Source: Nonlabens spongiae (GTDB taxonomy: Bacteria > Bacteroidota > Bacteroidia > Flavobacteriales > Flavobacteriaceae). From it: DNA of 64,000 nucleotides. Positions 1-64,000 of this stretch are shown one piece after another. Below the pieces are notes generated by a model. The model searched no databases, was not told where the DNA came from, and saw nothing but the letters and a program-made list of their open reading frames with translations. Each line of letters opens with the position of its first letter. The stretch's first letter is position 1. The stretch is taken from the NCBI RefSeq assembly GCF_002117125.1, contig NZ_CP019344.1, positions 1,426,001-1,490,000 of the forward strand, given 5' to 3'. Both the position numbers and the translations under genes were made by a program.

Positions 1-222
1 GCGACTTTCAGATCAAAAGGAATCGATCAAGAATGTTATAATTTTTATAGAAAACTATTGGATCAATCTGGTGAAGGAAGTGGTGGAGGTCCCTTCTCTA
101 CCCCACCAGCTACCGTAAGAGGAAATATCATCAACTCAACAAATCCTGAAAGATATCCTTTTGGTTATTTTAGGGTAAGTGAGGTCTTCACCTTAGAATA
201 TACCATTCAACCCACGGACTGA
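1..222 (+). CDS. C-terminal end of a DUF4249 family protein (partial, cut by window edge)
   Basis: Frame 1 is open from the first base to a TGA at 220-222, giving 73 residues. The tail has the pattern FSTPPATVRGNI, then a short gap, then PFGYFRVSEV. This is the C-terminal signature of Bacteroidetes DUF4249 proteins (F-x-x-P-P-x-x-V-x-G-N-I ... G-Y-F). Family members are outer-membrane-associated lipoproteins of unknown function, often encoded downstream of a TonB-dependent receptor. The start and the signal peptide lie outside the window, so localisation cannot be checked. It converges on the amidase gene with a 33-bp gap. Confidence 0.6.
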   Translation, partial: ATFRSKGIDQECYNFYRKLLDQSGEGSGGGPFSTPPATVRGNIINSTNPERYPFGYFRVSEVFTLEYTIQPTD

Positions 223-255
223 TCATGGATGGCAGAATCCTTTCTGAGTGCTACC

Positions 256-1845
256 TTATTCGTAACCTTTAGGAGGTTTTCTCGCTTTCAGCATCCTTTC
301 AAATCCTGCAGCAATGTGATACAATTTTTTAAAACCGCTTGTATTATTCTGAATAAAAGTCATCCCATATGGCTTACCATCTTCATCGTAACCCATAGGC
401 ACCGTAATTAAATCCATAAAACCTACAGCGGCGCTGGCAGCGTCGTAGTTATTGATGCTGGCAATGACATCAAGATCTTGATCGTTTAAGTCGCTATAGA
501 ACTCTTGGGCATTTTTTAAAAGCCTAGATTTAATTTCCCTTAATTGCTCAGCTGTAGTGGTGTCCTTTTCTATATTATCAAACAGCCGCTGACCGTAGGG
601 CATATAAGTCGTTGAATCCTTTTTATTTTCAGCAATGATGCTAGATATATCATAATCTCTGTATTGAGGATTTGCAAAATGCTTGAAATATTCAGGCAGG
701 TCTTTTTTCATATCGGCATCCAGTAAGGTTATAAAACCATTAAGATCAATTTCTTTTTTTTCCAGCTCGACAATTTCAGCTCCAGTTCTTTTCATGGCAT
801 CAATTGCTTTGCTATACAAGTTGTTTTTTAAATATGATTTGAACACACCTATTCTACGACCTTTTAAAGTACTATCTGTTAATGGTTTGTGCTTAGATCC
901 ATAATTTATGGATATGTTGAATGCAGCTTCTGTTAAGATTAAATTGTCCTCGACATTTTTTGTCATAGGCCCTACTCGATCGAGATATTCTGAAATGGGC
1001 ACAACGCCACGACTAACAAGAGATGTTCCTGGCTTGTAACCCACTACCGAGTTTTGAGAAGCGGGAGAAATAATACTACCAGCAGTTTCACTACCTAATG
1101 CCGCCACGGCAAAATTTGCTGTTACCGCTACTCCACTACCACTGCTTGAACCACCGGTATCGATAGTTTTGCGCCCATAGGGATTCAAGGTTTGCCCACC
1201 TATCGCGCTATAACCACTGGGACAATCACCACAAAAGTAATAGGCCCACTCGCTTAGGTTGGTCTTGCCTAGTATAATTGCACCATTCTCTCTTAAATTA
1301 GTGATCACTTCTGCATCAGATTCCGGCCTATTTTCTTCAAGCAACTTAGCTCCAGCAGTAGTCGGCATGCCTGCGATGTCTATATTGTCTTTAACTAGAA
1401 TGGGCATTCCATAAACCGAAAAAATCACGTGATACTTTGATCGCTCAGCAACAAAATCGTGTAGCCGTTTGTCGGCCATTTTTGCTTGTTCAATACTTTG
1501 CTCATTTATCGCAATTACAGAATTCAGGGATTTTTCATTCTCACGATCGTACTTATATATGCGGTACAAATAGAATCGCGTAAGCTCCTCGTAGGTAAAT
1601 GTTCCATTTAAAATCTCTTGTTGAATTTCAGGTATGGACTTTTCCATAATGTATGGTGCTAACTTTTCATAACGCTCAAAATCTTTTATTTCCTCCAGCA
1701 GTGAACCAAACACCTGAACCTTAGTTAAAAAGTGAGAATCAAGTACCTTGAATTCCCTGAACGGCTCTTGAGCACTTAAAAGACCACATGAGATTATTGC
1801 GATTAAAAGAGCATAGACTACTTGAGACTTTACGTTCATGTTCAA
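256..1845 (-). CDS. secreted amidase-signature family hydrolase
   Basis: This is a 529-residue enzyme of the amidase signature family, which hydrolyses amide bonds with a Ser-cisSer-Lys triad. Lys152 lies in PILVKDN, the Gly/Ser-rich loop GGSSSGSG spans 231-238, and the nucleophile is Ser257 in SETAGSI. The usual Asp-Lys-Ser-Ser order is kept. Residues 1-26 form a signal peptide ending LLSAQ, so it probably acts in the periplasm or outside, unlike the cytoplasmic GatA, which also belongs to this family. The substrate is unknown. No gene for GatB or GatC is next to it. The start was chosen because the signal peptide begins right there. Confidence 0.85.
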   Translation of the reverse strand: MNMNVKSQVVYALLIAIISCGLLSAQEPFREFKVLDSHFLTKVQVFGSLLEEIKDFERYEKLAPYIMEKSIPEIQQEILNGTFTYEELTRFYLYRIYKYDRENEKSLNSVIAINEQSIEQAKMADKRLHDFVAERSKYHVIFSVYGMPILVKDNIDIAGMPTTAGAKLLEENRPESDAEVITNLRENGAIILGKTNLSEWAYYFCGDCPSGYSAIGGQTLNPYGRKTIDTGGSSSGSGVAVTANFAVAALGSETAGSIISPASQNSVVGYKPGTSLVSRGVVPISEYLDRVGPMTKNVEDNLILTEAAFNISINYGSKHKPLTDSTLKGRRIGVFKSYLKNNLYSKAIDAMKRTGAEIVELEKKEIDLNGFITLLDADMKKDLPEYFKHFANPQYRDYDISSIIAENKKDSTTYMPYGQRLFDNIEKDTTTAEQLREIKSRLLKNAQEFYSDLNDQDLDVIASINNYDAASAAVGFMDLITVPMGYDEDGKPYGMTFIQNNTSGFKKLYHIAAGFERMLKARKPPKGYE

Positions 1846-2073
1846 TTAATTTTGAAGCTATGAAAATAATTAAGAATAATCATATTTGACTCGGCCAAAA
1901 GACCAACAAAATCTCTTATGATTATGACTTATCTAGATTTTATTGAAATCAAATATTTGTAAACAAAGATTGTAGACTTTTTAAAACTCTAATCCTTTTT
2001 TATCTATATCATTATTCAGATCATTATAAAAAAATTGAGATAATAATTTATAGAGTGAGACTTAGAGGGTTTT

Positions 2074-2649
2074 TCAATTCTCAAGAACTAATCCTGCCCC
2101 AACCCTATTGTAAATCTTAATGTTAGGGACTCCATATTCATAAGTTTTGATGACTCGACGGATCATCACGGGCGCACCGTGCTCAATCCTGAACAAATCA
2201 GTTCCTGATTTACAACAGCCTTCACGCCAGCTTGAAAAGATTTGCTTGTTATCCCTATCGATCTGTGGATGGCTTATCGTTGTAAACTCTTCTTTAAATT
2301 CATACTGACCAGTATCTGGATTAAGGATCCAGTAGTCAAATAAAGTGTTCACACCATCTGCAGCTAATTGTCTATAAACCCGTACATCATTGTAACCGTC
2401 AAAATTATAATCCTCTATAAAAATCAGCTGATCATCCGGTACGGAGATACTTACTTGATTTCTATTAGGTACAAATGAATGCTCTATCTGACCTTGTTCT
2501 AACACCTTAATCTTTGTAAGCTGACAACTAGTTCCATCACATTCCTTTTGATAGGTTACCACCGCATTGTTCTTAGTGATTGTGGCCTCCTTTTGAGCCC
2601 ACAACATAGAACTGAATATTATAAATATGAATGCAGCTAAAGTTTTCAT
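2074..2649 (-). CDS. exported protein resembling the XAC2610 family
   Basis: About 191 residues. I place the start at the ATG at 2649 (MKTLAAFIF), which opens a clean signal peptide ending MLWAQ. The frame runs further upstream, but only to a TTG. The mature part contains DYNFDGYNDVRVY, a calcium-blade-like D-x-N-x-D-G-x-x-D motif seen in FG-GAP and XAC2610-type proteins, plus a pair of cysteines (GCCKSG) near residue 150. Function is unknown; secretion and calcium binding are inferred from the motif. It stands alone, with 228 bp to the amidase gene downstream and 279 bp to rimO upstream. Confidence 0.6.
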   Translation of the reverse strand: MKTLAAFIFIIFSSMLWAQKEATITKNNAVVTYQKECDGTSCQLTKIKVLEQGQIEHSFVPNRNQVSISVPDDQLIFIEDYNFDGYNDVRVYRQLAADGVNTLFDYWILNPDTGQYEFKEEFTTISHPQIDRDNKQIFSSWREGCCKSGTDLFRIEHGAPVMIRRVIKTYEYGVPNIKIYNRVGAGLVLEN

Positions 2650-2756
2650 ACCTTCAATATACAACGAATATCCAATAGATTTTATTAAAATTAAAGAAAT
2701 TAATAGATTTTATAACTTATTTCATGAAGATTATGAAAAGATCAGTGGGTGTTCTC

Positions 2757-2770
2757 GCTTTCGCGAAAGC
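2757..2770. repeat. GCTTTCGCGAAAGC palindrome, intergenic
   Basis: Perfect copy of the dispersed 14-bp palindrome, between rimO and the XAC2610-like gene. It is not followed by a T-run, so it does not look like a normal terminator. Confidence 0.9.
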
Positions 2771-2928
2771 TGTTTTATATCGACTGCTTTTACAAATGTA
2801 TAGGTGTTTATAACGGAACGAATTCTAAAATTTGAAAAAGATCAAATCCACAATAGTTGAATGAATCCTCAGAAAATTTATGGAGAAATATTTACAATTA
2901 TTCAGAGAAAAGACTCAAGATTTTAAAT

Positions 2929-4236
2929 TCAGCTGATCACGGGCTCACCATATAGATCAAAGTCCTCTGCGTCTGTGATCTTCACGTTGACAAATTCACC
3001 TACTGATAGGTAATGTTCAGCGGCGTCTATGAGTACCTCGTTGTCCACATCAGGACTGTCAAATTCTGTGCGGCCTACAAAGTGATTCCCACGTTTGCGG
3101 TCGATCATGACTTTATAGACATTACCTATTTTTTGTTGGTTCAACTCCCACGAGATTTGGGATTGAATTTCCATGATTTCATTAGCTCGATCCTGCTTCA
3201 CCTCCTCTGGAACGTCATCTTCTAGGTTATACGCATGGGTATTTTCTTCATGTGAATAGGTAAAACATCCCAAACGCTCAAATCGCTGTTCCTTCACCCA
3301 CTCTTTCAGCAACTGAAAATCTTCCTCAGTTTCTCCAGGATACCCTACGATTAATGTGGTACGTATAGCCATTTCTGGTACGCTTTCGCGAAAGCGAGAC
3401 AATAACGCATTTGTCTTCTCATAGGTAGTCCCGCGACGCATGGACTTCAATAACTTAGTAGAAATATGCTGTAGTGGGATATCGATGTAGTTACAAACTT
3501 TAGGCTCTGTTTTCATCACCTCCAGAACATCCATGGGGAAACCTGTCGGGAACGCGTAATGCATCCTGATCCACTCAATGCCGTCGACCTGAGCGAGTGC
3601 TTTTAACAAATCTCCCAGTCTACGTTTCTTATAGAGATCCAGACCGTAATATGTCAAATCTTGAGCAATAAGGATCAATTCCTTAACACCGCTCGCAGCC
3701 AGTTTTTCTGCTTCTATTACGAGATTTTCGATAGGTGTACTGCGGTGCTTGCCACGCATGAGCGGTATGGCACAGAATGAACAGGGGCGATCACAACCCT
3801 CAGCGATTTTGAAATAGGCGTAATTTTTAGGCGTGGTCGTCACACGCTCGCCGATTAACTCATGTTTATAGTCAGCTCCCAGTGCTTTGAGTAGCGATGG
3901 GAGTTCAGTAGTCCCAAAGTACTGATCCACATCTGGAATTTCCTTCTGAAGATCTGGCTTATAGCGCTCTGAAAGACAACCGGAAACAAAAACCTGATCT
4001 ACTTCACCCTTATTCTTACGCTCTACAAAGTCCAAGATAGTGTTGACGCTTTCTTCCTTTGCATTATCAATAAACCCACAGGTGTTGATGACAACCACAT
4101 TGCCTTCTTCTTCATGTACCACATCTTTACCACTGGCCTTGAGCTGGCCCATCAGCACCTCACTGTCATAAACATTCTTAGAACAGCCTAAAGTGATTAC
4201 ATTGATACGGTTTTTTTTTCTTGTCTTTGTCCTCAT
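2929..4236 (-). CDS. rimO: ribosomal protein S12 methylthiotransferase RimO
   Basis: 435 residues with the full RimO layout. An N-terminal UPF0004 domain binds one 4Fe-4S cluster through Cys18, Cys53 and Cys87. The radical-SAM core carries the CxxxCxxC motif (Cys148, Cys152, Cys155 in EGCDRPCSFC), and a C-terminal TRAM domain starts near 370. It methylthiolates an aspartate of ribosomal protein S12. The closely related MiaB acts on tRNA; the sequence around ITLGCSKNVYDSE favours RimO. A 14-bp palindrome lies inside the gene and encodes SRFRES in a stretch that still fits the family pattern before VPEMAIRTT. Start ATG at 4236. Confidence 0.95.
   Translation of the reverse strand: MRTKTRKKNRINVITLGCSKNVYDSEVLMGQLKASGKDVVHEEEGNVVVINTCGFIDNAKEESVNTILDFVERKNKGEVDQVFVSGCLSERYKPDLQKEIPDVDQYFGTTELPSLLKALGADYKHELIGERVTTTPKNYAYFKIAEGCDRPCSFCAIPLMRGKHRSTPIENLVIEAEKLAASGVKELILIAQDLTYYGLDLYKKRRLGDLLKALAQVDGIEWIRMHYAFPTGFPMDVLEVMKTEPKVCNYIDIPLQHISTKLLKSMRRGTTYEKTNALLSRFRESVPEMAIRTTLIVGYPGETEEDFQLLKEWVKEQRFERLGCFTYSHEENTHAYNLEDDVPEEVKQDRANEIMEIQSQISWELNQQKIGNVYKVMIDRKRGNHFVGRTEFDSPDVDNEVLIDAAEHYLSVGEFVNVKITDAEDFDLYGEPVIS
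3382..3395. repeat. GCTTTCGCGAAAGC palindrome inside rimO
   Basis: Perfect copy within the coding sequence, read as R-F-R-E-S. The protein keeps normal family spacing here (helix before the RTTLIVGYPGET motif), so no insertion is apparent. Confidence 0.9.
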
Positions 4237-4349
4237 AGCGGCTGCAAATTTACGGCTATGAAGGCTTGAAATAAAATGAGTTAGAAAAGATAATTATTCA
4301 AGAATGTGCAGGTCACAAATTTATGAGTGATATGACTTTTAAAAGGTGT

Positions 4350-5213
4350 CTAGTGATACTTTGTAAAGATCTTAGTAGCCTCGTTGTAACTGCTTTCAAA
4401 TGACATGGCATTTACTCCTATATCTACTTTTGCGGTATTAAAATAACTCACCATTTTTTCTGTAGGCATGTTGCCAGTCAACTCATCTTTTGCCATGGGA
4501 CAACCACCAAAACCCTGAATCGCACCATCAAAACGCCTACAACCTGCTTTGAAAGCTGCGTCTACTTTTTCATGCCAGGTTGTGGGAGTTGTGTGTAAAT
4601 GAGCGCCAAATTCCACATTAGGATATTTAGGAATCAAATTAGAAAAGAGATAATCAATAGTTTCTGGATCGCTGGTACCTACCGTGTCCGATAAGCTCAG
4701 GATCTTCACTCCCATTCCAGCCAATTTCTCCGTCCACTCGCCTACAATTTCCACATTCCAAGGATCTCCATAAGGATTGCCAAATCCCATGGATATATAC
4801 ACCACCAGTTCCTTATCATTTTCCCCAGCGACATCAAGAATCTGTTTGAGCACATCAACAGATTCTGCAATGGTTTTGTGCGTATTGCGCATCTGGAAAT
4901 TTTCTGAAATGGAAAAAGGAAAGCCCAAATAGTCAATCTCGGGATGTTTTACCGCATCTGTGGCACCACGCAGGTTGGCAATGATTGCGAGAAGTTTTGA
5001 ATTGGTTCTTGAAAGGTCAAGTTTTGACAGCACTTCTGCTGTATCCACCATTTGCGGGATGGCCTTGGGAGAGACAAAACTGCCAAAATCAATCGTATCA
5101 AATCCACAACGCAGCAAGGACTGGATATATTGAACTTTGAGATCTGTGGGAATCATCTCTTTGATACCCTGCATCGCGTCCCGTGGACATTCTATAATTT
5201 TAACCTGCTCCAT
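4350..5213 (-). CDS. mvaB: hydroxymethylglutaryl-CoA lyase
   Basis: 287 residues, a TIM-barrel of the HMGL-like family. It splits 3-hydroxy-3-methylglutaryl-CoA into acetyl-CoA and acetoacetate, the last step of leucine breakdown. Visible signatures are ECPRDAMQ at 8-15 (catalytic Arg11, metal-ligand Asp12), SLSDTVG, the metal-binding GAHLHTT, and the cysteine loop GGCPMAKDELTGN near the C-terminus. The canonical loop reads A-S-G-N where this one has L-T-G-N. Homocitrate synthase and isopropylmalate synthase share the fold, but the GGCP loop separates this family. No other leucine-pathway gene is adjacent. The palindrome is absent from this gene. Confidence 0.9.
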   Translation of the reverse strand: MEQVKIIECPRDAMQGIKEMIPTDLKVQYIQSLLRCGFDTIDFGSFVSPKAIPQMVDTAEVLSKLDLSRTNSKLLAIIANLRGATDAVKHPEIDYLGFPFSISENFQMRNTHKTIAESVDVLKQILDVAGENDKELVVYISMGFGNPYGDPWNVEIVGEWTEKLAGMGVKILSLSDTVGTSDPETIDYLFSNLIPKYPNVEFGAHLHTTPTTWHEKVDAAFKAGCRRFDGAIQGFGGCPMAKDELTGNMPTEKMVSYFNTAKVDIGVNAMSFESSYNEATKIFTKYH

Positions 5214-5293
5214 TGTCGCACAAATATAGGATTACTATAAGGTTTGCGCTAGAGTATTAAGAACTAGAATGAAACCTGAAATGAAGGGATTAA

Positions 5294-6118
5294 TCAATCT
5301 TCTTCCACCAGATCATCCTCTTTCCAGATACCGCTGGCAAGGAGTTCTTTGGATTTATTAAAGAATTTGCCGTAGCCGTTGCGTTTGTCATTCTCCCACT
5401 CACCTACATACTTATCGCCGTTTAACCAGAAATAGCTTCCTTCACCACTGCGCATATCGTTTTCATAATTCCCGACATAATACTGACCGTCTGACCAGAA
5501 GAATTTTCCCTGACCGTGTCGCATATTATCTTTCCATTGACCTTCATACAAGCTACCCGAATCAAGGATGGCAATTCCTTCGCCATTTGCCTTCCCATTT
5601 TTAACTTGGCCTACATAATGCATCTGGTTACCTTTACTGCTCTCAAAATTCAGGTATTGACCAAAAGACCTTCTCTTTAATTCTGACTGAGCTTTTACCA
5701 GTCTCAAATTAGCTTTTTCCAGTTCAAATCGTAGACTATCGGCATCTCTCATGTCTAGATTACTGTCCTCAGAACTAGATGTAGACATAAAAGTTGACGC
5801 ACTTGAGCTTTGAGCTCGTTTGCTGAGTGCTAGAAAATTTGTTGCGACCTTGCGTCTCAATTCGAGATCGAGATCAGTACTTTGATTACCAGAACCTATA
5901 TTTTCATACCCTTCAGCCGCAGCTTGATAATCTCCTGCATATAGCAGAGAGTCAATTTTTTGAACTTCTTGAGTGTAGGCACTATCTGCCGCAACCGAAT
6001 TTGCAACTGCCTCCTCTTCTAGTTCATCTTCTAACTGAGCATTGCGATAAGCTAAATATAGACTACTCGCAACAGCAATAAGCAATAGGACGACTCCTAA
6101 AACAGTTCTCTTTTTCAT
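5294..6118 (-). CDS. membrane-anchored MORN-repeat protein
   Basis: 274 residues. One N-terminal membrane segment (about 5-25, VLGVVLLLIAVASSLYLAY) is followed by an acidic, helical stretch with a TPR-like part (DSLLYAGDYQAAAEGYENI). A serine-rich linker follows, and then at least four MORN-type repeats in the last 110 residues (YVGQVKNGKANGEG, YEGQWKDNMRHGQG, YVGNYENDMRSGEG, YVGEWENDKRNGYG). MORN repeats are beta-hairpin modules; their bacterial role is mostly unknown. Only 2 bp separate it from the DUF2490 gene, so the three genes at 5294-8826 look like one operon with this gene last. Confidence 0.8.
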   Translation of the reverse strand: MKKRTVLGVVLLLIAVASSLYLAYRNAQLEDELEEEAVANSVAADSAYTQEVQKIDSLLYAGDYQAAAEGYENIGSGNQSTDLDLELRRKVATNFLALSKRAQSSSASTFMSTSSSEDSNLDMRDADSLRFELEKANLRLVKAQSELKRRSFGQYLNFESSKGNQMHYVGQVKNGKANGEGIAILDSGSLYEGQWKDNMRHGQGKFFWSDGQYYVGNYENDMRSGEGSYFWLNGDKYVGEWENDKRNGYGKFFNKSKELLASGIWKEDDLVEED

Positions 6119-6120
6119 AG

Positions 6121-6933
6121 TTAGTCAAATAAGTGTATGGCGGGTAATTTATTCTTTACTTTTCTTATGTCAGGCGAGAAGTAGATATGCATGCGTATAG
6201 TCCAGTCCTGACCGTAGATTCCCGGATTATCTAAAGTCTGTCCAGTAGTGTACATAAGACCAGCTGCAACGGTAAGTCTTGGGTTGATGATATAACCTAA
6301 AGTAATTGTAAGTCGTAAATCTTCAAGATTACTCCCCACTACTTCTTTACCAGTTTGCATAATTAACTCAGTTTCCGGACCTAAATAAAATGCTTTAGGC
6401 TGCAAACTGGGACGATTCAACGGAATTTTGAGTCGGAACATGTACCTCCACCTATTTCTAAAAATAAAATCTGAATCGTCTGCAAAACCTCTGGTCCAGC
6501 GGTGTTCTATCCTCAGGCGGTGATACGCCATGACTGATGAAATAGGTACGGCAAACTGATACTGGTGCCAGATGCGGTATTCTGGAACAAGATTTCTACC
6601 CGTGTCGTCGCTCTCATCGGTATTGAAATTGAGACGGAGTACACCACCTAGGGCAGCATTGAACTTTTTGTTATACAACCAGCCTATCGCATGTCTGTTA
6701 TAGATTTGACCCAGCTGACCCGCAAACGGCATGTCTTCAGACTCTTCAAACCTGAAATGTGTTTGAGCAATCCAGAACAACCTTTTTCCTATGCGTATGT
6801 TCCCGTATGTATTGAACCAGTATTTTGTCTTGGCATCCTTAAGCTTTGTTTCTTCTGGGAGGATGGTGGGTTCTTGCGCTTTCGCGAAAGCGACACCCAA
6901 AACAACAAACGAAATAAAAATAAAATATCTCAT
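6121..6933 (-). CDS. DUF2490 family outer-membrane-like protein
   Basis: 270 residues. A signal peptide (MRYFIFISFVVLGVAFAKAQ) precedes a mature part made of alternating aromatic strands, such as YWFNTYGNIRIGKRLFWIAQ, RLRIEHRW and FRNRWRYMFRL. This is typical of DUF2490, a predicted beta-barrel family without a known substrate. The last residues before the cleavage site (A-F-A-K-A) are encoded by the dispersed 14-bp palindrome. It lies 6 bp downstream of the 628-residue gene and 2 bp upstream of the MORN gene. Confidence 0.8.
   Translation of the reverse strand: MRYFIFISFVVLGVAFAKAQEPTILPEETKLKDAKTKYWFNTYGNIRIGKRLFWIAQTHFRFEESEDMPFAGQLGQIYNRHAIGWLYNKKFNAALGGVLRLNFNTDESDDTGRNLVPEYRIWHQYQFAVPISSVMAYHRLRIEHRWTRGFADDSDFIFRNRWRYMFRLKIPLNRPSLQPKAFYLGPETELIMQTGKEVVGSNLEDLRLTITLGYIINPRLTVAAGLMYTTGQTLDNPGIYGQDWTIRMHIYFSPDIRKVKNKLPAIHLFD
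6878..6891. repeat. GCTTTCGCGAAAGC palindrome inside the DUF2490 signal peptide
   Basis: Perfect copy, read as A-F-A-K-A just before the signal-peptidase site of the DUF2490 protein. Confidence 0.9.
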
Positions 6934-6939
6934 GTGTAA

Positions 6940-8826
6940 TTAGAAATTAAAGGGTGTGTCTACCTGAAACAATCTCAAGACCTCAACGGGATCATCTGCC
7001 TTTCTCAATCTGCGCTCTAAGCGGTAGGTCTCTTCATCACGAAGAGCGACCAGACGCTGGTGCAAGGAGTCGAAAGCCGCGGTAAGCTCGTCAATATCAT
7101 CGCACGAGTTGAGCTGGGCGACTTGCTTCAATAAATAAGGCATGGCTTTCTCATAGTAGGCTTCAGTTATCCTCTTCTTGATCTTGCCATCCATGAGGGT
7201 TGATGTGAAAGGATTGAAGATTTTGTCTTTATATAAATAATCAATCTGCTTTTGCTTCTCGGGCAGTACCGCTAGCGTATCCAGCAAAACATCTACTTTG
7301 TTAAAACATTGCTGAAGGCTTTTTGCTTGGTCAAGTTTGCTGAAGCCTTCAGGCATGTTTGCATACTCGGTAAGTCTTGAAACTAGAAACGGCTTAAGGC
7401 CCTTCATGGCATCAGATTGATTTTGATTGATTGTATTTGCTAGGCTGTCGATCTTACTGCTGAGTCTTTGAGAGTCGGCAATAAGGGCAGATTCTTCGGG
7501 CAAAAATTTAGTCCTCAACTGTTGCGCATCGATGTCGTCTTTCAACAATTCCTTAATCTTGTCCAGATTTTCCTGAACATTTTCCAGAGTGCGCAATACA
7601 TCTTCAAGGGAAACTATTTCTTCGGCGGACTGATTCTCGATCAACGAGTTGGTTTCTAATTCTGGATTCTCAAAAAGTTTTTGAACAATGTTTTCTCGAG
7701 GCTCATAAGTCATGAGATCGCGCTCATAATAATTTACAAGACGTTGAGATGGGATCAAATAAGTTGAATCAATATTCTGAGTTAGGCGATACAGTCCATC
7801 AATTTGTGGATTTGAAAGTTTACGGATCGCCAGCTGTGTGTTGTTCAAGATAATATCAGAGACCTCTTTTGAATCGTAAAATGATCTAGAGATTTGATCT
7901 ATGAGATTTTGTTCCTTCTTTGTTAATGGAAAGTAAGGAATACGCACCTTACCCAAATGAAGGCTTGTTTCCACATTTAACGCCTTCATAATTTCAAGGA
8001 AGCTGTTTTTAAATTCCAGATCACGATCTATCAAATCAATAATACTGCTGCGCACACTGGCGTCTTGACTTTCTTCTGTAAGTTTGATGATATCCAGATA
8101 GTGACGGTCCAAAACAGAATTTTGATAATTCTCTTTATCAGCATCAAACATGGGAATCTGTTGCACGCCGTTTTCCTGAATCACACCGATGAACCGCAGT
8201 AATCCATTTTCAAATTCCCAAGTCTCCTCATCCCGCAAACCATCTTGAGAGATAAAGGACCAGTCTCCCTGTGCAAAACCATTTCTCAACCGGCGCCCTA
8301 TAACCGCTCCATCTGCAGCGTTAATACGTAAGGTTTGGATGGGAACCCCAGCATCATAGGTATTTGAAGAATCATAAATAGTATCAGTAATCTGAGATGA
8401 GGCGATGATTCTTTCTATAACTCGCCACTCGCCGTTAGGTAAACCATTCTTAAAAGATCCTGAAACTATAGATTCCTTACCGTTGAGTTCTGTCACAAAA
8501 CGGTAATTCTTGAACTGTTTCTTATCAGCAAGCTCGTAATTCTCCATCTTAAGAATCCACTCTTTATCTGGTTTCCCATTTTTAAATGACCCAGTAATTT
8601 CAAGTAGTGGGATCTCATTTCCGTCACTTGTGTGGGAGGTGGCATGAAACCTGAATTTTCCGTTTTTAACGGTATCCTTTTGACTTAGATAATAATCATA
8701 TTCCACGACACCAGGATTTTGCAGTAGCACTATAGAGTCAGAATAGGTTCTCTTAACTTGAGAAAAACTGTTGCTAGTAACTAGCAGAACAAAGATGAGC
8801 AGTAAGCATCTAAATTGGGTAGACAT
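6940..8826 (-). CDS. large exported protein with MORN/YwqK-like repeats and a helical C-terminal region
   Basis: 628 residues. Signal peptide 1-23 ends SNSFSQ. Residues of about 50-210 hold repeats of the form G-S-F-K-N-G-x-P-x-x-E-W (GSFKNGKPDKEWILK, GSFKNGLPNGEWRVI, RLRNGFAQGDWSFI), like MORN or YwqK antitoxin-type repeats. From about 230 on it is almost all helical and charged, with likely coiled coil. I do not recognise a catalytic motif. It is first in the presumed operon with the DUF2490 and MORN genes, which suggests a shared envelope role; that is inference. Confidence 0.75.
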   Translation of the reverse strand: MSTQFRCLLLIFVLLVTSNSFSQVKRTYSDSIVLLQNPGVVEYDYYLSQKDTVKNGKFRFHATSHTSDGNEIPLLEITGSFKNGKPDKEWILKMENYELADKKQFKNYRFVTELNGKESIVSGSFKNGLPNGEWRVIERIIASSQITDTIYDSSNTYDAGVPIQTLRINAADGAVIGRRLRNGFAQGDWSFISQDGLRDEETWEFENGLLRFIGVIQENGVQQIPMFDADKENYQNSVLDRHYLDIIKLTEESQDASVRSSIIDLIDRDLEFKNSFLEIMKALNVETSLHLGKVRIPYFPLTKKEQNLIDQISRSFYDSKEVSDIILNNTQLAIRKLSNPQIDGLYRLTQNIDSTYLIPSQRLVNYYERDLMTYEPRENIVQKLFENPELETNSLIENQSAEEIVSLEDVLRTLENVQENLDKIKELLKDDIDAQQLRTKFLPEESALIADSQRLSSKIDSLANTINQNQSDAMKGLKPFLVSRLTEYANMPEGFSKLDQAKSLQQCFNKVDVLLDTLAVLPEKQKQIDYLYKDKIFNPFTSTLMDGKIKKRITEAYYEKAMPYLLKQVAQLNSCDDIDELTAAFDSLHQRLVALRDEETYRLERRLRKADDPVEVLRLFQVDTPFNF

Positions 8827-9039
8827 GAATCAGCATTGATTTGCAATACCGGGCAAAAGTACCTCTATTGTTAATCATACCCTATAAAGTTTTCTAAACA
8901 AATTACAGAACCGTGTCACAAGACGATGTTTTCCAAACACTTAAATGATCGAAATAAAATAGAAACAGGAAAACAGATTAACATTACATATGGATAGGAA
9001 TTTTCTGTAAACTTTAATTTTACCACAAACTATAATCAC

Positions 9040-9260
9040 ATGAAAAAAATATTCCTACCACTATTTGCTCTTTTTTTGAGCATTGCCCTTTTAAGTTGTC
9101 GTGAATCCACCATGAAAAAACGGAAGACGCCATAGAGGCAGCCGCAGAAGATACTGAGGACAACCTAGAAAAAGCTGGTGAAGAAATTGAAGAACTAGGC
9201 GATGAAATCGAAGAAGAAATAGACGAAGAACGTTACGATACTGACGATAACGAGTACTAG
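9040..9260 (+). pseudogene. small acidic lipoprotein gene broken by a one-base frameshift
   Basis: The ATG at 9040 opens a lipoprotein signal peptide (MKKIFLPLFALF, then SIALLSC with the lipobox cysteine), but this frame stops at a TAG after 31 residues. One base later, the next frame continues the protein as EDAIEAAAEDTEDNLEKAG and an acidic helix to TAG at 9258-9260. Adding one A near 9109 restores ESTNEKTEDAIEAA. The total length is one base short of a whole codon count. It is either a real frameshift mutation or a sequencing error in an A-rich stretch. A shared terminator follows. Confidence 0.7.
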
Positions 9261-9273
9261 AATACGTTGATGC

Positions 9274-9310
9274 AAAAAAACCTCAATCCTAAAACAGATT
9301 GAGGTTTTTT
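9274..9310. terminator. bidirectional Rho-independent terminator
   Basis: Stem CCTCAATC / GATTGAGG with an 8-10 base loop, A-run on the left and T-run on the right. It serves the frameshifted lipoprotein gene on the plus strand and the 61-residue gene on the minus strand. Confidence 0.85.
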
Positions 9311-9317
9311 ATATCGA

Positions 9318-9503
9318 TTATTTTTCAGGTTTGTGATCCCCAGTCATTGCAAGGTCTCGATCACTTTCTATTTTCTGTTTAGTCCTATTTTTTTCAGAAT
9401 CGAGCGCTTCCTTAATTTTCTTATTGAAATGCACTCCATCTCCATGCATATCTGCAGGAGTTCGATAAATAGGATTTTTTCTTTTGTCTTCCTTCTCTGA
9501 CAT
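9318..9503 (-). CDS. small hydrophilic protein, unrecognised
   Basis: 61 residues, no signal or membrane segment, rich in Lys, Asp and Glu, with PADMHGDGVHFNKKIKEAL in the middle. The stop falls directly before a good terminator, and the gene has its own AT-rich upstream region. Both support a real gene. I do not recognise the family. Confidence 0.55.
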   Translation of the reverse strand: MSEKEDKRKNPIYRTPADMHGDGVHFNKKIKEALDSEKNRTKQKIESDRDLAMTGDHKPEK

Positions 9504-9608
9504 AACTTTTTATTTAAAAATAAAGCTATTTGTTCAGTCTTTTGTTCAAATTTTTAAACATTTAGCGTTTTACTGAGAAGAATTGAAAGGCTTTAAATCA
9601 ATAATCTC

Positions 9609-9622
9609 GCTTTCGCGAAAGC
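9609..9622. repeat. GCTTTCGCGAAAGC palindrome, intergenic
   Basis: Perfect copy, flanked by C and G so that the palindrome extends to 16 bp. Confidence 0.9.
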
Positions 9623-9670
9623 GTAACAATCCGAATTAACTCTTGTCGAATAAAATATCTAGGCTTTGAT

Positions 9671-9752
9671 CTCGCTTTCCCTCGTTCACCATGCAGCCTT
9701 CGTAGCCACTTCGGCACAGTAGGCTAGGCATGCCGGCAGCGCAGCGCTAAGC
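9671..9752. repeat. 82-bp GC-rich repeat element, copy A
   Basis: Begins CTCGCTTTCC and ends GCAGCGCTAAGC. It is collinear with 21500-21582 over its whole length, sharing blocks such as CAGCCTTCGTA, CCACTTCGG and GCGCAGCGC. The left end is half of the 14-bp palindrome; the right half is degraded in this copy. Confidence 0.75.
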
Positions 9753-9821
9753 TAAATAAGAATAGAACTACAAAACAACGTATGAAGCAATCTTCAGGAC
9801 TGCATAATTTCGGTATAATTG

Positions 9822-11120
9822 CTACAAATAAACGCTGTTGCTACCGTAACGCTCATGTATAGCTTTGTCAATGGAATCACGATGATCAGGGTGCGCAATG
9901 GATTGTAAAAGCCTACTACGTTCCTTAAGGTTTCTCCCAAATAAATTGACTGCGCCATACTCAGTAACTACCCAGTGAACATGAGCTCTCGTGGTGGTTA
10001 CTCCAGCACCCTTCTTGAGAAAAGGAACAATTTTACTATCGCCATGTCGGGTTACAGATGGTAAAGCCATAATGGGCTTACCGCCTTTAGAAAGCGCTGC
10101 ACCTCTTATAAAGTCCATCTGACCTCCTACTCCACTAAACTGCAACATACCTATGGTATCTGCACACACCTGGCCGGTTAAGTCCAATTCAATAGCGCTA
10201 TTGATGGCAGTAACTTTGGGATTACGTCTAATGAGTGCTGTATCATTAGTATAAGCTGCTTCCTTAAAATGCACCAGCGGATTGTCATCGATAAAATCAT
10301 AAAGCTTTTGAGTGCCTACGGCAAAACAAGTAGTGATTTTGCCCACTTTGACCGCTTTATGCTCACCGGTGATCACTCCGTTTTCCACAAGAGGTAAAAC
10401 GCCATCGCTAAACATCTCGGTATGGATTCCCAGACCTTTGTGATTATTAAGATTTGATAGCACGGCATTAGGAATGTTACCTATTCCCATTTGAAGTGTG
10501 GCTCCATCTTCAATAAGATTTGCGATGTGTTTTCCTATACGCGCTTCCACTTCACTCATGACTTTTGAATGACTCTCTGGCAGTAGCTCGTGATTCTCAA
10601 TGGCAGCATGGATCTGTGATCTGTGAATCGTTCCATCGCCATGAGATCGAGGGACATGTTTGTTAATTTGAGCAATAACGATTTTAGCCGTTTGCACTGC
10701 TGGAAGGGTCACGTCTACGCTGGTGCCTAGACTGCAATATCCATGTTTATCTGGAGGTGAGACCTGAACAAACGCCACATCAAGTGGTAAAATGTTTTGT
10801 CTGAAAAGATGATGAATCTCACTTAAGAACACGGGAATATAGCCACCGTTTCCAGTGTTTACCGATTCACGAACGTTGCGACCTACAAAACAAGAATTAA
10901 CCTTAAAAGCTTTCTTATAAGGCTCTTGCGTGTAAGGAGCTATCTTCTCGGTGTGAATAGAAATAAGCTCAACATCATTAAGTTCTTTATGTCTAGACGC
11001 TAGCGCATCGATCAAGGCGTCTGGCGTCATCGCCGCTCCCTGAATGAAAACACGGTCACCACTGCTTACATAAGCAGCAGCTTGTTCTGGAGTTGAGAGT
11101 TTGAGTGGAGTAGATGACAT
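9822..11120 (-). CDS. acetyl-CoA hydrolase/transferase family protein
   Basis: 432 residues, two-domain CoA-transferase family I member (acetyl-CoA hydrolase/transferase, 4-hydroxybutyrate CoA-transferase group). The catalytic glutamate is about residue 235 in IHTEMFSDG. The C-terminal domain carries QFSGVGGQMDFIRGA, as in this family. It moves CoA between short-chain acids, or hydrolyses acetyl-CoA. The exact acid cannot be told from sequence. It is monocistronic here, with a palindrome and the lipoprotein-operon terminator upstream. Confidence 0.88.
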   Translation of the reverse strand: MSSTPLKLSTPEQAAAYVSSGDRVFIQGAAMTPDALIDALASRHKELNDVELISIHTEKIAPYTQEPYKKAFKVNSCFVGRNVRESVNTGNGGYIPVFLSEIHHLFRQNILPLDVAFVQVSPPDKHGYCSLGTSVDVTLPAVQTAKIVIAQINKHVPRSHGDGTIHRSQIHAAIENHELLPESHSKVMSEVEARIGKHIANLIEDGATLQMGIGNIPNAVLSNLNNHKGLGIHTEMFSDGVLPLVENGVITGEHKAVKVGKITTCFAVGTQKLYDFIDDNPLVHFKEAAYTNDTALIRRNPKVTAINSAIELDLTGQVCADTIGMLQFSGVGGQMDFIRGAALSKGGKPIMALPSVTRHGDSKIVPFLKKGAGVTTTRAHVHWVVTEYGAVNLFGRNLKERSRLLQSIAHPDHRDSIDKAIHERYGSNSVYL

Positions 11121-11219
11121 AAAAGCTTTTTTAAATTGATATTTACAAAGTAAGTCATCTCAGCTGTTACTTACAAAGACAACAGGTTTTGATTTTAGTT
11201 TAACGTCTGTATTGATCTC

Positions 11220-11233
11220 GCTTTCGCGAAAGC
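11220..11233. repeat. GCTTTCGCGAAAGC palindrome, intergenic
   Basis: Perfect copy in the gap between the CoA-transferase gene and the terminator of the ECF operon. Confidence 0.9.
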
Positions 11234-11240
11234 GCAACAC

Positions 11241-11272
11241 AAAAAAAAGCTACCTCAAAAAGAGATAGCTTT
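11241..11272 (-). terminator. terminator of the ECF sigma operon
   Basis: Read on the minus strand: stem AAAGCTATCTC / GAGGTAGCTTT with a five-base loop and one mismatch, followed by a run of eight T. It lies just after the lipoprotein gene. Confidence 0.85.
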
Positions 11273-11293
11273 ACAGGCACATTCAAAATAACA

Positions 11294-12367
11294 CTATTCA
11301 CAATCATTTGCGATCAATGCAATGGATAGACGTTCAATTTCATTTGATTCTAGATTCAATACATTGACAAAAATTTCTTCTTCGGGCAGTGTATTGTTGT
11401 ACACAGATTGATCGTCCAGCGGGTTTACCTCATTTTGAGAGTCGGCGGCACTGAGAAAATAGGACACCTCATAATCATCTTCATCGTATCTCAAAATTTC
11501 TAATATGCAACTTGTGTAGTCGCCTAAAACAAACTCTGCAACGCCAGGAGTTGCATCTAACTCACACTCCTCAAAGGTCAGGTTGAAACAGTCATCGCCA
11601 TCGCTCGTGCAATACCTATTTAGTATGAGTTCATCATTTTCATTTTCAAGTACAAAGAGTTCTTGATTGTACTCGATGACCTTCCAGTTTTTATTAAGGT
11701 AATCACCTGCAGCTCCTGCGTTCAAGAAGTTGAGATTGATAAACAAATCGTCTTCTATGAATAAAGCATTCCAAGTCCCGGTAGTATTTAAGGTACCGTA
11801 CTCTAAACTCGTTACACCTCTCCCATCCAGTTCAGCACCTAGAAAATCATTTGAACCTTCAAAGGTGTAACCTACTTTCCAATAACAGACTTCGCCAGCG
11901 GCAAAAATTCCATTGCAGGCAGAGACTATTTCCTCTTTTTGCTCTTCAATACAAGTGTCTATGCTTTCCTTTAGTTCCTCATTATTCGTGATATTGAGGG
12001 CTGTCCCATTTGATAGATTTGACTCTATCGGGTAGCTGATGGAAATTTCATCAGTTGGACTCAGGCTGTCTAAGAAATCGCTTAGTCCTTGATTTGAGTA
12101 CAACGCTGTTAAATTAATGGCGATACCCTGACTGTCTACCGTGTAAATCCCAATAGGATAAACAAAAGAGATACAGCTTATTTGATCGTCGATGATTAAG
12201 TCACCATCACCAGGTTCACTAGCAGCCACTTTTTTTAATTGTTCAAATAGTTCAGAATCTTTCTGAACGATCTCATCTACCGCTAGTTTATTGTCGTCGA
12301 GATCCTGATTAGTACATCCATGCAAAATCAATATACTAGCGATTAATAGATAAATTGCCTTTTTCAT
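11294..12367 (-). CDS. lipoprotein of unknown function, last gene of ECF sigma operon
   Basis: 357 residues. Lipoprotein signal MKKAIYLLIASILILHGC with the lipid-bearing Cys18. The mature part is acidic and contains several cysteines (SCISFVYPIGIY, CNGIFAAGEVCYW, LTFEECELD). VYPIGIYTVDSQG and FEECEL resemble cell-surface lipoproteins found next to sigma factors in flavobacteria, but I cannot assign a family. It lies 10 bp downstream of the membrane-barrel gene and ends at a strong terminator. Confidence 0.75.
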   Translation of the reverse strand: MKKAIYLLIASILILHGCTNQDLDDNKLAVDEIVQKDSELFEQLKKVAASEPGDGDLIIDDQISCISFVYPIGIYTVDSQGIAINLTALYSNQGLSDFLDSLSPTDEISISYPIESNLSNGTALNITNNEELKESIDTCIEEQKEEIVSACNGIFAAGEVCYWKVGYTFEGSNDFLGAELDGRGVTSLEYGTLNTTGTWNALFIEDDLFINLNFLNAGAAGDYLNKNWKVIEYNQELFVLENENDELILNRYCTSDGDDCFNLTFEECELDATPGVAEFVLGDYTSCILEILRYDEDDYEVSYFLSAADSQNEVNPLDDQSVYNNTLPEEEIFVNVLNLESNEIERLSIALIANDCE

Positions 12368-12377
12368 AATTTTTGAT

Positions 12378-13763
12378 TTAAAATTTATATTCTAGTCCCA
12401 ATCTAAAATTGATCAGACTATTATCGATATCATCGTTTGTATTGTCAAATAGGTTTGCGGAATAAACGGCGTCAGCATTAATGAGTAGTTTTGACTTAAT
12501 AAGTGGATAGTTAGCTCCTAAACCGGCGCCCATTCCCAAGTAGAAGTCTACACTGTCTGGTAAACTACCTACTTCTCTTTCTGTCGAGTCGCTCGAGAAA
12601 ATCACCTTATGATCTGACAGGTTTCCAGTGATGGTTCCTATAGCCTGTAATCCAATCTTGGATTTAAGTAGATCATACCTCAATTCCAGCGGAATTTGTA
12701 TCAGGTCATACTCTAAAGTAAGTGTATCGTAGCCTGAACTTCTCAACGTGTCAAATTCAGAATCAGTGATTCCAAAACCTATCCGATTTAAATTCCCTTG
12801 AGTCAGTTGACTTGCTGGGATATTATTCCACTTTTGTGTGACATTGAGTTTCTGTGCTCCAAACCTAAGTTGCCATTTACTGTTTTTCACTTTATAGTTT
12901 AACGTAGCTCCGTAACCGTACTGGAAGGGTTGGGACACATTCTGAGATGATCCCTGGTCTTTAAAGATATTTCCTGATTTAAGTGGAACAAAAGAGGATA
13001 ATCCTGCAAATACAGTCACGCTCCAGACTTGTTCTTTTTTAGTTTTACTCAGGCTATCAGATTTTGTTTTCTTCAATTCCTTATTTAATTTCTCTTCCAG
13101 TTCCTTTGCGCGAGACAAGGAATCATTGTTCTGTGCTAGTAATTCTTCAACTGTCTCCTCTTTAGCAGCAAGAGTTTCTACTTGTTTTGAGAGTGCTAAA
13201 TTTGAAGATTCTGGTTCTACTCTTTCTCCAGCTTCTCTTGAACTCTTGCCGCGGTGTGCTACGGAAGATGGATGTTTGGTTAAATTCTTAGGGTTTTGTG
13301 ATCCTGCTACAGCTTCATTTTTCACCCGCTGATATACTTCACTATATTGGGTGGTGCGCTCGTTTTTGCTACGATAAGAATCTCGGGACTGTTTTGGTTG
13401 AGCGGAAGCCTTGTTAGTACCGTTATTTGAATGTTCTGTTACTTGATCTTTTTGGGGGTGATCTGAATTTGTCTCGTAGGTTTCTGAATCTTGAGGCGCA
13501 GAATAATCTTCAGTACCTACAACATTGTAATTTGAGTCTGGAACTTTGTCGCTGTCATTTTCAATAAGCGCATAGCCTAGATACCCAAGGGTAATTCCAA
13601 TAAACAATAGCGCCAAACCGCCTAACCAGAAAAAGATGATAGGTCTACGCTTTTTCCTTTTTGCCGCAATAATGTTTTCCCAAACTTCAGGTCCTGGCTC
13701 GTAGCCCGGATTACGGGCAAGTCTATCTTTTATGGCCTTTCCTATTTCTTTGTTATTTGCCAT
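12378..13763 (-). CDS. anti-sigma-position membrane protein with C-terminal outer-membrane-type barrel
   Basis: 461 residues. A short cytoplasmic N-terminus (MANNKEIGKAIKDRLARNPG) precedes one membrane segment at about 41-66 (IIFFWLGGLALLFIGITLG). A long Ser/Asn/Lys/Glu-rich linker (about 70-245) includes a helical part. A C-terminal domain of alternating strands from about 245 ends LINFRLGLEYKF, the aromatic ending typical of outer-membrane barrels. It overlaps the sigma gene by 11 bp, the usual place of an anti-sigma factor. The N-terminus could bind sigma; this is inference. The combination of an inner-membrane helix with a barrel is odd. Confidence 0.75.
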   Translation of the reverse strand: MANNKEIGKAIKDRLARNPGYEPGPEVWENIIAAKRKKRRPIIFFWLGGLALLFIGITLGYLGYALIENDSDKVPDSNYNVVGTEDYSAPQDSETYETNSDHPQKDQVTEHSNNGTNKASAQPKQSRDSYRSKNERTTQYSEVYQRVKNEAVAGSQNPKNLTKHPSSVAHRGKSSREAGERVEPESSNLALSKQVETLAAKEETVEELLAQNNDSLSRAKELEEKLNKELKKTKSDSLSKTKKEQVWSVTVFAGLSSFVPLKSGNIFKDQGSSQNVSQPFQYGYGATLNYKVKNSKWQLRFGAQKLNVTQKWNNIPASQLTQGNLNRIGFGITDSEFDTLRSSGYDTLTLEYDLIQIPLELRYDLLKSKIGLQAIGTITGNLSDHKVIFSSDSTEREVGSLPDSVDFYLGMGAGLGANYPLIKSKLLINADAVYSANLFDNTNDDIDNSLINFRLGLEYKF

Positions 13764-14310
13764 AATGGTGTTTTTTTACATCTTGTTGAGTTGCTGCGGT
13801 AACCTTTTCCTTTAATATCACTTTTGCTCGGTGGAGATTTGATTTTGAGGTACCCTGAGAAATCCCTAAAAGTTCACTGATCTCATCGTGTGAGAGATCA
13901 TCCAATTCATAAAGGTTGAAAACTAGCCGATACTGATTAGGTAATTCACGCACAAAACTGAGCAACTCTTGTACTGAAAGTTCAGATAACCTTGAATCCT
14001 CAATCTCAACATCTTCCAGCCTATTCTCGTTAAATAAAACTTGAAATTTACCTTGTGACTTATATCTAGAAATGGCTTTATTGATCAGAATGCGTTTCAT
14101 CCAGCCCTCAAAGGTCCCAGACCCTCTATACTTTGAAATATCATTGAATACGGTAATGAATGTGTCTTGAATAATATCTTGCGCATCTTCATCAGATTTG
14201 GAATATTTGATGGCGGTGTAATAAAAATCATTTTTATACTTTTCATACAACATGGCCATCGCCTTCTGATCTCCAGAATTGATTTTCTTAATACATTTTT
14301 TGATGTCCAT
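13753..14310 (-). CDS. ECF-type RNA polymerase sigma factor
   Basis: 185 residues. Region 2 (about 20-90) has YKNDFYYTAIKYSKSDEDAQDIIQDTFITVF, here quoted by parts: the DAQDIIQDTF motif is the usual -10-recognition hallmark. Region 4 (about 120-175) has LPNQYRLVFNLYELDDLSH, then DEISELLGISQGTSKSNLHRA, a helix-turn-helix for -35 binding. It directs transcription of a small regulon, probably including its own operon. It overlaps the downstream membrane-barrel gene by 11 bp, indicating coupled translation. Confidence 0.93.
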   Translation of the reverse strand: MDIKKCIKKINSGDQKAMAMLYEKYKNDFYYTAIKYSKSDEDAQDIIQDTFITVFNDISKYRGSGTFEGWMKRILINKAISRYKSQGKFQVLFNENRLEDVEIEDSRLSELSVQELLSFVRELPNQYRLVFNLYELDDLSHDEISELLGISQGTSKSNLHRAKVILKEKVTAATQQDVKKHHYGK

Positions 14311-14474
14311 CTATGGCTTCCGTTGTATTAGTATGTATCAAAATAGGGAAATGGTTGCGTTAGATTTTGAAGATATTTCAATATACACGTTTAAATATTT
14401 ATAGTCAAGCAATTAGAACAAAGAAAAAGGGGGCACTAGGGATTGAAATTTGAGTTGAAGTTTTTGATGATTAC

Positions 14475-14488
14475 GCTTTCGCGAAAGC
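14475..14488. repeat. GCTTTCGCGAAAGC palindrome, intergenic
   Basis: Perfect copy between the sigma gene promoter region and the 3' end of the AraC gene; context TTAC...GTAA. Confidence 0.9.
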
Positions 14489-14524
14489 GTAACAACCTGA
14501 CATAACTCGAGTAAATTAAAACAC

Positions 14525-15421
14525 TTATGCCTTGATCTCGCCGGGATTGCGTTTGTAGTGACGCTTGAACATTCTATTGAAGTAGGAGCGGTTGTTGAAT
14601 CCACAGGCCATATAAACTTCGGTGAGATCCATATCAGTCGTGCGTAATAGACTCATAGCCTTTTCTACCCGCACTTTATTAATGAATTGTGTGGGCGATA
14701 GACCCGTTTCATTTTTGAAGGTTTTATAAAAATGAGAGGAGCTCATGCAGGCCAAGCTGCTCAGTTTTTCAATGGACAAGTCGCTATTTAGATGTGTACG
14801 TATATGTTTTGAAACGTGCTCAATACGCTTGATTCCCTTGAACTTATCTTTTTCTATTTCTAGGTAATTTTCTCGATTTGCCTGCTGTAATAGTCTGATG
14901 ATCAACTCCTGAATCATATTACGCACAAAAAAGTCCTTTGAGGGATGGTTTTCTGTGAATAGGAAAATAAGACGTTGCACGAGACTCTGGATGGCTTGAT
15001 CGTGTTTAAAATGCCAGTGGTCAAAATCGGCTTGCCAGAGGCTGCCGTCCAGTCTACCCTGTGTTTCATTTAAATGGTGCACGACTTTACTCACCTGGTC
15101 TTTATTGAGTTCCAGCGCTAGACAACGGGTAGGAATACTCTTTTGAGCATCTGGGAAATCAATACACATCGTGCGCTCAGCCGGCATTATTACCGTTTCC
15201 CCAGGTACAAAGTCATAAGTAGACTTATCTAATCTATGCATGTGCTTGCGGCCTTCAATCATACTGGCAAGAACTAGATTATCAAAAGTCAACTGCACCT
15301 TCTGGGCTTTTTGATGTGTTTCAAAAATGTGCATGCAGGCATCATCTGTGCTATACGACGTCTGATTCTCTACAAGATCCTGGAGCTTTCTAGTCTTAAA
15401 ATACGATGATGATAACAGCAT
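14525..15421 (-). CDS. AraC-family transcriptional regulator
   Basis: 298 residues. The N-terminal 180 form a cupin-like sensing domain (YDFVPGETVIMPAERTM). The last 100 hold the two AraC helix-turn-helix motifs (LSIEKLSSLACMSSSHFYKTF and, separately, DLTEVYMACGFNNRSYFNRMF), ending KRNPGEIKA. It is divergent from an aldehyde dehydrogenase gene across 219 bp, so it most likely controls that gene in response to an aldehyde or alcohol. This layout is common for AldB/ExaC-type aldehyde dehydrogenases; the effector is unknown. Confidence 0.92.
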   Translation of the reverse strand: MLLSSSYFKTRKLQDLVENQTSYSTDDACMHIFETHQKAQKVQLTFDNLVLASMIEGRKHMHRLDKSTYDFVPGETVIMPAERTMCIDFPDAQKSIPTRCLALELNKDQVSKVVHHLNETQGRLDGSLWQADFDHWHFKHDQAIQSLVQRLIFLFTENHPSKDFFVRNMIQELIIRLLQQANRENYLEIEKDKFKGIKRIEHVSKHIRTHLNSDLSIEKLSSLACMSSSHFYKTFKNETGLSPTQFINKVRVEKAMSLLRTTDMDLTEVYMACGFNNRSYFNRMFKRHYKRNPGEIKA

Positions 15422-15640
15422 AACTTTGATGATTAATTTACTAGATTCGTAACTACCACTATATATTTTTTAAAAATACCCATTCTCATAACAGTTAAAT
15501 TGAGGATTTATAAATATGAGTAGTATTGTTCACACAATTGCTAGAAACGTTCATAAATCCTTAAAATTAAGCCAATAACTTTGAACATCAATCAACTATA
15601 ACGATTGAATATCAAGTTTTAACATTTAAATTTTAATAGT

Positions 15641-17164
15641 ATGAGCACGGTTCAAACAACAGCGGCGACAGCCTTAGAAAAACCACAATTTAAAAATCAG
15701 TATGATAATTTTATAGGCGGTAAATGGGTTGCTCCAGTTCAAGGAAAATATTTTGATAGCATCTCACCAGTAGATGGTTCCAGCTTCACAAAAGTGGCAC
15801 GATCCACAGCAGAAGATGTAGAACTGGCACTCGATGCGGCATGGAAGGCTGCACCATCATGGAACAAGTCCAGCGCGACAGAACGTAGCAATATGCTGTT
15901 AAAAATTGCTGATGTCATGGAACAGAACCTAGAAATGCTGGCAAGGGCAGAAACCTGGGACAATGGAAAAGCATTGCGTGAAACCAGAGCGGCTGACATG
16001 CCTCTAGCCGTAGATCATTTTAGATATTTTGCTGGTGTGATTAGAGCAGAAGAAGGTTCTATGAGTGAGCTGGATGCTACGACCATTACCATGAATGTAA
16101 AAGAGCCTCTGGGTGTGGTAGGTCAGATCATACCATGGAATTTTCCCATTCTCATGGCTGCCTGGAAACTTGCTCCTGCTCTCGCAGCTGGAAACTGTGT
16201 AGTACTCAAACCTGCTGAACAGACTCCGGTAGGAATTATGATTTTAATGGAGTTGATCGAGGGTATTCTTCCTGAAGGTGTTTTAAATGTCATTAATGGA
16301 TTTGGTGTTGAGGCCGGTAAGCCGCTGGCTTCAAGTCCTCGCATCAACAAAGTAGCTTTTACGGGAGAAACCTCTACGGGACAGCTCATCATGCAGTACG
16401 CATCAAAGAACATCATTCCCGTAACTCTGGAATTAGGCGGTAAGTCCCCTAACATTTTCTTTGCAAACATCATGGATGAAGACGATGCCTTCTTTGATAA
16501 GTGTCTAGAAGGAGCTGCCATGTTTGCACTTAACCAAGGTGAGGTATGTACCTGTCCATCACGTATTCTCGTTCAGGAGAGTATCTACGAACAATTTGTA
16601 GAACGTTTGATTGATCGCGTAAACGCCATTAAAATGGGACACCCATTAGATCCAGATACTATGATGGGAGCACAAGCCAGCGAGGAGCAATACAATAAGA
16701 TCTTGAACTATATCGAGATAGGAAAAGATGAAGGATGTAAGGTGCTTACTGGTGGAAAAGCTGCCTATAATGAAGGTCTAGAAGGCGGTTATTACATCCA
16801 GCCCACTTTGCTGGAAGGAAACAACAAAATGCGTGTTTTCCAAGAAGAAATCTTTGGTCCCGTAGCATGCATCACCACTTTTAAAGATGAGGCTGAAGCC
16901 ATTGAAATTGCTAACGATACACTTTATGGATTGGGTGCTGGTGTGTGGACGCGTTCTACTCATCAAGCCTATCAAATATCGCGTGCAGTTCAGGCGGGTC
17001 GCGTGTGGGTGAATTGTTACCATTTATACCCGGCTCATGCACCATTTGGTGGTTACAAGCAATCAGGTATAGGTCGTGAAAACCATAAAATGATGCTCGA
17101 CCACTACCGCCAGACTAAGAACATGCTCATCAGTCATGATAAAAATGCCATGGGATTTTTCTAG
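15641..17164 (+). CDS. NAD-dependent aldehyde dehydrogenase (AldB/ExaC type)
   Basis: 507 residues, full-length aldehyde dehydrogenase. It oxidises an aldehyde to the acid with NAD(P). The catalytic Cys is about residue 303 in [11 protein letters not shown], and the general-base Glu is in [11 protein letters not shown] (about 268). The cofactor loop is in FTGETSTGQ. The NQGEVCTC pattern is that of the acetaldehyde dehydrogenase AldB/ExaC group, often acting after ethanol oxidation. The DUF779 gene begins 1 bp after its stop, and an AraC regulator is divergent upstream. Acetaldehyde as substrate is inferred from the group and the neighbours. Confidence 0.94.
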
Positions 17165-17165
17165 A

Positions 17166-17477
17166 ATGACCATGCCAAAAGTACAGTTTACCAAAAACGC
17201 TTTAGAACTCCTGGACCGACTATCGGTTCAGGGTTCTTTAATTATTCACATCAGTGATGGATGTTGTGATGGCACCGTCCCAAATTGCTATCTCAAAGAT
17301 GAGTTTTTCAGCGATGATAACGACGTGGTTGTCTATGAGCAACATGAAGTTCAGGTGATGATTCCCTCTAAAACAATCGATCGCTTCAAAGACTCTCTTA
17401 CAATAGATGTTCATGACCGTGCTCCCTCAAGTTTTTCACTGGAAGTGTCGCTTGATAAGCGGTTTTATATCGTCTGA
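17166..17477 (+). CDS. DUF779 family protein
   Basis: 103 residues from the ATG at 17166 (a second ATG lies at 17172; the frame is also open further upstream inside the dehydrogenase gene, but an overlap there is unlikely). The cysteine-rich core ISDGCCDGTVPNCY is the DUF779 hallmark. DUF779 genes commonly follow acetaldehyde-type dehydrogenase genes, as here, so it may help that enzyme. Its biochemical role is unknown; metal binding by the cysteines is inference. Confidence 0.88.
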   Translation: MTMPKVQFTKNALELLDRLSVQGSLIIHISDGCCDGTVPNCYLKDEFFSDDNDVVVYEQHEVQVMIPSKTIDRFKDSLTIDVHDRAPSSFSLEVSLDKRFYIV

Positions 17478-17496
17478 GAGTTTGTTTTTTTTTTAC

Positions 17497-17510
17497 GCTT
17501 TCGCGAAAGC
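17497..17510. repeat. GCTTTCGCGAAAGC palindrome, intergenic between converging genes
   Basis: Perfect copy between the DUF779 gene and the CIA30 gene. A run of ten T precedes it on the plus strand, the wrong side for a plus-strand terminator. Confidence 0.9.
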
Positions 17511-17514
17511 GTGC

Positions 17515-18042
17515 TTAGTCCACCCAAACCTTATCGATTAATAAAGAAAACTCCTGTTTCTTTTTATTGGCAATCATGAAGCGGATGAACTCTATGCTCT
17601 CTTGATCAAAATTGGGCACATCTACATTGCGCCCTCGATAGTTTGCGCTGAAGTCAGCTAAGGGAAGGGAAACGATTTCCCACTTGCCACTGGTCTCAAA
17701 AGCTTGCTGATAGGAATGGTAGGTATCCTGATCTGCTTTAATGCGAAATTTGTAAGTTTTCCCGTCACCTTTCACACGTAATTTTACGACCGTTGCATCG
17801 CCCAGATCCATTTTATCCATCTTACGCTGAATAGATGAAAAGCCGCCGTTGCTTTCTGTTGTCACATAACCGTGAAAATGCCCATATCCTTCTTCCGTAA
17901 TTTTAAAGCGGCCTTGAGAGATACCACCCATAACCCGGTCGTCCTCTACTTGCCATGAGTCCTGAGAACTTTCCTCAGTAAAATCAAATAGAGTAATGGG
18001 AGTCGAGATCATACAGGCTAAAACTATGAGTACTTTCATCAT
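17515..18042 (-). CDS. CIA30 family protein
   Basis: 175 residues with a short N-terminal hydrophobic segment (about 1-19). The rest matches the CIA30 (NADH:ubiquinone oxidoreductase intermediate-associated protein 30) carbohydrate-binding-like fold: WQVEDDRVMGGISQGRF, GGFSSIQRK, DTYHSYQQAF, and SLLIDKVWVD at the end. In mitochondria CIA30 helps assemble complex I. Bacterial members are of unknown role and often exported. No respiratory gene is adjacent. Confidence 0.87.
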   Translation of the reverse strand: MMKVLIVLACMISTPITLFDFTEESSQDSWQVEDDRVMGGISQGRFKITEEGYGHFHGYVTTESNGGFSSIQRKMDKMDLGDATVVKLRVKGDGKTYKFRIKADQDTYHSYQQAFETSGKWEIVSLPLADFSANYRGRNVDVPNFDQESIEFIRFMIANKKKQEFSLLIDKVWVD

Positions 18043-18233
18043 TCTTTACCTTAAAAATACAATCGCTAAGCTATCGCTCATGTTTGCGATACGTTAATTC
18101 AGAAAAAAATTAATGTTTGTACGAGAGTTTCAGTCTCTATGAGAGAATATTGCAAGCAAAAATATTGATAGAAGAATAGCACTCTCAACATGTTATCAAT
18201 AGCTGGTCTCCGGTACGATTCAAACGCTATAAT

Positions 18234-19808
18234 CTACTCTCTTAAGAACTTAAATGTCTGTAGCAAATGATTCTCCGTATCAAAAACCTGCAAAATATAG
18301 GTGCCAGTGGTGAGGTTGTGAACCTGAACCTCATTACTCTGCGTTGCTCGCATTAATCTTCCCTGAAGATCGTACAGTTTTGCGGTGGTAGGAACTTCTG
18401 CTTCAATATAGATAACATCGCTGGCAGGATTTGGCGCAATGGAAATTTGAGCACGATTTAAATCATTACTCGATGCTGTCTGATCTGGATTTAATTTTAC
18501 AATCCATAAATCCCAATCTCTTGCATTTTCTGTGCGATCTCCAGAGGCACTGGACTCTGTATGACCAGCGAGCATATATCCATCAGAAGTAGGGTAGGTT
18601 TTGAATAAATGGTCTCCCAAATTACCTCCCAGCGTTTTATCCCATAGCACAGTACCAGAGGCATCTATCTTAACCAGCCAGTAGTCGTACCAGCCGCGAT
18701 TGCCTTCGGTTTTGTTACCGCTTATTCTTGATTCTGACTGCCCAGAAATCAAATAATCAGCTCCGTCTTTTATGATTCCCCAGGCATCATCGCGTCGTGT
18801 TCCTCCTATGGTTTTTTGCCAGACTATAGCGCCGGTTTGATCCAGCTCCATGATCCAGTAATCGTAGTTTCCTATAGCGTTTTCGGTTTTGTCACGGGAG
18901 CTGTTTGAGTTGGAGTAACCAGTTAGTAGATAATTTCCAGTATCAGTTATCAAAAGATCGGTAAGTACCTCGGTGCCGTCACCGCCTATGGTATTTTCCC
19001 AGACCACATTTCCGGTAGCATCGGTCTTGATGACCCAGTAGTCATTCCAGTTAGAAGCGTCTTCTGATTTATCTCCCGAAGCATCAGAATAGGAAAACGT
19101 ACCGATGATATAACCGCCGTCTGTAGTTTGTCTTACAACGTTAGGGAAATCGTCGTCGTTCCCTCCTATCCTATTTTGCCAATCGATGACTCCATTGGCA
19201 TCTAGTTTAATCAACCAAATATCGACTAAACCTTTGCTTGCGTTGGTTTGATCACCCGATATCGTGGATCGCGTGATACCTGCCAGAATATAACCACCAT
19301 CACTGGTGTTGTCAAAGGCCGTACGAGCAAAGTCTTCACCGTCGCCACCTATGGTATTTTGCCAAACGATGCTGCCGCTTGCGTCAACTTTCACCACCCA
19401 TAGATCATTAAGTCCATTGCTATCTTCGGTTTTATCACCTGAGATTCCAGAATCCGAACTCATGAAAATGACGTATCCACCATCATTTGATTTAACCGCA
19501 GCTCGTGGGAAATCATCTCCACTACCGCCTATACTTTCTTGCCACAGACTGTTGCCTAGCGCATCTATTTTCATGAGCCAGGTGTCATAGCCCCCTTTAT
19601 TGCTCACCGTTTTATCGCCCGAGATCCCAGAATTAGAAATTGACACTAAAAGAAATGTACCATCATCATTTGCTATCATGGTTGCAAGGTTGTCGCGGCC
19701 GCTTCCACCGAGGGTATTTTGCCAATCCATGCTAGGCGCCTGAGCCATCGCTGATTGAGCGGTAAGCAAAAAGGAAATGAAGAAAAAGGTTTTGGTAATA
19801 AATGACAT
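18234..19808 (-). CDS. T9SS-secreted repeat protein (seven-bladed propeller-like)
   Basis: 524 residues. Signal peptide 1-22 (ending QSAMAQ) is followed by seven repeats of about 60 residues, each with the pattern W-x-x-x-[IL]-G-G-x-x-x-D ... S-G-D-[KR]-T-E ... D-x-W-[LV]-[MV]-K-[IL]-D. The repeats suggest a seven-bladed beta propeller. The C-terminal 75 residues (ISIAPNPASDVIYIEAE ... GTYILQVF ... TFKFLRE) form a type A sorting domain for the type IX secretion system. It is therefore surface-exposed or released. The binding partner is unknown. The repeats are similar at DNA level and could recombine. Confidence 0.9.
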   Translation of the reverse strand: MSFITKTFFFISFLLTAQSAMAQAPSMDWQNTLGGSGRDNLATMIANDDGTFLLVSISNSGISGDKTVSNKGGYDTWLMKIDALGNSLWQESIGGSGDDFPRAAVKSNDGGYVIFMSSDSGISGDKTEDSNGLNDLWVVKVDASGSIVWQNTIGGDGEDFARTAFDNTSDGGYILAGITRSTISGDQTNASKGLVDIWLIKLDANGVIDWQNRIGGNDDDFPNVVRQTTDGGYIIGTFSYSDASGDKSEDASNWNDYWVIKTDATGNVVWENTIGGDGTEVLTDLLITDTGNYLLTGYSNSNSSRDKTENAIGNYDYWIMELDQTGAIVWQKTIGGTRRDDAWGIIKDGADYLISGQSESRISGNKTEGNRGWYDYWLVKIDASGTVLWDKTLGGNLGDHLFKTYPTSDGYMLAGHTESSASGDRTENARDWDLWIVKLNPDQTASSNDLNRAQISIAPNPASDVIYIEAEVPTTAKLYDLQGRLMRATQSNEVQVHNLTTGTYILQVFDTENHLLQTFKFLRE

Positions 19809-20051
19809 AGCAAGATTTAATGCAGTAAAAATAAGAAAACTAGAGAGGTCAAAATTGTAGAAATCTTTTCACATTAAACATAACAACTCATTTATAGTTA
19901 ACCACGTATGAGTCGTGTTAATACACTTACAGCATGGTCAAAAAGGTGTGCAACTGAACGACATGAGTTATCTTAGCTCTTCATACCCGAGTTGAATTTA
20001 ACTACGGGAATTTTCATAAAAAAATTAATAAGACCTTAAAAAATTTAAATT

Positions 20052-20513
20052 ATGAAAAGTAGTAACCGCAATTTTTTCTTTTTGGCTTGCATCCTATGTT
20101 TTTTGAGCTTGAACTCTTGTGATAGCGATGATGACAATAACAACACAGACAACACGGCCGTAGTCCAGAGAAATGTTCAAGATGGAACCTGGCGCATCAC
20201 AGAATTTATTGATTCTGGAACAGTCGAAACCAATGATTTTGCGGGTTACACCTTTACATTCAACAGCTCAGGTGTACTTAATGCAAATAATGGCACAAAT
20301 GACTATAACGGTACATGGAGTGTCACTCGCAGCAATAGCAACGACGACAGTCAAGACGACCTTGACTTCAACATCAACTTCAATTTGACAAATGATTTTG
20401 AAGATCTCAACGATGACTGGGACATCGTCTCCCAATCTGCTACAAAAATCGAGCTTATTGATGTAAGTGGCGGTAACGATGGGATTGACAATCTTACCTT
20501 TGAGAAAAATTAG
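20052..20513 (+). CDS. lipocalin-like lipoprotein of unknown function
   Basis: 153 residues. Lipoprotein signal MKSSNRNFFFLACILCFLS then LNSC with the lipid-bearing Cys23, then an Asp/Asn-rich spacer. The mature part starts GTWRITEFIDSG and has YTFTFNSSGVL and YNGTWSV, a small beta-rich pattern like lipocalin/META-type lipoproteins of flavobacteria. Function is unknown. The next gene starts 8 bp after its stop, which suggests a shared transcript. Confidence 0.78.
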   Translation: MKSSNRNFFFLACILCFLSLNSCDSDDDNNNTDNTAVVQRNVQDGTWRITEFIDSGTVETNDFAGYTFTFNSSGVLNANNGTNDYNGTWSVTRSNSNDDSQDDLDFNINFNLTNDFEDLNDDWDIVSQSATKIELIDVSGGNDGIDNLTFEKN

Positions 20514-20521
20514 AACCCTGC

Positions 20522-21391
20522 GTGACCCACGAACAAACCGCTATAAGAACCACTTATTTCAGTATTGCCGCTAATACGGCCTTGGCGCTCATCAAGGGAC
20601 TGGCAGGTATTTTTGGCAATTCCTATGCGCTTATTGCTGATGCCATAGAATCCACTACAGATATCTTGTCCTCAGTACTGGTTTTATTTGGACTGAAATA
20701 CGCAAAAAGACCGGCCGATGAAAACCATCCCTACGGCCACGGCAAGATAGAACCCTTAGTTACTTTTCTAGTAGTGGCTTTTCTGGTCACCTCAGCAACA
20801 ATAATCGCCTACGAGAGCATCCAAAATATACAAACACCTCATCAGGTTCCTAAATCCTGGACGCTTTGGGTACTGGGCGGAATCATTCTATGGAAAGAAA
20901 TATCCTATAGAATCGTTATCAAAAAAAGTAAAATTACCAACAGCTCCTCCCTACGGGCAGATGCCTGGCACCACAGGAGCGATGCCATAACTTCAATAAT
21001 GGCGTTTATAGGAATTTCCATTGCCTTATGGCTTGGTAAAGGATTTGAAACCGCAGATGACTGGGCCGCACTACTCGCTTCCTTATTAATACTTTACAAT
21101 AGCTATTTGATTTTTAGGCCCGCCCTAGGGGAGATTATGGACGAGCATCGCTACGACGACCTGCTAGAAGAGATCAGACAGAAATCGATAAAGGTAGATG
21201 GGGTCATAGCTACAGAGAAATGCTACATTCGCAAGACGGGTATGAAGTACCACATTGATCTGCACGCGATAGTTGACGGTGAGCTTACGGTTAGAGAAGG
21301 TCATGAAATCGCACACGAATTAAAAGATTACCTGCAGGAGACCATCCCTAATCTTGGCAATATTTTGATCCATGTTGAACCTGATTCTTAG
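20522..21391 (+). CDS. cation diffusion facilitator transporter (first of two)
   Basis: 289 residues starting at GTG. It belongs to the CDF family, inner-membrane antiporters that export divalent metals such as Zn2+ or Mn2+ in exchange for protons. The helix-II metal site is in ADAIESTTDILSS, with Glu where many members have His. The helix-V site is in RADAWHHRSD. ENHPYGHGKIEPL is the conserved cytoplasmic loop. The C-terminal cytoplasmic domain holds the ferredoxin-like dimer fold (YHIDLHAIVDGELTV). Substrate metal cannot be assigned. A second, only distantly similar CDF lies at 22137. Confidence 0.92.
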   Translation: MTHEQTAIRTTYFSIAANTALALIKGLAGIFGNSYALIADAIESTTDILSSVLVLFGLKYAKRPADENHPYGHGKIEPLVTFLVVAFLVTSATIIAYESIQNIQTPHQVPKSWTLWVLGGIILWKEISYRIVIKKSKITNSSSLRADAWHHRSDAITSIMAFIGISIALWLGKGFETADDWAALLASLLILYNSYLIFRPALGEIMDEHRYDDLLEEIRQKSIKVDGVIATEKCYIRKTGMKYHIDLHAIVDGELTVREGHEIAHELKDYLQETIPNLGNILIHVEPDS

Positions 21392-21771
21392 GTAAGTTAA
21401 TGATCAACTTTTAGTAAGATCTTCGTTTCCATTGGGATCGAACCTCATTTTTTCTAATATCGAGAGCTTGTTCAATTATTGATCGAGCTTGTTTTTGAGT
21501 TCGCTTCCCCTCGGTCGCCATACAGCCTTCGTAACCACTTCGGCGCAGTTGGCAAGGCTTGCCGACCGCGCAGCGCGAAAGCGTAACAACCTACTAAATA
21601 TATGGCAAATGATTAATAGGAATGGTGGGTATAAGGGAGTCCCGAACTTGAAACGCTCGAAACTTGGATTTTATACTCCCCATAAGTTTAATTTTAAAAA
21701 CTGATAAACTAGTACCTCCCATGGATAATAGCTACTTTTATTCTATTATTTATTCTATAAAATGAGCGATT
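21392..21771. other. 380-bp stretch without a credible gene
   Basis: Contains the 83-bp GC-rich repeat element (copy B). A 71-residue open frame across it is a translation of the repeat and is not a gene. The rest is AT-rich and probably holds the promoter of the DUF3703 gene. Confidence 0.6.
21500..21588. repeat. 83-bp GC-rich repeat element, copy B
   Basis: Starts TTCGCTTCCCCTCGG and ends GCGCAGCGCGAAAGCG. If the middle were removed, the ends would rejoin to the 14-bp palindrome. An internal perfect hairpin GGCAAGGCTTGCC is present. Collinear with copy A at 9671-9752. Confidence 0.75.
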
Positions 21772-22134
21772 ATGAAACTGAACCTGAAAATACCAGAACA
21801 TCTAAAAATTGCTTATCATGAAGAGCTGCAGTCTTATCGCCATCATCTACGACATGGCCATTATACAAATGCTTGGCATCATTTAGAAAGAACCCACATC
21901 ATAGGCCAGTCCTACCCCATAGAACATACCTACGCGCACTGGCTGATGCTCAAATTTGGGCTGATGCAGAAAAACGTTAAAGAAATACTGGGTCAGATCC
22001 TGAGATTACTGGTGGGTGGATGGAAATCATTCATCAACCACGTTCCTACGGGAAATACTGGTGGGTCTAATGTGCCGCCCATGAAAAAAATGCCTATCCC
22101 GAGGGATATTGAAGAGCTTTTTAATAAAAAATAG
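21772..22134 (+). CDS. DUF3703 family protein
   Basis: 120 residues, no membrane segment. Rich in His (YRHHLRHGHYTNAWHHLERTHIIGQ), matching DUF3703, a family found with metal-resistance genes. Its stop is 2 bp before the CzcD-like transporter gene, so the two are translated together. A metal-handling helper role is inferred from the histidines and from the neighbour. Confidence 0.85.
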   Translation: MKLNLKIPEHLKIAYHEELQSYRHHLRHGHYTNAWHHLERTHIIGQSYPIEHTYAHWLMLKFGLMQKNVKEILGQILRLLVGGWKSFINHVPTGNTGGSNVPPMKKMPIPRDIEELFNKK

Positions 22135-22136
22135 CA

Positions 22137-23015
22137 ATGCCCCACAACCACGACCACCATCACTCGTCCAGTAATTTGAAAATTGCCTTCTTTTTAAACT
22201 TAGGCTTTACCATTTTTGAATTCATCGGTGGTATGTATGTAAATAGTATTGCTATTGTTTCAGATGCCGTTCACGATTTAGGAGATAGCTTTTCTTTGGG
22301 AGCATCTTGGTATCTAGACCACAAGTCTAAACAAGATGCTGACGATAGTTTTTCTTATGGCTACAAACGCTTCTCGCTGCTGGGTGCATTGATCAATAGC
22401 ATCATACTTTTGGCAGGTTCTAGCTACGTGATCTACGAGGCGACACAAAGAATTCTTCACCCTGAACACTCAGATGCACAGGGCATGATCATTTTTGCGA
22501 TCATTGGGGTTGCTGTAAATAGTTATGGAGCCTGGAAAGTAAGCAAGGGAAAATCTATGAATGAACGCGTGGTCTCCTTGCACTTATTAGAAGATGTTCT
22601 GGGTTGGGTAGCAGTGCTCGTCGTTGCCATCGTGTTATACTTTTATGACAACCACTATCTCGACCCAGCCTTATCACTACTGATCACCCTTTATATACTT
22701 TACAATGTTTTCAAGCGACTGAAAGAAACACTTTTTATTTTTCTTCAAGGTATTCCCAAAGATGTAGACCTCAAGACTATAAAAATTAAAATATTAGCTT
22801 TGAAGAATGTTGCGTCCTTACACCACACGCACCTATGGTCGCAAGAGGGCGAAAACCACGTTTTCACCACCCATGTCAAATTGAAAAACATCAGTGATTT
22901 TGACCAAATACTTACGGTCAAAAAAGAGGTGAAAGAGATTTTAGAAAATTATGAATTCCATCACTACACCATTGAAACAGAACTTGACAACGAGACCTGC
23001 CTGCTAAACCAGTAA
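22137..23015 (+). CDS. cation diffusion facilitator transporter, CzcD/ZitB-like
   Basis: 292 residues. A His-rich N-terminus (MPHNHDHHHSS) precedes six membrane segments. Metal-site motifs are SDAVHDLGDSF in helix II and LHLLEDVLGW in helix V, both in the H/D-x-x-x-D form of zinc exporters. The C-terminal domain has HHTHLWSQEGENHVFTTH, typical of CzcD-type proteins. Export of Zn2+, Co2+ or Cd2+ from the cytoplasm is the likely function. It forms a two-gene unit with the DUF3703 gene. Confidence 0.93.
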   Translation: MPHNHDHHHSSSNLKIAFFLNLGFTIFEFIGGMYVNSIAIVSDAVHDLGDSFSLGASWYLDHKSKQDADDSFSYGYKRFSLLGALINSIILLAGSSYVIYEATQRILHPEHSDAQGMIIFAIIGVAVNSYGAWKVSKGKSMNERVVSLHLLEDVLGWVAVLVVAIVLYFYDNHYLDPALSLLITLYILYNVFKRLKETLFIFLQGIPKDVDLKTIKIKILALKNVASLHHTHLWSQEGENHVFTTHVKLKNISDFDQILTVKKEVKEILENYEFHHYTIETELDNETCLLNQ

Positions 23016-23082
23016 AGTTAATTACTTAAAATTACATCGTTCATAACCCTTTAAAATAGCTTGTTTAGTGAATTTCATTTAT

Positions 23083-23487
23083 TTATTCAACTATCAACTT
23101 TTGAACGGTCTGTGAGCTTTCAGTGCTTATTTCAACCAGATAGGTTCCATTAATCAAACCTAGATTTTCTAGCTCATAAGTTCCGGTTTTATCTGTTTCA
23201 TAACTTATTATGGACTGACCCAATAAATTGTAGATGTTAATTTTCTTCTGTCCAGTAATACCGTTGAAACTGATAAAAAGATCATTCCCATCAGAGGGAT
23301 TGGGATATAATTTTACCGCTTTCGCGAAAGCGGAATCTTCAACACTCAATGTAACATCTTCAAACTCTATCCTAAATCTACTACTGACATCAATCGCATC
23401 GCCAGAAGAAACCTGAAAGGTATAATTTGTTGGAGCGCTGGTAGCGATCACTGTTCTTGCTCCGGTCAAATTATCCACGATATAAGA
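23083..23487 (-). pseudogene. 3' remnant of a T9SS-secreted protein gene, cut off at the CRISPR array
   Basis: Only about 133 residues are left. They read SYIVDNLTGARTVIA, then a beta-sandwich end (YTFQVSSGDAIDVSSRFRIEF), then a type A sorting domain (LYPNPSDGNDLFISFNG ... GTYLVEIS). There is no signal peptide, and the frame hits a stop at 23488-23490, exactly where CRISPR-repeat sequence begins. Such domains normally end proteins of many hundreds of residues. The upstream part is therefore lost. A palindrome copy encodes A-F-A-K-A just before the sorting domain. Confidence 0.75.
23318..23331. repeat. GCTTTCGCGAAAGC palindrome inside the T9SS remnant
   Basis: Perfect copy read as A-F-A-K-A, at the linker between the beta-sandwich and the sorting domain. 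Confidence 0.9.
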
Positions 23488-26400
23488 TCAGAATTCCAAA
23501 AGATGTGATCTTTGACAACCCTAAGAGTTTTAAGACAGGTACTCTGCTGTTGTGAATTGCTTTCAGAATTCCAAAAGATGTGATCTTTGACAACACCTGT
23601 TCCAGTTCCAAACTGATTTTTTGGGTTGTGAATTGCTTTCAGAATTCCAAAAGATGTGATCTTTGACAACATCAGTCTTGGCCAGCTCGATGCTGGACTT
23701 GTTGTGAATTGCTTTCAGAATTCCAAAAGATGTGATCTTTGACAACTTTCAGATCGAGTACCGTCTCTATAAAGTAGTTGTGAATTGCTTTCAGAATTCC
23801 AAAAGATGTGATCTTTGACAACAGCACTTACCGCACCCATAACGATTATCAAGTTGTGAATTGCTTTCAGAATTCCAAAAGATGTGATCTTTGACAACTC
23901 CACGATGGCGCAAGTATTATGGACCTACGTTGTGAATTGCTTTCAGAATTCCAAAAGATGTGATCTTTGACAACTTAAGGGATAAATTAAACAGGGCTAT
24001 TGATGTTGTGAATTGCTTTCAGAATTCCAAAAGATGTGATCTTTGACAACCTGGTGGAACAGTATGCCTGCGAGCTGCAGTTGTGAATTGCTTTCAGAAT
24101 TCCAAAAGATGTGATCTTTGACAACCGGTATTTGAGCCATTGGTACGTCCATCAAGTTGTGAATTGCTTTCAGAATTCCAAAAGATGTGATCTTTGACAA
24201 CAAAACATCTTGAAACTCTAGTTGAGATGCGGTTGTGAATTGCTTTCAGAATTCCAAAAGATGTGATCTTTGACAACATGGTGGAAACAAGATTTTGCTT
24301 GCCTCCGGTTGTGAATTGCTTTCAGAATTCCAAAAGATGTGATCTTTGACAACGAATTTTTAAATATGTAGCATGGGACAGTGTTGTGAATTGCTTTCAG
24401 AATTCCAAAAGATGTGATCTTTGACAACGATTCAGGTAGGATCACCAAATCTAGTGCCGTTGTGAATTGCTTTCAGAATTCCAAAAGATGTGATCTTTGA
24501 CAACTACATATTCCGTGTTGGTCTTGGCAATTAAGTTGTGAATTGCTTTCAGAATTCCAAAAGATGTGATCTTTGACAACAGCAATAACGGACGCAAGCT
24601 AATACCACACGTTGTGAATTGCTTTCAGAATTCCAAAAGATGTGATCTTTGACAACTATGATAAGAAACGGAACACCAACAAAGCCGTTGTGAATTGCTT
24701 TCAGAATTCCAAAAGATGTGATCTTTGACAACAAGGGCACAAATACAAACGATGACGCGCCGTTGTGAATTGCTTTCAGAATTCCAAAAGATGTGATCTT
24801 TGACAACTGCTCAAGCAGTTGACTGGCGTGTATCATGGTTGTGAATTGCTTTCAGAATTCCAAAAGATGTGATCTTTGACAACCGGTAGCGTTTACAATA
24901 ATGCAAGGGGCTAGTTGTGAATTGCTTTCAGAATTCCAAAAGATGTGATCTTTGACAACGCTGGTAAAAAAACAAGGCGTTAGAACGGTGTTGTGAATTG
25001 CTTTCAGAATTCCAAAAGATGTGATCTTTGACAACAAGCATAAAGGTTTTTATGAGGTTGACAACGTTGTGAATTGCTTTCAGAATTCCAAAAGATGTGA
25101 TCTTTGACAACAAAGGAAATGGGAATGAGCGCAAGGACTTTGTTGTGAATTGCTTTCAGAATTCCAAAAGATGTGATCTTTGACAACTACTGGATCTACT
25201 TGCACCTGTTGCACCGTGTTGTGAATTGCTTTCAGAATTCCAAAAGATGTGATCTTTGACAACACCTTGGGCGGTAGGATATCCAACCTTCAGTTGTGAA
25301 TTGCTTTCAGAATTCCAAAAGATGTGATCTTTGACAACAATTTTGCTCGGTGCTTAATCATCGCATCTGTTGTGAATTGCTTTCAGAATTCCAAAAGATG
25401 TGATCTTTGACAACAGAACCATCCAAGGAAGAGGGAGCTGAACCGTTGTGAATTGCTTTCAGAATTCCAAAAGATGTGATCTTTGACAACCCATCGTCTC
25501 CGGTGGTACCCGTATGACTAGTTGTGAATTGCTTTCAGAATTCCAAAAGATGTGATCTTTGACAACTCGATGGATTCCACGGTGTTATAATCTGTCGTTG
25601 TGAATTGCTTTCAGAATTCCAAAAGATGTGATCTTTGACAACTTTCAACGGTTGCGGTCTTGCTACTATCCTGTTGTGAATTGCTTTCAGAATTCCAAAA
25701 GATGTGATCTTTGACAACTTTTCCCATTATGGGAAAATCCAATCCTAGTTGTGAATTGCTTTCAGAATTCCAAAAGATGTGATCTTTGACAACACCAGAG
25801 GACAATTTTTGCCCAGGCATAAAGTTGTGAATTGCTTTCAGAATTCCAAAAGATGTGATCTTTGACAACTATAGGCGCGCACATAGTATTTATTAAAACG
25901 TTGTGAATTGCTTTCAGAATTCCAAAAGATGTGATCTTTGACAACTTATCCAGATGCCGACTGGCATGCGGTGATGTTGTGAATTGCTTTCAGAATTCCA
26001 AAAGATGTGATCTTTGACAACCGTACCGGTAAATTCTTCATTTACCTATAGGTTGTGAATTGCTTTCAGAATTCCAAAAGATGTGATCTTTGACAACGAG
26101 CTCGCCCTGCAGTGTGCATTGGTAATGTTGTGAATTGCTTTCAGAATTCCAAAAGATGTGATCTTTGACAACACGAGGATATCGATATCCCGCAAAATTT
26201 AGTTGTGAATTGCTTTCAGAATTCCAAAAGATGTGATCTTTGACAACCTTTAAGCGCTTCAAATTCTCGATCGCGATGTTGTGAATTGCTTTCAGAATTC
26301 CAAAAGATGTGATCTTTGACAACGAAGGCTTGTGATATTATCATAGACCACAGGTTGTGAATTGCTTTCAGAATTCCAAAAGATGTGATCTTTGACAACG

Positions 26401-29400
26401 TTTCAATTAAAGGGAATACGGGTTTTTGCGTTGTGAATTGCTTTCAGAATTCCAAAAGATGTGATCTTTGACAACATATGGGATTTACTGACGCATCCAT
26501 AGATAGTTGTGAATTGCTTTCAGAATTCCAAAAGATGTGATCTTTGACAACTTTGACAATCTTAACAAGTCCCTCGGTAAAGTTGTGAATTGCTTTCAGA
26601 ATTCCAAAAGATGTGATCTTTGACAACTTCAAGCGTAGTTTCACGATCGCTTTTCTTGTTGTGAATTGCTTTCAGAATTCCAAAAGATGTGATCTTTGAC
26701 AACTGAATCGGTTTCAGTTCCAAGATCTGTCTGGTTGTGAATTGCTTTCAGAATTCCAAAAGATGTGATCTTTGACAACACCATCGTTCTAAGGGAAACG
26801 GAATTCTGAGTTGTGAATTGCTTTCAGAATTCCAAAAGATGTGATCTTTGACAACCTGAGCGACTGGGCATGCCACATGTATCCAGTTGTGAATTGCTTT
26901 CAGAATTCCAAAAGATGTGATCTTTGACAACTTTCAGATCAAAAAATGAATGAGTCTTTAAGTTGTGAATTGCTTTCAGAATTCCAAAAGATGTGATCTT
27001 TGACAACGGATCGTGGTTTTATCAATCAGCGGCAGTAGTTGTGAATTGCTTTCAGAATTCCAAAAGATGTGATCTTTGACAACATCAATTCTTAAGTGAT
27101 GTGGTATGAAAGAGTTGTGAATTGCTTTCAGAATTCCAAAAGATGTGATCTTTGACAACGTGCGCAAATCCATGCGAGACAACCTTCTGTTGTGAATTGC
27201 TTTCAGAATTCCAAAAGATGTGATCTTTGACAACTGTGTTTATGGCATACTAAAGATTGCCGTGTTGTGAATTGCTTTCAGAATTCCAAAAGATGTGATC
27301 TTTGACAACAACAACTACCTGCTTATGCTCTGGATTGCTGTTGTGAATTGCTTTCAGAATTCCAAAAGATGTGATCTTTGACAACTACAAGCAATAAAGA
27401 TAGACCTAATGTAAAGTTGTGAATTGCTTTCAGAATTCCAAAAGATGTGATCTTTGACAACACCGGTTCACAGACCAAAAATGAGAGGGTGTTGTGAATT
27501 GCTTTCAGAATTCCAAAAGATGTGATCTTTGACAACGACTCCTGCCCGATCCACTAAACCTCAACTGTTGTGAATTGCTTTCAGAATTCCAAAAGATGTG
27601 ATCTTTGACAACATCAGCATCCTGCTCCACACGTACCCTGAGTTGTGAATTGCTTTCAGAATTCCAAAAGATGTGATCTTTGACAACGAATGGAAGCGCT
27701 GCATGCAGCGCACAGCGTTGTGAATTGCTTTCAGAATTCCAAAAGATGTGATCTTTGACAACTCGCCACAAAATAGATCCATAAAACTCAAAGTTGTGAA
27801 TTGCTTTCAGAATTCCAAAAGATGTGATCTTTGACAACGATGGCTGGGACGTGGAGCTGCTCTATCAAGTTGTGAATTGCTTTCAGAATTCCAAAAGATG
27901 TGATCTTTGACAACTGGCAGGAGTCCCATCGTAGGCATTACCTGGTTGTGAATTGCTTTCAGAATTCCAAAAGATGTGATCTTTGACAACGCAACCCATA
28001 GGCAGCACTATCGTTAGTAGTTGTGAATTGCTTTCAGAATTCCAAAAGATGTGATCTTTGACAACCTTTTTCAACCCTACCGTGTTGAACATCGAGTTGT
28101 GAATTGCTTTCAGAATTCCAAAAGATGTGATCTTTGACAACAACGAGGGAATGTCCTGGATGAGGACATTAGTTGTGAATTGCTTTCAGAATTCCAAAAG
28201 ATGTGATCTTTGACAACTGACGATTCAGGTATCATGGCGTTTTTTGAGTTGTGAATTGCTTTCAGAATTCCAAAAGATGTGATCTTTGACAACTTTATTA
28301 CTGACCAAGGACGGTGAGAACGCGTTGTGAATTGCTTTCAGAATTCCAAAAGATGTGATCTTTGACAACTGTTCCTAACAACACCACTTCAGAATTAGGG
28401 TTGTGAATTGCTTTCAGAATTCCAAAAGATGTGATCTTTGACAACTTCTACCTGAGGTAGTGTGTTGTCTGTCCTGTTGTGAATTGCTTTCAGAATTCCA
28501 AAAGATGTGATCTTTGACAACAACGAGGGAATGTCCTCGATGAGGACATTTGTTGTGAATTGCTTTCAGAATTCCAAAAGATGTGATCTTTGACAACCTG
28601 TCGTAGAGCCATTCGTGCGCCCGTCAAGTTGTGAATTGCTTTCAGAATTCCAAAAGATGTGATCTTTGACAACACCTTTGAACTAAACGTAAGGTTCACC
28701 ACGGTTGTGAATTGCTTTCAGAATTCCAAAAGATGTGATCTTTGACAACTGAATGCAAACCGTCGTATCTACAGGTCTAGTTGTGAATTGCTTTCAGAAT
28801 TCCAAAAGATGTGATCTTTGACAACATAGAGTCGGAACTTATCCTATCGGTATGAGTTGTGAATTGCTTTCAGAATTCCAAAAGATGTGATCTTTGACAA
28901 CTAAACTACTAACTAATAAAACGTTACCAATGTTGTGAATTGCTTTCAGAATTCCAAAAGATGTGATCTTTGACAACGGTACTGAAAATCAAGACATCGC
29001 GGTAGAGTTGTGAATTGCTTTCAGAATTCCAAAAGATGTGATCTTTGACAACAGTAGTACAGCTATTCGGTAGGTGGGTCTGGTTGTGAATTGCTTTCAG
29101 AATTCCAAAAGATGTGATCTTTGACAACCCATCGGTAAGAAATCATAAGTTCAGAAGTGTTGTGAATTGCTTTCAGAATTCCAAAAGATGTGATCTTTGA
29201 CAACGATCTGCATGTAATTAATAACATCTTAAATGTTGTGAATTGCTTTCAGAATTCCAAAAGATGTGATCTTTGACAACTAAGTAATTCTTGATCCACT
29301 TTCTGAATCAGTTGTGAATTGCTTTCAGAATTCCAAAAGATGTGATCTTTGACAACCGGCAAAATCTACATCAATCTGACCACGTGGTTGTGAATTGCTT

Positions 29401-29508
29401 TCAGAATTCCAAAAGATGTGATCTTTGACAACTCTTATCATAGAGCGCAAATTAGCTCAAATGTTGTGAATTGCTTTCAGAATTCCAAAAGATGTGATCT
29501 TTGACAAC
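23488..29508 (+). CRISPR. type II-C CRISPR array: 79 full 46-nt repeats plus one 5'-truncated repeat, 79 spacers
   Basis: The repeat starts GTTGTGAATTGCTTTCAG and ends GTGATCTTTGACAAC, 46 nt. Full copies run from 23549-23594 to 29463-29508; I found no difference among them by eye. Of the 78 spacers between full repeats, 64 are 30 nt and 14 are 29 nt. The first repeat (23488-23519) keeps only its last 32 nt, and its spacer is 29 nt. The plus strand is the crRNA strand, because the tracrRNA anti-repeat at 35612-35628 pairs with repeat bases 2-18. A hairpin terminator abuts the last repeat. cas2, cas1 and cas9 follow on the opposite strand. The many minus-strand open frames through the array are artefacts of the repeat. 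Confidence 0.99.
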
Positions 29509-29542
29509 ATACCCAGCACAAAATGCTGGGTATGTTTGTTTT
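29508..29542 (+). terminator. terminator abutting the last CRISPR repeat
   Basis: Stem CATACCCAGCA / TGCTGGGTATG with a five-base loop, then TTTGTTTTA. Its first base is the last base of the final repeat. It should end plus-strand array transcription before it meets cas2 antisense. Confidence 0.85.
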
Positions 29543-29580
29543 ATGCCTTTTAGTAGAATCATGATTTTAGGGGTCAAATC

Positions 29581-29668
29581 GTTCTCGACTGCGCTCGAAC
29601 TGACATTTTAGTGATTGTAAGGAGATGCCTACAGTAGCTCTTCGACATTTTTCGACGCCGCTCAGGGA
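29581..29668. repeat. pair of CTCGAC/TTCGAC...GCTC dispersed repeats between array and cas2
   Basis: TTCTCGACTGCGCTCGAAC at 29582-29600 and TTCGACGCCGCTCAGGGA at 29651-29668. A third related copy (TTCGACTTCGCTCAGGG) sits at 38289-38305 in the barrel remnant. This is a short imperfect palindrome family common in flavobacterial intergenic DNA. Confidence 0.6.
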
Positions 29669-29696
29669 ACAAGCTCAGCATGATATTGGATAGATT

Positions 29697-30038
<342 letters not shown>

Positions 30039-30049
30039 TTATTAATCAT

Positions 30050-30961
30050 TTACATAACAGTTTTCTGAAATTTAGGATATAGAATCTTACGACTACTTCC
30101 CTCGTAACATTCCCAAAGCGAATTGGTCGTACGGCTCATCGCATTCATCAGTGGACTGTTTTTACCATCCATAACAACATCCATCGCTGGAATCATTAGA
30201 AGTTGACTTTTGAGATCTTTTGTCAATTCTTCTATTTCAACTCCTGATATGACGATATCATAAACTACCATATCCACAAAAGGTCGATAGGGTTCCATCA
30301 CATCATCTGCCAAAGTGAAGGCATTATACTTATTGTGATGAAAAATACCCAGACTAGGCAAAAGCCCACTTGAAACAAGAGCTCTTGCGGCAACGGCTCT
30401 TAAAATGGCGTAACCGTAGTTGAGTAAATTATTGGGCGGTATGCCTTTCTGATTACGGCTAAAATTCTCTAAGTCATCAAACAGGCGTTGGAAATAATAA
30501 GCTGCCGCGAGAGCCTCTTCGTTGTCATGAATGGAGTTGCCCACTTCCCCTACATATCGTTTTAACCGTAAAGCGTTTTTGCCTCTTCTCAATAGATGAT
30601 TGGCTTGGTTATCAATTTTGGCAATAACAGTCTGCTTCCACAGGTTTTTCTTGAGCGGCACACTAGCATCTAGCTGATGTCTATAACGCACCGTTTGTTC
30701 ACTGTGCCCCTGTAAAGGTTGTAATAAGCCCGTAGGCAAATGCTGACTGTTGCAGGTGATTACGGCAGTTTTATTATCGATCAACTTACGTAATAAACTC
30801 GTGGTTATGGTGATTTGTGGATCTTCCAATACGATATAGCCTAGATCTTCAATGGGCGTCGTGCGTTCATCTTTATCATCATCTGGATAATTGACAACCA
30901 ATTGTTCATTTTTAGTACTGAGGTAGGCTGGGTTGCCGAAGAACAGGGTGCGTTTGATCAT
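30050..30961 (-). CDS. cas1: CRISPR-associated Cas1 integrase (type II-C)
   Basis: 303 residues. The N-terminal beta domain starts MIKRTLFFGNPAYLS. The helical C-terminal domain carries the metal-binding residues: Glu in DNEEALAAAYYF (about 149), His in GIFHHNKYNAF (about 206) and Asp in LADDVMEPYRPF (about 219). Cas1 joins prespacers to the repeat. Its ATG overlaps the cas9 stop by one base, so the two are translationally coupled. Confidence 0.97.
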   Translation of the reverse strand: MIKRTLFFGNPAYLSTKNEQLVVNYPDDDKDERTTPIEDLGYIVLEDPQITITTSLLRKLIDNKTAVITCNSQHLPTGLLQPLQGHSEQTVRYRHQLDASVPLKKNLWKQTVIAKIDNQANHLLRRGKNALRLKRYVGEVGNSIHDNEEALAAAYYFQRLFDDLENFSRNQKGIPPNNLLNYGYAILRAVAARALVSSGLLPSLGIFHHNKYNAFTLADDVMEPYRPFVDMVVYDIVISGVEIEELTKDLKSQLLMIPAMDVVMDGKNSPLMNAMSRTTNSLWECYEGSSRKILYPKFQKTVM

Positions 30962-33900
30962 TATCTTTCAATTTTGATAACCTCACCTAAGCGACTAACT
31001 ATCAATTTCCAGCAAACAGATTTGACTTGAATCCCGTCAACGGTGTTTTGACTTTTTAATTGAGGACTGCCAAGACCATATTCATTCTTTATTAAGTCCA
31101 CATAATTTAATCCGTACTCCTTTGCAAAATTCTTTCGTTTTGAATTGTCTTTTAGATTGTATATAGTATCGGAAGAATACATGGGAATGAAATTAGCCGT
31201 TGTACCACTTCCATCTTTAAATTGATATAGGTTATGCAGTTGCCTCATTGACAAATTTGAAAAATTAACATCCTCATTTTCTTCTATTGGCACATAGACT
31301 AAATCATTAGGTTGTAAATAGAATTTGAGTTTGAAATCAGGGAAATCGGGATGACGTTCTGGTACATTTTTTTTCTCTGATAGTCGTAAATTTTGTTCTA
31401 GCTTCTGGGTTTCTATAATTTCTTCAAAACGTGGGACATAATATTTTCTTTCCCCATCTTTCTCGTAAATGCAGAAGTAAAGATTAGTGCCAGATGCTGA
31501 TTTGACAAATTTTGTTTCGCGGATAAGATTATCTTCTTCATCAGTCCATTTTCGTATAGAGAATTGTTTTCCCTTATTGAATTTTAAGCGGACCTTTTTA
31601 ATGGGATGATGAAATGTTCCATTATTCAACTCCAAAATATTGTCGTTCATATCTGCAATACCTGCCTGCGAAAAAGCAACTTCTTCTGGCTTTAACGCCT
31701 TGCCATTTTCGTCTTTTTGATTCAAGAATTTTTCTTGTTTCAAATGTTTAAGAAGAATCTGTTTCGTAACTGGGTCAACCACATCTTTTATTTTCTTTTC
31801 ATTGAATGACGTATTAAGTGGCTCTCGTTTGACCAAATGTTCTTTATGCTCACCATTTTCAATGAGTCCAAAATAAGTGTCCTCGTGCAAAGGCTTCCTT
31901 ATTGCCCAATTTCTTTTACCATTGGTTTGTTCTATCCATTGTTTTTTCTTCTTCCCATTTTTGCCATAGAGGTACTCTCCTTTTTCGTTCTTGTATTGCC
32001 AGTTGTAATTGCTGGCTTTGTTAATGGCACGTAGATTTTGCTTAAAGCTAATTACGATAACTTGTAAGCTCGCTTTCGCGGAAGCGGTAAAATTATCCCA
32101 CGGTTTTTTGTAGTCTGCTAAAACTGTATGTTTTGTTTTCTCGCCAGTAAGAACATCGGTTTTTTCAATTTCTTTTGTTTCTCTAAGCTTTCTACCTAGA
32201 TCATATCGTTTTGCATTTTCTTTTGCGTGCTGATTGTTGATGTAATTGACGTGAGATCTAGTAGCACAAGCTATAACGATAGCATCCAAGGCGTGATGGC
32301 GATGATCTATTCTTTTAAGTTGAAAGTTAGGTTTGAGTTCAAGAGGAACTTCAGGCTTGAAGAATCCTCCATCTTTCTTAATACTACCAAATAAACCATT
32401 CTCTTCATTCTCCTCACCACAAATCAATCGGTTGAGTCTTTTAAAGCGATCTTCAACGAGCTCACTCCAAACTGCATTAAGACCCCAACTTGCCCTCAAC
32501 TTTGCGGTTACCCCACCAGCAACAGGTAATACATTTTTAACAGTAGATTCTTGCTCACCGTCTTCCCTGACAATATTGCTGAATATCTTAAGCGCTACTT
32601 TGCTGATATATCTCATATCCGTTTTTTCGCGCTCACTCAATTTTTGAGGTATTTCCTCTAAGAGCAAATTTGATAGCTTCTTACTGTCATAATTATCTTT
32701 TACAAACTTCTCATAGCTAGATTGGCTTGGAATAAAAACACTCTTACCTTCACCTAATGGCACCTCGGTTTCCTGAAACTCTTGGATAAAGACATAAGCT
32801 GTTCTGTTATCTTTCAGTTTATTAACGTTGGTTTCACATATTACTTTGTTGTTGAATGAGTTGTCTAAAAACTTGCCTTGAGGAATGATATGCTCAATCT
32901 CATATTTTGAGGTAAACAGGTCACTAAGCGGTATTATTTTTTGAGTATAAGGTGAAACGTACTTTTGCTCCAACCACAGCTTATATTTTAGTACTTCGGT
33001 AGATGTTGGTACATCCTTTTTTATGAACTTGTCTACGGTAAGTTTTCCTTCTAAGGTCTCTTTGGCCAGTTCCTTGTCTGTAAAAAGTGACAGGACAGTC
33101 TGTTCGTAAATTTTGAGCTTTTCAAAGTGTGTTCTGGATTTTGGTCGTACTTCTTTAACATCCTCATAGTTCTTCAACTCATAAAGTAAGTTTCTTACTC
33201 GCTGATTCGTATTCTTGTTTTTATTAATTGAGTCAGAAATTCTTTCTCTTACCTTTTTAGGGTTTTTTAAGTCTCTGCCTATCTCGATGTGGATTTCATC
33301 GAATAATCGTTCATAGTTTTTATATTCCTTTTTAGTCTTTTCATCCTTGTAGGTTTCAAATGGTATGTTGAATTTCTCAGCATAAACTTGCCAAATATCC
33401 AAGGTAACCCTCAGGGATTCAAGCAATACTTGTTCTACAATAGGATTGCGCAGACTGTGTTGTTTAAAACCTTTAATATAATCACGTAGGTCTTTTGAAT
33501 TTTTCCATTGGGTCACGTCCACTTCTGCGTGTCTGCCATAAACAACATAAGAGGCAAGCCATAACGGCAGGCCTTGAAAATCACTTATCTCGGTAAGATG
33601 AATAGCCTTTTCACGGACTCTGTTCTTCAAGGACTCATCAAATTCTCCAGTAATTAGTTTATCGATCCTATCTAAGGTTTTTTTATCAATCTTATCCTCT
33701 TTCCAGTTTTGGCCAGTGCGCATTAAAGCCAGTAGTTTTTTGATAGCCTTTTCGGAATAGGACGCGTATTCTTTTTTGAGCATTGGGCTACGTTCTAATC
33801 TCTTGAACGTTTCCTCTTCAAATTGGTGCTTTTTTGAAAGCTTCTCTATGGCAGTATAGTATTCTTTCTTGTCTGTTACCGAGTATATGATATGCCACAA

Positions 33901-35574
33901 TTTTAACTCTAACTCTGCTGTTAATTTAGGTTTGTCTGCCTTACTGAGCTTAGAGAGTAATTTCGGTCTTGTTTGATTGCAATCCAATTTCAGCTTGTCA
34001 TCATCGGAATAATTCCATCGATAACTCGCCTGATCTTTTTTGCTCTTGATAAAGTAGGCGACCAACTGTTTTTGAGTGATTGTTTCTTTATTATAGAGAA
34101 ATTCAAAAAAAGCAACAAAGTCTTTTCTGGCTTTAAGAAATTGATTTGTGACATCAACATTGAGCAATATCTTGCCATTTGATTCTGTTTCTCTCATTTG
34201 AATCTTGAGATTATGCGTTAATTGCCAAATCCTAAATTCTTGAAACAATGGGTGTAACTTAGGCATGCCATTAATGGCTACCGTTTGCTTCTCCCCAGTT
34301 TCTGAATCCTTATAAAACCGTTTTTCAAAATTACACTTTGATATAAGCGACTTCTTGCTTTTTAACGGGCGATGATAAAAAAGAATATCACGAAGAAAAA
34401 GATGAATGAATTTATCCTTTTGCTTTAAAAGGTTTTCTGCGTGTTCTTGATTGTTTGGATATAATTCATCTACTGCTTTCTTGTAAATCTCATCATCTAG
34501 CCATTCATTCGTTCTATACTTTAATTGAGTTCTAAGTATTGCTTCTAATTCATCAAAATAGAATTCTCGATCAATAGTTCTGATTAATTCCCCTCTAACT
34601 TTTTGAGTAGGTTTTCTTAGAATGGCTTCATATATGTACTTTCCTACAAACTGGTCACTTAAATCTTGTTCAGTTTTTCTCTTTATGGCTTCCCAGTCTT
34701 GCTCAGTTTTTACTTCTCTATAGGTACGAGATAACGAACCATCTTTTTTTAAGGTGCTGGTTACTATAAATTCTGTTTCTTTATTTTTCCATAGTTCAGG
34801 TTTAGTGGTTTTCTTTTTTGAATCATCATATACCAATCCTTCTTCATCTTTAAAAATGATATTATATAAAACTTTGTTATCCACTTTTTCTTCGGTCTCT
34901 TTAAAATCAGACGCCACCAAAACCTTGTATTCAACAGTCTTATTTTCATCTATGGATATCTCTTGTTCGTTTCGAGCCTGATAGTAACCGCGCTTCTGAT
35001 TGAAATTGAGTAAAATCCAAGCTAGTTCTGCGTTAGTTAATTCTTGGGTTAATCCTTTCTTCCTCAAATAGTACAATGTCCAGTCATAGGGTAACCTGAA
35101 TGGTTTACCTTTCTTATTCAGTTTTGGTAAAGAAGGATGTACTTTCCTGAACTCGTTCTCCATCTCAAGATATGAATCCATAAAAAGGAAAATATGTTTT
35201 CCGTTTTCATCTCGTTCATTTGAATAGGCAATCAAAGGTTCTTCTTGTTTCTTAAACTGACCTTTTTTGCTTTCAAAATCGACAAGGTTGGAATAATGGT
35301 TTGGAAAATAGTCTAATATATTTAGGACTCTGTGTAATCTCTCCCGTCTGACATTGCTTCGCTCGTAAAGGCGACGTGTGCCTCTGTCATCCGTTCTCTC
35401 AGCGGTTTGCGATTTTGTAACTCCTTTTTCGAAATCGCTAAGAACCCTCTTGGACATCGGGATAATTCTCGATCCAGAATCGATTATATAGCTATTGTTA
35501 TTTTGAAACTCATAGTTGAGTAATGCCCACCCAATCGAGTTCGTCCCTAAGTCCAGTCCTAAAATTCGTTTCAT
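30961..35574 (-). CDS. cas9: CRISPR effector nuclease Cas9 (type II-C, large form)
   Basis: 1537 residues. It cuts DNA matching the crRNA. RuvC-I has Asp8 in ILGLDLGTNSIGWAL. The arginine-rich bridge helix is at about 60-90 (TRRLYERSNVRRERLHRVL). RuvC-II has Glu about 764 in HIEIGRDL. The HNH domain has His about 895 in YEIEHIIPQG, with NNKVI after it. RuvC-III has HHALDAIVIA with Asp about 1097. All nuclease residues are present. It is far longer than the 1000-1100 residues of well-known II-C enzymes, though large Bacteroidetes forms exist; the extra length lies in the recognition lobe and after RuvC-III. A palindrome copy with one mismatch encodes S-A-K-A-S after RuvC-III. First gene of the cas operon. 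Confidence 0.98.
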   Translation of the reverse strand: MKRILGLDLGTNSIGWALLNYEFQNNNSYIIDSGSRIIPMSKRVLSDFEKGVTKSQTAERTDDRGTRRLYERSNVRRERLHRVLNILDYFPNHYSNLVDFESKKGQFKKQEEPLIAYSNERDENGKHIFLFMDSYLEMENEFRKVHPSLPKLNKKGKPFRLPYDWTLYYLRKKGLTQELTNAELAWILLNFNQKRGYYQARNEQEISIDENKTVEYKVLVASDFKETEEKVDNKVLYNIIFKDEEGLVYDDSKKKTTKPELWKNKETEFIVTSTLKKDGSLSRTYREVKTEQDWEAIKRKTEQDLSDQFVGKYIYEAILRKPTQKVRGELIRTIDREFYFDELEAILRTQLKYRTNEWLDDEIYKKAVDELYPNNQEHAENLLKQKDKFIHLFLRDILFYHRPLKSKKSLISKCNFEKRFYKDSETGEKQTVAINGMPKLHPLFQEFRIWQLTHNLKIQMRETESNGKILLNVDVTNQFLKARKDFVAFFEFLYNKETITQKQLVAYFIKSKKDQASYRWNYSDDDKLKLDCNQTRPKLLSKLSKADKPKLTAELELKLWHIIYSVTDKKEYYTAIEKLSKKHQFEEETFKRLERSPMLKKEYASYSEKAIKKLLALMRTGQNWKEDKIDKKTLDRIDKLITGEFDESLKNRVREKAIHLTEISDFQGLPLWLASYVVYGRHAEVDVTQWKNSKDLRDYIKGFKQHSLRNPIVEQVLLESLRVTLDIWQVYAEKFNIPFETYKDEKTKKEYKNYERLFDEIHIEIGRDLKNPKKVRERISDSINKNKNTNQRVRNLLYELKNYEDVKEVRPKSRTHFEKLKIYEQTVLSLFTDKELAKETLEGKLTVDKFIKKDVPTSTEVLKYKLWLEQKYVSPYTQKIIPLSDLFTSKYEIEHIIPQGKFLDNSFNNKVICETNVNKLKDNRTAYVFIQEFQETEVPLGEGKSVFIPSQSSYEKFVKDNYDSKKLSNLLLEEIPQKLSEREKTDMRYISKVALKIFSNIVREDGEQESTVKNVLPVAGGVTAKLRASWGLNAVWSELVEDRFKRLNRLICGEENEENGLFGSIKKDGGFFKPEVPLELKPNFQLKRIDHRHHALDAIVIACATRSHVNYINNQHAKENAKRYDLGRKLRETKEIEKTDVLTGEKTKHTVLADYKKPWDNFTASAKASLQVIVISFKQNLRAINKASNYNWQYKNEKGEYLYGKNGKKKKQWIEQTNGKRNWAIRKPLHEDTYFGLIENGEHKEHLVKREPLNTSFNEKKIKDVVDPVTKQILLKHLKQEKFLNQKDENGKALKPEEVAFSQAGIADMNDNILELNNGTFHHPIKKVRLKFNKGKQFSIRKWTDEEDNLIRETKFVKSASGTNLYFCIYEKDGERKYYVPRFEEIIETQKLEQNLRLSEKKNVPERHPDFPDFKLKFYLQPNDLVYVPIEENEDVNFSNLSMRQLHNLYQFKDGSGTTANFIPMYSSDTIYNLKDNSKRKNFAKEYGLNYVDLIKNEYGLGSPQLKSQNTVDGIQVKSVCWKLIVSRLGEVIKIER
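32072..32085. repeat. one-mismatch copy of the palindrome inside cas9
   Basis: GCTTTCGCGGAAGC; one base differs from the perfect form, changing the usual A-F-A-K-A reading to A-S-A-K-A. It lies between RuvC-III and the C-terminal PAM-interacting region. Confidence 0.75.
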
Positions 35575-35599
35575 ATTATGTGTAGTTAGTTAGTTTTTA

Positions 35600-35607
35600 T
35601 ATCTTTA
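35600..35607 (+). promoter_or_regulatory. putative -7 box of the tracrRNA promoter
   Basis: TATCTTTA, one base from the Bacteroidetes -7 consensus TAnnTTTG, five bases before the anti-repeat. ATCTTTACAA here mirrors ATCTTTGACAA at the end of every CRISPR repeat. No clear -33 TTG was found. Confidence 0.5.
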
Positions 35608-35611
35608 CAAT

Positions 35612-35696
35612 CTGAAAGCAATTCACAATAAGGATTATTCCGTTGTGAAAACATTTAAGTTAGCCTCTCGACTTCAACTGGGAGGCATTTTTTTTG
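35612..35696 (+). ncRNA. tracrRNA of the type II-C CRISPR system
   Basis: Bases 35612-35628 (CTGAAAGCAATTCACAA) are the exact complement of repeat bases 2-18, a 17-nt anti-repeat. The sequence then runs through a small GGATTATTCC hairpin and TTGTGAAAACATTTAAG, the usual middle of Bacteroidetes II-C tracrRNAs. It ends in a terminator: stem GCCTCTC / GGGAGGC at 35663-35686, then a run of eight or nine T. It is divergent from cas9, whose ATG is 38 bp away. It pairs with crRNA, allows RNase III processing and loads Cas9. The 5' end is estimated. Confidence 0.93.
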
Positions 35697-35732
35697 CTTA
35701 AATGTTTCATGAGCTCAAATCGTTAATAGCAA

Positions 35733-35783
35733 ATTGCGAACTAAAACATTTAAAGCGGCCTTTACGGGTCGCTTTCTTTTTTG
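35733..35783 (+). ncRNA. second tracrRNA-tail-like hairpin, possibly an alternative 3' end
   Basis: TTGCGAACTAAAACATTTAAAG followed by the hairpin AAAGCG...CGCTTT and C-T6. Split for reading: TTGCGAACTA, AAACATTTAA, AGCGGCC. It resembles the tracrRNA segment TTGTGAAAACATTTAAG plus terminator 80-90 bp earlier, but has no anti-repeat. It could be a read-through terminator giving a longer tracrRNA, or a duplicated tail. Confidence 0.5.
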
Positions 35784-36009
35784 ACCCATCGCTAAACAAA
35801 AACCCCTTCAAAACTAAGCTTACCACATTCACGAATGCAGTTCAGCCATTTTTTAAAGGGGGATTTCGTTAATGGTCGCATAAATGTAAAGCTTTTCTTA
35901 ATAAAATCAAATTGTTAGTATTTATGCTCTCCTCATTCATTTTAAAGGTTGGTTATTGAAAAAACAGTTTGCACTATCTTTAATTATCAAAATTTTACCT
36001 AGAAAGTAA
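35784..36009. other. gene-free stretch after the tracrRNA
   Basis: AT-rich sequence; I see only short imperfect inverted repeats and the presumed promoter region of the DUF1835 gene. Together with the tracrRNA it makes a 435-bp gap between cas9 and that gene. Confidence 0.5.
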
Positions 36010-36761
36010 ATGAACACCCACTACCACATCCTCAACGGCGATGCTTTAAAAGAGCAATTTCCCAAAACGATTCCAGGGAAGATCATCGTTGGTCGGGAAT
36101 GTCTGGTAGATGGGCCTGTGCAGGGTGACAGCCTGAGCGCATTTTTAAGCAGCGGGCGGCATTCATTAGCAAGAATTATGCAGATTTTACTGAGCAGGAT
36201 TATTTGGAAAACACTGTTCCAGAATTCGTAAAAATCCAAAACATTCCAGAGCCGGCGGCGGTGTATTTGTGGTTTGAAGATGATTTGTTTTGCCAAGTGA
36301 ATTTTTGGTTTGTGATCCATATTTTAAGGCAATCGCATCGCGATAGGCAACTCTACTTGATCCGCCCTGCGGCGCATACGCCTTATGGATTTGGAGGCTT
36401 GACCACAGCAGAATTGGTGGAAGTTTTTGAGCGTAAAACAGGACTGACTGCACTGGATGACCTGGCGGGAATTTGGGAGTTCTACCAAAAGAATGATCTG
36501 GATAACCTGGCCAAAACCGAGCACCGCTTAAAAAACAGTCATCCATTTATACCCGCTGCGGTGGAGGCGCATATCGCCCGCATTCCTACTGCTGGAAATC
36601 AAGGAAGACCCACTCAGTCGCTCCTCCAGATCATGGACGATCTCAACACTACTGATTTTGGAACTATCTTCAGAGAATTCTGCAAACGCGAGCCTATCTA
36701 CGGTTATGGCGATGTACAGGTGAAAAAGTTGCTGGATGGGATTTTGGATCAACGTGGGTAA
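36010..36761 (+). pseudogene. DUF1835 family gene broken by a one-base frameshift
   Basis: The first part (ATG at 36010) reads YHILNGDALKEQFP and IIVGRECLVDGPV, the DUF1835 start. Near 36147-36155 the frame shifts back by one, and the next frame continues SRAAFISKNYADFTEQDYLE and on through AVYLWFEDDLFCQVN to DVQVKKLLDGILDQRG with stop at 36761. Adding one base near 36150 gives a single protein of about 250 residues, the normal family size. DUF1835 function is unknown. Either a true mutation or a sequencing error. Confidence 0.8.
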
Positions 36762-36842
36762 CACGCTGATTTCAAAAATATTAGTTGGCTAAAAGTGTAA
36801 CATTTTCCTCATAATGACACGTATGCTATAAAAGACGCAGTT

Positions 36843-36932
36843 ATGGACAATACATTTCTTATTTTCATCATGGGGTTCTATGCGGGACTCTTTATTTTCT
36901 ACAGAATCTTTAACAAGAAGAAGAAACCTTGA
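36843..36932 (+). CDS. possible 29-residue single-pass membrane peptide
   Basis: ATG at 36843 gives MDNTFLIFIMGFYAGLFIFY then RIFNKKKKP and a stop. It has one hydrophobic helix and a positive tail, the layout of small inner-membrane proteins. Too short to be sure; no relative recognised. The rest of the 270-bp gap between the DUF1835 and LytTR genes shows nothing else. Confidence 0.35.
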   Translation: MDNTFLIFIMGFYAGLFIFYRIFNKKKKP

Positions 36933-37031
36933 GTCAGCTTGCATTGAATTTCTGACGCAATTTGAATGTGATCAAAAGCTTGATGGCTTTAAGAGTTCAT
37001 ACACAAATTATGGAGCAAACCCTATTCAATC

Positions 37032-37757
37032 TTACACCATCAAATCCTTAATCTTTTGCGCATAGCTGCGGCTTACCCGTACTTTTTTACCGCTGCTGGT
37101 GGTGATCACAAAGCCCTTCCCTATTTTACTAATCTCTTGAGCATGTTCCAGCCTGAGAATGGTGCTGCGGTGTACGCGCATAAATTCTTTGGGATCGAGT
37201 TTATCCTCCAATGCTCCGAGTCCATTATTACTGAGTAGCTGATCCTCTGCGGTGAAGATTTTGGCGTAGTCGCCATAAGCTTCTATGTACTCGATATCAG
37301 ATGTTGAGATCGTAATATATTTACTTCCTTTTTGCACGATGACACGATCGGGATAGTCTTTTTTAGCGGCGAGTTGTTCCTCAGCCAGAGGAAGTACGGT
37401 TACGGTGTCGCTTTTATTGACTTTTGCCAGAGCCGTATCAAATCGCTCTCGTGTGTATGGTTTGAGCAAATAGTCCAATGCATGAACCTCAAAAGCCTGC
37501 AACGCATACTGATCATAAGCCGTGCTGAAAATGATATTGGGCAATTCATCCAGGTACCCCAAAACCTCAAAGCCAGTCATGCCCGGCATTTGCACGTCCA
37601 TAAAGACTAGATCTGGTGAGAATTTATTGATGATCTTGACCGCATCTACACCGTTATTCGCCTCACCCACCACGATCATCTCAGGATGATGCGCGAGGTA
37701 TTGGGAGATCAGCTTGCGACCCGCGTCTTCGTCGTCTACCATGATCACTTTTTTCAA
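37032..37757 (-). CDS. LytTR-family response regulator
   Basis: 241 residues. Receiver domain 1-120 with phospho-acceptor Asp54 (LVFMDVQMPG), acidic pair in VDDED, and Lys in LLKPYTRERF. LytTR DNA-binding domain about 140-241 (YIEAYGDYAKIF, FMRVHRSTILRLEHA, KKVRVSRSYAQKI). It normally works with a 7TM/HisKA_7 membrane histidine kinase encoded upstream. Here no kinase gene is adjacent; upstream lies a decayed barrel gene. The kinase may have been lost or may lie elsewhere. Confidence 0.93.
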   Translation of the reverse strand: MKKVIMVDDEDAGRKLISQYLAHHPEMIVVGEANNGVDAVKIINKFSPDLVFMDVQMPGMTGFEVLGYLDELPNIIFSTAYDQYALQAFEVHALDYLLKPYTRERFDTALAKVNKSDTVTVLPLAEEQLAAKKDYPDRVIVQKGSKYITISTSDIEYIEAYGDYAKIFTAEDQLLSNNGLGALEDKLDPKEFMRVHRSTILRLEHAQEISKIGKGFVITTSSGKKVRVSRSYAQKIKDLMV

Positions 37758-37810
37758 TATTTCTTTTTCTTATGAGCTCTTCTAAAAACATAAACGGAAT
37801 CCAGCGAACA

Positions 37811-37857
37811 CCCCCAATTTGCATTCCTCTCGTTCCTCGCCGGATGCAGGGAGGGGG
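37811..37857. repeat. imperfect inverted repeat upstream of the LytTR gene
   Basis: CCCCCAATTTGCAT and ATGCAGGGAGGGGG face each other over about 20 bases. GC-rich hairpin in AT-rich DNA at the edge of the barrel remnant; possibly a scar or a small repeat element. Confidence 0.4.
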
Positions 37858-37922
37858 CTTTCAAACTAAATAGAACCGAAATCAAAACCTCAAAACATAT
37901 AGCACTATTCATCTTACCTTGG

Positions 37923-38642
37923 GGCGTTGCGCTGAGCAGTCGTAGGGGAAATCCGTTTTTGCAACCTCAATATACGGACAAATTGAAGCTCTCGCATACT
38001 TTTAAGTACAAACTCACAACCAGCTTGAGCTACAGTTATATTACCGATTCCTTTGCCCGGATTACAGAGCCGATACCTGATGGCAGGAACTTTTTGATCA
38101 GTCAAGACGTAGCCGATCAAGAAATCTATAACCTGAGCGTGGGATCACCCTTTAAAATTACCGAGCAACTCAATGGATATGCCAGTGCTTATTTTACGCA
38201 CGATGAGTACAACTCTACTGACTCAAGCTTCATCAGCATCGACCAGACTACCTATGGTGGTTATGCTCAATTGAATTACGCTTTCCCTTCGACTTCGCTC
38301 AGGGCAGGCGCGACAAGCGGGTGGACCGCAGAAATCTCTGGATGGTATAGCGGCCCTACCGTATAGGGAGGAACCTACCAGACCGATCCGCTGGGATCCC
38401 TGACCCTAGGATTGCAGAAAAAATGGGAAAACTGGACCGCAAAACTGAGCCTTAACGATGCGCTTTATACATCTTACTGGAACGCCACCACTGAATTCCC
38501 AGGTTTGCAAATCATTGGCGCCGGAGGCGGCGATTCCAGACAGGCGCGCTTTTACTTGAGTTGTAGTTTTGGGATGAGTGACGTCAAAGACCTGAGAAAT
38601 CGCGATGGTGGTAGTGAGGGTGAGCGAGATAGGGTGAATTGA
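37923..38642 (+). pseudogene. C-terminal remnant of an outer-membrane beta-barrel receptor gene
   Basis: The frame reads RGNPFLQPQYTDKLKLSHTF, a pattern typical of the OMP_b-brl_3 (TonB-receptor-like) barrels of Bacteroidetes. It continues through alternating strands to an in-frame TAG at 38364-38366, and beyond it in the same frame through LGLQKKWENWTAKLSLNDAL to ARFYLSCSFGMSD. The first several hundred residues of such a receptor are missing. A short dispersed repeat (TTCGACTTCGCTCAGGG, 38289-38305) is read through as STSLRAG. A non-functional relic. Confidence 0.75.
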
Positions 38643-38648
38643 GAAAAT

Positions 38649-40025
38649 CTATTTTTTGATTACCCAATATACATTCTTAGCATCCTCTCCTTTGATTTCA
38701 ATACCATAGCTCTTGCTGGAATCAGGTGGTAGACAAAGTTTAAAAAGTCTTCTACCACTTTTACCTAAATCATTTGGATTACCTGCCGGTATCGTAATGG
38801 TCTGCCATTTTTTTAATGAGAATTCATCGCACATATTTGTAAACAACAGTCTGATTTTGAATTTCTGGGGTTGCTCTGTCAGGTTGACCATCATAATTTT
38901 ATTATTACCTGTAGAGTGGACATCTACATAGTTGCCTTCAGGAACTTTACAATATTTTATTTTACTCCAGCCTTCCTTGCGGCAAAGCATCTTCATTACT
39001 GTCATCACTTTCTCACGGTAAGAAATTTTTTCCGGACCTTTACCAGGTTTTGAAGAGGCGACAGGATTGCCATGATTCCATTGCTCGTCAGGCAAGCGCT
39101 TACCATCTACCGTCGCAAATCCCTTGCCGTGAGGCCGCCACTCTTCATCTACCTCTCCAAAATATATGGTTTTATCATCTCTAATAATTACGTTGAAGCG
39201 CTGCATCTCTCCTCCTACCATTTTTGACTCTACAATCTCACCGCTGGGTCGCGTCCACTTGAACTTTCCATCTGCAGGTTTGAGATCTGGCTTAAAATCA
39301 GATTCATAGATATTTCCTTGACCATCAGCAAGTTTTCCAAAAAATGAAGTAACCTTACCATCATCATCCTGTCTCAGGGTTAAATCCATATATGTACTCT
39401 GCAGTTTATTTTTGAAATTGTTTTCTGCAAATTCCAGCTGATTGTTTATAGCACCGGTATAGAGGGCGTCAAAATCATTGTGATACCAGTTGCTTGCCGT
39501 TCTGAGCGCGCCGCTATCTGCCGTGAGTTGGGCAAGTTGAAGTTTTGTTCCAATAAAGATCACGGCTTGTAGAAAACCCCTCCTGAAAGTTCCTTTTAGA
39601 AAACCGTTATCGACGAAATAAAGAACGCCCTCGCCGTGTGCTTTTTTATCTGCAAATTGTCCCAAATAGTAAATGTTTTTGCGGTCTATTTCAAGGATAC
39701 CATCACCATCCCGGCAGCCGCCCTTGACACAACGGTAACCCGTGAGCGAGCTCTCTGGAATGATAAATTGATCCCAACCCGTGCTCTGAGCAAGACTTTT
39801 GGAATGAGGTTCCATCTTACTGGAAAGTGTTTTAATGTATTCAAAATCGTCTTTGTAGGACTGCAGATCGCGATCCAGGTTTTTAATGTTAGGGATTTTA
39901 TTTTCATCCAGTATCTGATTGATAGCTTGGATCAAATTGTTCTGATCAGTAGATATTGATTGACTTACAACGAGCGTTGGAAACAAGATCAGTATAGCTA
40001 AAAGCAATGTATGAAAAGGTTTCAT
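38649..40025 (-). CDS. exported MORN-repeat protein
   Basis: 458 residues. Signal peptide 1-21 (ending LVVSQ), a helical part to about 80, and MORN-like repeats (YYLGQFADKKAHGEGVLYF, then FKGTF-type, and IYFGEVDEEWRPHGKGFATV). From about 330 there is a C-terminal domain with cysteines (MLCRKEGWSKIKYCKVPEGN, then FTNMCDEFSLKKW) and a final beta-rich stretch. Function unknown. Same strand as, and 61 bp downstream of, the next exported protein gene, so possibly co-transcribed. Confidence 0.75.
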   Translation of the reverse strand: MKPFHTLLLAILILFPTLVVSQSISTDQNNLIQAINQILDENKIPNIKNLDRDLQSYKDDFEYIKTLSSKMEPHSKSLAQSTGWDQFIIPESSLTGYRCVKGGCRDGDGILEIDRKNIYYLGQFADKKAHGEGVLYFVDNGFLKGTFRRGFLQAVIFIGTKLQLAQLTADSGALRTASNWYHNDFDALYTGAINNQLEFAENNFKNKLQSTYMDLTLRQDDDGKVTSFFGKLADGQGNIYESDFKPDLKPADGKFKWTRPSGEIVESKMVGGEMQRFNVIIRDDKTIYFGEVDEEWRPHGKGFATVDGKRLPDEQWNHGNPVASSKPGKGPEKISYREKVMTVMKMLCRKEGWSKIKYCKVPEGNYVDVHSTGNNKIMMVNLTEQPQKFKIRLLFTNMCDEFSLKKWQTITIPAGNPNDLGKSGRRLFKLCLPPDSSKSYGIEIKGEDAKNVYWVIKK

Positions 40026-40058
40026 GATTTTTTTTCAAATGTATTTGTGAATTGTTTC

Positions 40059-40072
40059 GCTTTCGCGAAAGC
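40059..40072. repeat. GCTTTCGCGAAAGC palindrome, intergenic
   Basis: Perfect copy in the 61-bp gap between two exported-protein genes. Confidence 0.9.
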
Positions 40073-40086
40073 GTAAAAACTATACA

Positions 40087-40590
40087 CTACATCTTTTTCT
40101 CAAAGACCATAACCTCTGCATATCCAGCATCAGAACTGTTGAATATTTCAAAAGTGAAGGTACCCTTCACATTACTTCCAAATTCTGCCTTGAGCATTTT
40201 AACTTTTTTAGGAACTAAGGGATGGTTATTCATTGTGTAAGGAGAAAAGAAATCGTTGAGGGTAGTAGTTTGAGACTTGTCTTCGTTAGAAACATCAATT
40301 AACGGAGTTACTGGTCTGTCAGCGTGATAGGCAAGTACAAATACATACTGACGGTTCTTTTTTTGTTTGAACACCACCTCACCCGTACTTTGTTTAGGAC
40401 TCAGCTGTCCTTTTTCAGTAGCAACTAGTTTAAATTTTTCATTTTTGAATAGTTCTACGAGAATTTCCGAAAAACCATGAACGAGTTCAGCCTGAGCTGG
40501 ATCTGCAGCGTCTTGAGCTTGCATTACAGGCATTGCAGTGAGGCAAAGCGCTAGAAAAATGTAGGATTTGAATTTGAATAAAGTTTTCAT
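40087..40590 (-). CDS. small exported protein, unrecognised
   Basis: 167 residues. Signal peptide 1-25 (ending MPVMQAQ), then a compact mixed protein with YVFVLAYHAD and GTFTFEIFNSSDAGYAEVMVF at the end, beta-rich. No cysteines in the mature part. I do not recognise the family. A pair of 14-bp direct repeats lies 60-95 bp upstream of its start, beside the two-component genes, so this gene is a likely target of that regulator. Confidence 0.7.
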   Translation of the reverse strand: MKTLFKFKSYIFLALCLTAMPVMQAQDAADPAQAELVHGFSEILVELFKNEKFKLVATEKGQLSPKQSTGEVVFKQKKNRQYVFVLAYHADRPVTPLIDVSNEDKSQTTTLNDFFSPYTMNNHPLVPKKVKMLKAEFGSNVKGTFTFEIFNSSDAGYAEVMVFEKKM

Positions 40591-40649
40591 GATGTGTGTT
40601 TTAGTGTTGATACACCAAAACTAGAACCATCATCATACCCTTGAAATAG

Positions 40650-40685
40650 GGGAATTACCTGAATCGTCTCAGGGAATTACCTGAA
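40650..40685. promoter_or_regulatory. operator-like direct repeat GGGAATTACCTGAA x2
   Basis: Identical 14-mers at 40650-40663 and 40672-40685, starts 22 bp apart, about two helical turns. They sit upstream of the 167-residue gene and next to the NarL-type regulator gene. A binding site for that regulator is inferred. Confidence 0.55.
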
Positions 40686-40711
40686 ATGGGTTTTTCAAAC
40701 CAGATTATGTT

Positions 40712-41365
40712 CTAACATAAATCGTTTTCAAGTGCAAAACGTACGAGAGATACGACGTTATTGAGGTTGAGTTTGCGCATGATATTGGTACGGTGGCTGT
40801 CCACTGTCTTGAAACTTACAAAAATCTTTTCTGCAATTTCCTTAGTACTCATGCCCTGACAAACCAACTTGATGATTTCCAACTCTCTTTCAGTCAGTTC
40901 AGAAATGAGTCCTTTCTGTTCATCAAATCGGGTTTCGGCTTTGCCTTTTTTGCCATCTAGCAGTTTCTCGGTTATGGCCGCATCAAAATGTCTACCTCCA
41001 CGTGTGATTGTATCTAGCGCATGCAATAATTCTGCAGGTGGAATGGTTTTAAGCATATACCCTTTAATACCCGATTCATGGACTTTTTTTATCGTGTAGA
41101 TGTCCTGATGTAAGGAGAGGATCGCGATTTTTTGCTCGGGATGATCTCGCAAAACTTTACGTGCGCACTCAATACCGTTCATCACCGGCATTTCTATGTC
41201 CAGTAAAATGATGTCCACCTGATTGTTCTCTAGATAGTCCAAAACCAACTGACCATTTTCAACCACTTGCACAACCTCATAACGATCGCTCTGGTCGATC
41301 GTTTTCTGAACGCCTTCTGCAATAAGCGGATGATCATCTGCAATGAGGACTTTAGTTTTCATCAA
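40712..41365 (-). CDS. NarL/FixJ-family response regulator
   Basis: 217 residues. Receiver domain with phospho-acceptor Asp56 (IILLDIEMPV), Asp pair in IADDHP, and a LuxR-type helix-turn-helix at about 150-210 (ELTERELEIIKLVCQGMS and IAEKIFVSFKTVDSHRTNI). It overlaps the kinase gene by 14 bp, which makes them a two-component pair. Likely target sites are the direct repeats just downstream. Confidence 0.95.
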   Translation of the reverse strand: MMKTKVLIADDHPLIAEGVQKTIDQSDRYEVVQVVENGQLVLDYLENNQVDIILLDIEMPVMNGIECARKVLRDHPEQKIAILSLHQDIYTIKKVHESGIKGYMLKTIPPAELLHALDTITRGGRHFDAAITEKLLDGKKGKAETRFDEQKGLISELTERELEIIKLVCQGMSTKEIAEKIFVSFKTVDSHRTNIMRKLNLNNVVSLVRFALENDLC

Positions 41366-43271
41366 GCGGAATTTTTATCGTAGCTAAGGTTCCTGGTTCC
41401 AAGATATTAAATTTTACATCGCCTTTGATCAGATCTACTCGAGTCTTGATATTTTTCATTCCTATGCCCTGACTAGAAGACTTTTTCAAGCCTACACCAT
41501 TATCCTCCATCATGAATATCACGTTGCTGACCATGATAAACAGTTGAATCTGGATGGATGTGGCCTGACTGTGTTTGATGATATTATTCACCAGTTCTTG
41601 CGCGATGCGATACAGGGTTATCTCCACATTATCGGGCAACTTATTCTCGACGTCACGATGCTCAAAATCGTAGCTGATTTGTAGTGGTGAAAAGGTACTT
41701 GCAAATAATTCCTCTAATGCCGTTACCAGTCCTGACTCCAGTGCTCTAGGCATCATTTGATGGGATAGATCACGTACTTCCCTTCCCGTGTTTTCTATAT
41801 CTGTGATAATCGACTGGGCTTGCGCATTTTGCTCCGCTCCTATCTTGACGAGTGTGTTTTGAGCTTTGATTACCGTCGCTCCCAATTGCTGAACAATCCC
41901 GTCATGGAGCTCGCGGGCGATACGCTGACGTTCCTTTTCCTCTGCATAAATGATAGCCTTAAAGTTCTTGTCCTTTTCTGCGGCAAGGGCCTTTTCATGC
42001 TTGCGACGGTTGAATTGGTACAAAAAGAAAATTAATAAACTCACAATCACTAGTATTCCCGCTATGGCATACCAAAGTACTTTATTCTTATAAGCCTCTT
42101 GTTCCTTTTTAAGTTTCTCGAGCTCTATTTTCCTTTTGTAGTCATCTACTCGATAAGAAACCTCAGATTCAGCAATAACATCATTAAGATCATTATTGTA
42201 AACCAATGTGTATTGTTCTTTCCATTTTTCCGTAAACTCAATGGCAAGTTCACTATTGCCTTTTTGGATGTGATTGAGCGCTAAGATGTAATACACTTCG
42301 CTCAACGTATATTTTAAATCCAGCTCTCTGCTTAGTTTTAATGAAAGTTCAGCATTTTCAATGGACTCATCGTATCTATCACATTCATAGAGGGCGTAGG
42401 CAATAGAATTATAGTTTTCCGCTTCAATTGCCTGATTTTCATTCACGGTAGAATATTCCAGAGCCTTTTTATAAGCTTCGATTCCCTTCTCACAGTCGCC
42501 CTCAATACGATAGCTGCATGCTATGTGAACGTAGGAATTGGGGATGTGTCGCGTATCATTTATTTGATGTGATATATCGATAGCTTTCTCGGCTGCGGTC
42601 CTCGCTTCCTCTGGTTTGTTGAGTAAAATATAGATGGATGCGATATTGCTCAGGGAGTTTGCGATGTCCACACTATCCTTTATTTGTTTCCTGACTTCAA
42701 GACCGAGTCTCGCAAATTTGAGTGCTTTATCATAATCATTAATATCTCGGTAAGCTAAACTCAGATTATTATTAATCATGGCGCGATCATAGAGATCTGG
42801 ATAAACGTCATAAACCCGCTTAGCCTCATAGAAATTCTCGATAGCCTTGTCATAGACACTTCTCGAGAGAAGATGGTTGCCTATATTATTTTTAAAATGA
42901 GCGTACTGTAGTTCCTCATTACTCTTAAGGGCGAGCTCTGCTCCTCTATTATAATGAAGCATCATGGAATCTGTATTTCCTATTTCAAAATAAGCAACAC
43001 CCTTAATGCGATGCGCTCTAATAATGTTAATGCTATCTCGATATTTTTTGGAGATTTTTAAAGCGCGATCCGCCAGATATAAAGCAGAATCGTTATTGAT
43101 CCCAGCGTAATAAAATGATAGGCGCATGAGATCCAAAGGTTTTTTATTCTCTGGTAAACTCTTTATTACTGCGCGCAGCGAGTCAGGTTTTGTGGTTACC
43201 TGTCCTACCAAGCTGGTTGTTATTAATAAAAAGATCAACAATAAAAATGTTGAGGAGCCAATTCTACGCAT
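41352..43271 (-). CDS. TPR-containing sensor histidine kinase (HisKA_3)
   Basis: 639 residues. Signal peptide 1-23, about seven TPR units in the exported part (about 40-370; for example MIQ-free units such as AMINNNLSLAYRDINDYDKAL), a coiled coil, one membrane segment (about 399-420, VLWYAIAGILVIVSLLIFFLY by parts) and a cytoplasmic kinase. The phospho-acceptor is His about 456 in RIARELHDGIVQQ, and the ATPase has ELVNNIIKHSQA and DNGVGL. The TPR region probably senses an envelope protein or peptide. It pairs with the overlapping NarL-type regulator. Confidence 0.94.
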   Translation of the reverse strand: MRRIGSSTFLLLIFLLITTSLVGQVTTKPDSLRAVIKSLPENKKPLDLMRLSFYYAGINNDSALYLADRALKISKKYRDSINIIRAHRIKGVAYFEIGNTDSMMLHYNRGAELALKSNEELQYAHFKNNIGNHLLSRSVYDKAIENFYEAKRVYDVYPDLYDRAMINNNLSLAYRDINDYDKALKFARLGLEVRKQIKDSVDIANSLSNIASIYILLNKPEEARTAAEKAIDISHQINDTRHIPNSYVHIACSYRIEGDCEKGIEAYKKALEYSTVNENQAIEAENYNSIAYALYECDRYDESIENAELSLKLSRELDLKYTLSEVYYILALNHIQKGNSELAIEFTEKWKEQYTLVYNNDLNDVIAESEVSYRVDDYKRKIELEKLKKEQEAYKNKVLWYAIAGILVIVSLLIFFLYQFNRRKHEKALAAEKDKNFKAIIYAEEKERQRIARELHDGIVQQLGATVIKAQNTLVKIGAEQNAQAQSIITDIENTGREVRDLSHQMMPRALESGLVTALEELFASTFSPLQISYDFEHRDVENKLPDNVEITLYRIAQELVNNIIKHSQATSIQIQLFIMVSNVIFMMEDNGVGLKKSSSQGIGMKNIKTRVDLIKGDVKFNILEPGTLATIKIPLDEN

Positions 43272-43441
43272 TCCCTAAACCTTAAAACATAGTTAAATAT
43301 AGAAATTATACCTATATCTTAATGAAAAACATTGGGCTTGCAGCCTTAATTTAAGTGATAAATTAGATGACTGGAACTTATAAGATAAATTACAATATTT
43401 ACAAAAAAATCCTTTAAGCCAAAACTCTTAAAAGACTAGAC

Positions 43442-43870
43442 TTATTCCTTTATGAAATCCCTGTACTCCAGATAAAAACGTTCAAATGCCATCATATTTT
43501 CATAAAAGAACTCATAAACCTGTGGCCAGTCGGTTTTGCGCATGATTTTTACGCCGTCCATGAAAAGATAGATTCTAGAAATTTCCTTACCTGAATCTAG
43601 CTGGTAATGCTCATCAAATATTAGATCTTCAGAAATCTCATCAAACATAATCGATTTGAAGGAGGTGAATTTTTCAAAATAATAGGCTCTGAAGATCTCA
43701 TCAGCATGCTCGATGTCTATTGAGACCATCGCTCTACCCTTTTCAAATGAGAATTTGAAATTCACATCTTTGATTCCGGTATTGTACAACATCCACTTGT
43801 GCTGGTACCGTTTACCAAACATGATCCAGAAATCCTGCCTTATTTGTTTTGCTTCCTCTTTTGAGAACAT
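43442..43870 (-). CDS. DUF4268 family protein
   Basis: 142 residues. Starts FSKEEAKQIRQDFWIMFGKRY and contains WMLYNTGIKDVNFKF and IYLFMDGVKIMRKTDWP, matching the short DUF4268 proteins of Bacteroidetes. Cytoplasmic, no known activity; the DUF4268 fold is also found at the end of some nuclease-like proteins, but no catalytic motif is apparent here. Single gene. Confidence 0.82.
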   Translation of the reverse strand: MFSKEEAKQIRQDFWIMFGKRYQHKWMLYNTGIKDVNFKFSFEKGRAMVSIDIEHADEIFRAYYFEKFTSFKSIMFDEISEDLIFDEHYQLDSGKEISRIYLFMDGVKIMRKTDWPQVYEFFYENMMAFERFYLEYRDFIKE

Positions 43871-44029
43871 TTTTTGGGTAGATTAGGTGTATAGATTAGA
43901 GCTTAGATACGAGTTTGAATTTCGTAAAATGATTTGGCATTGAGCGCGTGGCTATTAATTCTAAATATTCTCACGTTTCTGATGGGTATTCTAAAGTTGT
44001 TATGCACTTATATTCTCTATAATTTTTCC

Positions 44030-44043
44030 GCTTTCGCGAAAGC
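44030..44043. repeat. GCTTTCGCGAAAGC palindrome, intergenic
   Basis: Perfect copy just 3' of the YdbT-like gene; flanked by C and G. Confidence 0.9.
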
Positions 44044-44067
44044 GGTACAGCGACAAGCCACTCAACC

Positions 44068-45630
44068 TTACATCCAGGGCCTATTTTCCACAAGCACCTG
44101 ATTATTCACTTGGTTGATAAACTGGGATACTTGATTGTCCTTAAGATATTTCAAACCGCGAGAACCTGCTGCCGTATGGATATTAATGTGGCACTCCCGA
44201 CGACGCTTTAAAAATATACTGCGCCATTTCTCAACAGCTTGAGTCTTATAGATGGGCGAAATGATAATACTGTTGAAGAGCCAACCCTTATAGAAAACGA
44301 TGTACTCATCATCGCGATTTACCCGGCTATATTTCCCGTACTGATAAGCCATGAACAAAGTATAGGGTAAGAAAATACCAGCTGCTACGATCAACCATAA
44401 CAGATCAAAATAATATCCACAGATCATAGCCACAATACTGATAACTCCAGTAATATAAAATTGCAACCGTAGATGGGACCATGGATTAGAATGCAGCTGC
44501 ACGGGCGCATTTTCCATAACAAGTTTTCCAAATATCAGAGACTGAAGCCTTAAGATCTGTTCTCGCTTACAAGCAGGAACCTGAATGCTGGTTGTGCGAT
44601 TGTTCTCGCTCTGAGCCTGAAAAATTTTACCGGTGTGAAAACCCAAAAGCTTACGTAGCGGATTTGAATGAAATTCTAACAATTGGATTTTATTGAGCGG
44701 TACTTTAGTTTCTGTGCGATTAAACAGCCCCATACTCACTTCAAGATAATCATATTGCTTAACCATTTTGAATCCCCAGAATTTATTGATCACCGTGACC
44801 AGACTCACTAAAACAGATATAATCAGAAACGCGACGAGTGTCACAATCAACAATTGCAGGGTGGCAGCCCGCACCGCACTCTCGATACTTACCTGATCTG
44901 TGTATTCCTTAAAGTAATCTTCTGCAAGATCTTTGATTTGAAACCAGAATCCCGATACAACACCCAGCGCCACAAAGCCGCTACGCAGGTGATTCTGAGT
45001 GAAACCTACTTTTAGCAAATCTAAAAAGTCGAGTTGCATCAAAATCTCGAGACTTTCTGTCTTCTTCTCCATACTAGACTGGTGATTACTGACGTGTGAT
45101 TCAGTAGCATCAGGGTTTATATCTCCTTCTGGTTTCTCAGACGATTGAGAGTCTTCCGTTTTTATTTCTAATTCATCTACTACGATCTGCTTTTTCTCAT
45201 TGAGATAATTTTTCAACTCGCGTGCAAAGCTGCGCTGTAATCCTGGTATCTCAAGCTCTTTAGCCTTTGACCCTGCTGTTTCTACTTCCAGGGCGGCAAT
45301 GCCTAAAATGCGCTGGATCAGGTTCTGATTGATATTGATGGACTGGATGCGCTCAAGAGGAACGGCTTTTTTCTCCTTATTGAGCCAACCTTTGTTAATG
45401 ATGAATTCATCGTTCTCGATATGAAACTTGAAGAACCAATAATTGATAAATGGTCCCACCAGCGCCATTACCGCAATAAAAATCGTAAAGTAGAGAAAGT
45501 AGATTCCCCCCATAGACTGGCTTCCTAAATAACCAAAAACTACATATGTGATTATTCCTTTTAAGCCCTTGAAAAGATAGAGTAGGATACTGAGTTTGCT
45601 CTGTCGTCTTGGTGTACTGAGGTTAAGCAT
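44068..45630 (-). CDS. bacterial PH-domain membrane protein, YdbT-like
   Basis: About 520 residues from the ATG at 45630 (MLNLSTPRRQSK), which overlaps the stop of the upstream gene by 8 bp. A longer frame to 45687 would need a deep overlap. It has three pairs of membrane helices, each followed by a bPH2 (DUF304) domain (INKGWLNKEKKAVPLERIQSI; VSMGLFNRTETKVPLNKIQLL; FYKGWLFNSIIISPIYKTQAV, each cited in part). B. subtilis YdbT has the same build. Role in the envelope is poorly known. Confidence 0.88.
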   Translation of the reverse strand: MLNLSTPRRQSKLSILLYLFKGLKGIITYVVFGYLGSQSMGGIYFLYFTIFIAVMALVGPFINYWFFKFHIENDEFIINKGWLNKEKKAVPLERIQSININQNLIQRILGIAALEVETAGSKAKELEIPGLQRSFARELKNYLNEKKQIVVDELEIKTEDSQSSEKPEGDINPDATESHVSNHQSSMEKKTESLEILMQLDFLDLLKVGFTQNHLRSGFVALGVVSGFWFQIKDLAEDYFKEYTDQVSIESAVRAATLQLLIVTLVAFLIISVLVSLVTVINKFWGFKMVKQYDYLEVSMGLFNRTETKVPLNKIQLLEFHSNPLRKLLGFHTGKIFQAQSENNRTTSIQVPACKREQILRLQSLIFGKLVMENAPVQLHSNPWSHLRLQFYITGVISIVAMICGYYFDLLWLIVAAGIFLPYTLFMAYQYGKYSRVNRDDEYIVFYKGWLFNSIIISPIYKTQAVEKWRSIFLKRRRECHINIHTAAGSRGLKYLKDNQVSQFINQVNNQVLVENRPWM

Positions 45631-46132
45631 ATTTTGCTGTTTTCTCTGCAATGTATTCTTTAAGACGTTCTGCTTCCTGTGGGTCAAGCCCAGAGATACT
45701 CAAGTCACTGCTTGATCCTCCAGCAGTATAGATCTCGAGCTGTTTGAGTTTAAACATACGGTCTATGGGACCGTGGCTGACCTCTGTATGCTGAATGCGA
45801 TTAAAAGGAACGGTTATCTGATGATGAAAAACCCATCCCTTGCGATAGGTAATATCTAGTTCTCGCAAAATATACCCCCTGACAAAATATCCTTTAAAGG
45901 AGATAAAAACACTTAGGAGCAGCAAAAACAACCACGCTCCCAGAGCGGTAATGGTGACCCAAGTTTCTATTTCGTCAATAGTGAGTCCCAATACTAATAT
46001 AGCGATCAAGAAAGGGATAAAGAAAAGTGTACTCGCGATCAATTTCTTATTTAGAAAACGCCTCGGGTGTTTCTTGAAGTCAAACTCTTCAATATATGGC
46101 AACTCTTCTGCAAGGACTTGGTCGTTAGTCAT
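45623..46132 (-). CDS. bacterial PH-domain membrane protein, YdbS-like
   Basis: 169 residues. Two adjacent membrane helices (about 31-75) and one bPH2 domain (YRKGWVFHHQITVPFNRIQHT ... QLEIYTAGGSSSDLSI). It overlaps the YdbT-like gene, and YdbS/YdbT pairs are known in many bacteria, suggesting a complex. Confidence 0.88.
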   Translation of the reverse strand: MTNDQVLAEELPYIEEFDFKKHPRRFLNKKLIASTLFFIPFLIAILVLGLTIDEIETWVTITALGAWLFLLLLSVFISFKGYFVRGYILRELDITYRKGWVFHHQITVPFNRIQHTEVSHGPIDRMFKLKQLEIYTAGGSSSDLSISGLDPQEAERLKEYIAEKTAKYA

Positions 46133-46171
46133 CGTTACGGGATTGAAATTATCAGAGCGTCGTAGCTTGAA

Positions 46172-49100
46172 TTATTTTGAGAATCTCAAACCAAATTGCA
46201 GTCTACCGCCTTCATCACCGTAAAAATAGGAAATACTTCCTTTGAACAGTCCCGACATAAGAAATTCAAGTCCACCACCGTAACTTGTATGGATATTACC
46301 TGTAGTATCTCCACGCCACCATGCCTTACCAGCGTCAAATCCTAGATAACCCATGATATGCAAGGGAAGTATCCGGGTCTTGAGCGGGACAAAGTCATAG
46401 AGAACATCTGCGCTCCCATATAGTGTAGCGTCTCCCAAGAATCGGTTCATACGGTAACTGCGCAATCCGTTCTCTGCTCCCAGTTGCGCCGCCTGATAGA
46501 ACTCTGGCTGGTCGCCTAGTCTCGTCTGAGCTCCAATAGTTGTTTTAAGAACAAAGTCTCTACTATTATCTATTGCATTCCATAATGTCAAACTGGGATC
46601 AACATTGAAAAAATCGCTATCTTCTGTAAGATCGTCAGTAAAGCGCGCATCTAGAGTGAAATGCATTCCATTTGTGGCAAATCGCTCATTGTCTACCGCG
46701 CGATAGGTATAAATCCCTCCTAAATTCAAATACTGATCGTCATCCTCATTTTCCAAAGCTATGTTTTGATAGCCTACATCAAACTGGAAACGGCTTCCAT
46801 AATCACCTTGCCGATCTAAAAATAGCTTTGCCTCTCTTCTTTGCAATAGAACGCGATTATCATCAAAATCAGCATCTCGATCAAAATCTGTATCATTACC
46901 AAATCCAAAGAAATTTTCTGTGTAGTTGTTTGTGGTCAGCAGTCCCTCAAACTCTAGATTATAATGCCCTACCACATTTGATAATCCAGCAGAAGGTTTA
47001 AAAACCGCTGCCTGAGTCAAGCTATGATAATTGACTTCAATTCCATACTTACGGCTGTAGGGATTTGCCTCATAACCTATAATTTCTTTGGAATATCCTA
47101 GAGTAGGTATATAACCCAGATCAGGATTATACTCATTATTCAACTTGATTTTTGCAGTTCTAATGGGCTTGCGCTCATAATCATAATGATTGATATCATA
47201 ATCATCTCGCAATACGATAAAGCCTCCATTATTTTCAACTTCATTATCCTCGCTTTCATAATCGTAGACCTTGATTTTCTTACCTTCTTTGATTTCATAA
47301 GTATCATCATCCTTCCCGCCAGAAATAGCAATGGCAACAGTTTGCCCACTTGTCTCACCTTCTACTACAAAAATGTCATCATCATCCAGACCAAAGAGCC
47401 ATAGATCCTGAGTGGTCGCAACGTCAAATGTGCGATCAAACAGCTGGGCTCCTAGTTCACCATCTTCCCATCTATGTGCCACAACCCGTGTAATACCGTT
47501 ACGCTTACGCGAAATAAGAAAATGATCAGGCTCATCAGTCCCTTTAAGGGTTTGGAATTCTAGAAATTGATCATAGAATCGCTGCACTATAGAAACCAAG
47601 TTGTCCTTGCGAGCCAATAGATCACGCTGTGTCTGTGCCCAAGATTCCGTCTTAACCTCCTCTGGCATTTGCTCAAAAGCTTCTCGCACGATCTGTTCAT
47701 TCAAATTTTGCTGGATAAATCGAGCTTCTTCTTCCCAGTCTTTGAGCGAAGTTTTTTGGAGCAAAGCTCGATCTAATTTTTCAGCGCTTTTGCTGAATTC
47801 TTTGATGTGTTCAATATCTGGCCCGTATACACCAAATTGTCTTATCGCGCTCATGTACTTTCTCAAGAAATCAAAAAGACTACCATCAAATCTAGAAAAG
47901 ACCTGATCGCGATCTCTGGGTATCGCCATGAAGGTATGTGCATCCTCATCACTGGGATCTTGAACCTGCGCCCAGCGCCATTGATCCTGATGGCGATCCC
48001 AGTCCCCTAGCAACATATCAAAAATGCGTGCCCTTATGTAGACCCGTTCATCTATATTGTTCTTCTCGTCTTTTCTTATTTTTTCAAAAAGGTCTGTAGT
48101 GCTCTCAATGTCTTCATTCTTACCGAACATCTCTGGCGCTTTAAAGGAATCATCTGGCTTCTCAACGATCATATACAAACGGTTGCCGTGAGTAGTATTG
48201 AAATCCCCCAAGGCTTTTTGTTTAGGAACATAAAATAATTTAGGCTCTGTATGTCCTACATCTATCGCTTTTGCCATAATCGGTATCGCAAAAGCACCAT
48301 AGGGATGGGCCGCGGTATAAAAGTCGCGCACCAGTTCTTCTGGAAAGGTTTCTTGAAAATATTGCTCTGCATCGAGCTGATCGTAACCCGCACTTTGTAA
48401 AAATCGCAGCGCATCTTTTTCTAGCGCCCGCATATTAAACTCACGATCCAGGCTATCTACTAATCGCAATCCTTGCGTCTGATTACCACCGCCAGGTCGT
48501 TCTATGCGCAACCCACCGTATAACGTATCGATCAACACCACTGGAGCTTTTACTTCTGTGCCATACAGGTCACGGTAGTGTTTTCCATAGAAGTTCTCGT
48601 GATCTTCATCGACATCGGTTTCTTCTTTGGTATAGATGGATGCTGTTTTGAATTTTTCAGTTACTTGCGGTAAGGAGTCTATGTTGAATTGTTCCGCTTT
48701 CGCGAAAGCGGTATTCCCATAAACTTCTCGCACCTTTCCATCTTTAATCTCGTAAAAATGAACGGTAGAAGATCTGTCTGGGTAGACCCGTAACTCTGCA
48801 AATCCATTGCTACCGGAAGAGAACAGACCATTCTTCCCCAGGGACGCTGCTTGCTGCTCATATATGCTCCCAGAAATCACCTGTCGCAAACTGCCCTGAT
48901 CGATGTACTGTAGACTGCGCTCATGTCCACTCACCACAAACAATCGATCCAAACCCAGCGAGATGGTCTTGATCTCCTCCATGAGTTCATTCATTTTGGG
49001 GTTGAATCGATCCTGACGGGATACGCCTCCTTGAGCTCTTATAAAACTCCACACCGATCCCAAAAACGGGATGTATACATTCTCTCTCGTGGGTTTATAC

Positions 49101-49819
49101 AAGTTATAGTCTGCTATGCGCCCGCCGTAGAGCCCGTTTGTATAAACAGGGTGGTGCATGGCTAGAATTACGGTCTTGTGGCGCTGTTTGCGCATCTCAT
49201 CTCCCAGAACGGCGAGAAATTGCTTACGGGTAGTGATCTCGCACTTATCATTGAATTCAGGGTTCTCATTCCAGTCGCGTATATACCATTCAGAATCTAC
49301 GATAAAAAGGTGCATGGATTCTGAAACATTGATTTCTTCAAATGGGCAGGCCTTCTCAGGCTGAAAGGCATCATTGTTATCCCAGCGCTCCTCGACCAGT
49401 TTCTCAATTTTCTTGAGACCTTCAAGCCCTTCATCGTTCCAGTCATGATCTCCTGGAATAGCATATTTGCTGCCTTTGATATCATTAAATAGGTCAAGTT
49501 GCCTGCTTAAGGATTTTAGATCTGCGCTATCTTGATCACGAGCAAAAACTTTCTTTGCCTCAATATTATCACCTAATAACAAAGTATAGTCTAGGTCCTG
49601 CGCATTTTTCTTGATGTACTCTACTGCCGTAATCAGATTTTGGTCACGGTCACCCACATCTGAAGATAAATTCCCAATCAGGTAAAAGCTTCTATGCTCT
49701 TGATCTTGAGTCGAAACGTTTGGAACTCCTTTTATCTGAGTATTTAAGGTAGAGCAGGCTACGACCCAAAGAAGAATGAAGAAGATTGGGATGCGATTGA
49801 AAAGAGTATTTCTGGTCAT
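46172..49819 (-). CDS. metallophosphoesterase fused to an outer-membrane beta-barrel
   Basis: About 1215 residues from the ATG at 49819. Lipoprotein-like signal with LLWVVAC. The N-terminal half is a calcineurin-type phosphoesterase: LLLGDNIE, PGDHDW, AMHHPVYTNG and VSGHERSLQ supply the metal ligands. A middle part follows (HGNRLYMIVEKPD, then LGDWDRHQDQWRW, a kinase-like/HipA-like D-x-H-x-x-Q pattern). From about 930 there is a beta-barrel ending in BamA/surface-antigen style (LPLHIMGYLGFDAGKAWW ... GRLQFGLRFSK). Likely anchored in the outer membrane with the enzyme in the periplasm or outside. Substrate unknown. A palindrome copy encodes A-F-A-K-A at about residue 375. Confidence 0.88.
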   Translation of the reverse strand: MTRNTLFNRIPIFFILLWVVACSTLNTQIKGVPNVSTQDQEHRSFYLIGNLSSDVGDRDQNLITAVEYIKKNAQDLDYTLLLGDNIEAKKVFARDQDSADLKSLSRQLDLFNDIKGSKYAIPGDHDWNDEGLEGLKKIEKLVEERWDNNDAFQPEKACPFEEINVSESMHLFIVDSEWYIRDWNENPEFNDKCEITTRKQFLAVLGDEMRKQRHKTVILAMHHPVYTNGLYGGRIADYNLYKPTRENVYIPFLGSVWSFIRAQGGVSRQDRFNPKMNELMEEIKTISLGLDRLFVVSGHERSLQYIDQGSLRQVISGSIYEQQAASLGKNGLFSSGSNGFAELRVYPDRSSTVHFYEIKDGKVREVYGNTAFAKAEQFNIDSLPQVTEKFKTASIYTKEETDVDEDHENFYGKHYRDLYGTEVKAPVVLIDTLYGGLRIERPGGGNQTQGLRLVDSLDREFNMRALEKDALRFLQSAGYDQLDAEQYFQETFPEELVRDFYTAAHPYGAFAIPIMAKAIDVGHTEPKLFYVPKQKALGDFNTTHGNRLYMIVEKPDDSFKAPEMFGKNEDIESTTDLFEKIRKDEKNNIDERVYIRARIFDMLLGDWDRHQDQWRWAQVQDPSDEDAHTFMAIPRDRDQVFSRFDGSLFDFLRKYMSAIRQFGVYGPDIEHIKEFSKSAEKLDRALLQKTSLKDWEEEARFIQQNLNEQIVREAFEQMPEEVKTESWAQTQRDLLARKDNLVSIVQRFYDQFLEFQTLKGTDEPDHFLISRKRNGITRVVAHRWEDGELGAQLFDRTFDVATTQDLWLFGLDDDDIFVVEGETSGQTVAIAISGGKDDDTYEIKEGKKIKVYDYESEDNEVENNGGFIVLRDDYDINHYDYERKPIRTAKIKLNNEYNPDLGYIPTLGYSKEIIGYEANPYSRKYGIEVNYHSLTQAAVFKPSAGLSNVVGHYNLEFEGLLTTNNYTENFFGFGNDTDFDRDADFDDNRVLLQRREAKLFLDRQGDYGSRFQFDVGYQNIALENEDDDQYLNLGGIYTYRAVDNERFATNGMHFTLDARFTDDLTEDSDFFNVDPSLTLWNAIDNSRDFVLKTTIGAQTRLGDQPEFYQAAQLGAENGLRSYRMNRFLGDATLYGSADVLYDFVPLKTRILPLHIMGYLGFDAGKAWWRGDTTGNIHTSYGGGLEFLMSGLFKGSISYFYGDEGGRLQFGLRFSK
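48696..48709. repeat. GCTTTCGCGAAAGC palindrome inside the phosphoesterase gene
   Basis: Perfect copy, read A-F-A-K-A in a loop after the phosphoesterase domain. Confidence 0.9.
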
Positions 49820-49890
49820 ATACAATTGTAATCAATCAAAAGTACATGCTTGAAATGTGTGGCAATATTAGGGTTATGCTAAAAAAAGCA

Positions 49891-51345
49891 TCAACAATCT
49901 GACAAGGCGACATTAACCGCAAGGCCACCTTCACTTGTTTCCTTATACTTGGAATTCATGTCTTGAGCCGTTTGCCACATGGTAGCGATCACTTTGTCCA
50001 GAGGAACCTTAATATTTTTCACGTCGCCATCCAGCGCCATCTCGCAGGCATTTATAGCCTTTATCGCACCCATTGCGTTGCGCTCGATACAAGGAACTTG
50101 AACCAATCCCTGAATGGGGTCGCAGGTTAATCCCAAATGATGTTCCATGGCAATCTCACTTGCCATCATCACCTGACCAGGAGAACCGCCCATGAGCTCT
50201 GTCAATGCACCGGCTGCCATGGCGCTGCTCACTCCTATCTCTGCCTGACAGCCACCCATAGCGGCACTAATGGTAGCTCCTTTTTTAAATAAGGTACCTA
50301 TAGCTCCAGCGACTAGCAAATAGCGCTTTATATCTTCAAAATCTGCATCATGGTTCTCGATAACCATATAGTACATCATCACTGCTGGAATCACACCAGC
50401 GCTTCCATTTGTAGGCGCAGTGACGACTCTACCTAAAGATGCGTTTACCTCATTTACAGCAAGGGCAAAGCAGGTTACCCACTTGAGAATCTCACGAAAT
50501 TTGACCTCTGTTTTCCTGATGGCCTCAATCCACTCGTACTTATCAGAGTAGCTCTTCCCCTTTTGAAGTTTTGCGTGGGAATCATAAGCTCGACGGCGCA
50601 CGTTAAGACCGCCTGGAAGAATTCCCTCTGTATGACAACCAGTATACATACTGTCCAGCATGACATCCCATATTTGCCTGAGCCCTTTGTCAATTTCCTT
50701 CTCCTCATTGAGATAGAGCTCGTTCTCCAAAACGATCTGAGATACTGGTTTATTTTCTTGACGGCAGTGCATCAATAAATCCTCAGCGGTTTCAATGGGC
50801 CTCGGGAAACATTCAAACACCATACGCTTACGAGCAGCGCGTTTGCGCTCACGTTGCACAAAAAAACCACCACCTATACTAAAATAGGTTTCTGAGATTT
50901 TCTTACCGTCTTCCAGTGTTGCTTTAAAAGTCATCCCATTAGGATGAAACGGCAAGAATTTACGGTTGAACTTTATTTGGGTGGCTGGGTCAAAAGCAAT
51001 TTTTACTGCTTTACCGAGAAAGAGACTTTTGGTCGAGTTGATCAGTTCTACGTGATCAGGAATGGCGGCAATGTCACAGCTTTGTGGATCTTCATCCAGC
51101 AGTCCCATCATTACTGCAATGTCAGTAGCATGTCCTTTACCAGTAAGTGACAAGGACCCGTACAGCTCCACCTTTACCTCCATGACTTGGGAAAGCACCC
51201 TTCTTTTTTGCAGTTTGTCAATAAAGTTGCGACCGCCACGCCATGGTCCCAGAGTATGGGAACTGGATGGCCCTACTCCTATTTTCAACATATCAAATAC
51301 ACTGATCGATTCAATTTTCTTAGGCGCTGCTACGGGTGCTATCAC
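49891..51345 (-). CDS. sdaA: L-serine ammonia-lyase, iron-sulfur type, single chain
   Basis: 484 residues, beta and alpha domains on one chain. It turns L-serine into pyruvate and ammonia with a 4Fe-4S cluster. Visible signatures are FDMLKIGVGPSSSHTLGPW at the start, TAPTNGSAGVIPA, and the cluster cysteines in AAMGGCQAEIG, LTCDPIQG and QVPCIERN. It differs from the PLP-dependent serine dehydratases, which lack these cysteines. ridA is divergent 91 bp away. RidA removes the reactive 2-aminoacrylate released by serine dehydratases, so the pair makes sense. Confidence 0.95.
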   Translation of the reverse strand: MIAPVAAPKKIESISVFDMLKIGVGPSSSHTLGPWRGGRNFIDKLQKRRVLSQVMEVKVELYGSLSLTGKGHATDIAVMMGLLDEDPQSCDIAAIPDHVELINSTKSLFLGKAVKIAFDPATQIKFNRKFLPFHPNGMTFKATLEDGKKISETYFSIGGGFFVQRERKRAARKRMVFECFPRPIETAEDLLMHCRQENKPVSQIVLENELYLNEEKEIDKGLRQIWDVMLDSMYTGCHTEGILPGGLNVRRRAYDSHAKLQKGKSYSDKYEWIEAIRKTEVKFREILKWVTCFALAVNEVNASLGRVVTAPTNGSAGVIPAVMMYYMVIENHDADFEDIKRYLLVAGAIGTLFKKGATISAAMGGCQAEIGVSSAMAAGALTELMGGSPGQVMMASEIAMEHHLGLTCDPIQGLVQVPCIERNAMGAIKAINACEMALDGDVKNIKVPLDKVIATMWQTAQDMNSKYKETSEGGLAVNVALSDC

Positions 51346-51436
51346 TTAATCAAAGACTTTAAAATTGAGACAAAGATATACACAACTCCTGAACAAATCG
51401 ATTCTTTGAATCCTAAGCATTACGTACCTTTAGCTC

Positions 51437-51832
51437 ATGAAGCAAATCATTTACACGGAGCTTGCTCCCAAACCTATAGGCCCATATAATCAGGCCGTTT
51501 TATATCAAACACCTCAAGGCAAAACATTATACACTAGCGGTCAAATCGCTATCGATCCTGCTAGTGGAGATCTTAAAATTGACGATTTAAAAGAAGAAAC
51601 CCATCTTGTGATGAATCATTTAAAAAGTCTCCTCAATCAGGTAAACATGGATTTTGAGGATGTAGTGAAATGTTCAATATTTTTGAGCGACATGGGTAAC
51701 TTCTCCACTGTGAACGAGATCTATGGAAGTTACTTTAATGAAGAAACGGCACCTGCACGCGAAACCGTAGAGGTTGCAAATCTCCCCAAATATGTTAATG
51801 TAGAAATCTCACTCATCGCAATACAAAGCTAA
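51437..51832 (+). CDS. ridA: RidA family 2-iminobutanoate/2-iminopropanoate deaminase
   Basis: 131 residues, full RidA length. IGPYNQAV, LYTSGQIAIDP, and the catalytic arginine in APARETVEVANLP with YVNVEISLIAI after it. It hydrolyses imines/enamines formed by PLP and Fe-S dehydratases to keto acids, preventing damage to PLP enzymes. Divergent from sdaA, and its TAA overlaps the ATG of the nucleoside phosphorylase gene. Confidence 0.95.
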   Translation: MKQIIYTELAPKPIGPYNQAVLYQTPQGKTLYTSGQIAIDPASGDLKIDDLKEETHLVMNHLKSLLNQVNMDFEDVVKCSIFLSDMGNFSTVNEIYGSYFNEETAPARETVEVANLPKYVNVEISLIAIQS

Positions 51833-52701
51833 TGCCTCTATCACCCTCAGAACTGATTATTAATTCAGATGGCAGTATCTACCACTTGAATCTCCGCCCA
51901 GAACAGATTGCTGACACCATTATAACGGTAGGCGATCCAGAACGAGTTACGGAAGTCTCCAAGCACTTTAATTTCATAGAGCATAAAGTAGGCCGCCGTG
52001 AATTTCATACCCACACGGGCACCTACCGCGGCAAAAGAATCAGCGTGATTTCCACAGGGATAGGAACTGATAATATTGACATTGTTTTCAACGAGCTGGA
52101 TGCCCTCGTAAATATCGACTTTGACAGTCGAGAATTGAAGGATCAGCACACCAGCCTCAATATCATCCGCGTGGGGACTTCAGGATCAGTGCAGCCCTCG
52201 ATAGGCGTGGACAGCTTTCTTTTAAGCCAGCGTGGGATCGGGTTTGACAGCTTGTTCCACTGGTACGAGAATGACGGTGGGGATTCCGCTTTCGCGAAAG
52301 CGGTACAAGAACAGCTCAATACCCAACGATTGAACATCGTTCCCTACGTTGTACACTGCTCAGAAACGCTTGCAAAACGTTTCCAAACCATAGATATGAA
52401 TAACGGAAATACTATTACTAATGTAGGTTTTTATGGTCCACAAGGGAGAAAATTGCGTTTGAATCCCGCAGCAGAAGGATTGAATGATCGCATTGCCAAC
52501 TTTGAATTTGATGGCCACCAAATCACCAACCTGGAGATGGAAACCTCTGGTATCTATGCGCTCAGCAAACTTCTAGGGCATGAAGCCGTATCGCTAAACG
52601 CCATTCTTGCCAATAGAGCCACTGGCGCCTTTTCTGAGCAACCTCAAGAAACCGTCGAGCGATTGATCAAATTTACGCTGGATAGGATTGTGGAGGTTTA
52701 G
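51832..52701 (+). CDS. nucleoside phosphorylase, uridine-phosphorylase-like
   Basis: 289 residues of the PNP/UDP family. It splits a nucleoside with phosphate to base and ribose-1-phosphate. VGDPERV is the phosphate loop, VSTGIGTDNIDI and RVGTSGSVQP form the core, and NLEMETSGIYAL bears the ribose-binding Met-Glu. A uridine substrate is likely but not certain. It overlaps ridA by one base (TAATG). A palindrome copy encodes A-F-A-K-A in a surface loop. Confidence 0.9.
   Translation: MPLSPSELIINSDGSIYHLNLRPEQIADTIITVGDPERVTEVSKHFNFIEHKVGRREFHTHTGTYRGKRISVISTGIGTDNIDIVFNELDALVNIDFDSRELKDQHTSLNIIRVGTSGSVQPSIGVDSFLLSQRGIGFDSLFHWYENDGGDSAFAKAVQEQLNTQRLNIVPYVVHCSETLAKRFQTIDMNNGNTITNVGFYGPQGRKLRLNPAAEGLNDRIANFEFDGHQITNLEMETSGIYALSKLLGHEAVSLNAILANRATGAFSEQPQETVERLIKFTLDRIVEV
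52288..52301. repeat. GCTTTCGCGAAAGC palindrome inside the nucleoside phosphorylase gene
   Basis: Perfect copy, read A-F-A-K-A between NDGGDS and VQEQL. Confidence 0.9.
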
Positions 52702-52720
52702 ATCTAAATAGTATAGATAT

Positions 52721-52751
52721 AAAAAAGCCCGATCGCAAATGATCGGGCTTT
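52721..52751. terminator. bidirectional terminator
   Basis: Stem GCCCGATC / GATCGGGC, six-base loop, A6 to the left and TTT to the right. Ends the ridA operon on the plus strand and, with T6 on the minus strand, the hsp20 gene. Confidence 0.9.
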
Positions 52752-52773
52752 GACTAATTCTAAATCTCGCTGA

Positions 52774-53208
52774 TTACTTCAAAGCAATCATTCTCTTAGG
52801 CTGTGGCAATGCTTCTTCTTTTTTAGGAAGAGCAATAGTCAGGATTCCATTTTCATAAGATGCATCAATGCTATCTTGATTCACAGTTTCAGGAATATTG
52901 AAAGCTCTCTTGAAGGAACGCTTAGAAAACTCACGGCGTGTAAATTGCTCCGTAGTTTCTTCTTCTTTATTCTCCACCTCAGAAGAGATAGTCAGCAGGT
53001 CATTATCTACTTCAATTTGTACCTCTTCTTTTTTGAAGCCTGGAATAGACATCTCAAGTTGGAATTTGTTTTCCATTTCTGAAACATTCACAGCTGGAAT
53101 AAATCTCTTGTTCATCGTTGCAGTTCCACCCATAAAATCGTTGTTGAACATTTCATCGATCAAAGATGGTAACCAGTTGTTATTGCTTGTTCTATGTGTT
53201 AAAGTCAT
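52774..53208 (-). CDS. Hsp20/alpha-crystallin small heat-shock protein
   Basis: 144 residues. The alpha-crystallin domain spans about 40-135: VNVSEMENKFQLEMSIPGF, VDNDLLTISSE, and the ending SYENGILTIALPKKE with the A-x-x-x-N-G-x-L motif form. A cytoplasmic holdase that binds unfolding proteins. Single gene. Confidence 0.95.
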   Translation of the reverse strand: MTLTHRTSNNNWLPSLIDEMFNNDFMGGTATMNKRFIPAVNVSEMENKFQLEMSIPGFKKEEVQIEVDNDLLTISSEVENKEEETTEQFTRREFSKRSFKRAFNIPETVNQDSIDASYENGILTIALPKKEEALPQPKRMIALK

Positions 53209-53314
53209 GATATTGAATTTTATTGATTTTGATTACCAATAGGCAACTTCAATACCAATTCAAAAACAAGACTATATGTCAGCTAAATACAACTTTAAAC
53301 ATGACGAAGTGTCG

Positions 53315-53725
53315 CTAGTTGTTTTGAGAACTATGAATCGTAAGCAGTTCAGAGGGTGGGATTTCACCGTGAGGGTAGTTCTTCATAGCATTTAGCAAAC
53401 TGTCCACCACTGACTTACGAAAACCATACTTCAAAGCTACCTCATGAAGAAGCTGAAGCTCGCCATCATTAACTTTACCATCTATATGCATCATCAATAG
53501 TAATTTGTGGAAATGAATAATACGTTTTGTATGGCTTTGCGGTGTTGAAACGGTCAATTCATCGCGGTACCGGATCATACTCATGAGTTCTGACTCCTCT
53601 ATATCCATGCGTTGCGCTATCTTTTTAAGAAACTCCAGTTCTTCTGGTGACAATTTATTATCTGCGAGAGCCATAAGAATCAACTGAGACAACAAATCTA
53701 TTTTTTCTTGGGTAGTATAAGTCAT
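53315..53725 (-). CDS. TerB-like helical protein, last gene of the rhodopsin operon
   Basis: 136 residues, all helical, with two repeats of the TerB pattern (LILMALADNKLSPEELEFLKK and LLLMMHIDGKVNDGELQLLHE, each with D-[NG]-K-[LV]-[SN]-x-x-E). TerB-like domains bind membranes or metal and are tied to stress responses; function unclear. It follows blh by 16 bp on the same strand, so it is probably co-transcribed with the rhodopsin genes. Confidence 0.75.
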   Translation of the reverse strand: MTYTTQEKIDLLSQLILMALADNKLSPEELEFLKKIAQRMDIEESELMSMIRYRDELTVSTPQSHTKRIIHFHKLLLMMHIDGKVNDGELQLLHEVALKYGFRKSVVDSLLNAMKNYPHGEIPPSELLTIHSSQNN

Positions 53726-53741
53726 AAGGGGTTGCTATAAA

Positions 53742-54602
53742 TCAAGTGGCTTGTTTATCGCCATACAGTTTGTGAATGATGATTATATGAGGAACAGTTA
53801 CAATTATAGCGATAAGCAGCGCAAAATGATAGAAATAAGTTTGATTATAAGTTAACACGTACCCAATTGCAATCCCTAAAAGAGATATCATGTAAATAGG
53901 TGCTGCATCTTTCACATATTTCAGCCAGGTTTTGTTTTCCTTATATAGACGCTTCATTTGACTGCTAAGGCTAGGCAAACTGTGCCAGAAAACAAAAAAC
54001 ACGGTAAACGAGGTAAACAAATTAAGCCCATAGAAAAGCAATGCCATAAATGCTAAGTTGATTATCTGGCTCACGGCGACTTTAACTGACACCTGTTTTT
54101 TCAACAGTGTAGCACCTAAATAAATAAGATACAAAAGGCCCGAGGCAATAGTTAACGAAATAAGCAAGATTGAAGAGTTTTCTGTACCCGTGAGATCGAA
54201 TAGTACGATATCAAATTCTGCCGCGTTTAAAACAAACATCATCAGGAAAATGAGAAGCCCCAGTGACAACTTGTGAATCCAGGAAAATGATAAACCGTCA
54301 GACTCATAAAGTTCTTCACCAAAATGATAAGCACTGACCAAGACAAACAAGAGCACGCATATAAAAGGAGAAATGAAATATGCAGCAAAAAATAATAACC
54401 CAACCAAAACATAATTGATGATCAAGTATTTCCATTTTACTCCGGTAACCTTTTTATATATAACAAGGTCGTTAGACCCATGTAAAATACCGATGCTCAA
54501 GATCAAAAAAAGATTCAGGAAAATCACTAGTTGATAATTCATGAATTTCAACTCAGAGAATTGATAGATTACAAAAACCAGTATTGAGGCAATGAACTTC
54601 AA
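53742..54602 (-). CDS. blh: Brp/Blh-family beta-carotene 15,15'-dioxygenase
   Basis: 286 residues, about eight or nine membrane helices. It cleaves beta-carotene into two retinals, the chromophore for the rhodopsin encoded two genes upstream. The family's histidine sites are visible: HGSNDLVIY (about 42), SAYHFGEELY, FWHSLPSL and TVPHIIIIHKLY. Its ATG overlaps the DUF2254 stop (ATGA), so rhodopsin, DUF2254 and blh form one translationally coupled operon. No carotenoid synthesis genes are in the window. Confidence 0.92.
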   Translation of the reverse strand: MKFIASILVFVIYQFSELKFMNYQLVIFLNLFLILSIGILHGSNDLVIYKKVTGVKWKYLIINYVLVGLLFFAAYFISPFICVLLFVLVSAYHFGEELYESDGLSFSWIHKLSLGLLIFLMMFVLNAAEFDIVLFDLTGTENSSILLISLTIASGLLYLIYLGATLLKKQVSVKVAVSQIINLAFMALLFYGLNLFTSFTVFFVFWHSLPSLSSQMKRLYKENKTWLKYVKDAAPIYMISLLGIAIGYVLTYNQTYFYHFALLIAIIVTVPHIIIIHKLYGDKQAT

Positions 54603-55756
54603 ATGTTGACTGGGATTCTAATAAACGAGAGTTCAGGAAAAAGGGTTCGTAAGTGGCTAACGTGTGATTTTAAAACCTGATTTAAGACGGGATCGTCTTT
54701 CATGTAATAATACATCTCGTGGTAAACGGTTTCAAAAAGGTTTTTCCTTTCGATGGTATTAAAAACAATTATCTGATTTTCAATCCCCTCGCTATATACA
54801 TTATAATCTTCAAATTTAAACCTATTAATCATCAATTGTTGAAGAAAATCAACAGCATTTAGAGCTGTCCCAGGATCATTAATAGCTGGAGAACAGGCTT
54901 TAACCCCTACCTCAACTAAGTGTTTAACATTGGTTTCAAACACATCTGAACACACCGTATGGTCTATAACAAAATGATCCTTGATTTTCTCAATCTCTTC
55001 CTCGCTGAGCTCTCTACTTGATTTAAGAAAAACCTCATTTTCTAAGATAAACGCTCCCTTGAACTTGACGATCTGGATGGACACATCCATTTTTTTTGCA
55101 TCCTTGTATAATTCGCTAACATTGAAGTCATGTAGATATCCACAACTCCCAGAATTGACTATTTCATGATATAAATCTTCACCTTCATAGTTAGAAAAGA
55201 ACTCCTCTTTTGATTTAAACTTCTCTAAGTCTTTATTTGCTTTTTCATATACTTCATCGATAATATAATTGATGTGAATACTTTGAGAAACACTGTGTAT
55301 GAAATAAATAAAAAGGAGAACACAAGCCATGGCAAAAATAATCCCTAGTCCAGACGCCACAGTTGGAAAATAACCACCATTGTCATTTGTCAAACTCAAA
55401 CTCATCACCATGGAATACAAGATCGTACCACTCGTAAATCCTAAAATCAACTGATGGTGCCTCTCCGAAAGTATTAGAGGAATTAAGCGTGGCGAATAGT
55501 TGTTAATATTTCTATTCAAAACATTCATGACCATGGTATAACTAAAAATGGTCAGGGTAAATATCCCACCTATTATGAATGAGAAAATATACTGCGAGTC
55601 CTTTTTATCACTGACCGCGAGCGCATCAGTTAAGCTGTATTCTGCATAATCTATTTCTATGAGATTCATGAGAATAGCAAGTACGACAAAGCACAGCGCT
55701 ATTATCGAAGGTAATAGCGCTATGCTCTTATATAATCTTTTAAGATATACCAGCAT
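54599..55756 (-). CDS. DUF2254 membrane protein, coupled to the rhodopsin gene
   Basis: 385 residues. Four membrane segments (about 11-35, 56-80, 102-122, 134-154) and a soluble C-terminal half (165-385). The family signature A-x-S-P-A-x-N-D-P-x-T-A appears as KACSPAINDPGTALNAV at 287-303. NNYSPRLIPLILSERHH after helix 2 is also conserved with the paralogue at 56760. DUF2254 has no known function. It shares one base with the rhodopsin stop and four with blh. Placement between pump and chromophore enzyme suggests a role in the same process, perhaps in ion movement or membrane sensing (inference). Confidence 0.88.
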   Translation of the reverse strand: MLVYLKRLYKSIALLPSIIALCFVVLAILMNLIEIDYAEYSLTDALAVSDKKDSQYIFSFIIGGIFTLTIFSYTMVMNVLNRNINNYSPRLIPLILSERHHQLILGFTSGTILYSMVMSLSLTNDNGGYFPTVASGLGIIFAMACVLLFIYFIHSVSQSIHINYIIDEVYEKANKDLEKFKSKEEFFSNYEGEDLYHEIVNSGSCGYLHDFNVSELYKDAKKMDVSIQIVKFKGAFILENEVFLKSSRELSEEEIEKIKDHFVIDHTVCSDVFETNVKHLVEVGVKACSPAINDPGTALNAVDFLQQLMINRFKFEDYNVYSEGIENQIIVFNTIERKNLFETVYHEMYYYMKDDPVLNQVLKSHVSHLRTLFPELSFIRIPVNI

Positions 55757-56577
55757 TATTTAGTCTGCACGGAATCCTGACCTATCAGGTTCAACATTTG
55801 TTGCGCAGGAATATATCCAGAGGCAGCAGATTGTTTAATGGCGATGTAAGTTATCATAAGGCCATAAACTGCTTTTGAACTGATGTCTGCGATGGTAAAT
55901 AATAGTTGTCTCCATACGACTCCTTCAGCACTATTAGCGATCCATGGAATTAAGTATGCTATAGGATAAAGAGTCCAAGCAAACATCATTAACCAAAATA
56001 CTTTAGTGATTGTTGACCCAGCTCCACCCAGCATGGTTTTACGGCTGGTGAAAATCTTAGTTCCGACAATCCAATTCATTGCCACAAAAAATGCCGTACT
56101 TATTGCACCCCAGACCAACAATTGATCAATGCTTTCCACTTCATAGAGCTGACCCACATATCCCGTAATGATCATACCCCATGCAAAAAATATGAGCGCT
56201 GCGGCTGTTTTAAACAATGCCGCTCCTCTTATATTCAATACAATTAGTAATTGAGTCAAAAGACATGGAATGGTCACCATCCAGTTCACGTAACGGTATC
56301 CATTGCTGAAAGTAAGATCTGTAGGTTCATAGACACGGCCATTAAAGGCAAAAGCATCAGTCCACATCGTAGCCTGACTGAACAGAATCAACCCTGCACT
56401 TACCATAACGATACATGACAAAGCAGTCGCAACCCGATATTTGGGAGCTACGAATCTAGAAACGAGAATAAAAAAAACGAGTGCGGCGAGATGCGCTCCC
56501 ACACCCATGGTCAGCAAATGATCGATAGCTTCAAATTGCCCCACGGTATATTCAAAAAGAGATTCAATATTTTTCAT
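55756..56577 (-). CDS. light-driven inward chloride pump (NTQ rhodopsin, ClR type)
   Basis: 273 residues, seven helices. The helix-C motif is YRYVNWMVTIPCLLTQLL: Asn98, Thr102 and Gln109 form the NTQ triad of bacterial chloride pumps. Proton pumps have DTE and sodium pumps NDQ at these sites. The retinal Schiff-base lysine is Lys235 in ADISSKAVYG, with Asp231 before it. Leu106 occupies the position that tunes proteorhodopsins toward green. WTLYPIAYLIP in helix F lines the retinal pocket. From memory, the numbering and much of the sequence match the Nonlabens marinus pump. It is first in an operon with DUF2254, blh and a TerB-like gene. Confidence 0.96.
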   Translation of the reverse strand: MKNIESLFEYTVGQFEAIDHLLTMGVGAHLAALVFFILVSRFVAPKYRVATALSCIVMVSAGLILFSQATMWTDAFAFNGRVYEPTDLTFSNGYRYVNWMVTIPCLLTQLLIVLNIRGAALFKTAAALIFFAWGMIITGYVGQLYEVESIDQLLVWGAISTAFFVAMNWIVGTKIFTSRKTMLGGAGSTITKVFWLMMFAWTLYPIAYLIPWIANSAEGVVWRQLLFTIADISSKAVYGLMITYIAIKQSAASGYIPAQQMLNLIGQDSVQTK

Positions 56578-56759
56578 AATTTTTTATTAATCTACAAAAT
56601 ACCATCTTAACTTTTTACATATGGGTTAAGAAATTGTGAATTCACTTAATATTTCGTTACCTCAAGAGTTCGTAATTAGACTTAAAATATTAAAATGGAC
56701 TTAATTGTAGCCACATTGTTTTTACATAATACTTAACTTGTCCTAAGAAGATAACTTTG

Positions 56760-58049
56760 ATGAAAATCCTAACGAGAATCAAGTCCTTTTATAATGCGAC
56801 CACCAGCAGCATTGCCTTTTATCCAGTTCTTATAGCCATAGCTGCCATATTACTAGCATCAGGAGCAAAAATTGCTGAGGGAGCTGGAGTTAGTGAATTA
56901 ATAAGTGAGCATGCACCTTTACTGATCCTTCATGATGCTGACACTGCAAGAAATCTACTCACAACCTTCATCGCTGGAGGTATAAGTATACTAGTGTTCT
57001 CCTTCTCCATGGTGATGCTTCTTCTCAATCAGGCTGCAACAAATTACAGTCCGCGTATTTTACCCAACCTTATTTCAGAAAAAAAACATCAATTTGTATT
57101 AGGGATCTTTTTTGGAACCATTCTCTACAGTATTATGATCGTACTAGATGTGGATCCATCGGGAAATGACTACCAGCTACCCAGCTTCTCAATTATAATT
57201 TCTATTGCTATAGCTCTCACGGCACTTACCGCATTTATTTACTTTATCCACAGCATTTCTTCCAGTATACAAATCAATCATATAATGCGCGAGATATTTA
57301 CGCTTTCGCGAAAGCATCTACAAATAATCATCGACGGTCAAAACGATCATCCAGGATTTGACAATCTCGAGTCATGGTACGAATACAAAACACCACAAGC
57401 GGGAACATTTCAAAACTTAAGCACCACCGCACTAAAGGAATTTATGCAAACTTCTAAGAACAAAATGCACGTTTTATCTTTAAAAGGCTCATATCTAAGA
57501 GATGAAGACATCATCTTCAAAACCAAAAATAAAGTGTCAGACGAGGATCTGGAGCAGCTTTATAAAAATTTCAATTTCAGCAATACAGAACTGGTGAGTG
57601 ACAATTATATCTTAGGTGTCAAGCAAATTGCCGAAATAGGAATCAAAGCTATGTCACCAGGGGTAAACGACCCTGGTACAGCGGTGGACACTCTAAATTA
57701 TCTAACGGAACTTCTAGCATTACGAATGTTAAAGAACGATACAAATGTCATCTGCAATGATGAAGAGGAACCTATTTTGAGCCTAAACGATCTTGAATTT
57801 TCAGACATGATCTACCACGTGTTAGCTCCTTATAGGCAGTACTGCAAACATGATTTTACAGTTATGTATAAAATTTTTGACATGCTCTTATATTTGATGA
57901 CGGTAAAAGCTGTAAATCATAAATTTTACGAGATCATAAGGTATCAAACTAAATTATGCCTTATGGATGTCGAGTCTAATATGGAGAACAAAGAAGATCT
58001 CAAAAAACTTCAGCGAATAGCAGAAAAAATATCTGGTCATGAAAATTAA
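56760..58049 (+). CDS. DUF2254 membrane protein, divergent from the rhodopsin gene
   Basis: 429 residues from the ATG at 56760; the TTG before it is not needed. Built like the other DUF2254 protein: four N-terminal membrane segments, TNYSPRILPNLISEKKH after helix 2, and the signature KAMSPGVNDPGTAVDTL at about 297-313. Clearly a paralogue of the gene at 54599 but diverged. It shares a 182-bp divergent promoter region with the rhodopsin gene and overlaps the esterase gene by 11 bp. A palindrome copy encodes L-S-R-K without a length change relative to the paralogue. Confidence 0.88.
   Translation: MKILTRIKSFYNATTSSIAFYPVLIAIAAILLASGAKIAEGAGVSELISEHAPLLILHDADTARNLLTTFIAGGISILVFSFSMVMLLLNQAATNYSPRILPNLISEKKHQFVLGIFFGTILYSIMIVLDVDPSGNDYQLPSFSIIISIAIALTALTAFIYFIHSISSSIQINHIMREIFTLSRKHLQIIIDGQNDHPGFDNLESWYEYKTPQAGTFQNLSTTALKEFMQTSKNKMHVLSLKGSYLRDEDIIFKTKNKVSDEDLEQLYKNFNFSNTELVSDNYILGVKQIAEIGIKAMSPGVNDPGTAVDTLNYLTELLALRMLKNDTNVICNDEEEPILSLNDLEFSDMIYHVLAPYRQYCKHDFTVMYKIFDMLLYLMTVKAVNHKFYEIIRYQTKLCLMDVESNMENKEDLKKLQRIAEKISGHEN
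57302..57315. repeat. GCTTTCGCGAAAGC palindrome inside the second DUF2254 gene
   Basis: Perfect copy, read in a third frame (L-S-R-K). The flanking helix aligns without gap with the paralogue at 54599. Confidence 0.9.
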
Positions 58050-58830
58050 GAGATTGGTTTTACTTTTTTGCTTTCTGATATGCCTTTCAAATTTAAGTCC
58101 AGCTCAGGAAGTGGTGGTGGATTCTTTAAATTACAATGGCACTCCAAGGAAAATAAGAATATATCTACCATCACAGAACATAGATTTTTCAAAATCTAAG
58201 ATTATCTATATGCTTGATGCTCAAAATCTCTTTGACGATGAAACAAGCTACGCAGGAGAATGGGAGGTAGACGAAGCTATTGACAACAATATAAATGTGA
58301 ATCAAAAACCAGTTGTCGTAGGAATTGATCATGGTAATGCTGAGCGTATCAATGAACTCACTCCTTACGCACATAAAAAGTATGGTGGAGGAAAAGCAGA
58401 AGAATTCCTAGTTTTTCTCATCAATGAAGTAATGCCCCACATAGAACGCAAATTTCAATTTCAACACTCAAGAATAAATACCGTAATTGCAGGGAGTTCC
58501 CTGGGTGGATTATTTGCACATTACGCACTATTTTCTGAACCTAAAGTATTTAGTGCTGCTGGTGTATTCTCTCCTTCTTATTGGTTCTCAGATAAGATAT
58601 ATCGGCTCTCCAAGGATACAATAATCACCCTACCCACTTTTATATACCTAAGTGGTGGAGATTCAGAGAGTGAAAAGCTTGTCCAAGAAATGAGGTCCAT
58701 GCAGTCTCTTTTAGATACAAAAGAGAATATGACTACCAAAATAACGATAATTCCAGGTGGAGAACATAATGAAAAACAATGGAGAGAGTCATTTCCCTCT
58801 TTTCTAGAAACCTTGGAGATTAAGAATTGA
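58039..58830 (+). CDS. exported alpha/beta-hydrolase esterase (enterochelin-esterase/esterase D-like)
   Basis: 263 residues. Signal peptide 1-22 (ending LSPAQE). The nucleophile elbow GSSLGG is at about residue 153 (VIAGSSLGGLFAHYALF), the catalytic Asp likely in YLSGGDSES, and the His in IPGGEHNEKQW. The family hydrolyses esters of varied acids; the substrate is unknown. It overlaps the DUF2254 gene upstream and, head-on, the DUF2147 gene by 11 bp. Co-transcription with DUF2254 is likely. Confidence 0.85.
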   Translation: MKIKRLVLLFCFLICLSNLSPAQEVVVDSLNYNGTPRKIRIYLPSQNIDFSKSKIIYMLDAQNLFDDETSYAGEWEVDEAIDNNINVNQKPVVVGIDHGNAERINELTPYAHKKYGGGKAEEFLVFLINEVMPHIERKFQFQHSRINTVIAGSSLGGLFAHYALFSEPKVFSAAGVFSPSYWFSDKIYRLSKDTIITLPTFIYLSGGDSESEKLVQEMRSMQSLLDTKENMTTKITIIPGGEHNEKQWRESFPSFLETLEIKN

Positions 58831-59254
58831 GCCGTTCCCAGATCTGTGTTCTGTATAAAAAAAGAACGTAACCTCTTACATTAAGTTTGTTGGGATCATT
58901 TTCATCTAACCAAATTTTACATTTATAGGTTTTCCCTTTTTCAGGGTCTAAAATGGTTCCATTTTCATATTCATCTCCATCTTTTTCTAAACCCCACATA
59001 ATTTCTAAACCGATAATAGGTTGATCTTTGAATTTACCTTCGCAATTTTGACAGATAGGATTCTGAGGAGCCTCTGAATCAATAACCTTCAGAACTTTAC
59101 CGTAATATTTATCGCCTTTTTTATAGATCTCCATATGAGATTTGACCTTGCCAGTTTTATCATCAATGGTTTTCCAAACTCCTACTACAGAATTCTGAGC
59201 ATGGACATATATAGAGCTAAAGATCAGAAAGAATAGAACAAAGTGTCTTTTCAT
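58820..59254 (-). CDS. DUF2147 family exported protein
   Basis: 144 residues. Signal peptide 1-19 (ending YVHAQ). The mature part has VVGVWKTIDDKTGKVKSHMEIY, YYGKVLKV and LKVRGY-like LNVRGYVLFLYRTQIW, the DUF2147 beta-barrel pattern. Two cysteines (PICQNCEG) could form a disulfide. Function unknown. Its 3' end overlaps the esterase gene on the other strand. Confidence 0.88.
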   Translation of the reverse strand: MKRHFVLFFLIFSSIYVHAQNSVVGVWKTIDDKTGKVKSHMEIYKKGDKYYGKVLKVIDSEAPQNPICQNCEGKFKDQPIIGLEIMWGLEKDGDEYENGTILDPEKGKTYKCKIWLDENDPNKLNVRGYVLFLYRTQIWERLNS

Positions 59255-59304
59255 TTTTTCTTCTAAAGGTAAATGAAGAAAGCTAAAATATGCTTAAACA
59301 AATA

Positions 59305-59330
59305 AAAAACCACAGCAAGCTGTGGTTTTT
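59305..59330 (-). terminator. terminator of the subtilisin gene
   Basis: Stem AACCACAGC / GCTGTGGTT with a two-base centre, A-run on the left that reads as T6 on the minus strand. Confidence 0.85.
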
Positions 59331-59356
59331 ACTCAATAATTGAACGTGAAAGAGTA

Positions 59357-61252
59357 CTACTTCACGATAAGCTTTTTAGTAGTGCTTGCACTACCATCAG
59401 AAACATTCATAAGATAAACACCACTTTTTAATGTGCTGATATCAATTCTTTGTTGGAAAACAGAGCTGTTGTCAAAACTTCTATTGAGGACTTGTTTAGC
59501 CAAAATATCATGAATCGTGATATTTATCTTAGATCCGCTCAACTGTCCATTCATTGCTACGTTCACAAAATTATTTGCTGGGTTCGGATAGATTTTCACC
59601 GTTTCCAAAGTATCAGTTGAAGTCGAAAGAGTTCCTGGGTCAGCACCTTGAATGATTAAACTGAATTCTTGTGATCCAAAACGTAAACTACTACCTTTAT
59701 GATCAACTGTTATCGAATAAGAACCAGCTGGAGCATCAATCTCTACAATCTCAATATTGTCAACATCGTTAACACCTTTTGTAGCAGCTGCAGTAAAATT
59801 ATTAACATTAAGTTTCCATGGGAAAAAATCTACACCATTACTATCAGTGAGTTTAATATCTAAATCGTTTACCAAGGCAGGTGTTGGATCATCTTCAGGA
59901 GCGGAATTTGTATTACCAAAAGGGTCAGTCCAAGAAAGCGCAACTTTTAACTTTGATTGGTTTGAAACAACATTTCTAGTAAAAGTTGCACCAGATGTCA
60001 ACTCCTCCTCTTGAATCAATGTAGAGCTACCTTCGTTAAGAAGAACTTGAGCAGCAGCTTCCACATCCATAAGCCCCCACCCGAAACGATAATCTGGACC
60101 AGCAGCGTTACCAGCTTCCTTAGTTGAGCTTAAAACTAATCCTTTCATACTAGCTGATCTCAGGACTTGAGAAGGATTAAGATCATCATATAAATCGTGT
60201 AAAAGAGCAATTCCACCAGAGACCATAGGAGTAGCCATTGATGTACCATTCAGAGTCCCGTAGGCAGTATCTGATGTAGCGATTGGACTTGTCACGTTAA
60301 CTCCAACTGCAACAATATCAGGTTTTATACGACCGTCATCTGCAGGACCCCATGAGCTAAAAGTTGACATAGTCACATCGCTCGGATTAGTATAATTCAA
60401 TTCTTGTTCTACTGCTCCCACCGTGATAACATTTTTGGCAATAGCCTTATCTGTTATCAAATCATAACCTGAATCACTAGTATTGAAACCATCTCCTCTA
60501 TCATTTCCAGCAGCAACAACCGGTAAGAAAAACGGATTAAAATAAGTTATGATATCAAACCCTCTAGCATCAGAGTCGTATTTACCAGTCAGATATACCA
60601 AATTATTTTGAAGCACTAATCCGTAGCTATGATTACTTAGAATCATTCCGGCTTCAGCTTCAGGTCTAATCTCACCTGTATCGTCTTGTAAATCATAACT
60701 TCTAAGCGTCCCCTCATAAGCTACGCCTCTCCGAGATGATGTGGTTGTTCCATCTCCTATAATAGTTCCACCAACATGTGTTGCGTGATTGTCAAGAATT
60801 CTTGAAAATTCCAATAAAGTTACTCTCGATAATAAATCAGTATGAGTAGACCTCACATCTCCACCATCCCAAATCCCTACAACAATACCATTGCCAGTAG
60901 CATTTACGCCTAGTGATCCCCCAGGATAGAGTTTCTGTGCTTCAATAGTTCTGACTCCAGGTAGATTATAAATAGAGACATATTTAGGATCGCCACTTTG
61001 AGTCACATCTTCTAGAACCACAAGATTCCCCTTCTCATCTCTATATTTAACAGGTACATTATTTACCTGGAGATATGCATCTATACGTGCTAAGCGTTCC
61101 TCATTATATCTATTAAGCTCCTGTCTTGCCAGATCTTGAAATTTAGAATTTGTGTTGTTAGAAATATATTTTCTTTGAGCCTCGCTTTGCCCTAAGACTG
61201 ATGCAGTTGATGCAGTTAAAAGGAGACCTGCTATTAAGTATTTCAATTTCAT
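59357..61252 (-). CDS. T9SS-secreted S8 (subtilisin-like) serine protease
   Basis: 631 residues. Signal peptide 1-21, then a short propeptide-like helical region. The subtilisin triad is Asp129 (GIWDGGDV), His156 (NHATHVGG) and Ser337 (NGTSMATPMVSGG), with the oxyanion Asn249 (VAAGNDRG). A P-domain-like beta region covers about 410-550 (KVALSWTDPFG). A type A sorting domain follows at about 556-631 (VKIYPNPANNFVNVAMNG ... SGVYLMNVSDG) for export through the type IX system. A secreted, probably surface or released, protease. Confidence 0.95.
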   Translation of the reverse strand: MKLKYLIAGLLLTASTASVLGQSEAQRKYISNNTNSKFQDLARQELNRYNEERLARIDAYLQVNNVPVKYRDEKGNLVVLEDVTQSGDPKYVSIYNLPGVRTIEAQKLYPGGSLGVNATGNGIVVGIWDGGDVRSTHTDLLSRVTLLEFSRILDNHATHVGGTIIGDGTTTSSRRGVAYEGTLRSYDLQDDTGEIRPEAEAGMILSNHSYGLVLQNNLVYLTGKYDSDARGFDIITYFNPFFLPVVAAGNDRGDGFNTSDSGYDLITDKAIAKNVITVGAVEQELNYTNPSDVTMSTFSSWGPADDGRIKPDIVAVGVNVTSPIATSDTAYGTLNGTSMATPMVSGGIALLHDLYDDLNPSQVLRSASMKGLVLSSTKEAGNAAGPDYRFGWGLMDVEAAAQVLLNEGSSTLIQEEELTSGATFTRNVVSNQSKLKVALSWTDPFGNTNSAPEDDPTPALVNDLDIKLTDSNGVDFFPWKLNVNNFTAAATKGVNDVDNIEIVEIDAPAGSYSITVDHKGSSLRFGSQEFSLIIQGADPGTLSTSTDTLETVKIYPNPANNFVNVAMNGQLSGSKINITIHDILAKQVLNRSFDNSSVFQQRIDISTLKSGVYLMNVSDGSASTTKKLIVK

Positions 61253-61400
61253 ACGGAGAAGTTTATTAGGTGAAGGGTAATTAAGCGACTCAATACCCTA
61301 TATTTGTTTTATTATTACTTGGTCGCAATTTAATTGATAATTTACAATTTTTCACATGACCAATCAAGTTTAGTTATCGTTTAAAAGATTTAGCATTTTT

Positions 61401-62519
61401 ATGAAATTCATAGTTTCAAGTTCCTATTTGCAACGCAATCTTCAAGCATTAGGAGGAGTTATAAATAACAACAATACTTTACCAATTCTTGACAATTTCC
61501 TTTTTGAACTCACTGGTAATTCTTTGAAAGTCTCAGCTAGTGATATGGAAACAACAATCACCACAATTTTGGAGGTTGAGAGTCAAGATGATGGCAACAT
61601 TGCATTGCCCGCTAAATTATTACTTGATACACTCAAGACTTTTCCAGAACAACCACTCACATTTCATGCCGAAAATGCAACAACAATCATCAGTCATGAT
61701 CGTGGGAAGTCTGAAATAGCCTGTGCTTCTGCTGATGAATTCCCAAAGACGGTGTCTCTTAATGAACCTAAGAGCACAACCTTAATGGGGGATGTTCTAG
61801 CCACTGCAATCAATAAAACCATTTTCGCGACTGGAAATGATGACTTGAGACCTGTGATGAGCGGTGTATTTTTCCAGTTAGCAAGCGATGGACTCACATT
61901 TGTAGCAACTGACGCTCACAAATTGGTCAAATATAAGCGCGAGGATTCAAGTGCTACTGACACTGCTGAATTCATCATGCCTAAGAAGCCTCTAAACCTT
62001 CTAAAATCTATGCTTCAAGGCAATGAATCTGAAGTGTTAATAGAGTATAATGAAAGTAATGCGAGATTCTCTTTTGATGATACTGCGGTAGTTTGCCGAC
62101 TTATAGATGGGAAATACCCTAACTATGAGGCGGTAATCCCTAAGGAAAACCCTAACAAATTGGTCATATCCAGAACCCAGTTTCTAAACTCAGTAAGAAG
62201 GGTAAGTATTTTCTCAAATAAAACAACTCATCAAATACGTCTAAGAATGGCGGGCGCAGAACTGAACATAAGCGCAGAGGATCTGGATTATAGCAATAAA
62301 GCAGATGAAAGGCTAACCTGTGACTATCAAGGTGATGATATGCAAATAGGCTTCAATAGTCGCTTCCTTATTGAAATGCTGAATAACTTAAACTGCGATG
62401 AAGTGTCTTTGGAGATGTCACTACCTAATCGTGCTGGAATACTTACGCCCATAGATGGATTAGATGAAGGAGAAAGAGTAACCATGCTAGTAATGCCTGT
62501 AATGCTCAGCCAGTCATAG
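61401..62519 (+). CDS. dnaN: DNA polymerase III beta sliding clamp
   Basis: 372 residues, the normal length of a three-domain clamp. Starts MKFIVSSSYLQRNLQALGGV and has the internal FATGNDDLRPVMSGVFFQ and CRLIDGKYPNYEAVIP motifs; ends with MLVMPVML, the usual M-P-M/V-x-L form. It encircles DNA and tethers polymerase III. dnaA is not next to it, as in many Bacteroidetes, so this is not evidence for the origin. Confidence 0.97.
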   Translation: MKFIVSSSYLQRNLQALGGVINNNNTLPILDNFLFELTGNSLKVSASDMETTITTILEVESQDDGNIALPAKLLLDTLKTFPEQPLTFHAENATTIISHDRGKSEIACASADEFPKTVSLNEPKSTTLMGDVLATAINKTIFATGNDDLRPVMSGVFFQLASDGLTFVATDAHKLVKYKREDSSATDTAEFIMPKKPLNLLKSMLQGNESEVLIEYNESNARFSFDDTAVVCRLIDGKYPNYEAVIPKENPNKLVISRTQFLNSVRRVSIFSNKTTHQIRLRMAGAELNISAEDLDYSNKADERLTCDYQGDDMQIGFNSRFLIEMLNNLNCDEVSLEMSLPNRAGILTPIDGLDEGERVTMLVMPVMLSQS

Positions 62520-62540
62520 TTTTAAGACCCAGAAACACAA

Positions 62541-62575
62541 AACCCCCAAACCTTAATCAGTTTGGGGGTTTTTAT
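62541..62575. terminator. bidirectional terminator between dnaN and the OmpA gene
   Basis: Stem AACCCCCAAAC / GTTTGGGGGTT, eight-base loop, TTTAT after it. Lies between two converging genes. Confidence 0.9.
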
Positions 62576-62594
62576 TTATAATATGAATTGAAGC

Positions 62595-63287
62595 TTATTG
62601 TTTCTCAGCTTCCTTTCTCGCATCCTCTCGCATTTCTTCTCCTGCAACTATTCCTATTTCCACTCTTCTATTTTCAGCTCGACCTTCTGGAGTTTCATTA
62701 GTTGATCGAGGATCAGCCTCACCACTATAAGTCATTGTAATCCGATCCCTTGAAATATTGTGCGTTGCCAGATAATCAACTACACTCTGAGCTCGTCTTT
62801 TGGATAAATCCATGTTATATTCAGCAGCACCTTGATCGTCAGTATGACCAGCTACCAAAACTTCTGTTCCTGGATATTTAGTCATAATGTTAGTAAGCTT
62901 ATCTAACGTAGCTTTTGAGCTCGTATTCAAAGTTGCCTGATTAGTAGCAAAACGTACACCACTACCCTCATCAAAAGTCACCACAATACCTTCACCCACA
63001 CGTTCTACCTCAGCTCCCGGTAATTCCTGAGATATTTCTTGAGCCTGTTTATCCATTCTCCGACCTATAATATTACCAGCAACTCCTCCTACTACAGCTC
63101 CTATAACTGCACCTTCTGTCTGGTTGTCACCGTCACCTACATTGTTTCCTATGATTAAGCCCAGTATAGTTCCTCCAGCAGCACCTATTGCGGTACCTCG
63201 CTGTTGATTATTGCTGTTTTTAACAGCTCCACAAGACGCAATGAATATGGCTAACAGAGCTATGGTTATATATTTTAAATTTCTCAT
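62595..63287 (-). CDS. OmpA-family lipoprotein with glycine zipper
   Basis: 230 residues. Lipoprotein signal with Cys19 (IASCGA). A glycine-zipper stretch at about 30-75 (GTAIGAAGGTILGLIIGNN, then GAVIGAVVGGVAGNIIG). A C-terminal OmpA peptidoglycan-binding domain at about 105-215 (VLVAGHTDDQGAAEYNMDLS with Asp, and NRRVEIGI with Arg). It tethers the outer membrane to the cell wall. 3 bp separate it from the lipoprotein gene upstream. Confidence 0.93.
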   Translation of the reverse strand: MRNLKYITIALLAIFIASCGAVKNSNNQQRGTAIGAAGGTILGLIIGNNVGDGDNQTEGAVIGAVVGGVAGNIIGRRMDKQAQEISQELPGAEVERVGEGIVVTFDEGSGVRFATNQATLNTSSKATLDKLTNIMTKYPGTEVLVAGHTDDQGAAEYNMDLSKRRAQSVVDYLATHNISRDRITMTYSGEADPRSTNETPEGRAENRRVEIGIVAGEEMREDARKEAEKQ

Positions 63288-63290
63288 TTC

Positions 63291-63779
63291 TTATTGATTT
63301 AAAGTTGTTCTTATTAATTTCAATTCCATGTTTACGGGACCACCATCTATAGTCAAACGCTGTCCCAAAATAATCTGATTCTCACTAACTGATTTTATAT
63401 TCAATGTGTAGCCTAAATCATCTACTGAGTTATAATCTTCATCAGTAGGCTTAAGTTTGAAAGTTCTACTGGCTGAGTCGAGTACCCATATAAAATACCG
63501 TTTTCCCGTCTCACATGAATTACTTGTTATCTCGTAACTCCCCTTGTTATTATTTGAAACAAAGTTCCAATCACTAACTAGAAAACAATCTGTATCCGTA
63601 TCGTTGAATAGGGTAACGTTATATTTTCTGTAGCCATCAAAATCCACAGATGCAAGTGTCCAGTTGCCTTTAAACTCTTTTTTATCAATTTCACGGCCCG
63701 CAATGCTTACCGTGCTTTGTTTAGACCCACACGATATCAACAGCATGGACATGATAATAAATCCTAAAACTCGATTCAT
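63291..63779 (-). CDS. lipocalin-like lipoprotein
   Basis: 162 residues. Lipoprotein signal MNRVLGFIIMSMLLISC with Cys17. The mature part reads FKGNWTLASVDFDGYRK and ends in beta strands (YTLNIKSVSENQIILGQR), a lipocalin-family pattern common in flavobacteria. Co-transcribed with the OmpA gene (3-bp gap). Function unknown; a role in envelope maintenance is inferred from the partner. Confidence 0.82.
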   Translation of the reverse strand: MNRVLGFIIMSMLLISCGSKQSTVSIAGREIDKKEFKGNWTLASVDFDGYRKYNVTLFNDTDTDCFLVSDWNFVSNNNKGSYEITSNSCETGKRYFIWVLDSASRTFKLKPTDEDYNSVDDLGYTLNIKSVSENQIILGQRLTIDGGPVNMELKLIRTTLNQ

Positions 63780-63923
63780 AAAAATTTTTGAGGAAATGTA
63801 TAATTAATCGACAGTAGCGATAAACAAATTAACCATAATTAACGCAGTTTAGTTAATATGATGAAAAATCCCTTCATCATTAACGACGACCTTGTACTTC
63901 TAGCAGTATCTACGATTTTAAAA

Positions 63924-63957
63924 CAAAAAAACCATAGCTCTCAAGCCATGGTTCTTT
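63924..63957 (-). terminator. terminator of a gene beyond the right edge
   Basis: Stem AACCATAGCT / AGCCATGGTT with one mismatch and a short loop. The A7 on the left reads as T7 on the minus strand, so it should end a minus-strand gene starting beyond the window. Confidence 0.7.
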
Positions 63958-63979
63958 CTGTATCGTTTGTATCTGTCTC

Positions 63980-63993
63980 GCTTTCGCGAAAGC
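63980..63993. repeat. GCTTTCGCGAAAGC palindrome, intergenic at right edge
   Basis: Perfect copy; context CTCGC...GCGAG extends the palindrome to about 18 bp. Confidence 0.9.
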
Positions 63994-64000
63994 GAGATAA

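Follow-up and report, generated by a model that had tools for sequence, protein, structure and literature searches.

In the genome of Nonlabens spongiae, a rhodopsin of the NTQ chloride-pump class (ClR) is encoded directly in front of a DUF2254 membrane protein, here called DUFa. Comparison with related loci indicates that the two genes form a conserved unit, often together with blh, that moves and is passed on as a cassette; we put the probability of this reading at about 0.93. The side-by-side placement of ClR and DUFa in many marine bacteria suggests that the two proteins work together. The further proposal, in which this unit exists and DUFa also provides a passive ion pathway, is tentative, and we give it slightly less than even odds.

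The genes lie in the window, by which we mean the whole stretch of 64,000 nucleotides that was analysed, and are arranged as follows:

53315-53725, minus strand: TerB-like gene (TerB, PF05099, over the Pfam cut-off)
53742-54602, minus strand: blh, beta-carotene 15,15'-dioxygenase (BCD/Blh, PF15461, over the cut-off; TIGR03753, 134.5 bits)
54599-55756, minus strand: DUFa, DUF2254 protein of 385 aa (PF10011, 212.5 bits)
55756-56577, minus strand: NTQ rhodopsin ClR, 273 aa (Bac_rhodopsin, PF01036, over the cut-off; N98, T102, Q109, K235)
56578-56759, no strand: intergenic region of 182 bp between ClR and DUFb, the junction of the inserted cassette and the resident gene (comparison with relatives)
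56635-56640, minus strand: TTCACA element, 63 bases before the start codon of ClR
56757/56760-58049, plus strand: DUFb, second DUF2254 gene, part of the resident core flank (PF10011, 277.9 bits)
58039-58830, plus strand: esterase gene, in the flank and outside the module (Esterase, PF00756, over the cut-off)

The curated cut-offs are 28.8 bits for PF10011 and 95.25 bits for TIGR03753, and by their Pfam scores both DUFa and DUFb are plain members of the DUF2254 family. An open-reading-frame check of the window recovered every gene of the original prediction at its coordinates, together with the tight spacing described there: the DUFa gene and the ClR stop have one base in common, blh and DUFa overlap by 4 bases, the TerB-like gene follows blh after 16 bp, and the DUFb and esterase genes overlap, by 11 bases. 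The divergent region measures 182 bp if the ATG at 56760 is taken as the start of DUFb. No Rfam family matched in the window at gathering thresholds.

Alignment bore out the N98/T102/Q109 motif and the retinal lysine K235. A PDB sequence search with the window rhodopsin matched ClR of N. marinus S1-08 (PDB 5fjg) at 453 bits and E 2.6e-135 across residues 1-269, and the N, T and Q residues and the retinal lysine are kept between the two proteins. By sequence, the window rhodopsin is thus assigned to the NTQ chloride-pump class, close to the characterised N. marinus protein. At the locus taken as that of N. marinus S1-08 itself (G154), DUFa is likewise the next gene after ClR. NTQ rhodopsins, which also occur in alphaproteobacteria, have so far been studied as isolated pumps.

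Of 16 distinct NTQ loci, from Flavobacteriaceae and from the Lewinella/Saprospiraceae group, 15 have a DUF2254 gene directly after ClR, so that the arrangement reaches well beyond this strain and spans two bacterial groups. The one exception is N. maritima, which has ClR without DUFa; one further locus (L040), with an unreadable motif, was left out of the counts. Of the 15 linked loci, 14 have an intergenic distance of -1 to +7 bp. The comparison also took in 14 NDQ and 40 DTE rhodopsin genes, some of which share genomes with NTQ genes; none had a DUF2254 gene less than 1.5 kb away, and the association is therefore not equally frequent elsewhere. For three more rhodopsin matches from the genus (in G154, G155 and G164; motif unread), no DUF2254 match lay within 25 kb on the same contig. 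Within the genus of the window, DUFa is present in all 8 genomes with an NTQ rhodopsin and in 0 of 15 without one. In an independent list of 118 rhodopsin clusters, 35 match a DUFa cluster by identical contig size, against 0.35 expected from offset sizes; the other 83 had no size-matched DUFa cluster among the matches listed, at most 120 on either side. A DUF2254 gene downstream of NTQ rhodopsins thus occurs far beyond chance, although these counts are not independent trials, since the loci are related by descent.

That relatedness, and the movement of the cassette, are what one would expect if the linkage reflected common descent and passive carriage on a mobile cassette, with no joint function. 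We consider this very improbable, because the DUFa reading frame is intact and its spacing tight across about nine flanking contexts and in two groups while blh varies. The blh gene stands behind DUFa in 8 of 16 ClR loci; it is an optional third gene of the cassette and a less constant partner than DUFa.

The original prediction also argued that two DUF2254 copies around one promoter region made chance less likely. This argument failed, because DUFb is a resident gene that belongs to a different DUF2254 subfamily (subfamily B in our tree) and adjoins an NTQ rhodopsin in only one of the 8 ClR genomes of the genus, that of the window. Of the 23 genomes of the genus, 19 carry a core-type DUF2254 gene of the DUFb kind; in 16 of 18 relatives it is no more than two genes away from TerB, and in 12 of the 18 it has HSP20 nearby. 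In relatives, TerB and the core DUF2254 form a divergent pair; here TerB follows blh. As a resident neighbour, TerB was rejected as a member of the module. In 4 of 18 genomes, relatives of the esterase gene sit between the core DUF2254 and TerB, on the opposite side of the core gene from here. By this comparison, DUFb and TerB fall outside the module, the presence of DUF2254 on both sides is incidental, and a rhodopsin-DUFa-blh cassette was inserted between resident TerB and DUFb genes in this genome. Of the original case for DUF2254 as a partner of the pump, the steady, tight linkage therefore stands and the two flanking copies do not.

All 48 ClR-linked rows (some of which repeat one protein) fell into one DUF2254 subfamily. 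The trees were quick ones with SH-aLRT support only; the DUF2254 tree carried a long-branch warning and omitted the broken second copy of G144 along with proteins shorter than about 340-350 aa. Distances between ClR sequences and between their linked DUFa sequences were correlated (r 0.84 over 42 pairs; r 0.95 over the 8 genomes of the genus). In this comparison 28 of the 35 size-matched pairs were used, since two contained fragments and five duplicated either a locus of the set or the window's own; L009 was dropped, its rhodopsin frame being broken with only 36 residues read. The correlation, and the overlap or near overlap of the genes in 14 of 15 loci, common for subunits that are made together, would fit an accessory role for DUFa, in which it binds directly to ClR as a subunit that tunes, anchors or clusters the pump. 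DUFa has diverged much faster than its neighbour, with a mean identity over the 42 pairs of 0.43 compared with 0.71 for ClR, which does not suggest a rigid complex. In addition, N. maritima has no DUFa and some DUFa-type copies occur without ClR. N. marinus ClR was expressed in E. coli, where it pumps, and was crystallised and assayed without a named partner; the available text of that report treats it as an isolated pump and discusses no neighbouring gene (PMC4999514). We therefore regard a binding subunit as unlikely.

In wider sampling, only the window's own ClR was found among 395 genomes of the phylum, and a search of 248 genomes from the order of G422 yielded three NDQ genes at 39-42% identity besides two NTQ loci that had been found before. 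The genera of G422 (5/21) and G424 (1/28) gave no new NTQ locus, and plasmids only three distant rhodopsins. A DUFa relative at E <= 1e-60 was present in 9 of 397 Flavobacteriaceae genomes searched, and a rhodopsin search of the same sample found no NTQ rhodopsin in 8 of these 9. In six of the eight the relatives fall in tree clades without linked rows; the other two, from G144 and G349, are placed within a clade that includes linked rows. DUFa is therefore not exclusive to ClR, and its subfamily is not dedicated to rhodopsins.

At L138, a DUFa relative without ClR adjoins ferritin-like and DUF892 genes; at L140, such a relative has YtxH and DUF2383 genes beside it. These neighbours, like TerB and HSP20 beside core DUFb, are consistent with DUFa being an independent membrane or envelope stress protein, co-transcribed for the same conditions, such as light or starvation, and not acting on the pump or its ion. 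The rhodopsin genes of strain YIK11, including the NTQ gene, rise under light and nutrient limitation; the same conditions affect all three rhodopsin genes, as far as the accessible part of the report goes (PMC4831467), yet in the loci compared here DUF2254 is specific to NTQ genes. An independent stress protein is a less probable explanation, though one to be taken seriously.

The predicted model of DUFa has four transmembrane helices and a cytosolic domain, with a pLDDT of 90. Conservation in the 48 linked rows, taken as the average fraction of rows with the commonest residue, is 0.81 for TM2, 0.73 for TM3, 0.72 for TM4 and 0.86 for the loop at residues 85-99; it is 0.56 for TM1 and 0.39-0.56 for the cytosolic part. 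TM2 carries the signature GxFTLTxFxYTMVMNVLxR (residues 64-82). DUFa and DUFb are 31% identical across 299 aligned residues. PF10011 was the sole Pfam match of DUFa at E 0.001, and a PDB sequence search gave no match up to E 1. Foldseek matched neither the whole model nor its membrane part at E 0.001, and structure searches with both returned no solved channel or transporter that clearly resembles it. The VIA structural matches fall in a range described by the tool as common among helical bundles, and no bestrophin is among the matches listed. It is quite improbable that DUFa is a voltage or chloride sensor signalling through its cytosolic domain, given that Pfam finds no known signalling domain in it, that residues 187-274 are among its least conserved parts (0.39) and that the structural matches are of this common kind.

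The conserved TM2-TM4 and loop, the TM2 signature and the confident model favour a separate membrane activity, although conserved polar helices are also found in enzymes and scaffold proteins. The activity of the pump alone in E. coli, the N. maritima locus and the relatives without ClR argue in the same direction and against an obligate chaperone. In the mechanism that we tentatively prefer, ClR would drive chloride inward, turning the cell interior more negative, and DUFa would give ions a separate passive pathway through the same membrane, probably a gated one. By releasing chloride or admitting a counter-ion, this pathway could make light-driven chloride import usable as ion or turgor work and relieve overload. 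It would not be required for folding or turnover of the pump. A more ambitious version, in which ClR and DUFa form a complex whose DUF2254 pore is gated by the photocycle or the chloride gradient, and thus a two-gene bacterial light-controlled channel-pump, seems improbable to us; if true, it would be the first function assigned to the DUF2254 family.

Besides the N. marinus pump and the DUF2254 family, the nearest known systems are bestrhodopsins (PMC12291454) and flotillin-associated rhodopsins. Bestrhodopsins, which are algal fusions of a microbial rhodopsin and bestrophin, also tie a rhodopsin to a membrane protein of ion flow. Unlike these fusions, ClR and DUFa are two separate genes. Flotillin-associated rhodopsins, in the available text on them, likewise have a constant same-strand, membrane-associated neighbour across distant genomes, with a 16-nt spacer; they are proteorhodopsin relatives with DTT, DTL or DNI motifs and flotillin, in contrast to NTQ and DUF2254 here (PMC10308929). 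Flotillin/SPFH models gave no match in eight window proteins around the rhodopsin. DUF2254 (PF10011) has been discussed for predicted knots and slipknots, with neither a function nor a rhodopsin link given in the available text (PMC11184937), and our literature search found no paper linking DUF2254 to rhodopsins. The linkage to ClR would give this membrane family its first functional setting. A constant but dispensable membrane partner may also offer a handle on what benefit bacteria draw from inward chloride pumping.

The 300 bases in front of ClR were searched in 16 loci for the classical Bacteroidota promoter, TTG-N17-23-TAnnTTTG, and gave no full match. TTCACA occurs at -55 to -63 from the ClR start in 8 loci of the genus; it is a 6-mer picked by eye after the promoter search, with its expectation taken from simple shuffles, and the regions in front of 19 of the 40 DTE and 11 of the 14 NDQ genes were searched for it as well. 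Four genomes of the genus have ClR-DUFa and an NDQ gene in one cluster, which places the NDQ gene 2.5-5.3 kb from DUFa; in those four, DUFa could serve both pumps.

All genes named in the original prediction were found in the window, each in the family assigned to it:

53315..53725, minus strand, TerB-like gene (TerB)
53742..54602, minus strand, blh
54599..55756, minus strand, DUF2254 gene 3' of the rhodopsin gene (DUFa)
55756..56577, minus strand, NTQ chloride-pump rhodopsin (ClR)
56760..58049, plus strand, core-type DUF2254 gene (DUFb)
58039..58830, plus strand, esterase gene

Alignment confirmed the rhodopsin's NTQ motif and its retinal-binding lysine. No other PF01036 match was found in the N. 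spongiae genome, and a sequence search showed the protein to be a close relative of the Nonlabens marinus chloride pump that has been crystallised. A supply of β-carotene for Blh is plausible, given one strong lycopene cyclase match in the genome (4.9e-58); two weak matches were also found, and because this family also matches in 10 of 14 control genomes, only the strong match is informative.

The prediction that DUF2254 and the NTQ rhodopsin adjoin each other by more than chance was borne out. We could read 16 distinct NTQ loci after dropping repeats (equal contigs): eight from the window's genus, one from a Pricia MAG, one from Aequorivita, and the remaining six from the Lewinella/Saprospiraceae group. 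A DUF2254 gene directly follows the rhodopsin gene in the same orientation in 15 of them, at a distance of -1 to +7 bp in 14 loci and +74 bp in one (start codons called mechanically). No DUF2254 gene was present within 1.5 kb on either side of the control rhodopsin genes, which comprised 14 distinct genes of the NDQ (sodium-pump) type and 40 of the DTE (proton-pump) type, with three of the 40 DTE flanks cut by contig ends and one further locus unreadable. The read loci share ancestry, so these counts describe a pattern and are not independent trials. Any wider claim is limited by four genomes of the genus whose two pumps share one cluster, which puts an NDQ gene at 2.5-5.3 kb from DUFa. As a baseline, DUF2254 of any type occurs in 43 of 149 Flavobacteriaceae genomes, and 41 of these carry a single copy. 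Within the genus, an NTQ rhodopsin occurs in 8 of 23 genomes, and a second, shorter DUF2254 is present in the same eight and absent from the other 15, of which 11 have the core type only and four have no DUF2254 (three of the 15 are less than 90% complete).

A second, independent test used a large protein collection without gene context, in which co-occurrence was scored by contigs of exactly equal size in bases. Among the best 120 of 385 rhodopsin clusters, 118 had sizes, and 35 of these matched a same-size contig of a DUFa cluster (119 clusters, from the best 120 of 173); when sizes were shifted by up to 50 bases, the mean was 0.35 matches and the maximum 2. For the 83 unmatched clusters among those listed, absence of DUFa, short contigs, clustering and the best-120 lists are indistinguishable as causes. 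None of the five NDQ-type clusters among the 118 matched any DUFa contig. Named ClR-DUFa pairs on same-size contigs include Nonlabens, Pricia, Leeuwenhoekiella, Gangjinia, Psychroserpens and Flavimarina. A shared contig does not prove adjacency, and nearly does so at 10 kb or less, where 13 of 54 rhodopsin clusters had a DUFa match among the matches listed.

Rhodopsin and DUFa pairwise distances were correlated overall (r 0.84, 42 pairs; reached by 0 of 5000 permutations), in the flavobacteria only (r 0.68, 33 pairs; 0 of 5000) and in the eight genomes of the genus (r 0.95; 2 of 5000), and groups of nine, 11 and five rows are common to both trees; the correlation and the shared groups are partly due to shared species history. 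The NTQ loci fall into about nine immediate-neighbour contexts by our own grouping, some of which have single gene families in common (clusters c9/c10 and c19/c20). The rhodopsin-DUFa pair moves and is inherited as one; blh follows DUFa in only 8 of the 16 loci. The rhodopsin of Neolewinella maritima has no DUFa, and the only DUF2254 found in that genome is of the core type. DUFa was probably lost in this lineage, since it has flanking gene clusters in common with DUFa-bearing relatives.

Two further features of these loci were seen. The Aequorivita NTQ rhodopsin (locus L009:10001-10830) is in two overlapping frames with a break near codon 36, which could be a pseudogene or a sequence error; the DUFa and blh genes behind it are both open. 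In the five Lewinella-type loci (L005-L008 and L010) a gene of 963-983 amino acids (cluster c25) stands on the opposite strand behind ClR or behind ClR-DUFa; the example at L008:12037-14958 has phosphotransferase, M23 and class-III aminotransferase domains (Pfam).

The original prediction also drew support from the two DUF2254 copies and extended the expected shared transcript to TerB, but neither DUFb nor TerB proved to be part of the module. Elsewhere in the genus 18 core DUF2254 loci were compared: in 12 of them HSP20 is followed by TerB and then by the divergently oriented core gene; four more have an esterase gene between TerB and the core gene, and TerB was not found at the remaining two. 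In relatives, a short divergent region lies between TerB and the core gene, as judged from visible upstream start codons. The window keeps this order with the rhodopsin, DUFa and blh between TerB and the core gene, which indicates that DUFb and TerB are residents and that insertion of the cassette left TerB 16 bp downstream of blh. DUFb adjoins the rhodopsin in only one of the eight NTQ-bearing genomes of the genus. A quick tree puts DUFa and DUFb in separate subfamilies (SH-aLRT 100 for the branch between them), and all 48 rhodopsin-linked rows fall in the DUFa subfamily, 15 linked by locus and the rest by same-size contig, some being one protein twice. Close relatives may also have the window's arrangement, because the DUFa and DUFb lists have nine contig sizes in common. 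A 7,451-base contig size is common to rhodopsin, DUFa and DUFb-type clusters (P0264, P0079 and P0213); although that DUFb protein shows just 43% identity, this suggests that the three genes may also occur together in another, more distantly related case.

All eight NTQ loci of the genus have the motif TTCACA 55-63 bases ahead of the rhodopsin start, and none of the eight loci from outside it has the motif in the 120 bases upstream (0.77 of 16 expected); it precedes 0 of 11 NDQ and 1 of 19 DTE control rhodopsins. That the cassette might carry its own control region is only a lead, because the motif was first spotted by eye. Upstream of ClR, three genomes (L148, L149 and L154) share the string CGCTTTCGCGAAAGCG, whose first 15 letters also occur inside DUFb (window 57301-57315). 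By eye, several DTE upstream regions of the genus (e.g., L033, L080, L082 and L091) share TTGTTTAA / TTAAACAA-like inverted repeats, and none were seen upstream of NDQ or NTQ genes.

No paper on DUF2254 together with a rhodopsin, and none on COG4325, was found in the literature searched, which leaves most subscription journals outside its coverage. DUF2254 on its own is named in two papers, one of them on predicted knots; apart from these two, the listed matches to its Pfam and InterPro accessions concern Plasmodium and relatives, and there the accession may belong to a different, longer identifier. Titles and abstract openings on NTQ rhodopsins and gene context do not name the ClR-DUF2254 pair, and in PMC4831467 the terms "operon" and "gene cluster" are confined to the reference list. 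The nearest parallel is the flotillin-associated rhodopsin (PMC10308929).

In E. coli, the rhodopsin of N. marinus is active as a pump when expressed from a plasmid (PMC4999514); at its presumed native locus DUFa is the next gene. An obligate folding factor is unlikely, given this pumping, the one DUFa-less lineage and DUFa relatives in eight genomes without an NTQ rhodopsin, so DUFa would have an activity of its own. Because DUFa sits directly next to chloride pumps but next to none of the sodium or proton pumps examined, the role we favour is that of a passive and probably gated pathway for ions, which would deal with the consequence of inward chloride pumping. An independent stress protein, a direct subunit of the rhodopsin and a sensor, the last also in the original prediction, are live alternatives to this ion pathway. 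In strain YIK11 the three rhodopsin genes are reported to be up in light and at low nutrients with no growth benefit (PMC4831467), a pattern that fits a conditional role.

BLUF blue-light sensor genes adjoin the rhodopsin genes for the sodium and chloride pumps, or stand between the two, in locus L002 and in three further genomes (G149, G157 and G163; loci L150-L152), where the call rests on clustering with the two L002 genes:

L002:8791-9192, BLUF gene (PF04940)
L002:9349-9771, BLUF gene (PF04940)

In another genome, which has a DUFa relative (L138:6917-8110) and no matching rhodopsin, the stretch adjoining that gene at 5162-6903 contains BLUF, ferritin-like and DUF892 genes.
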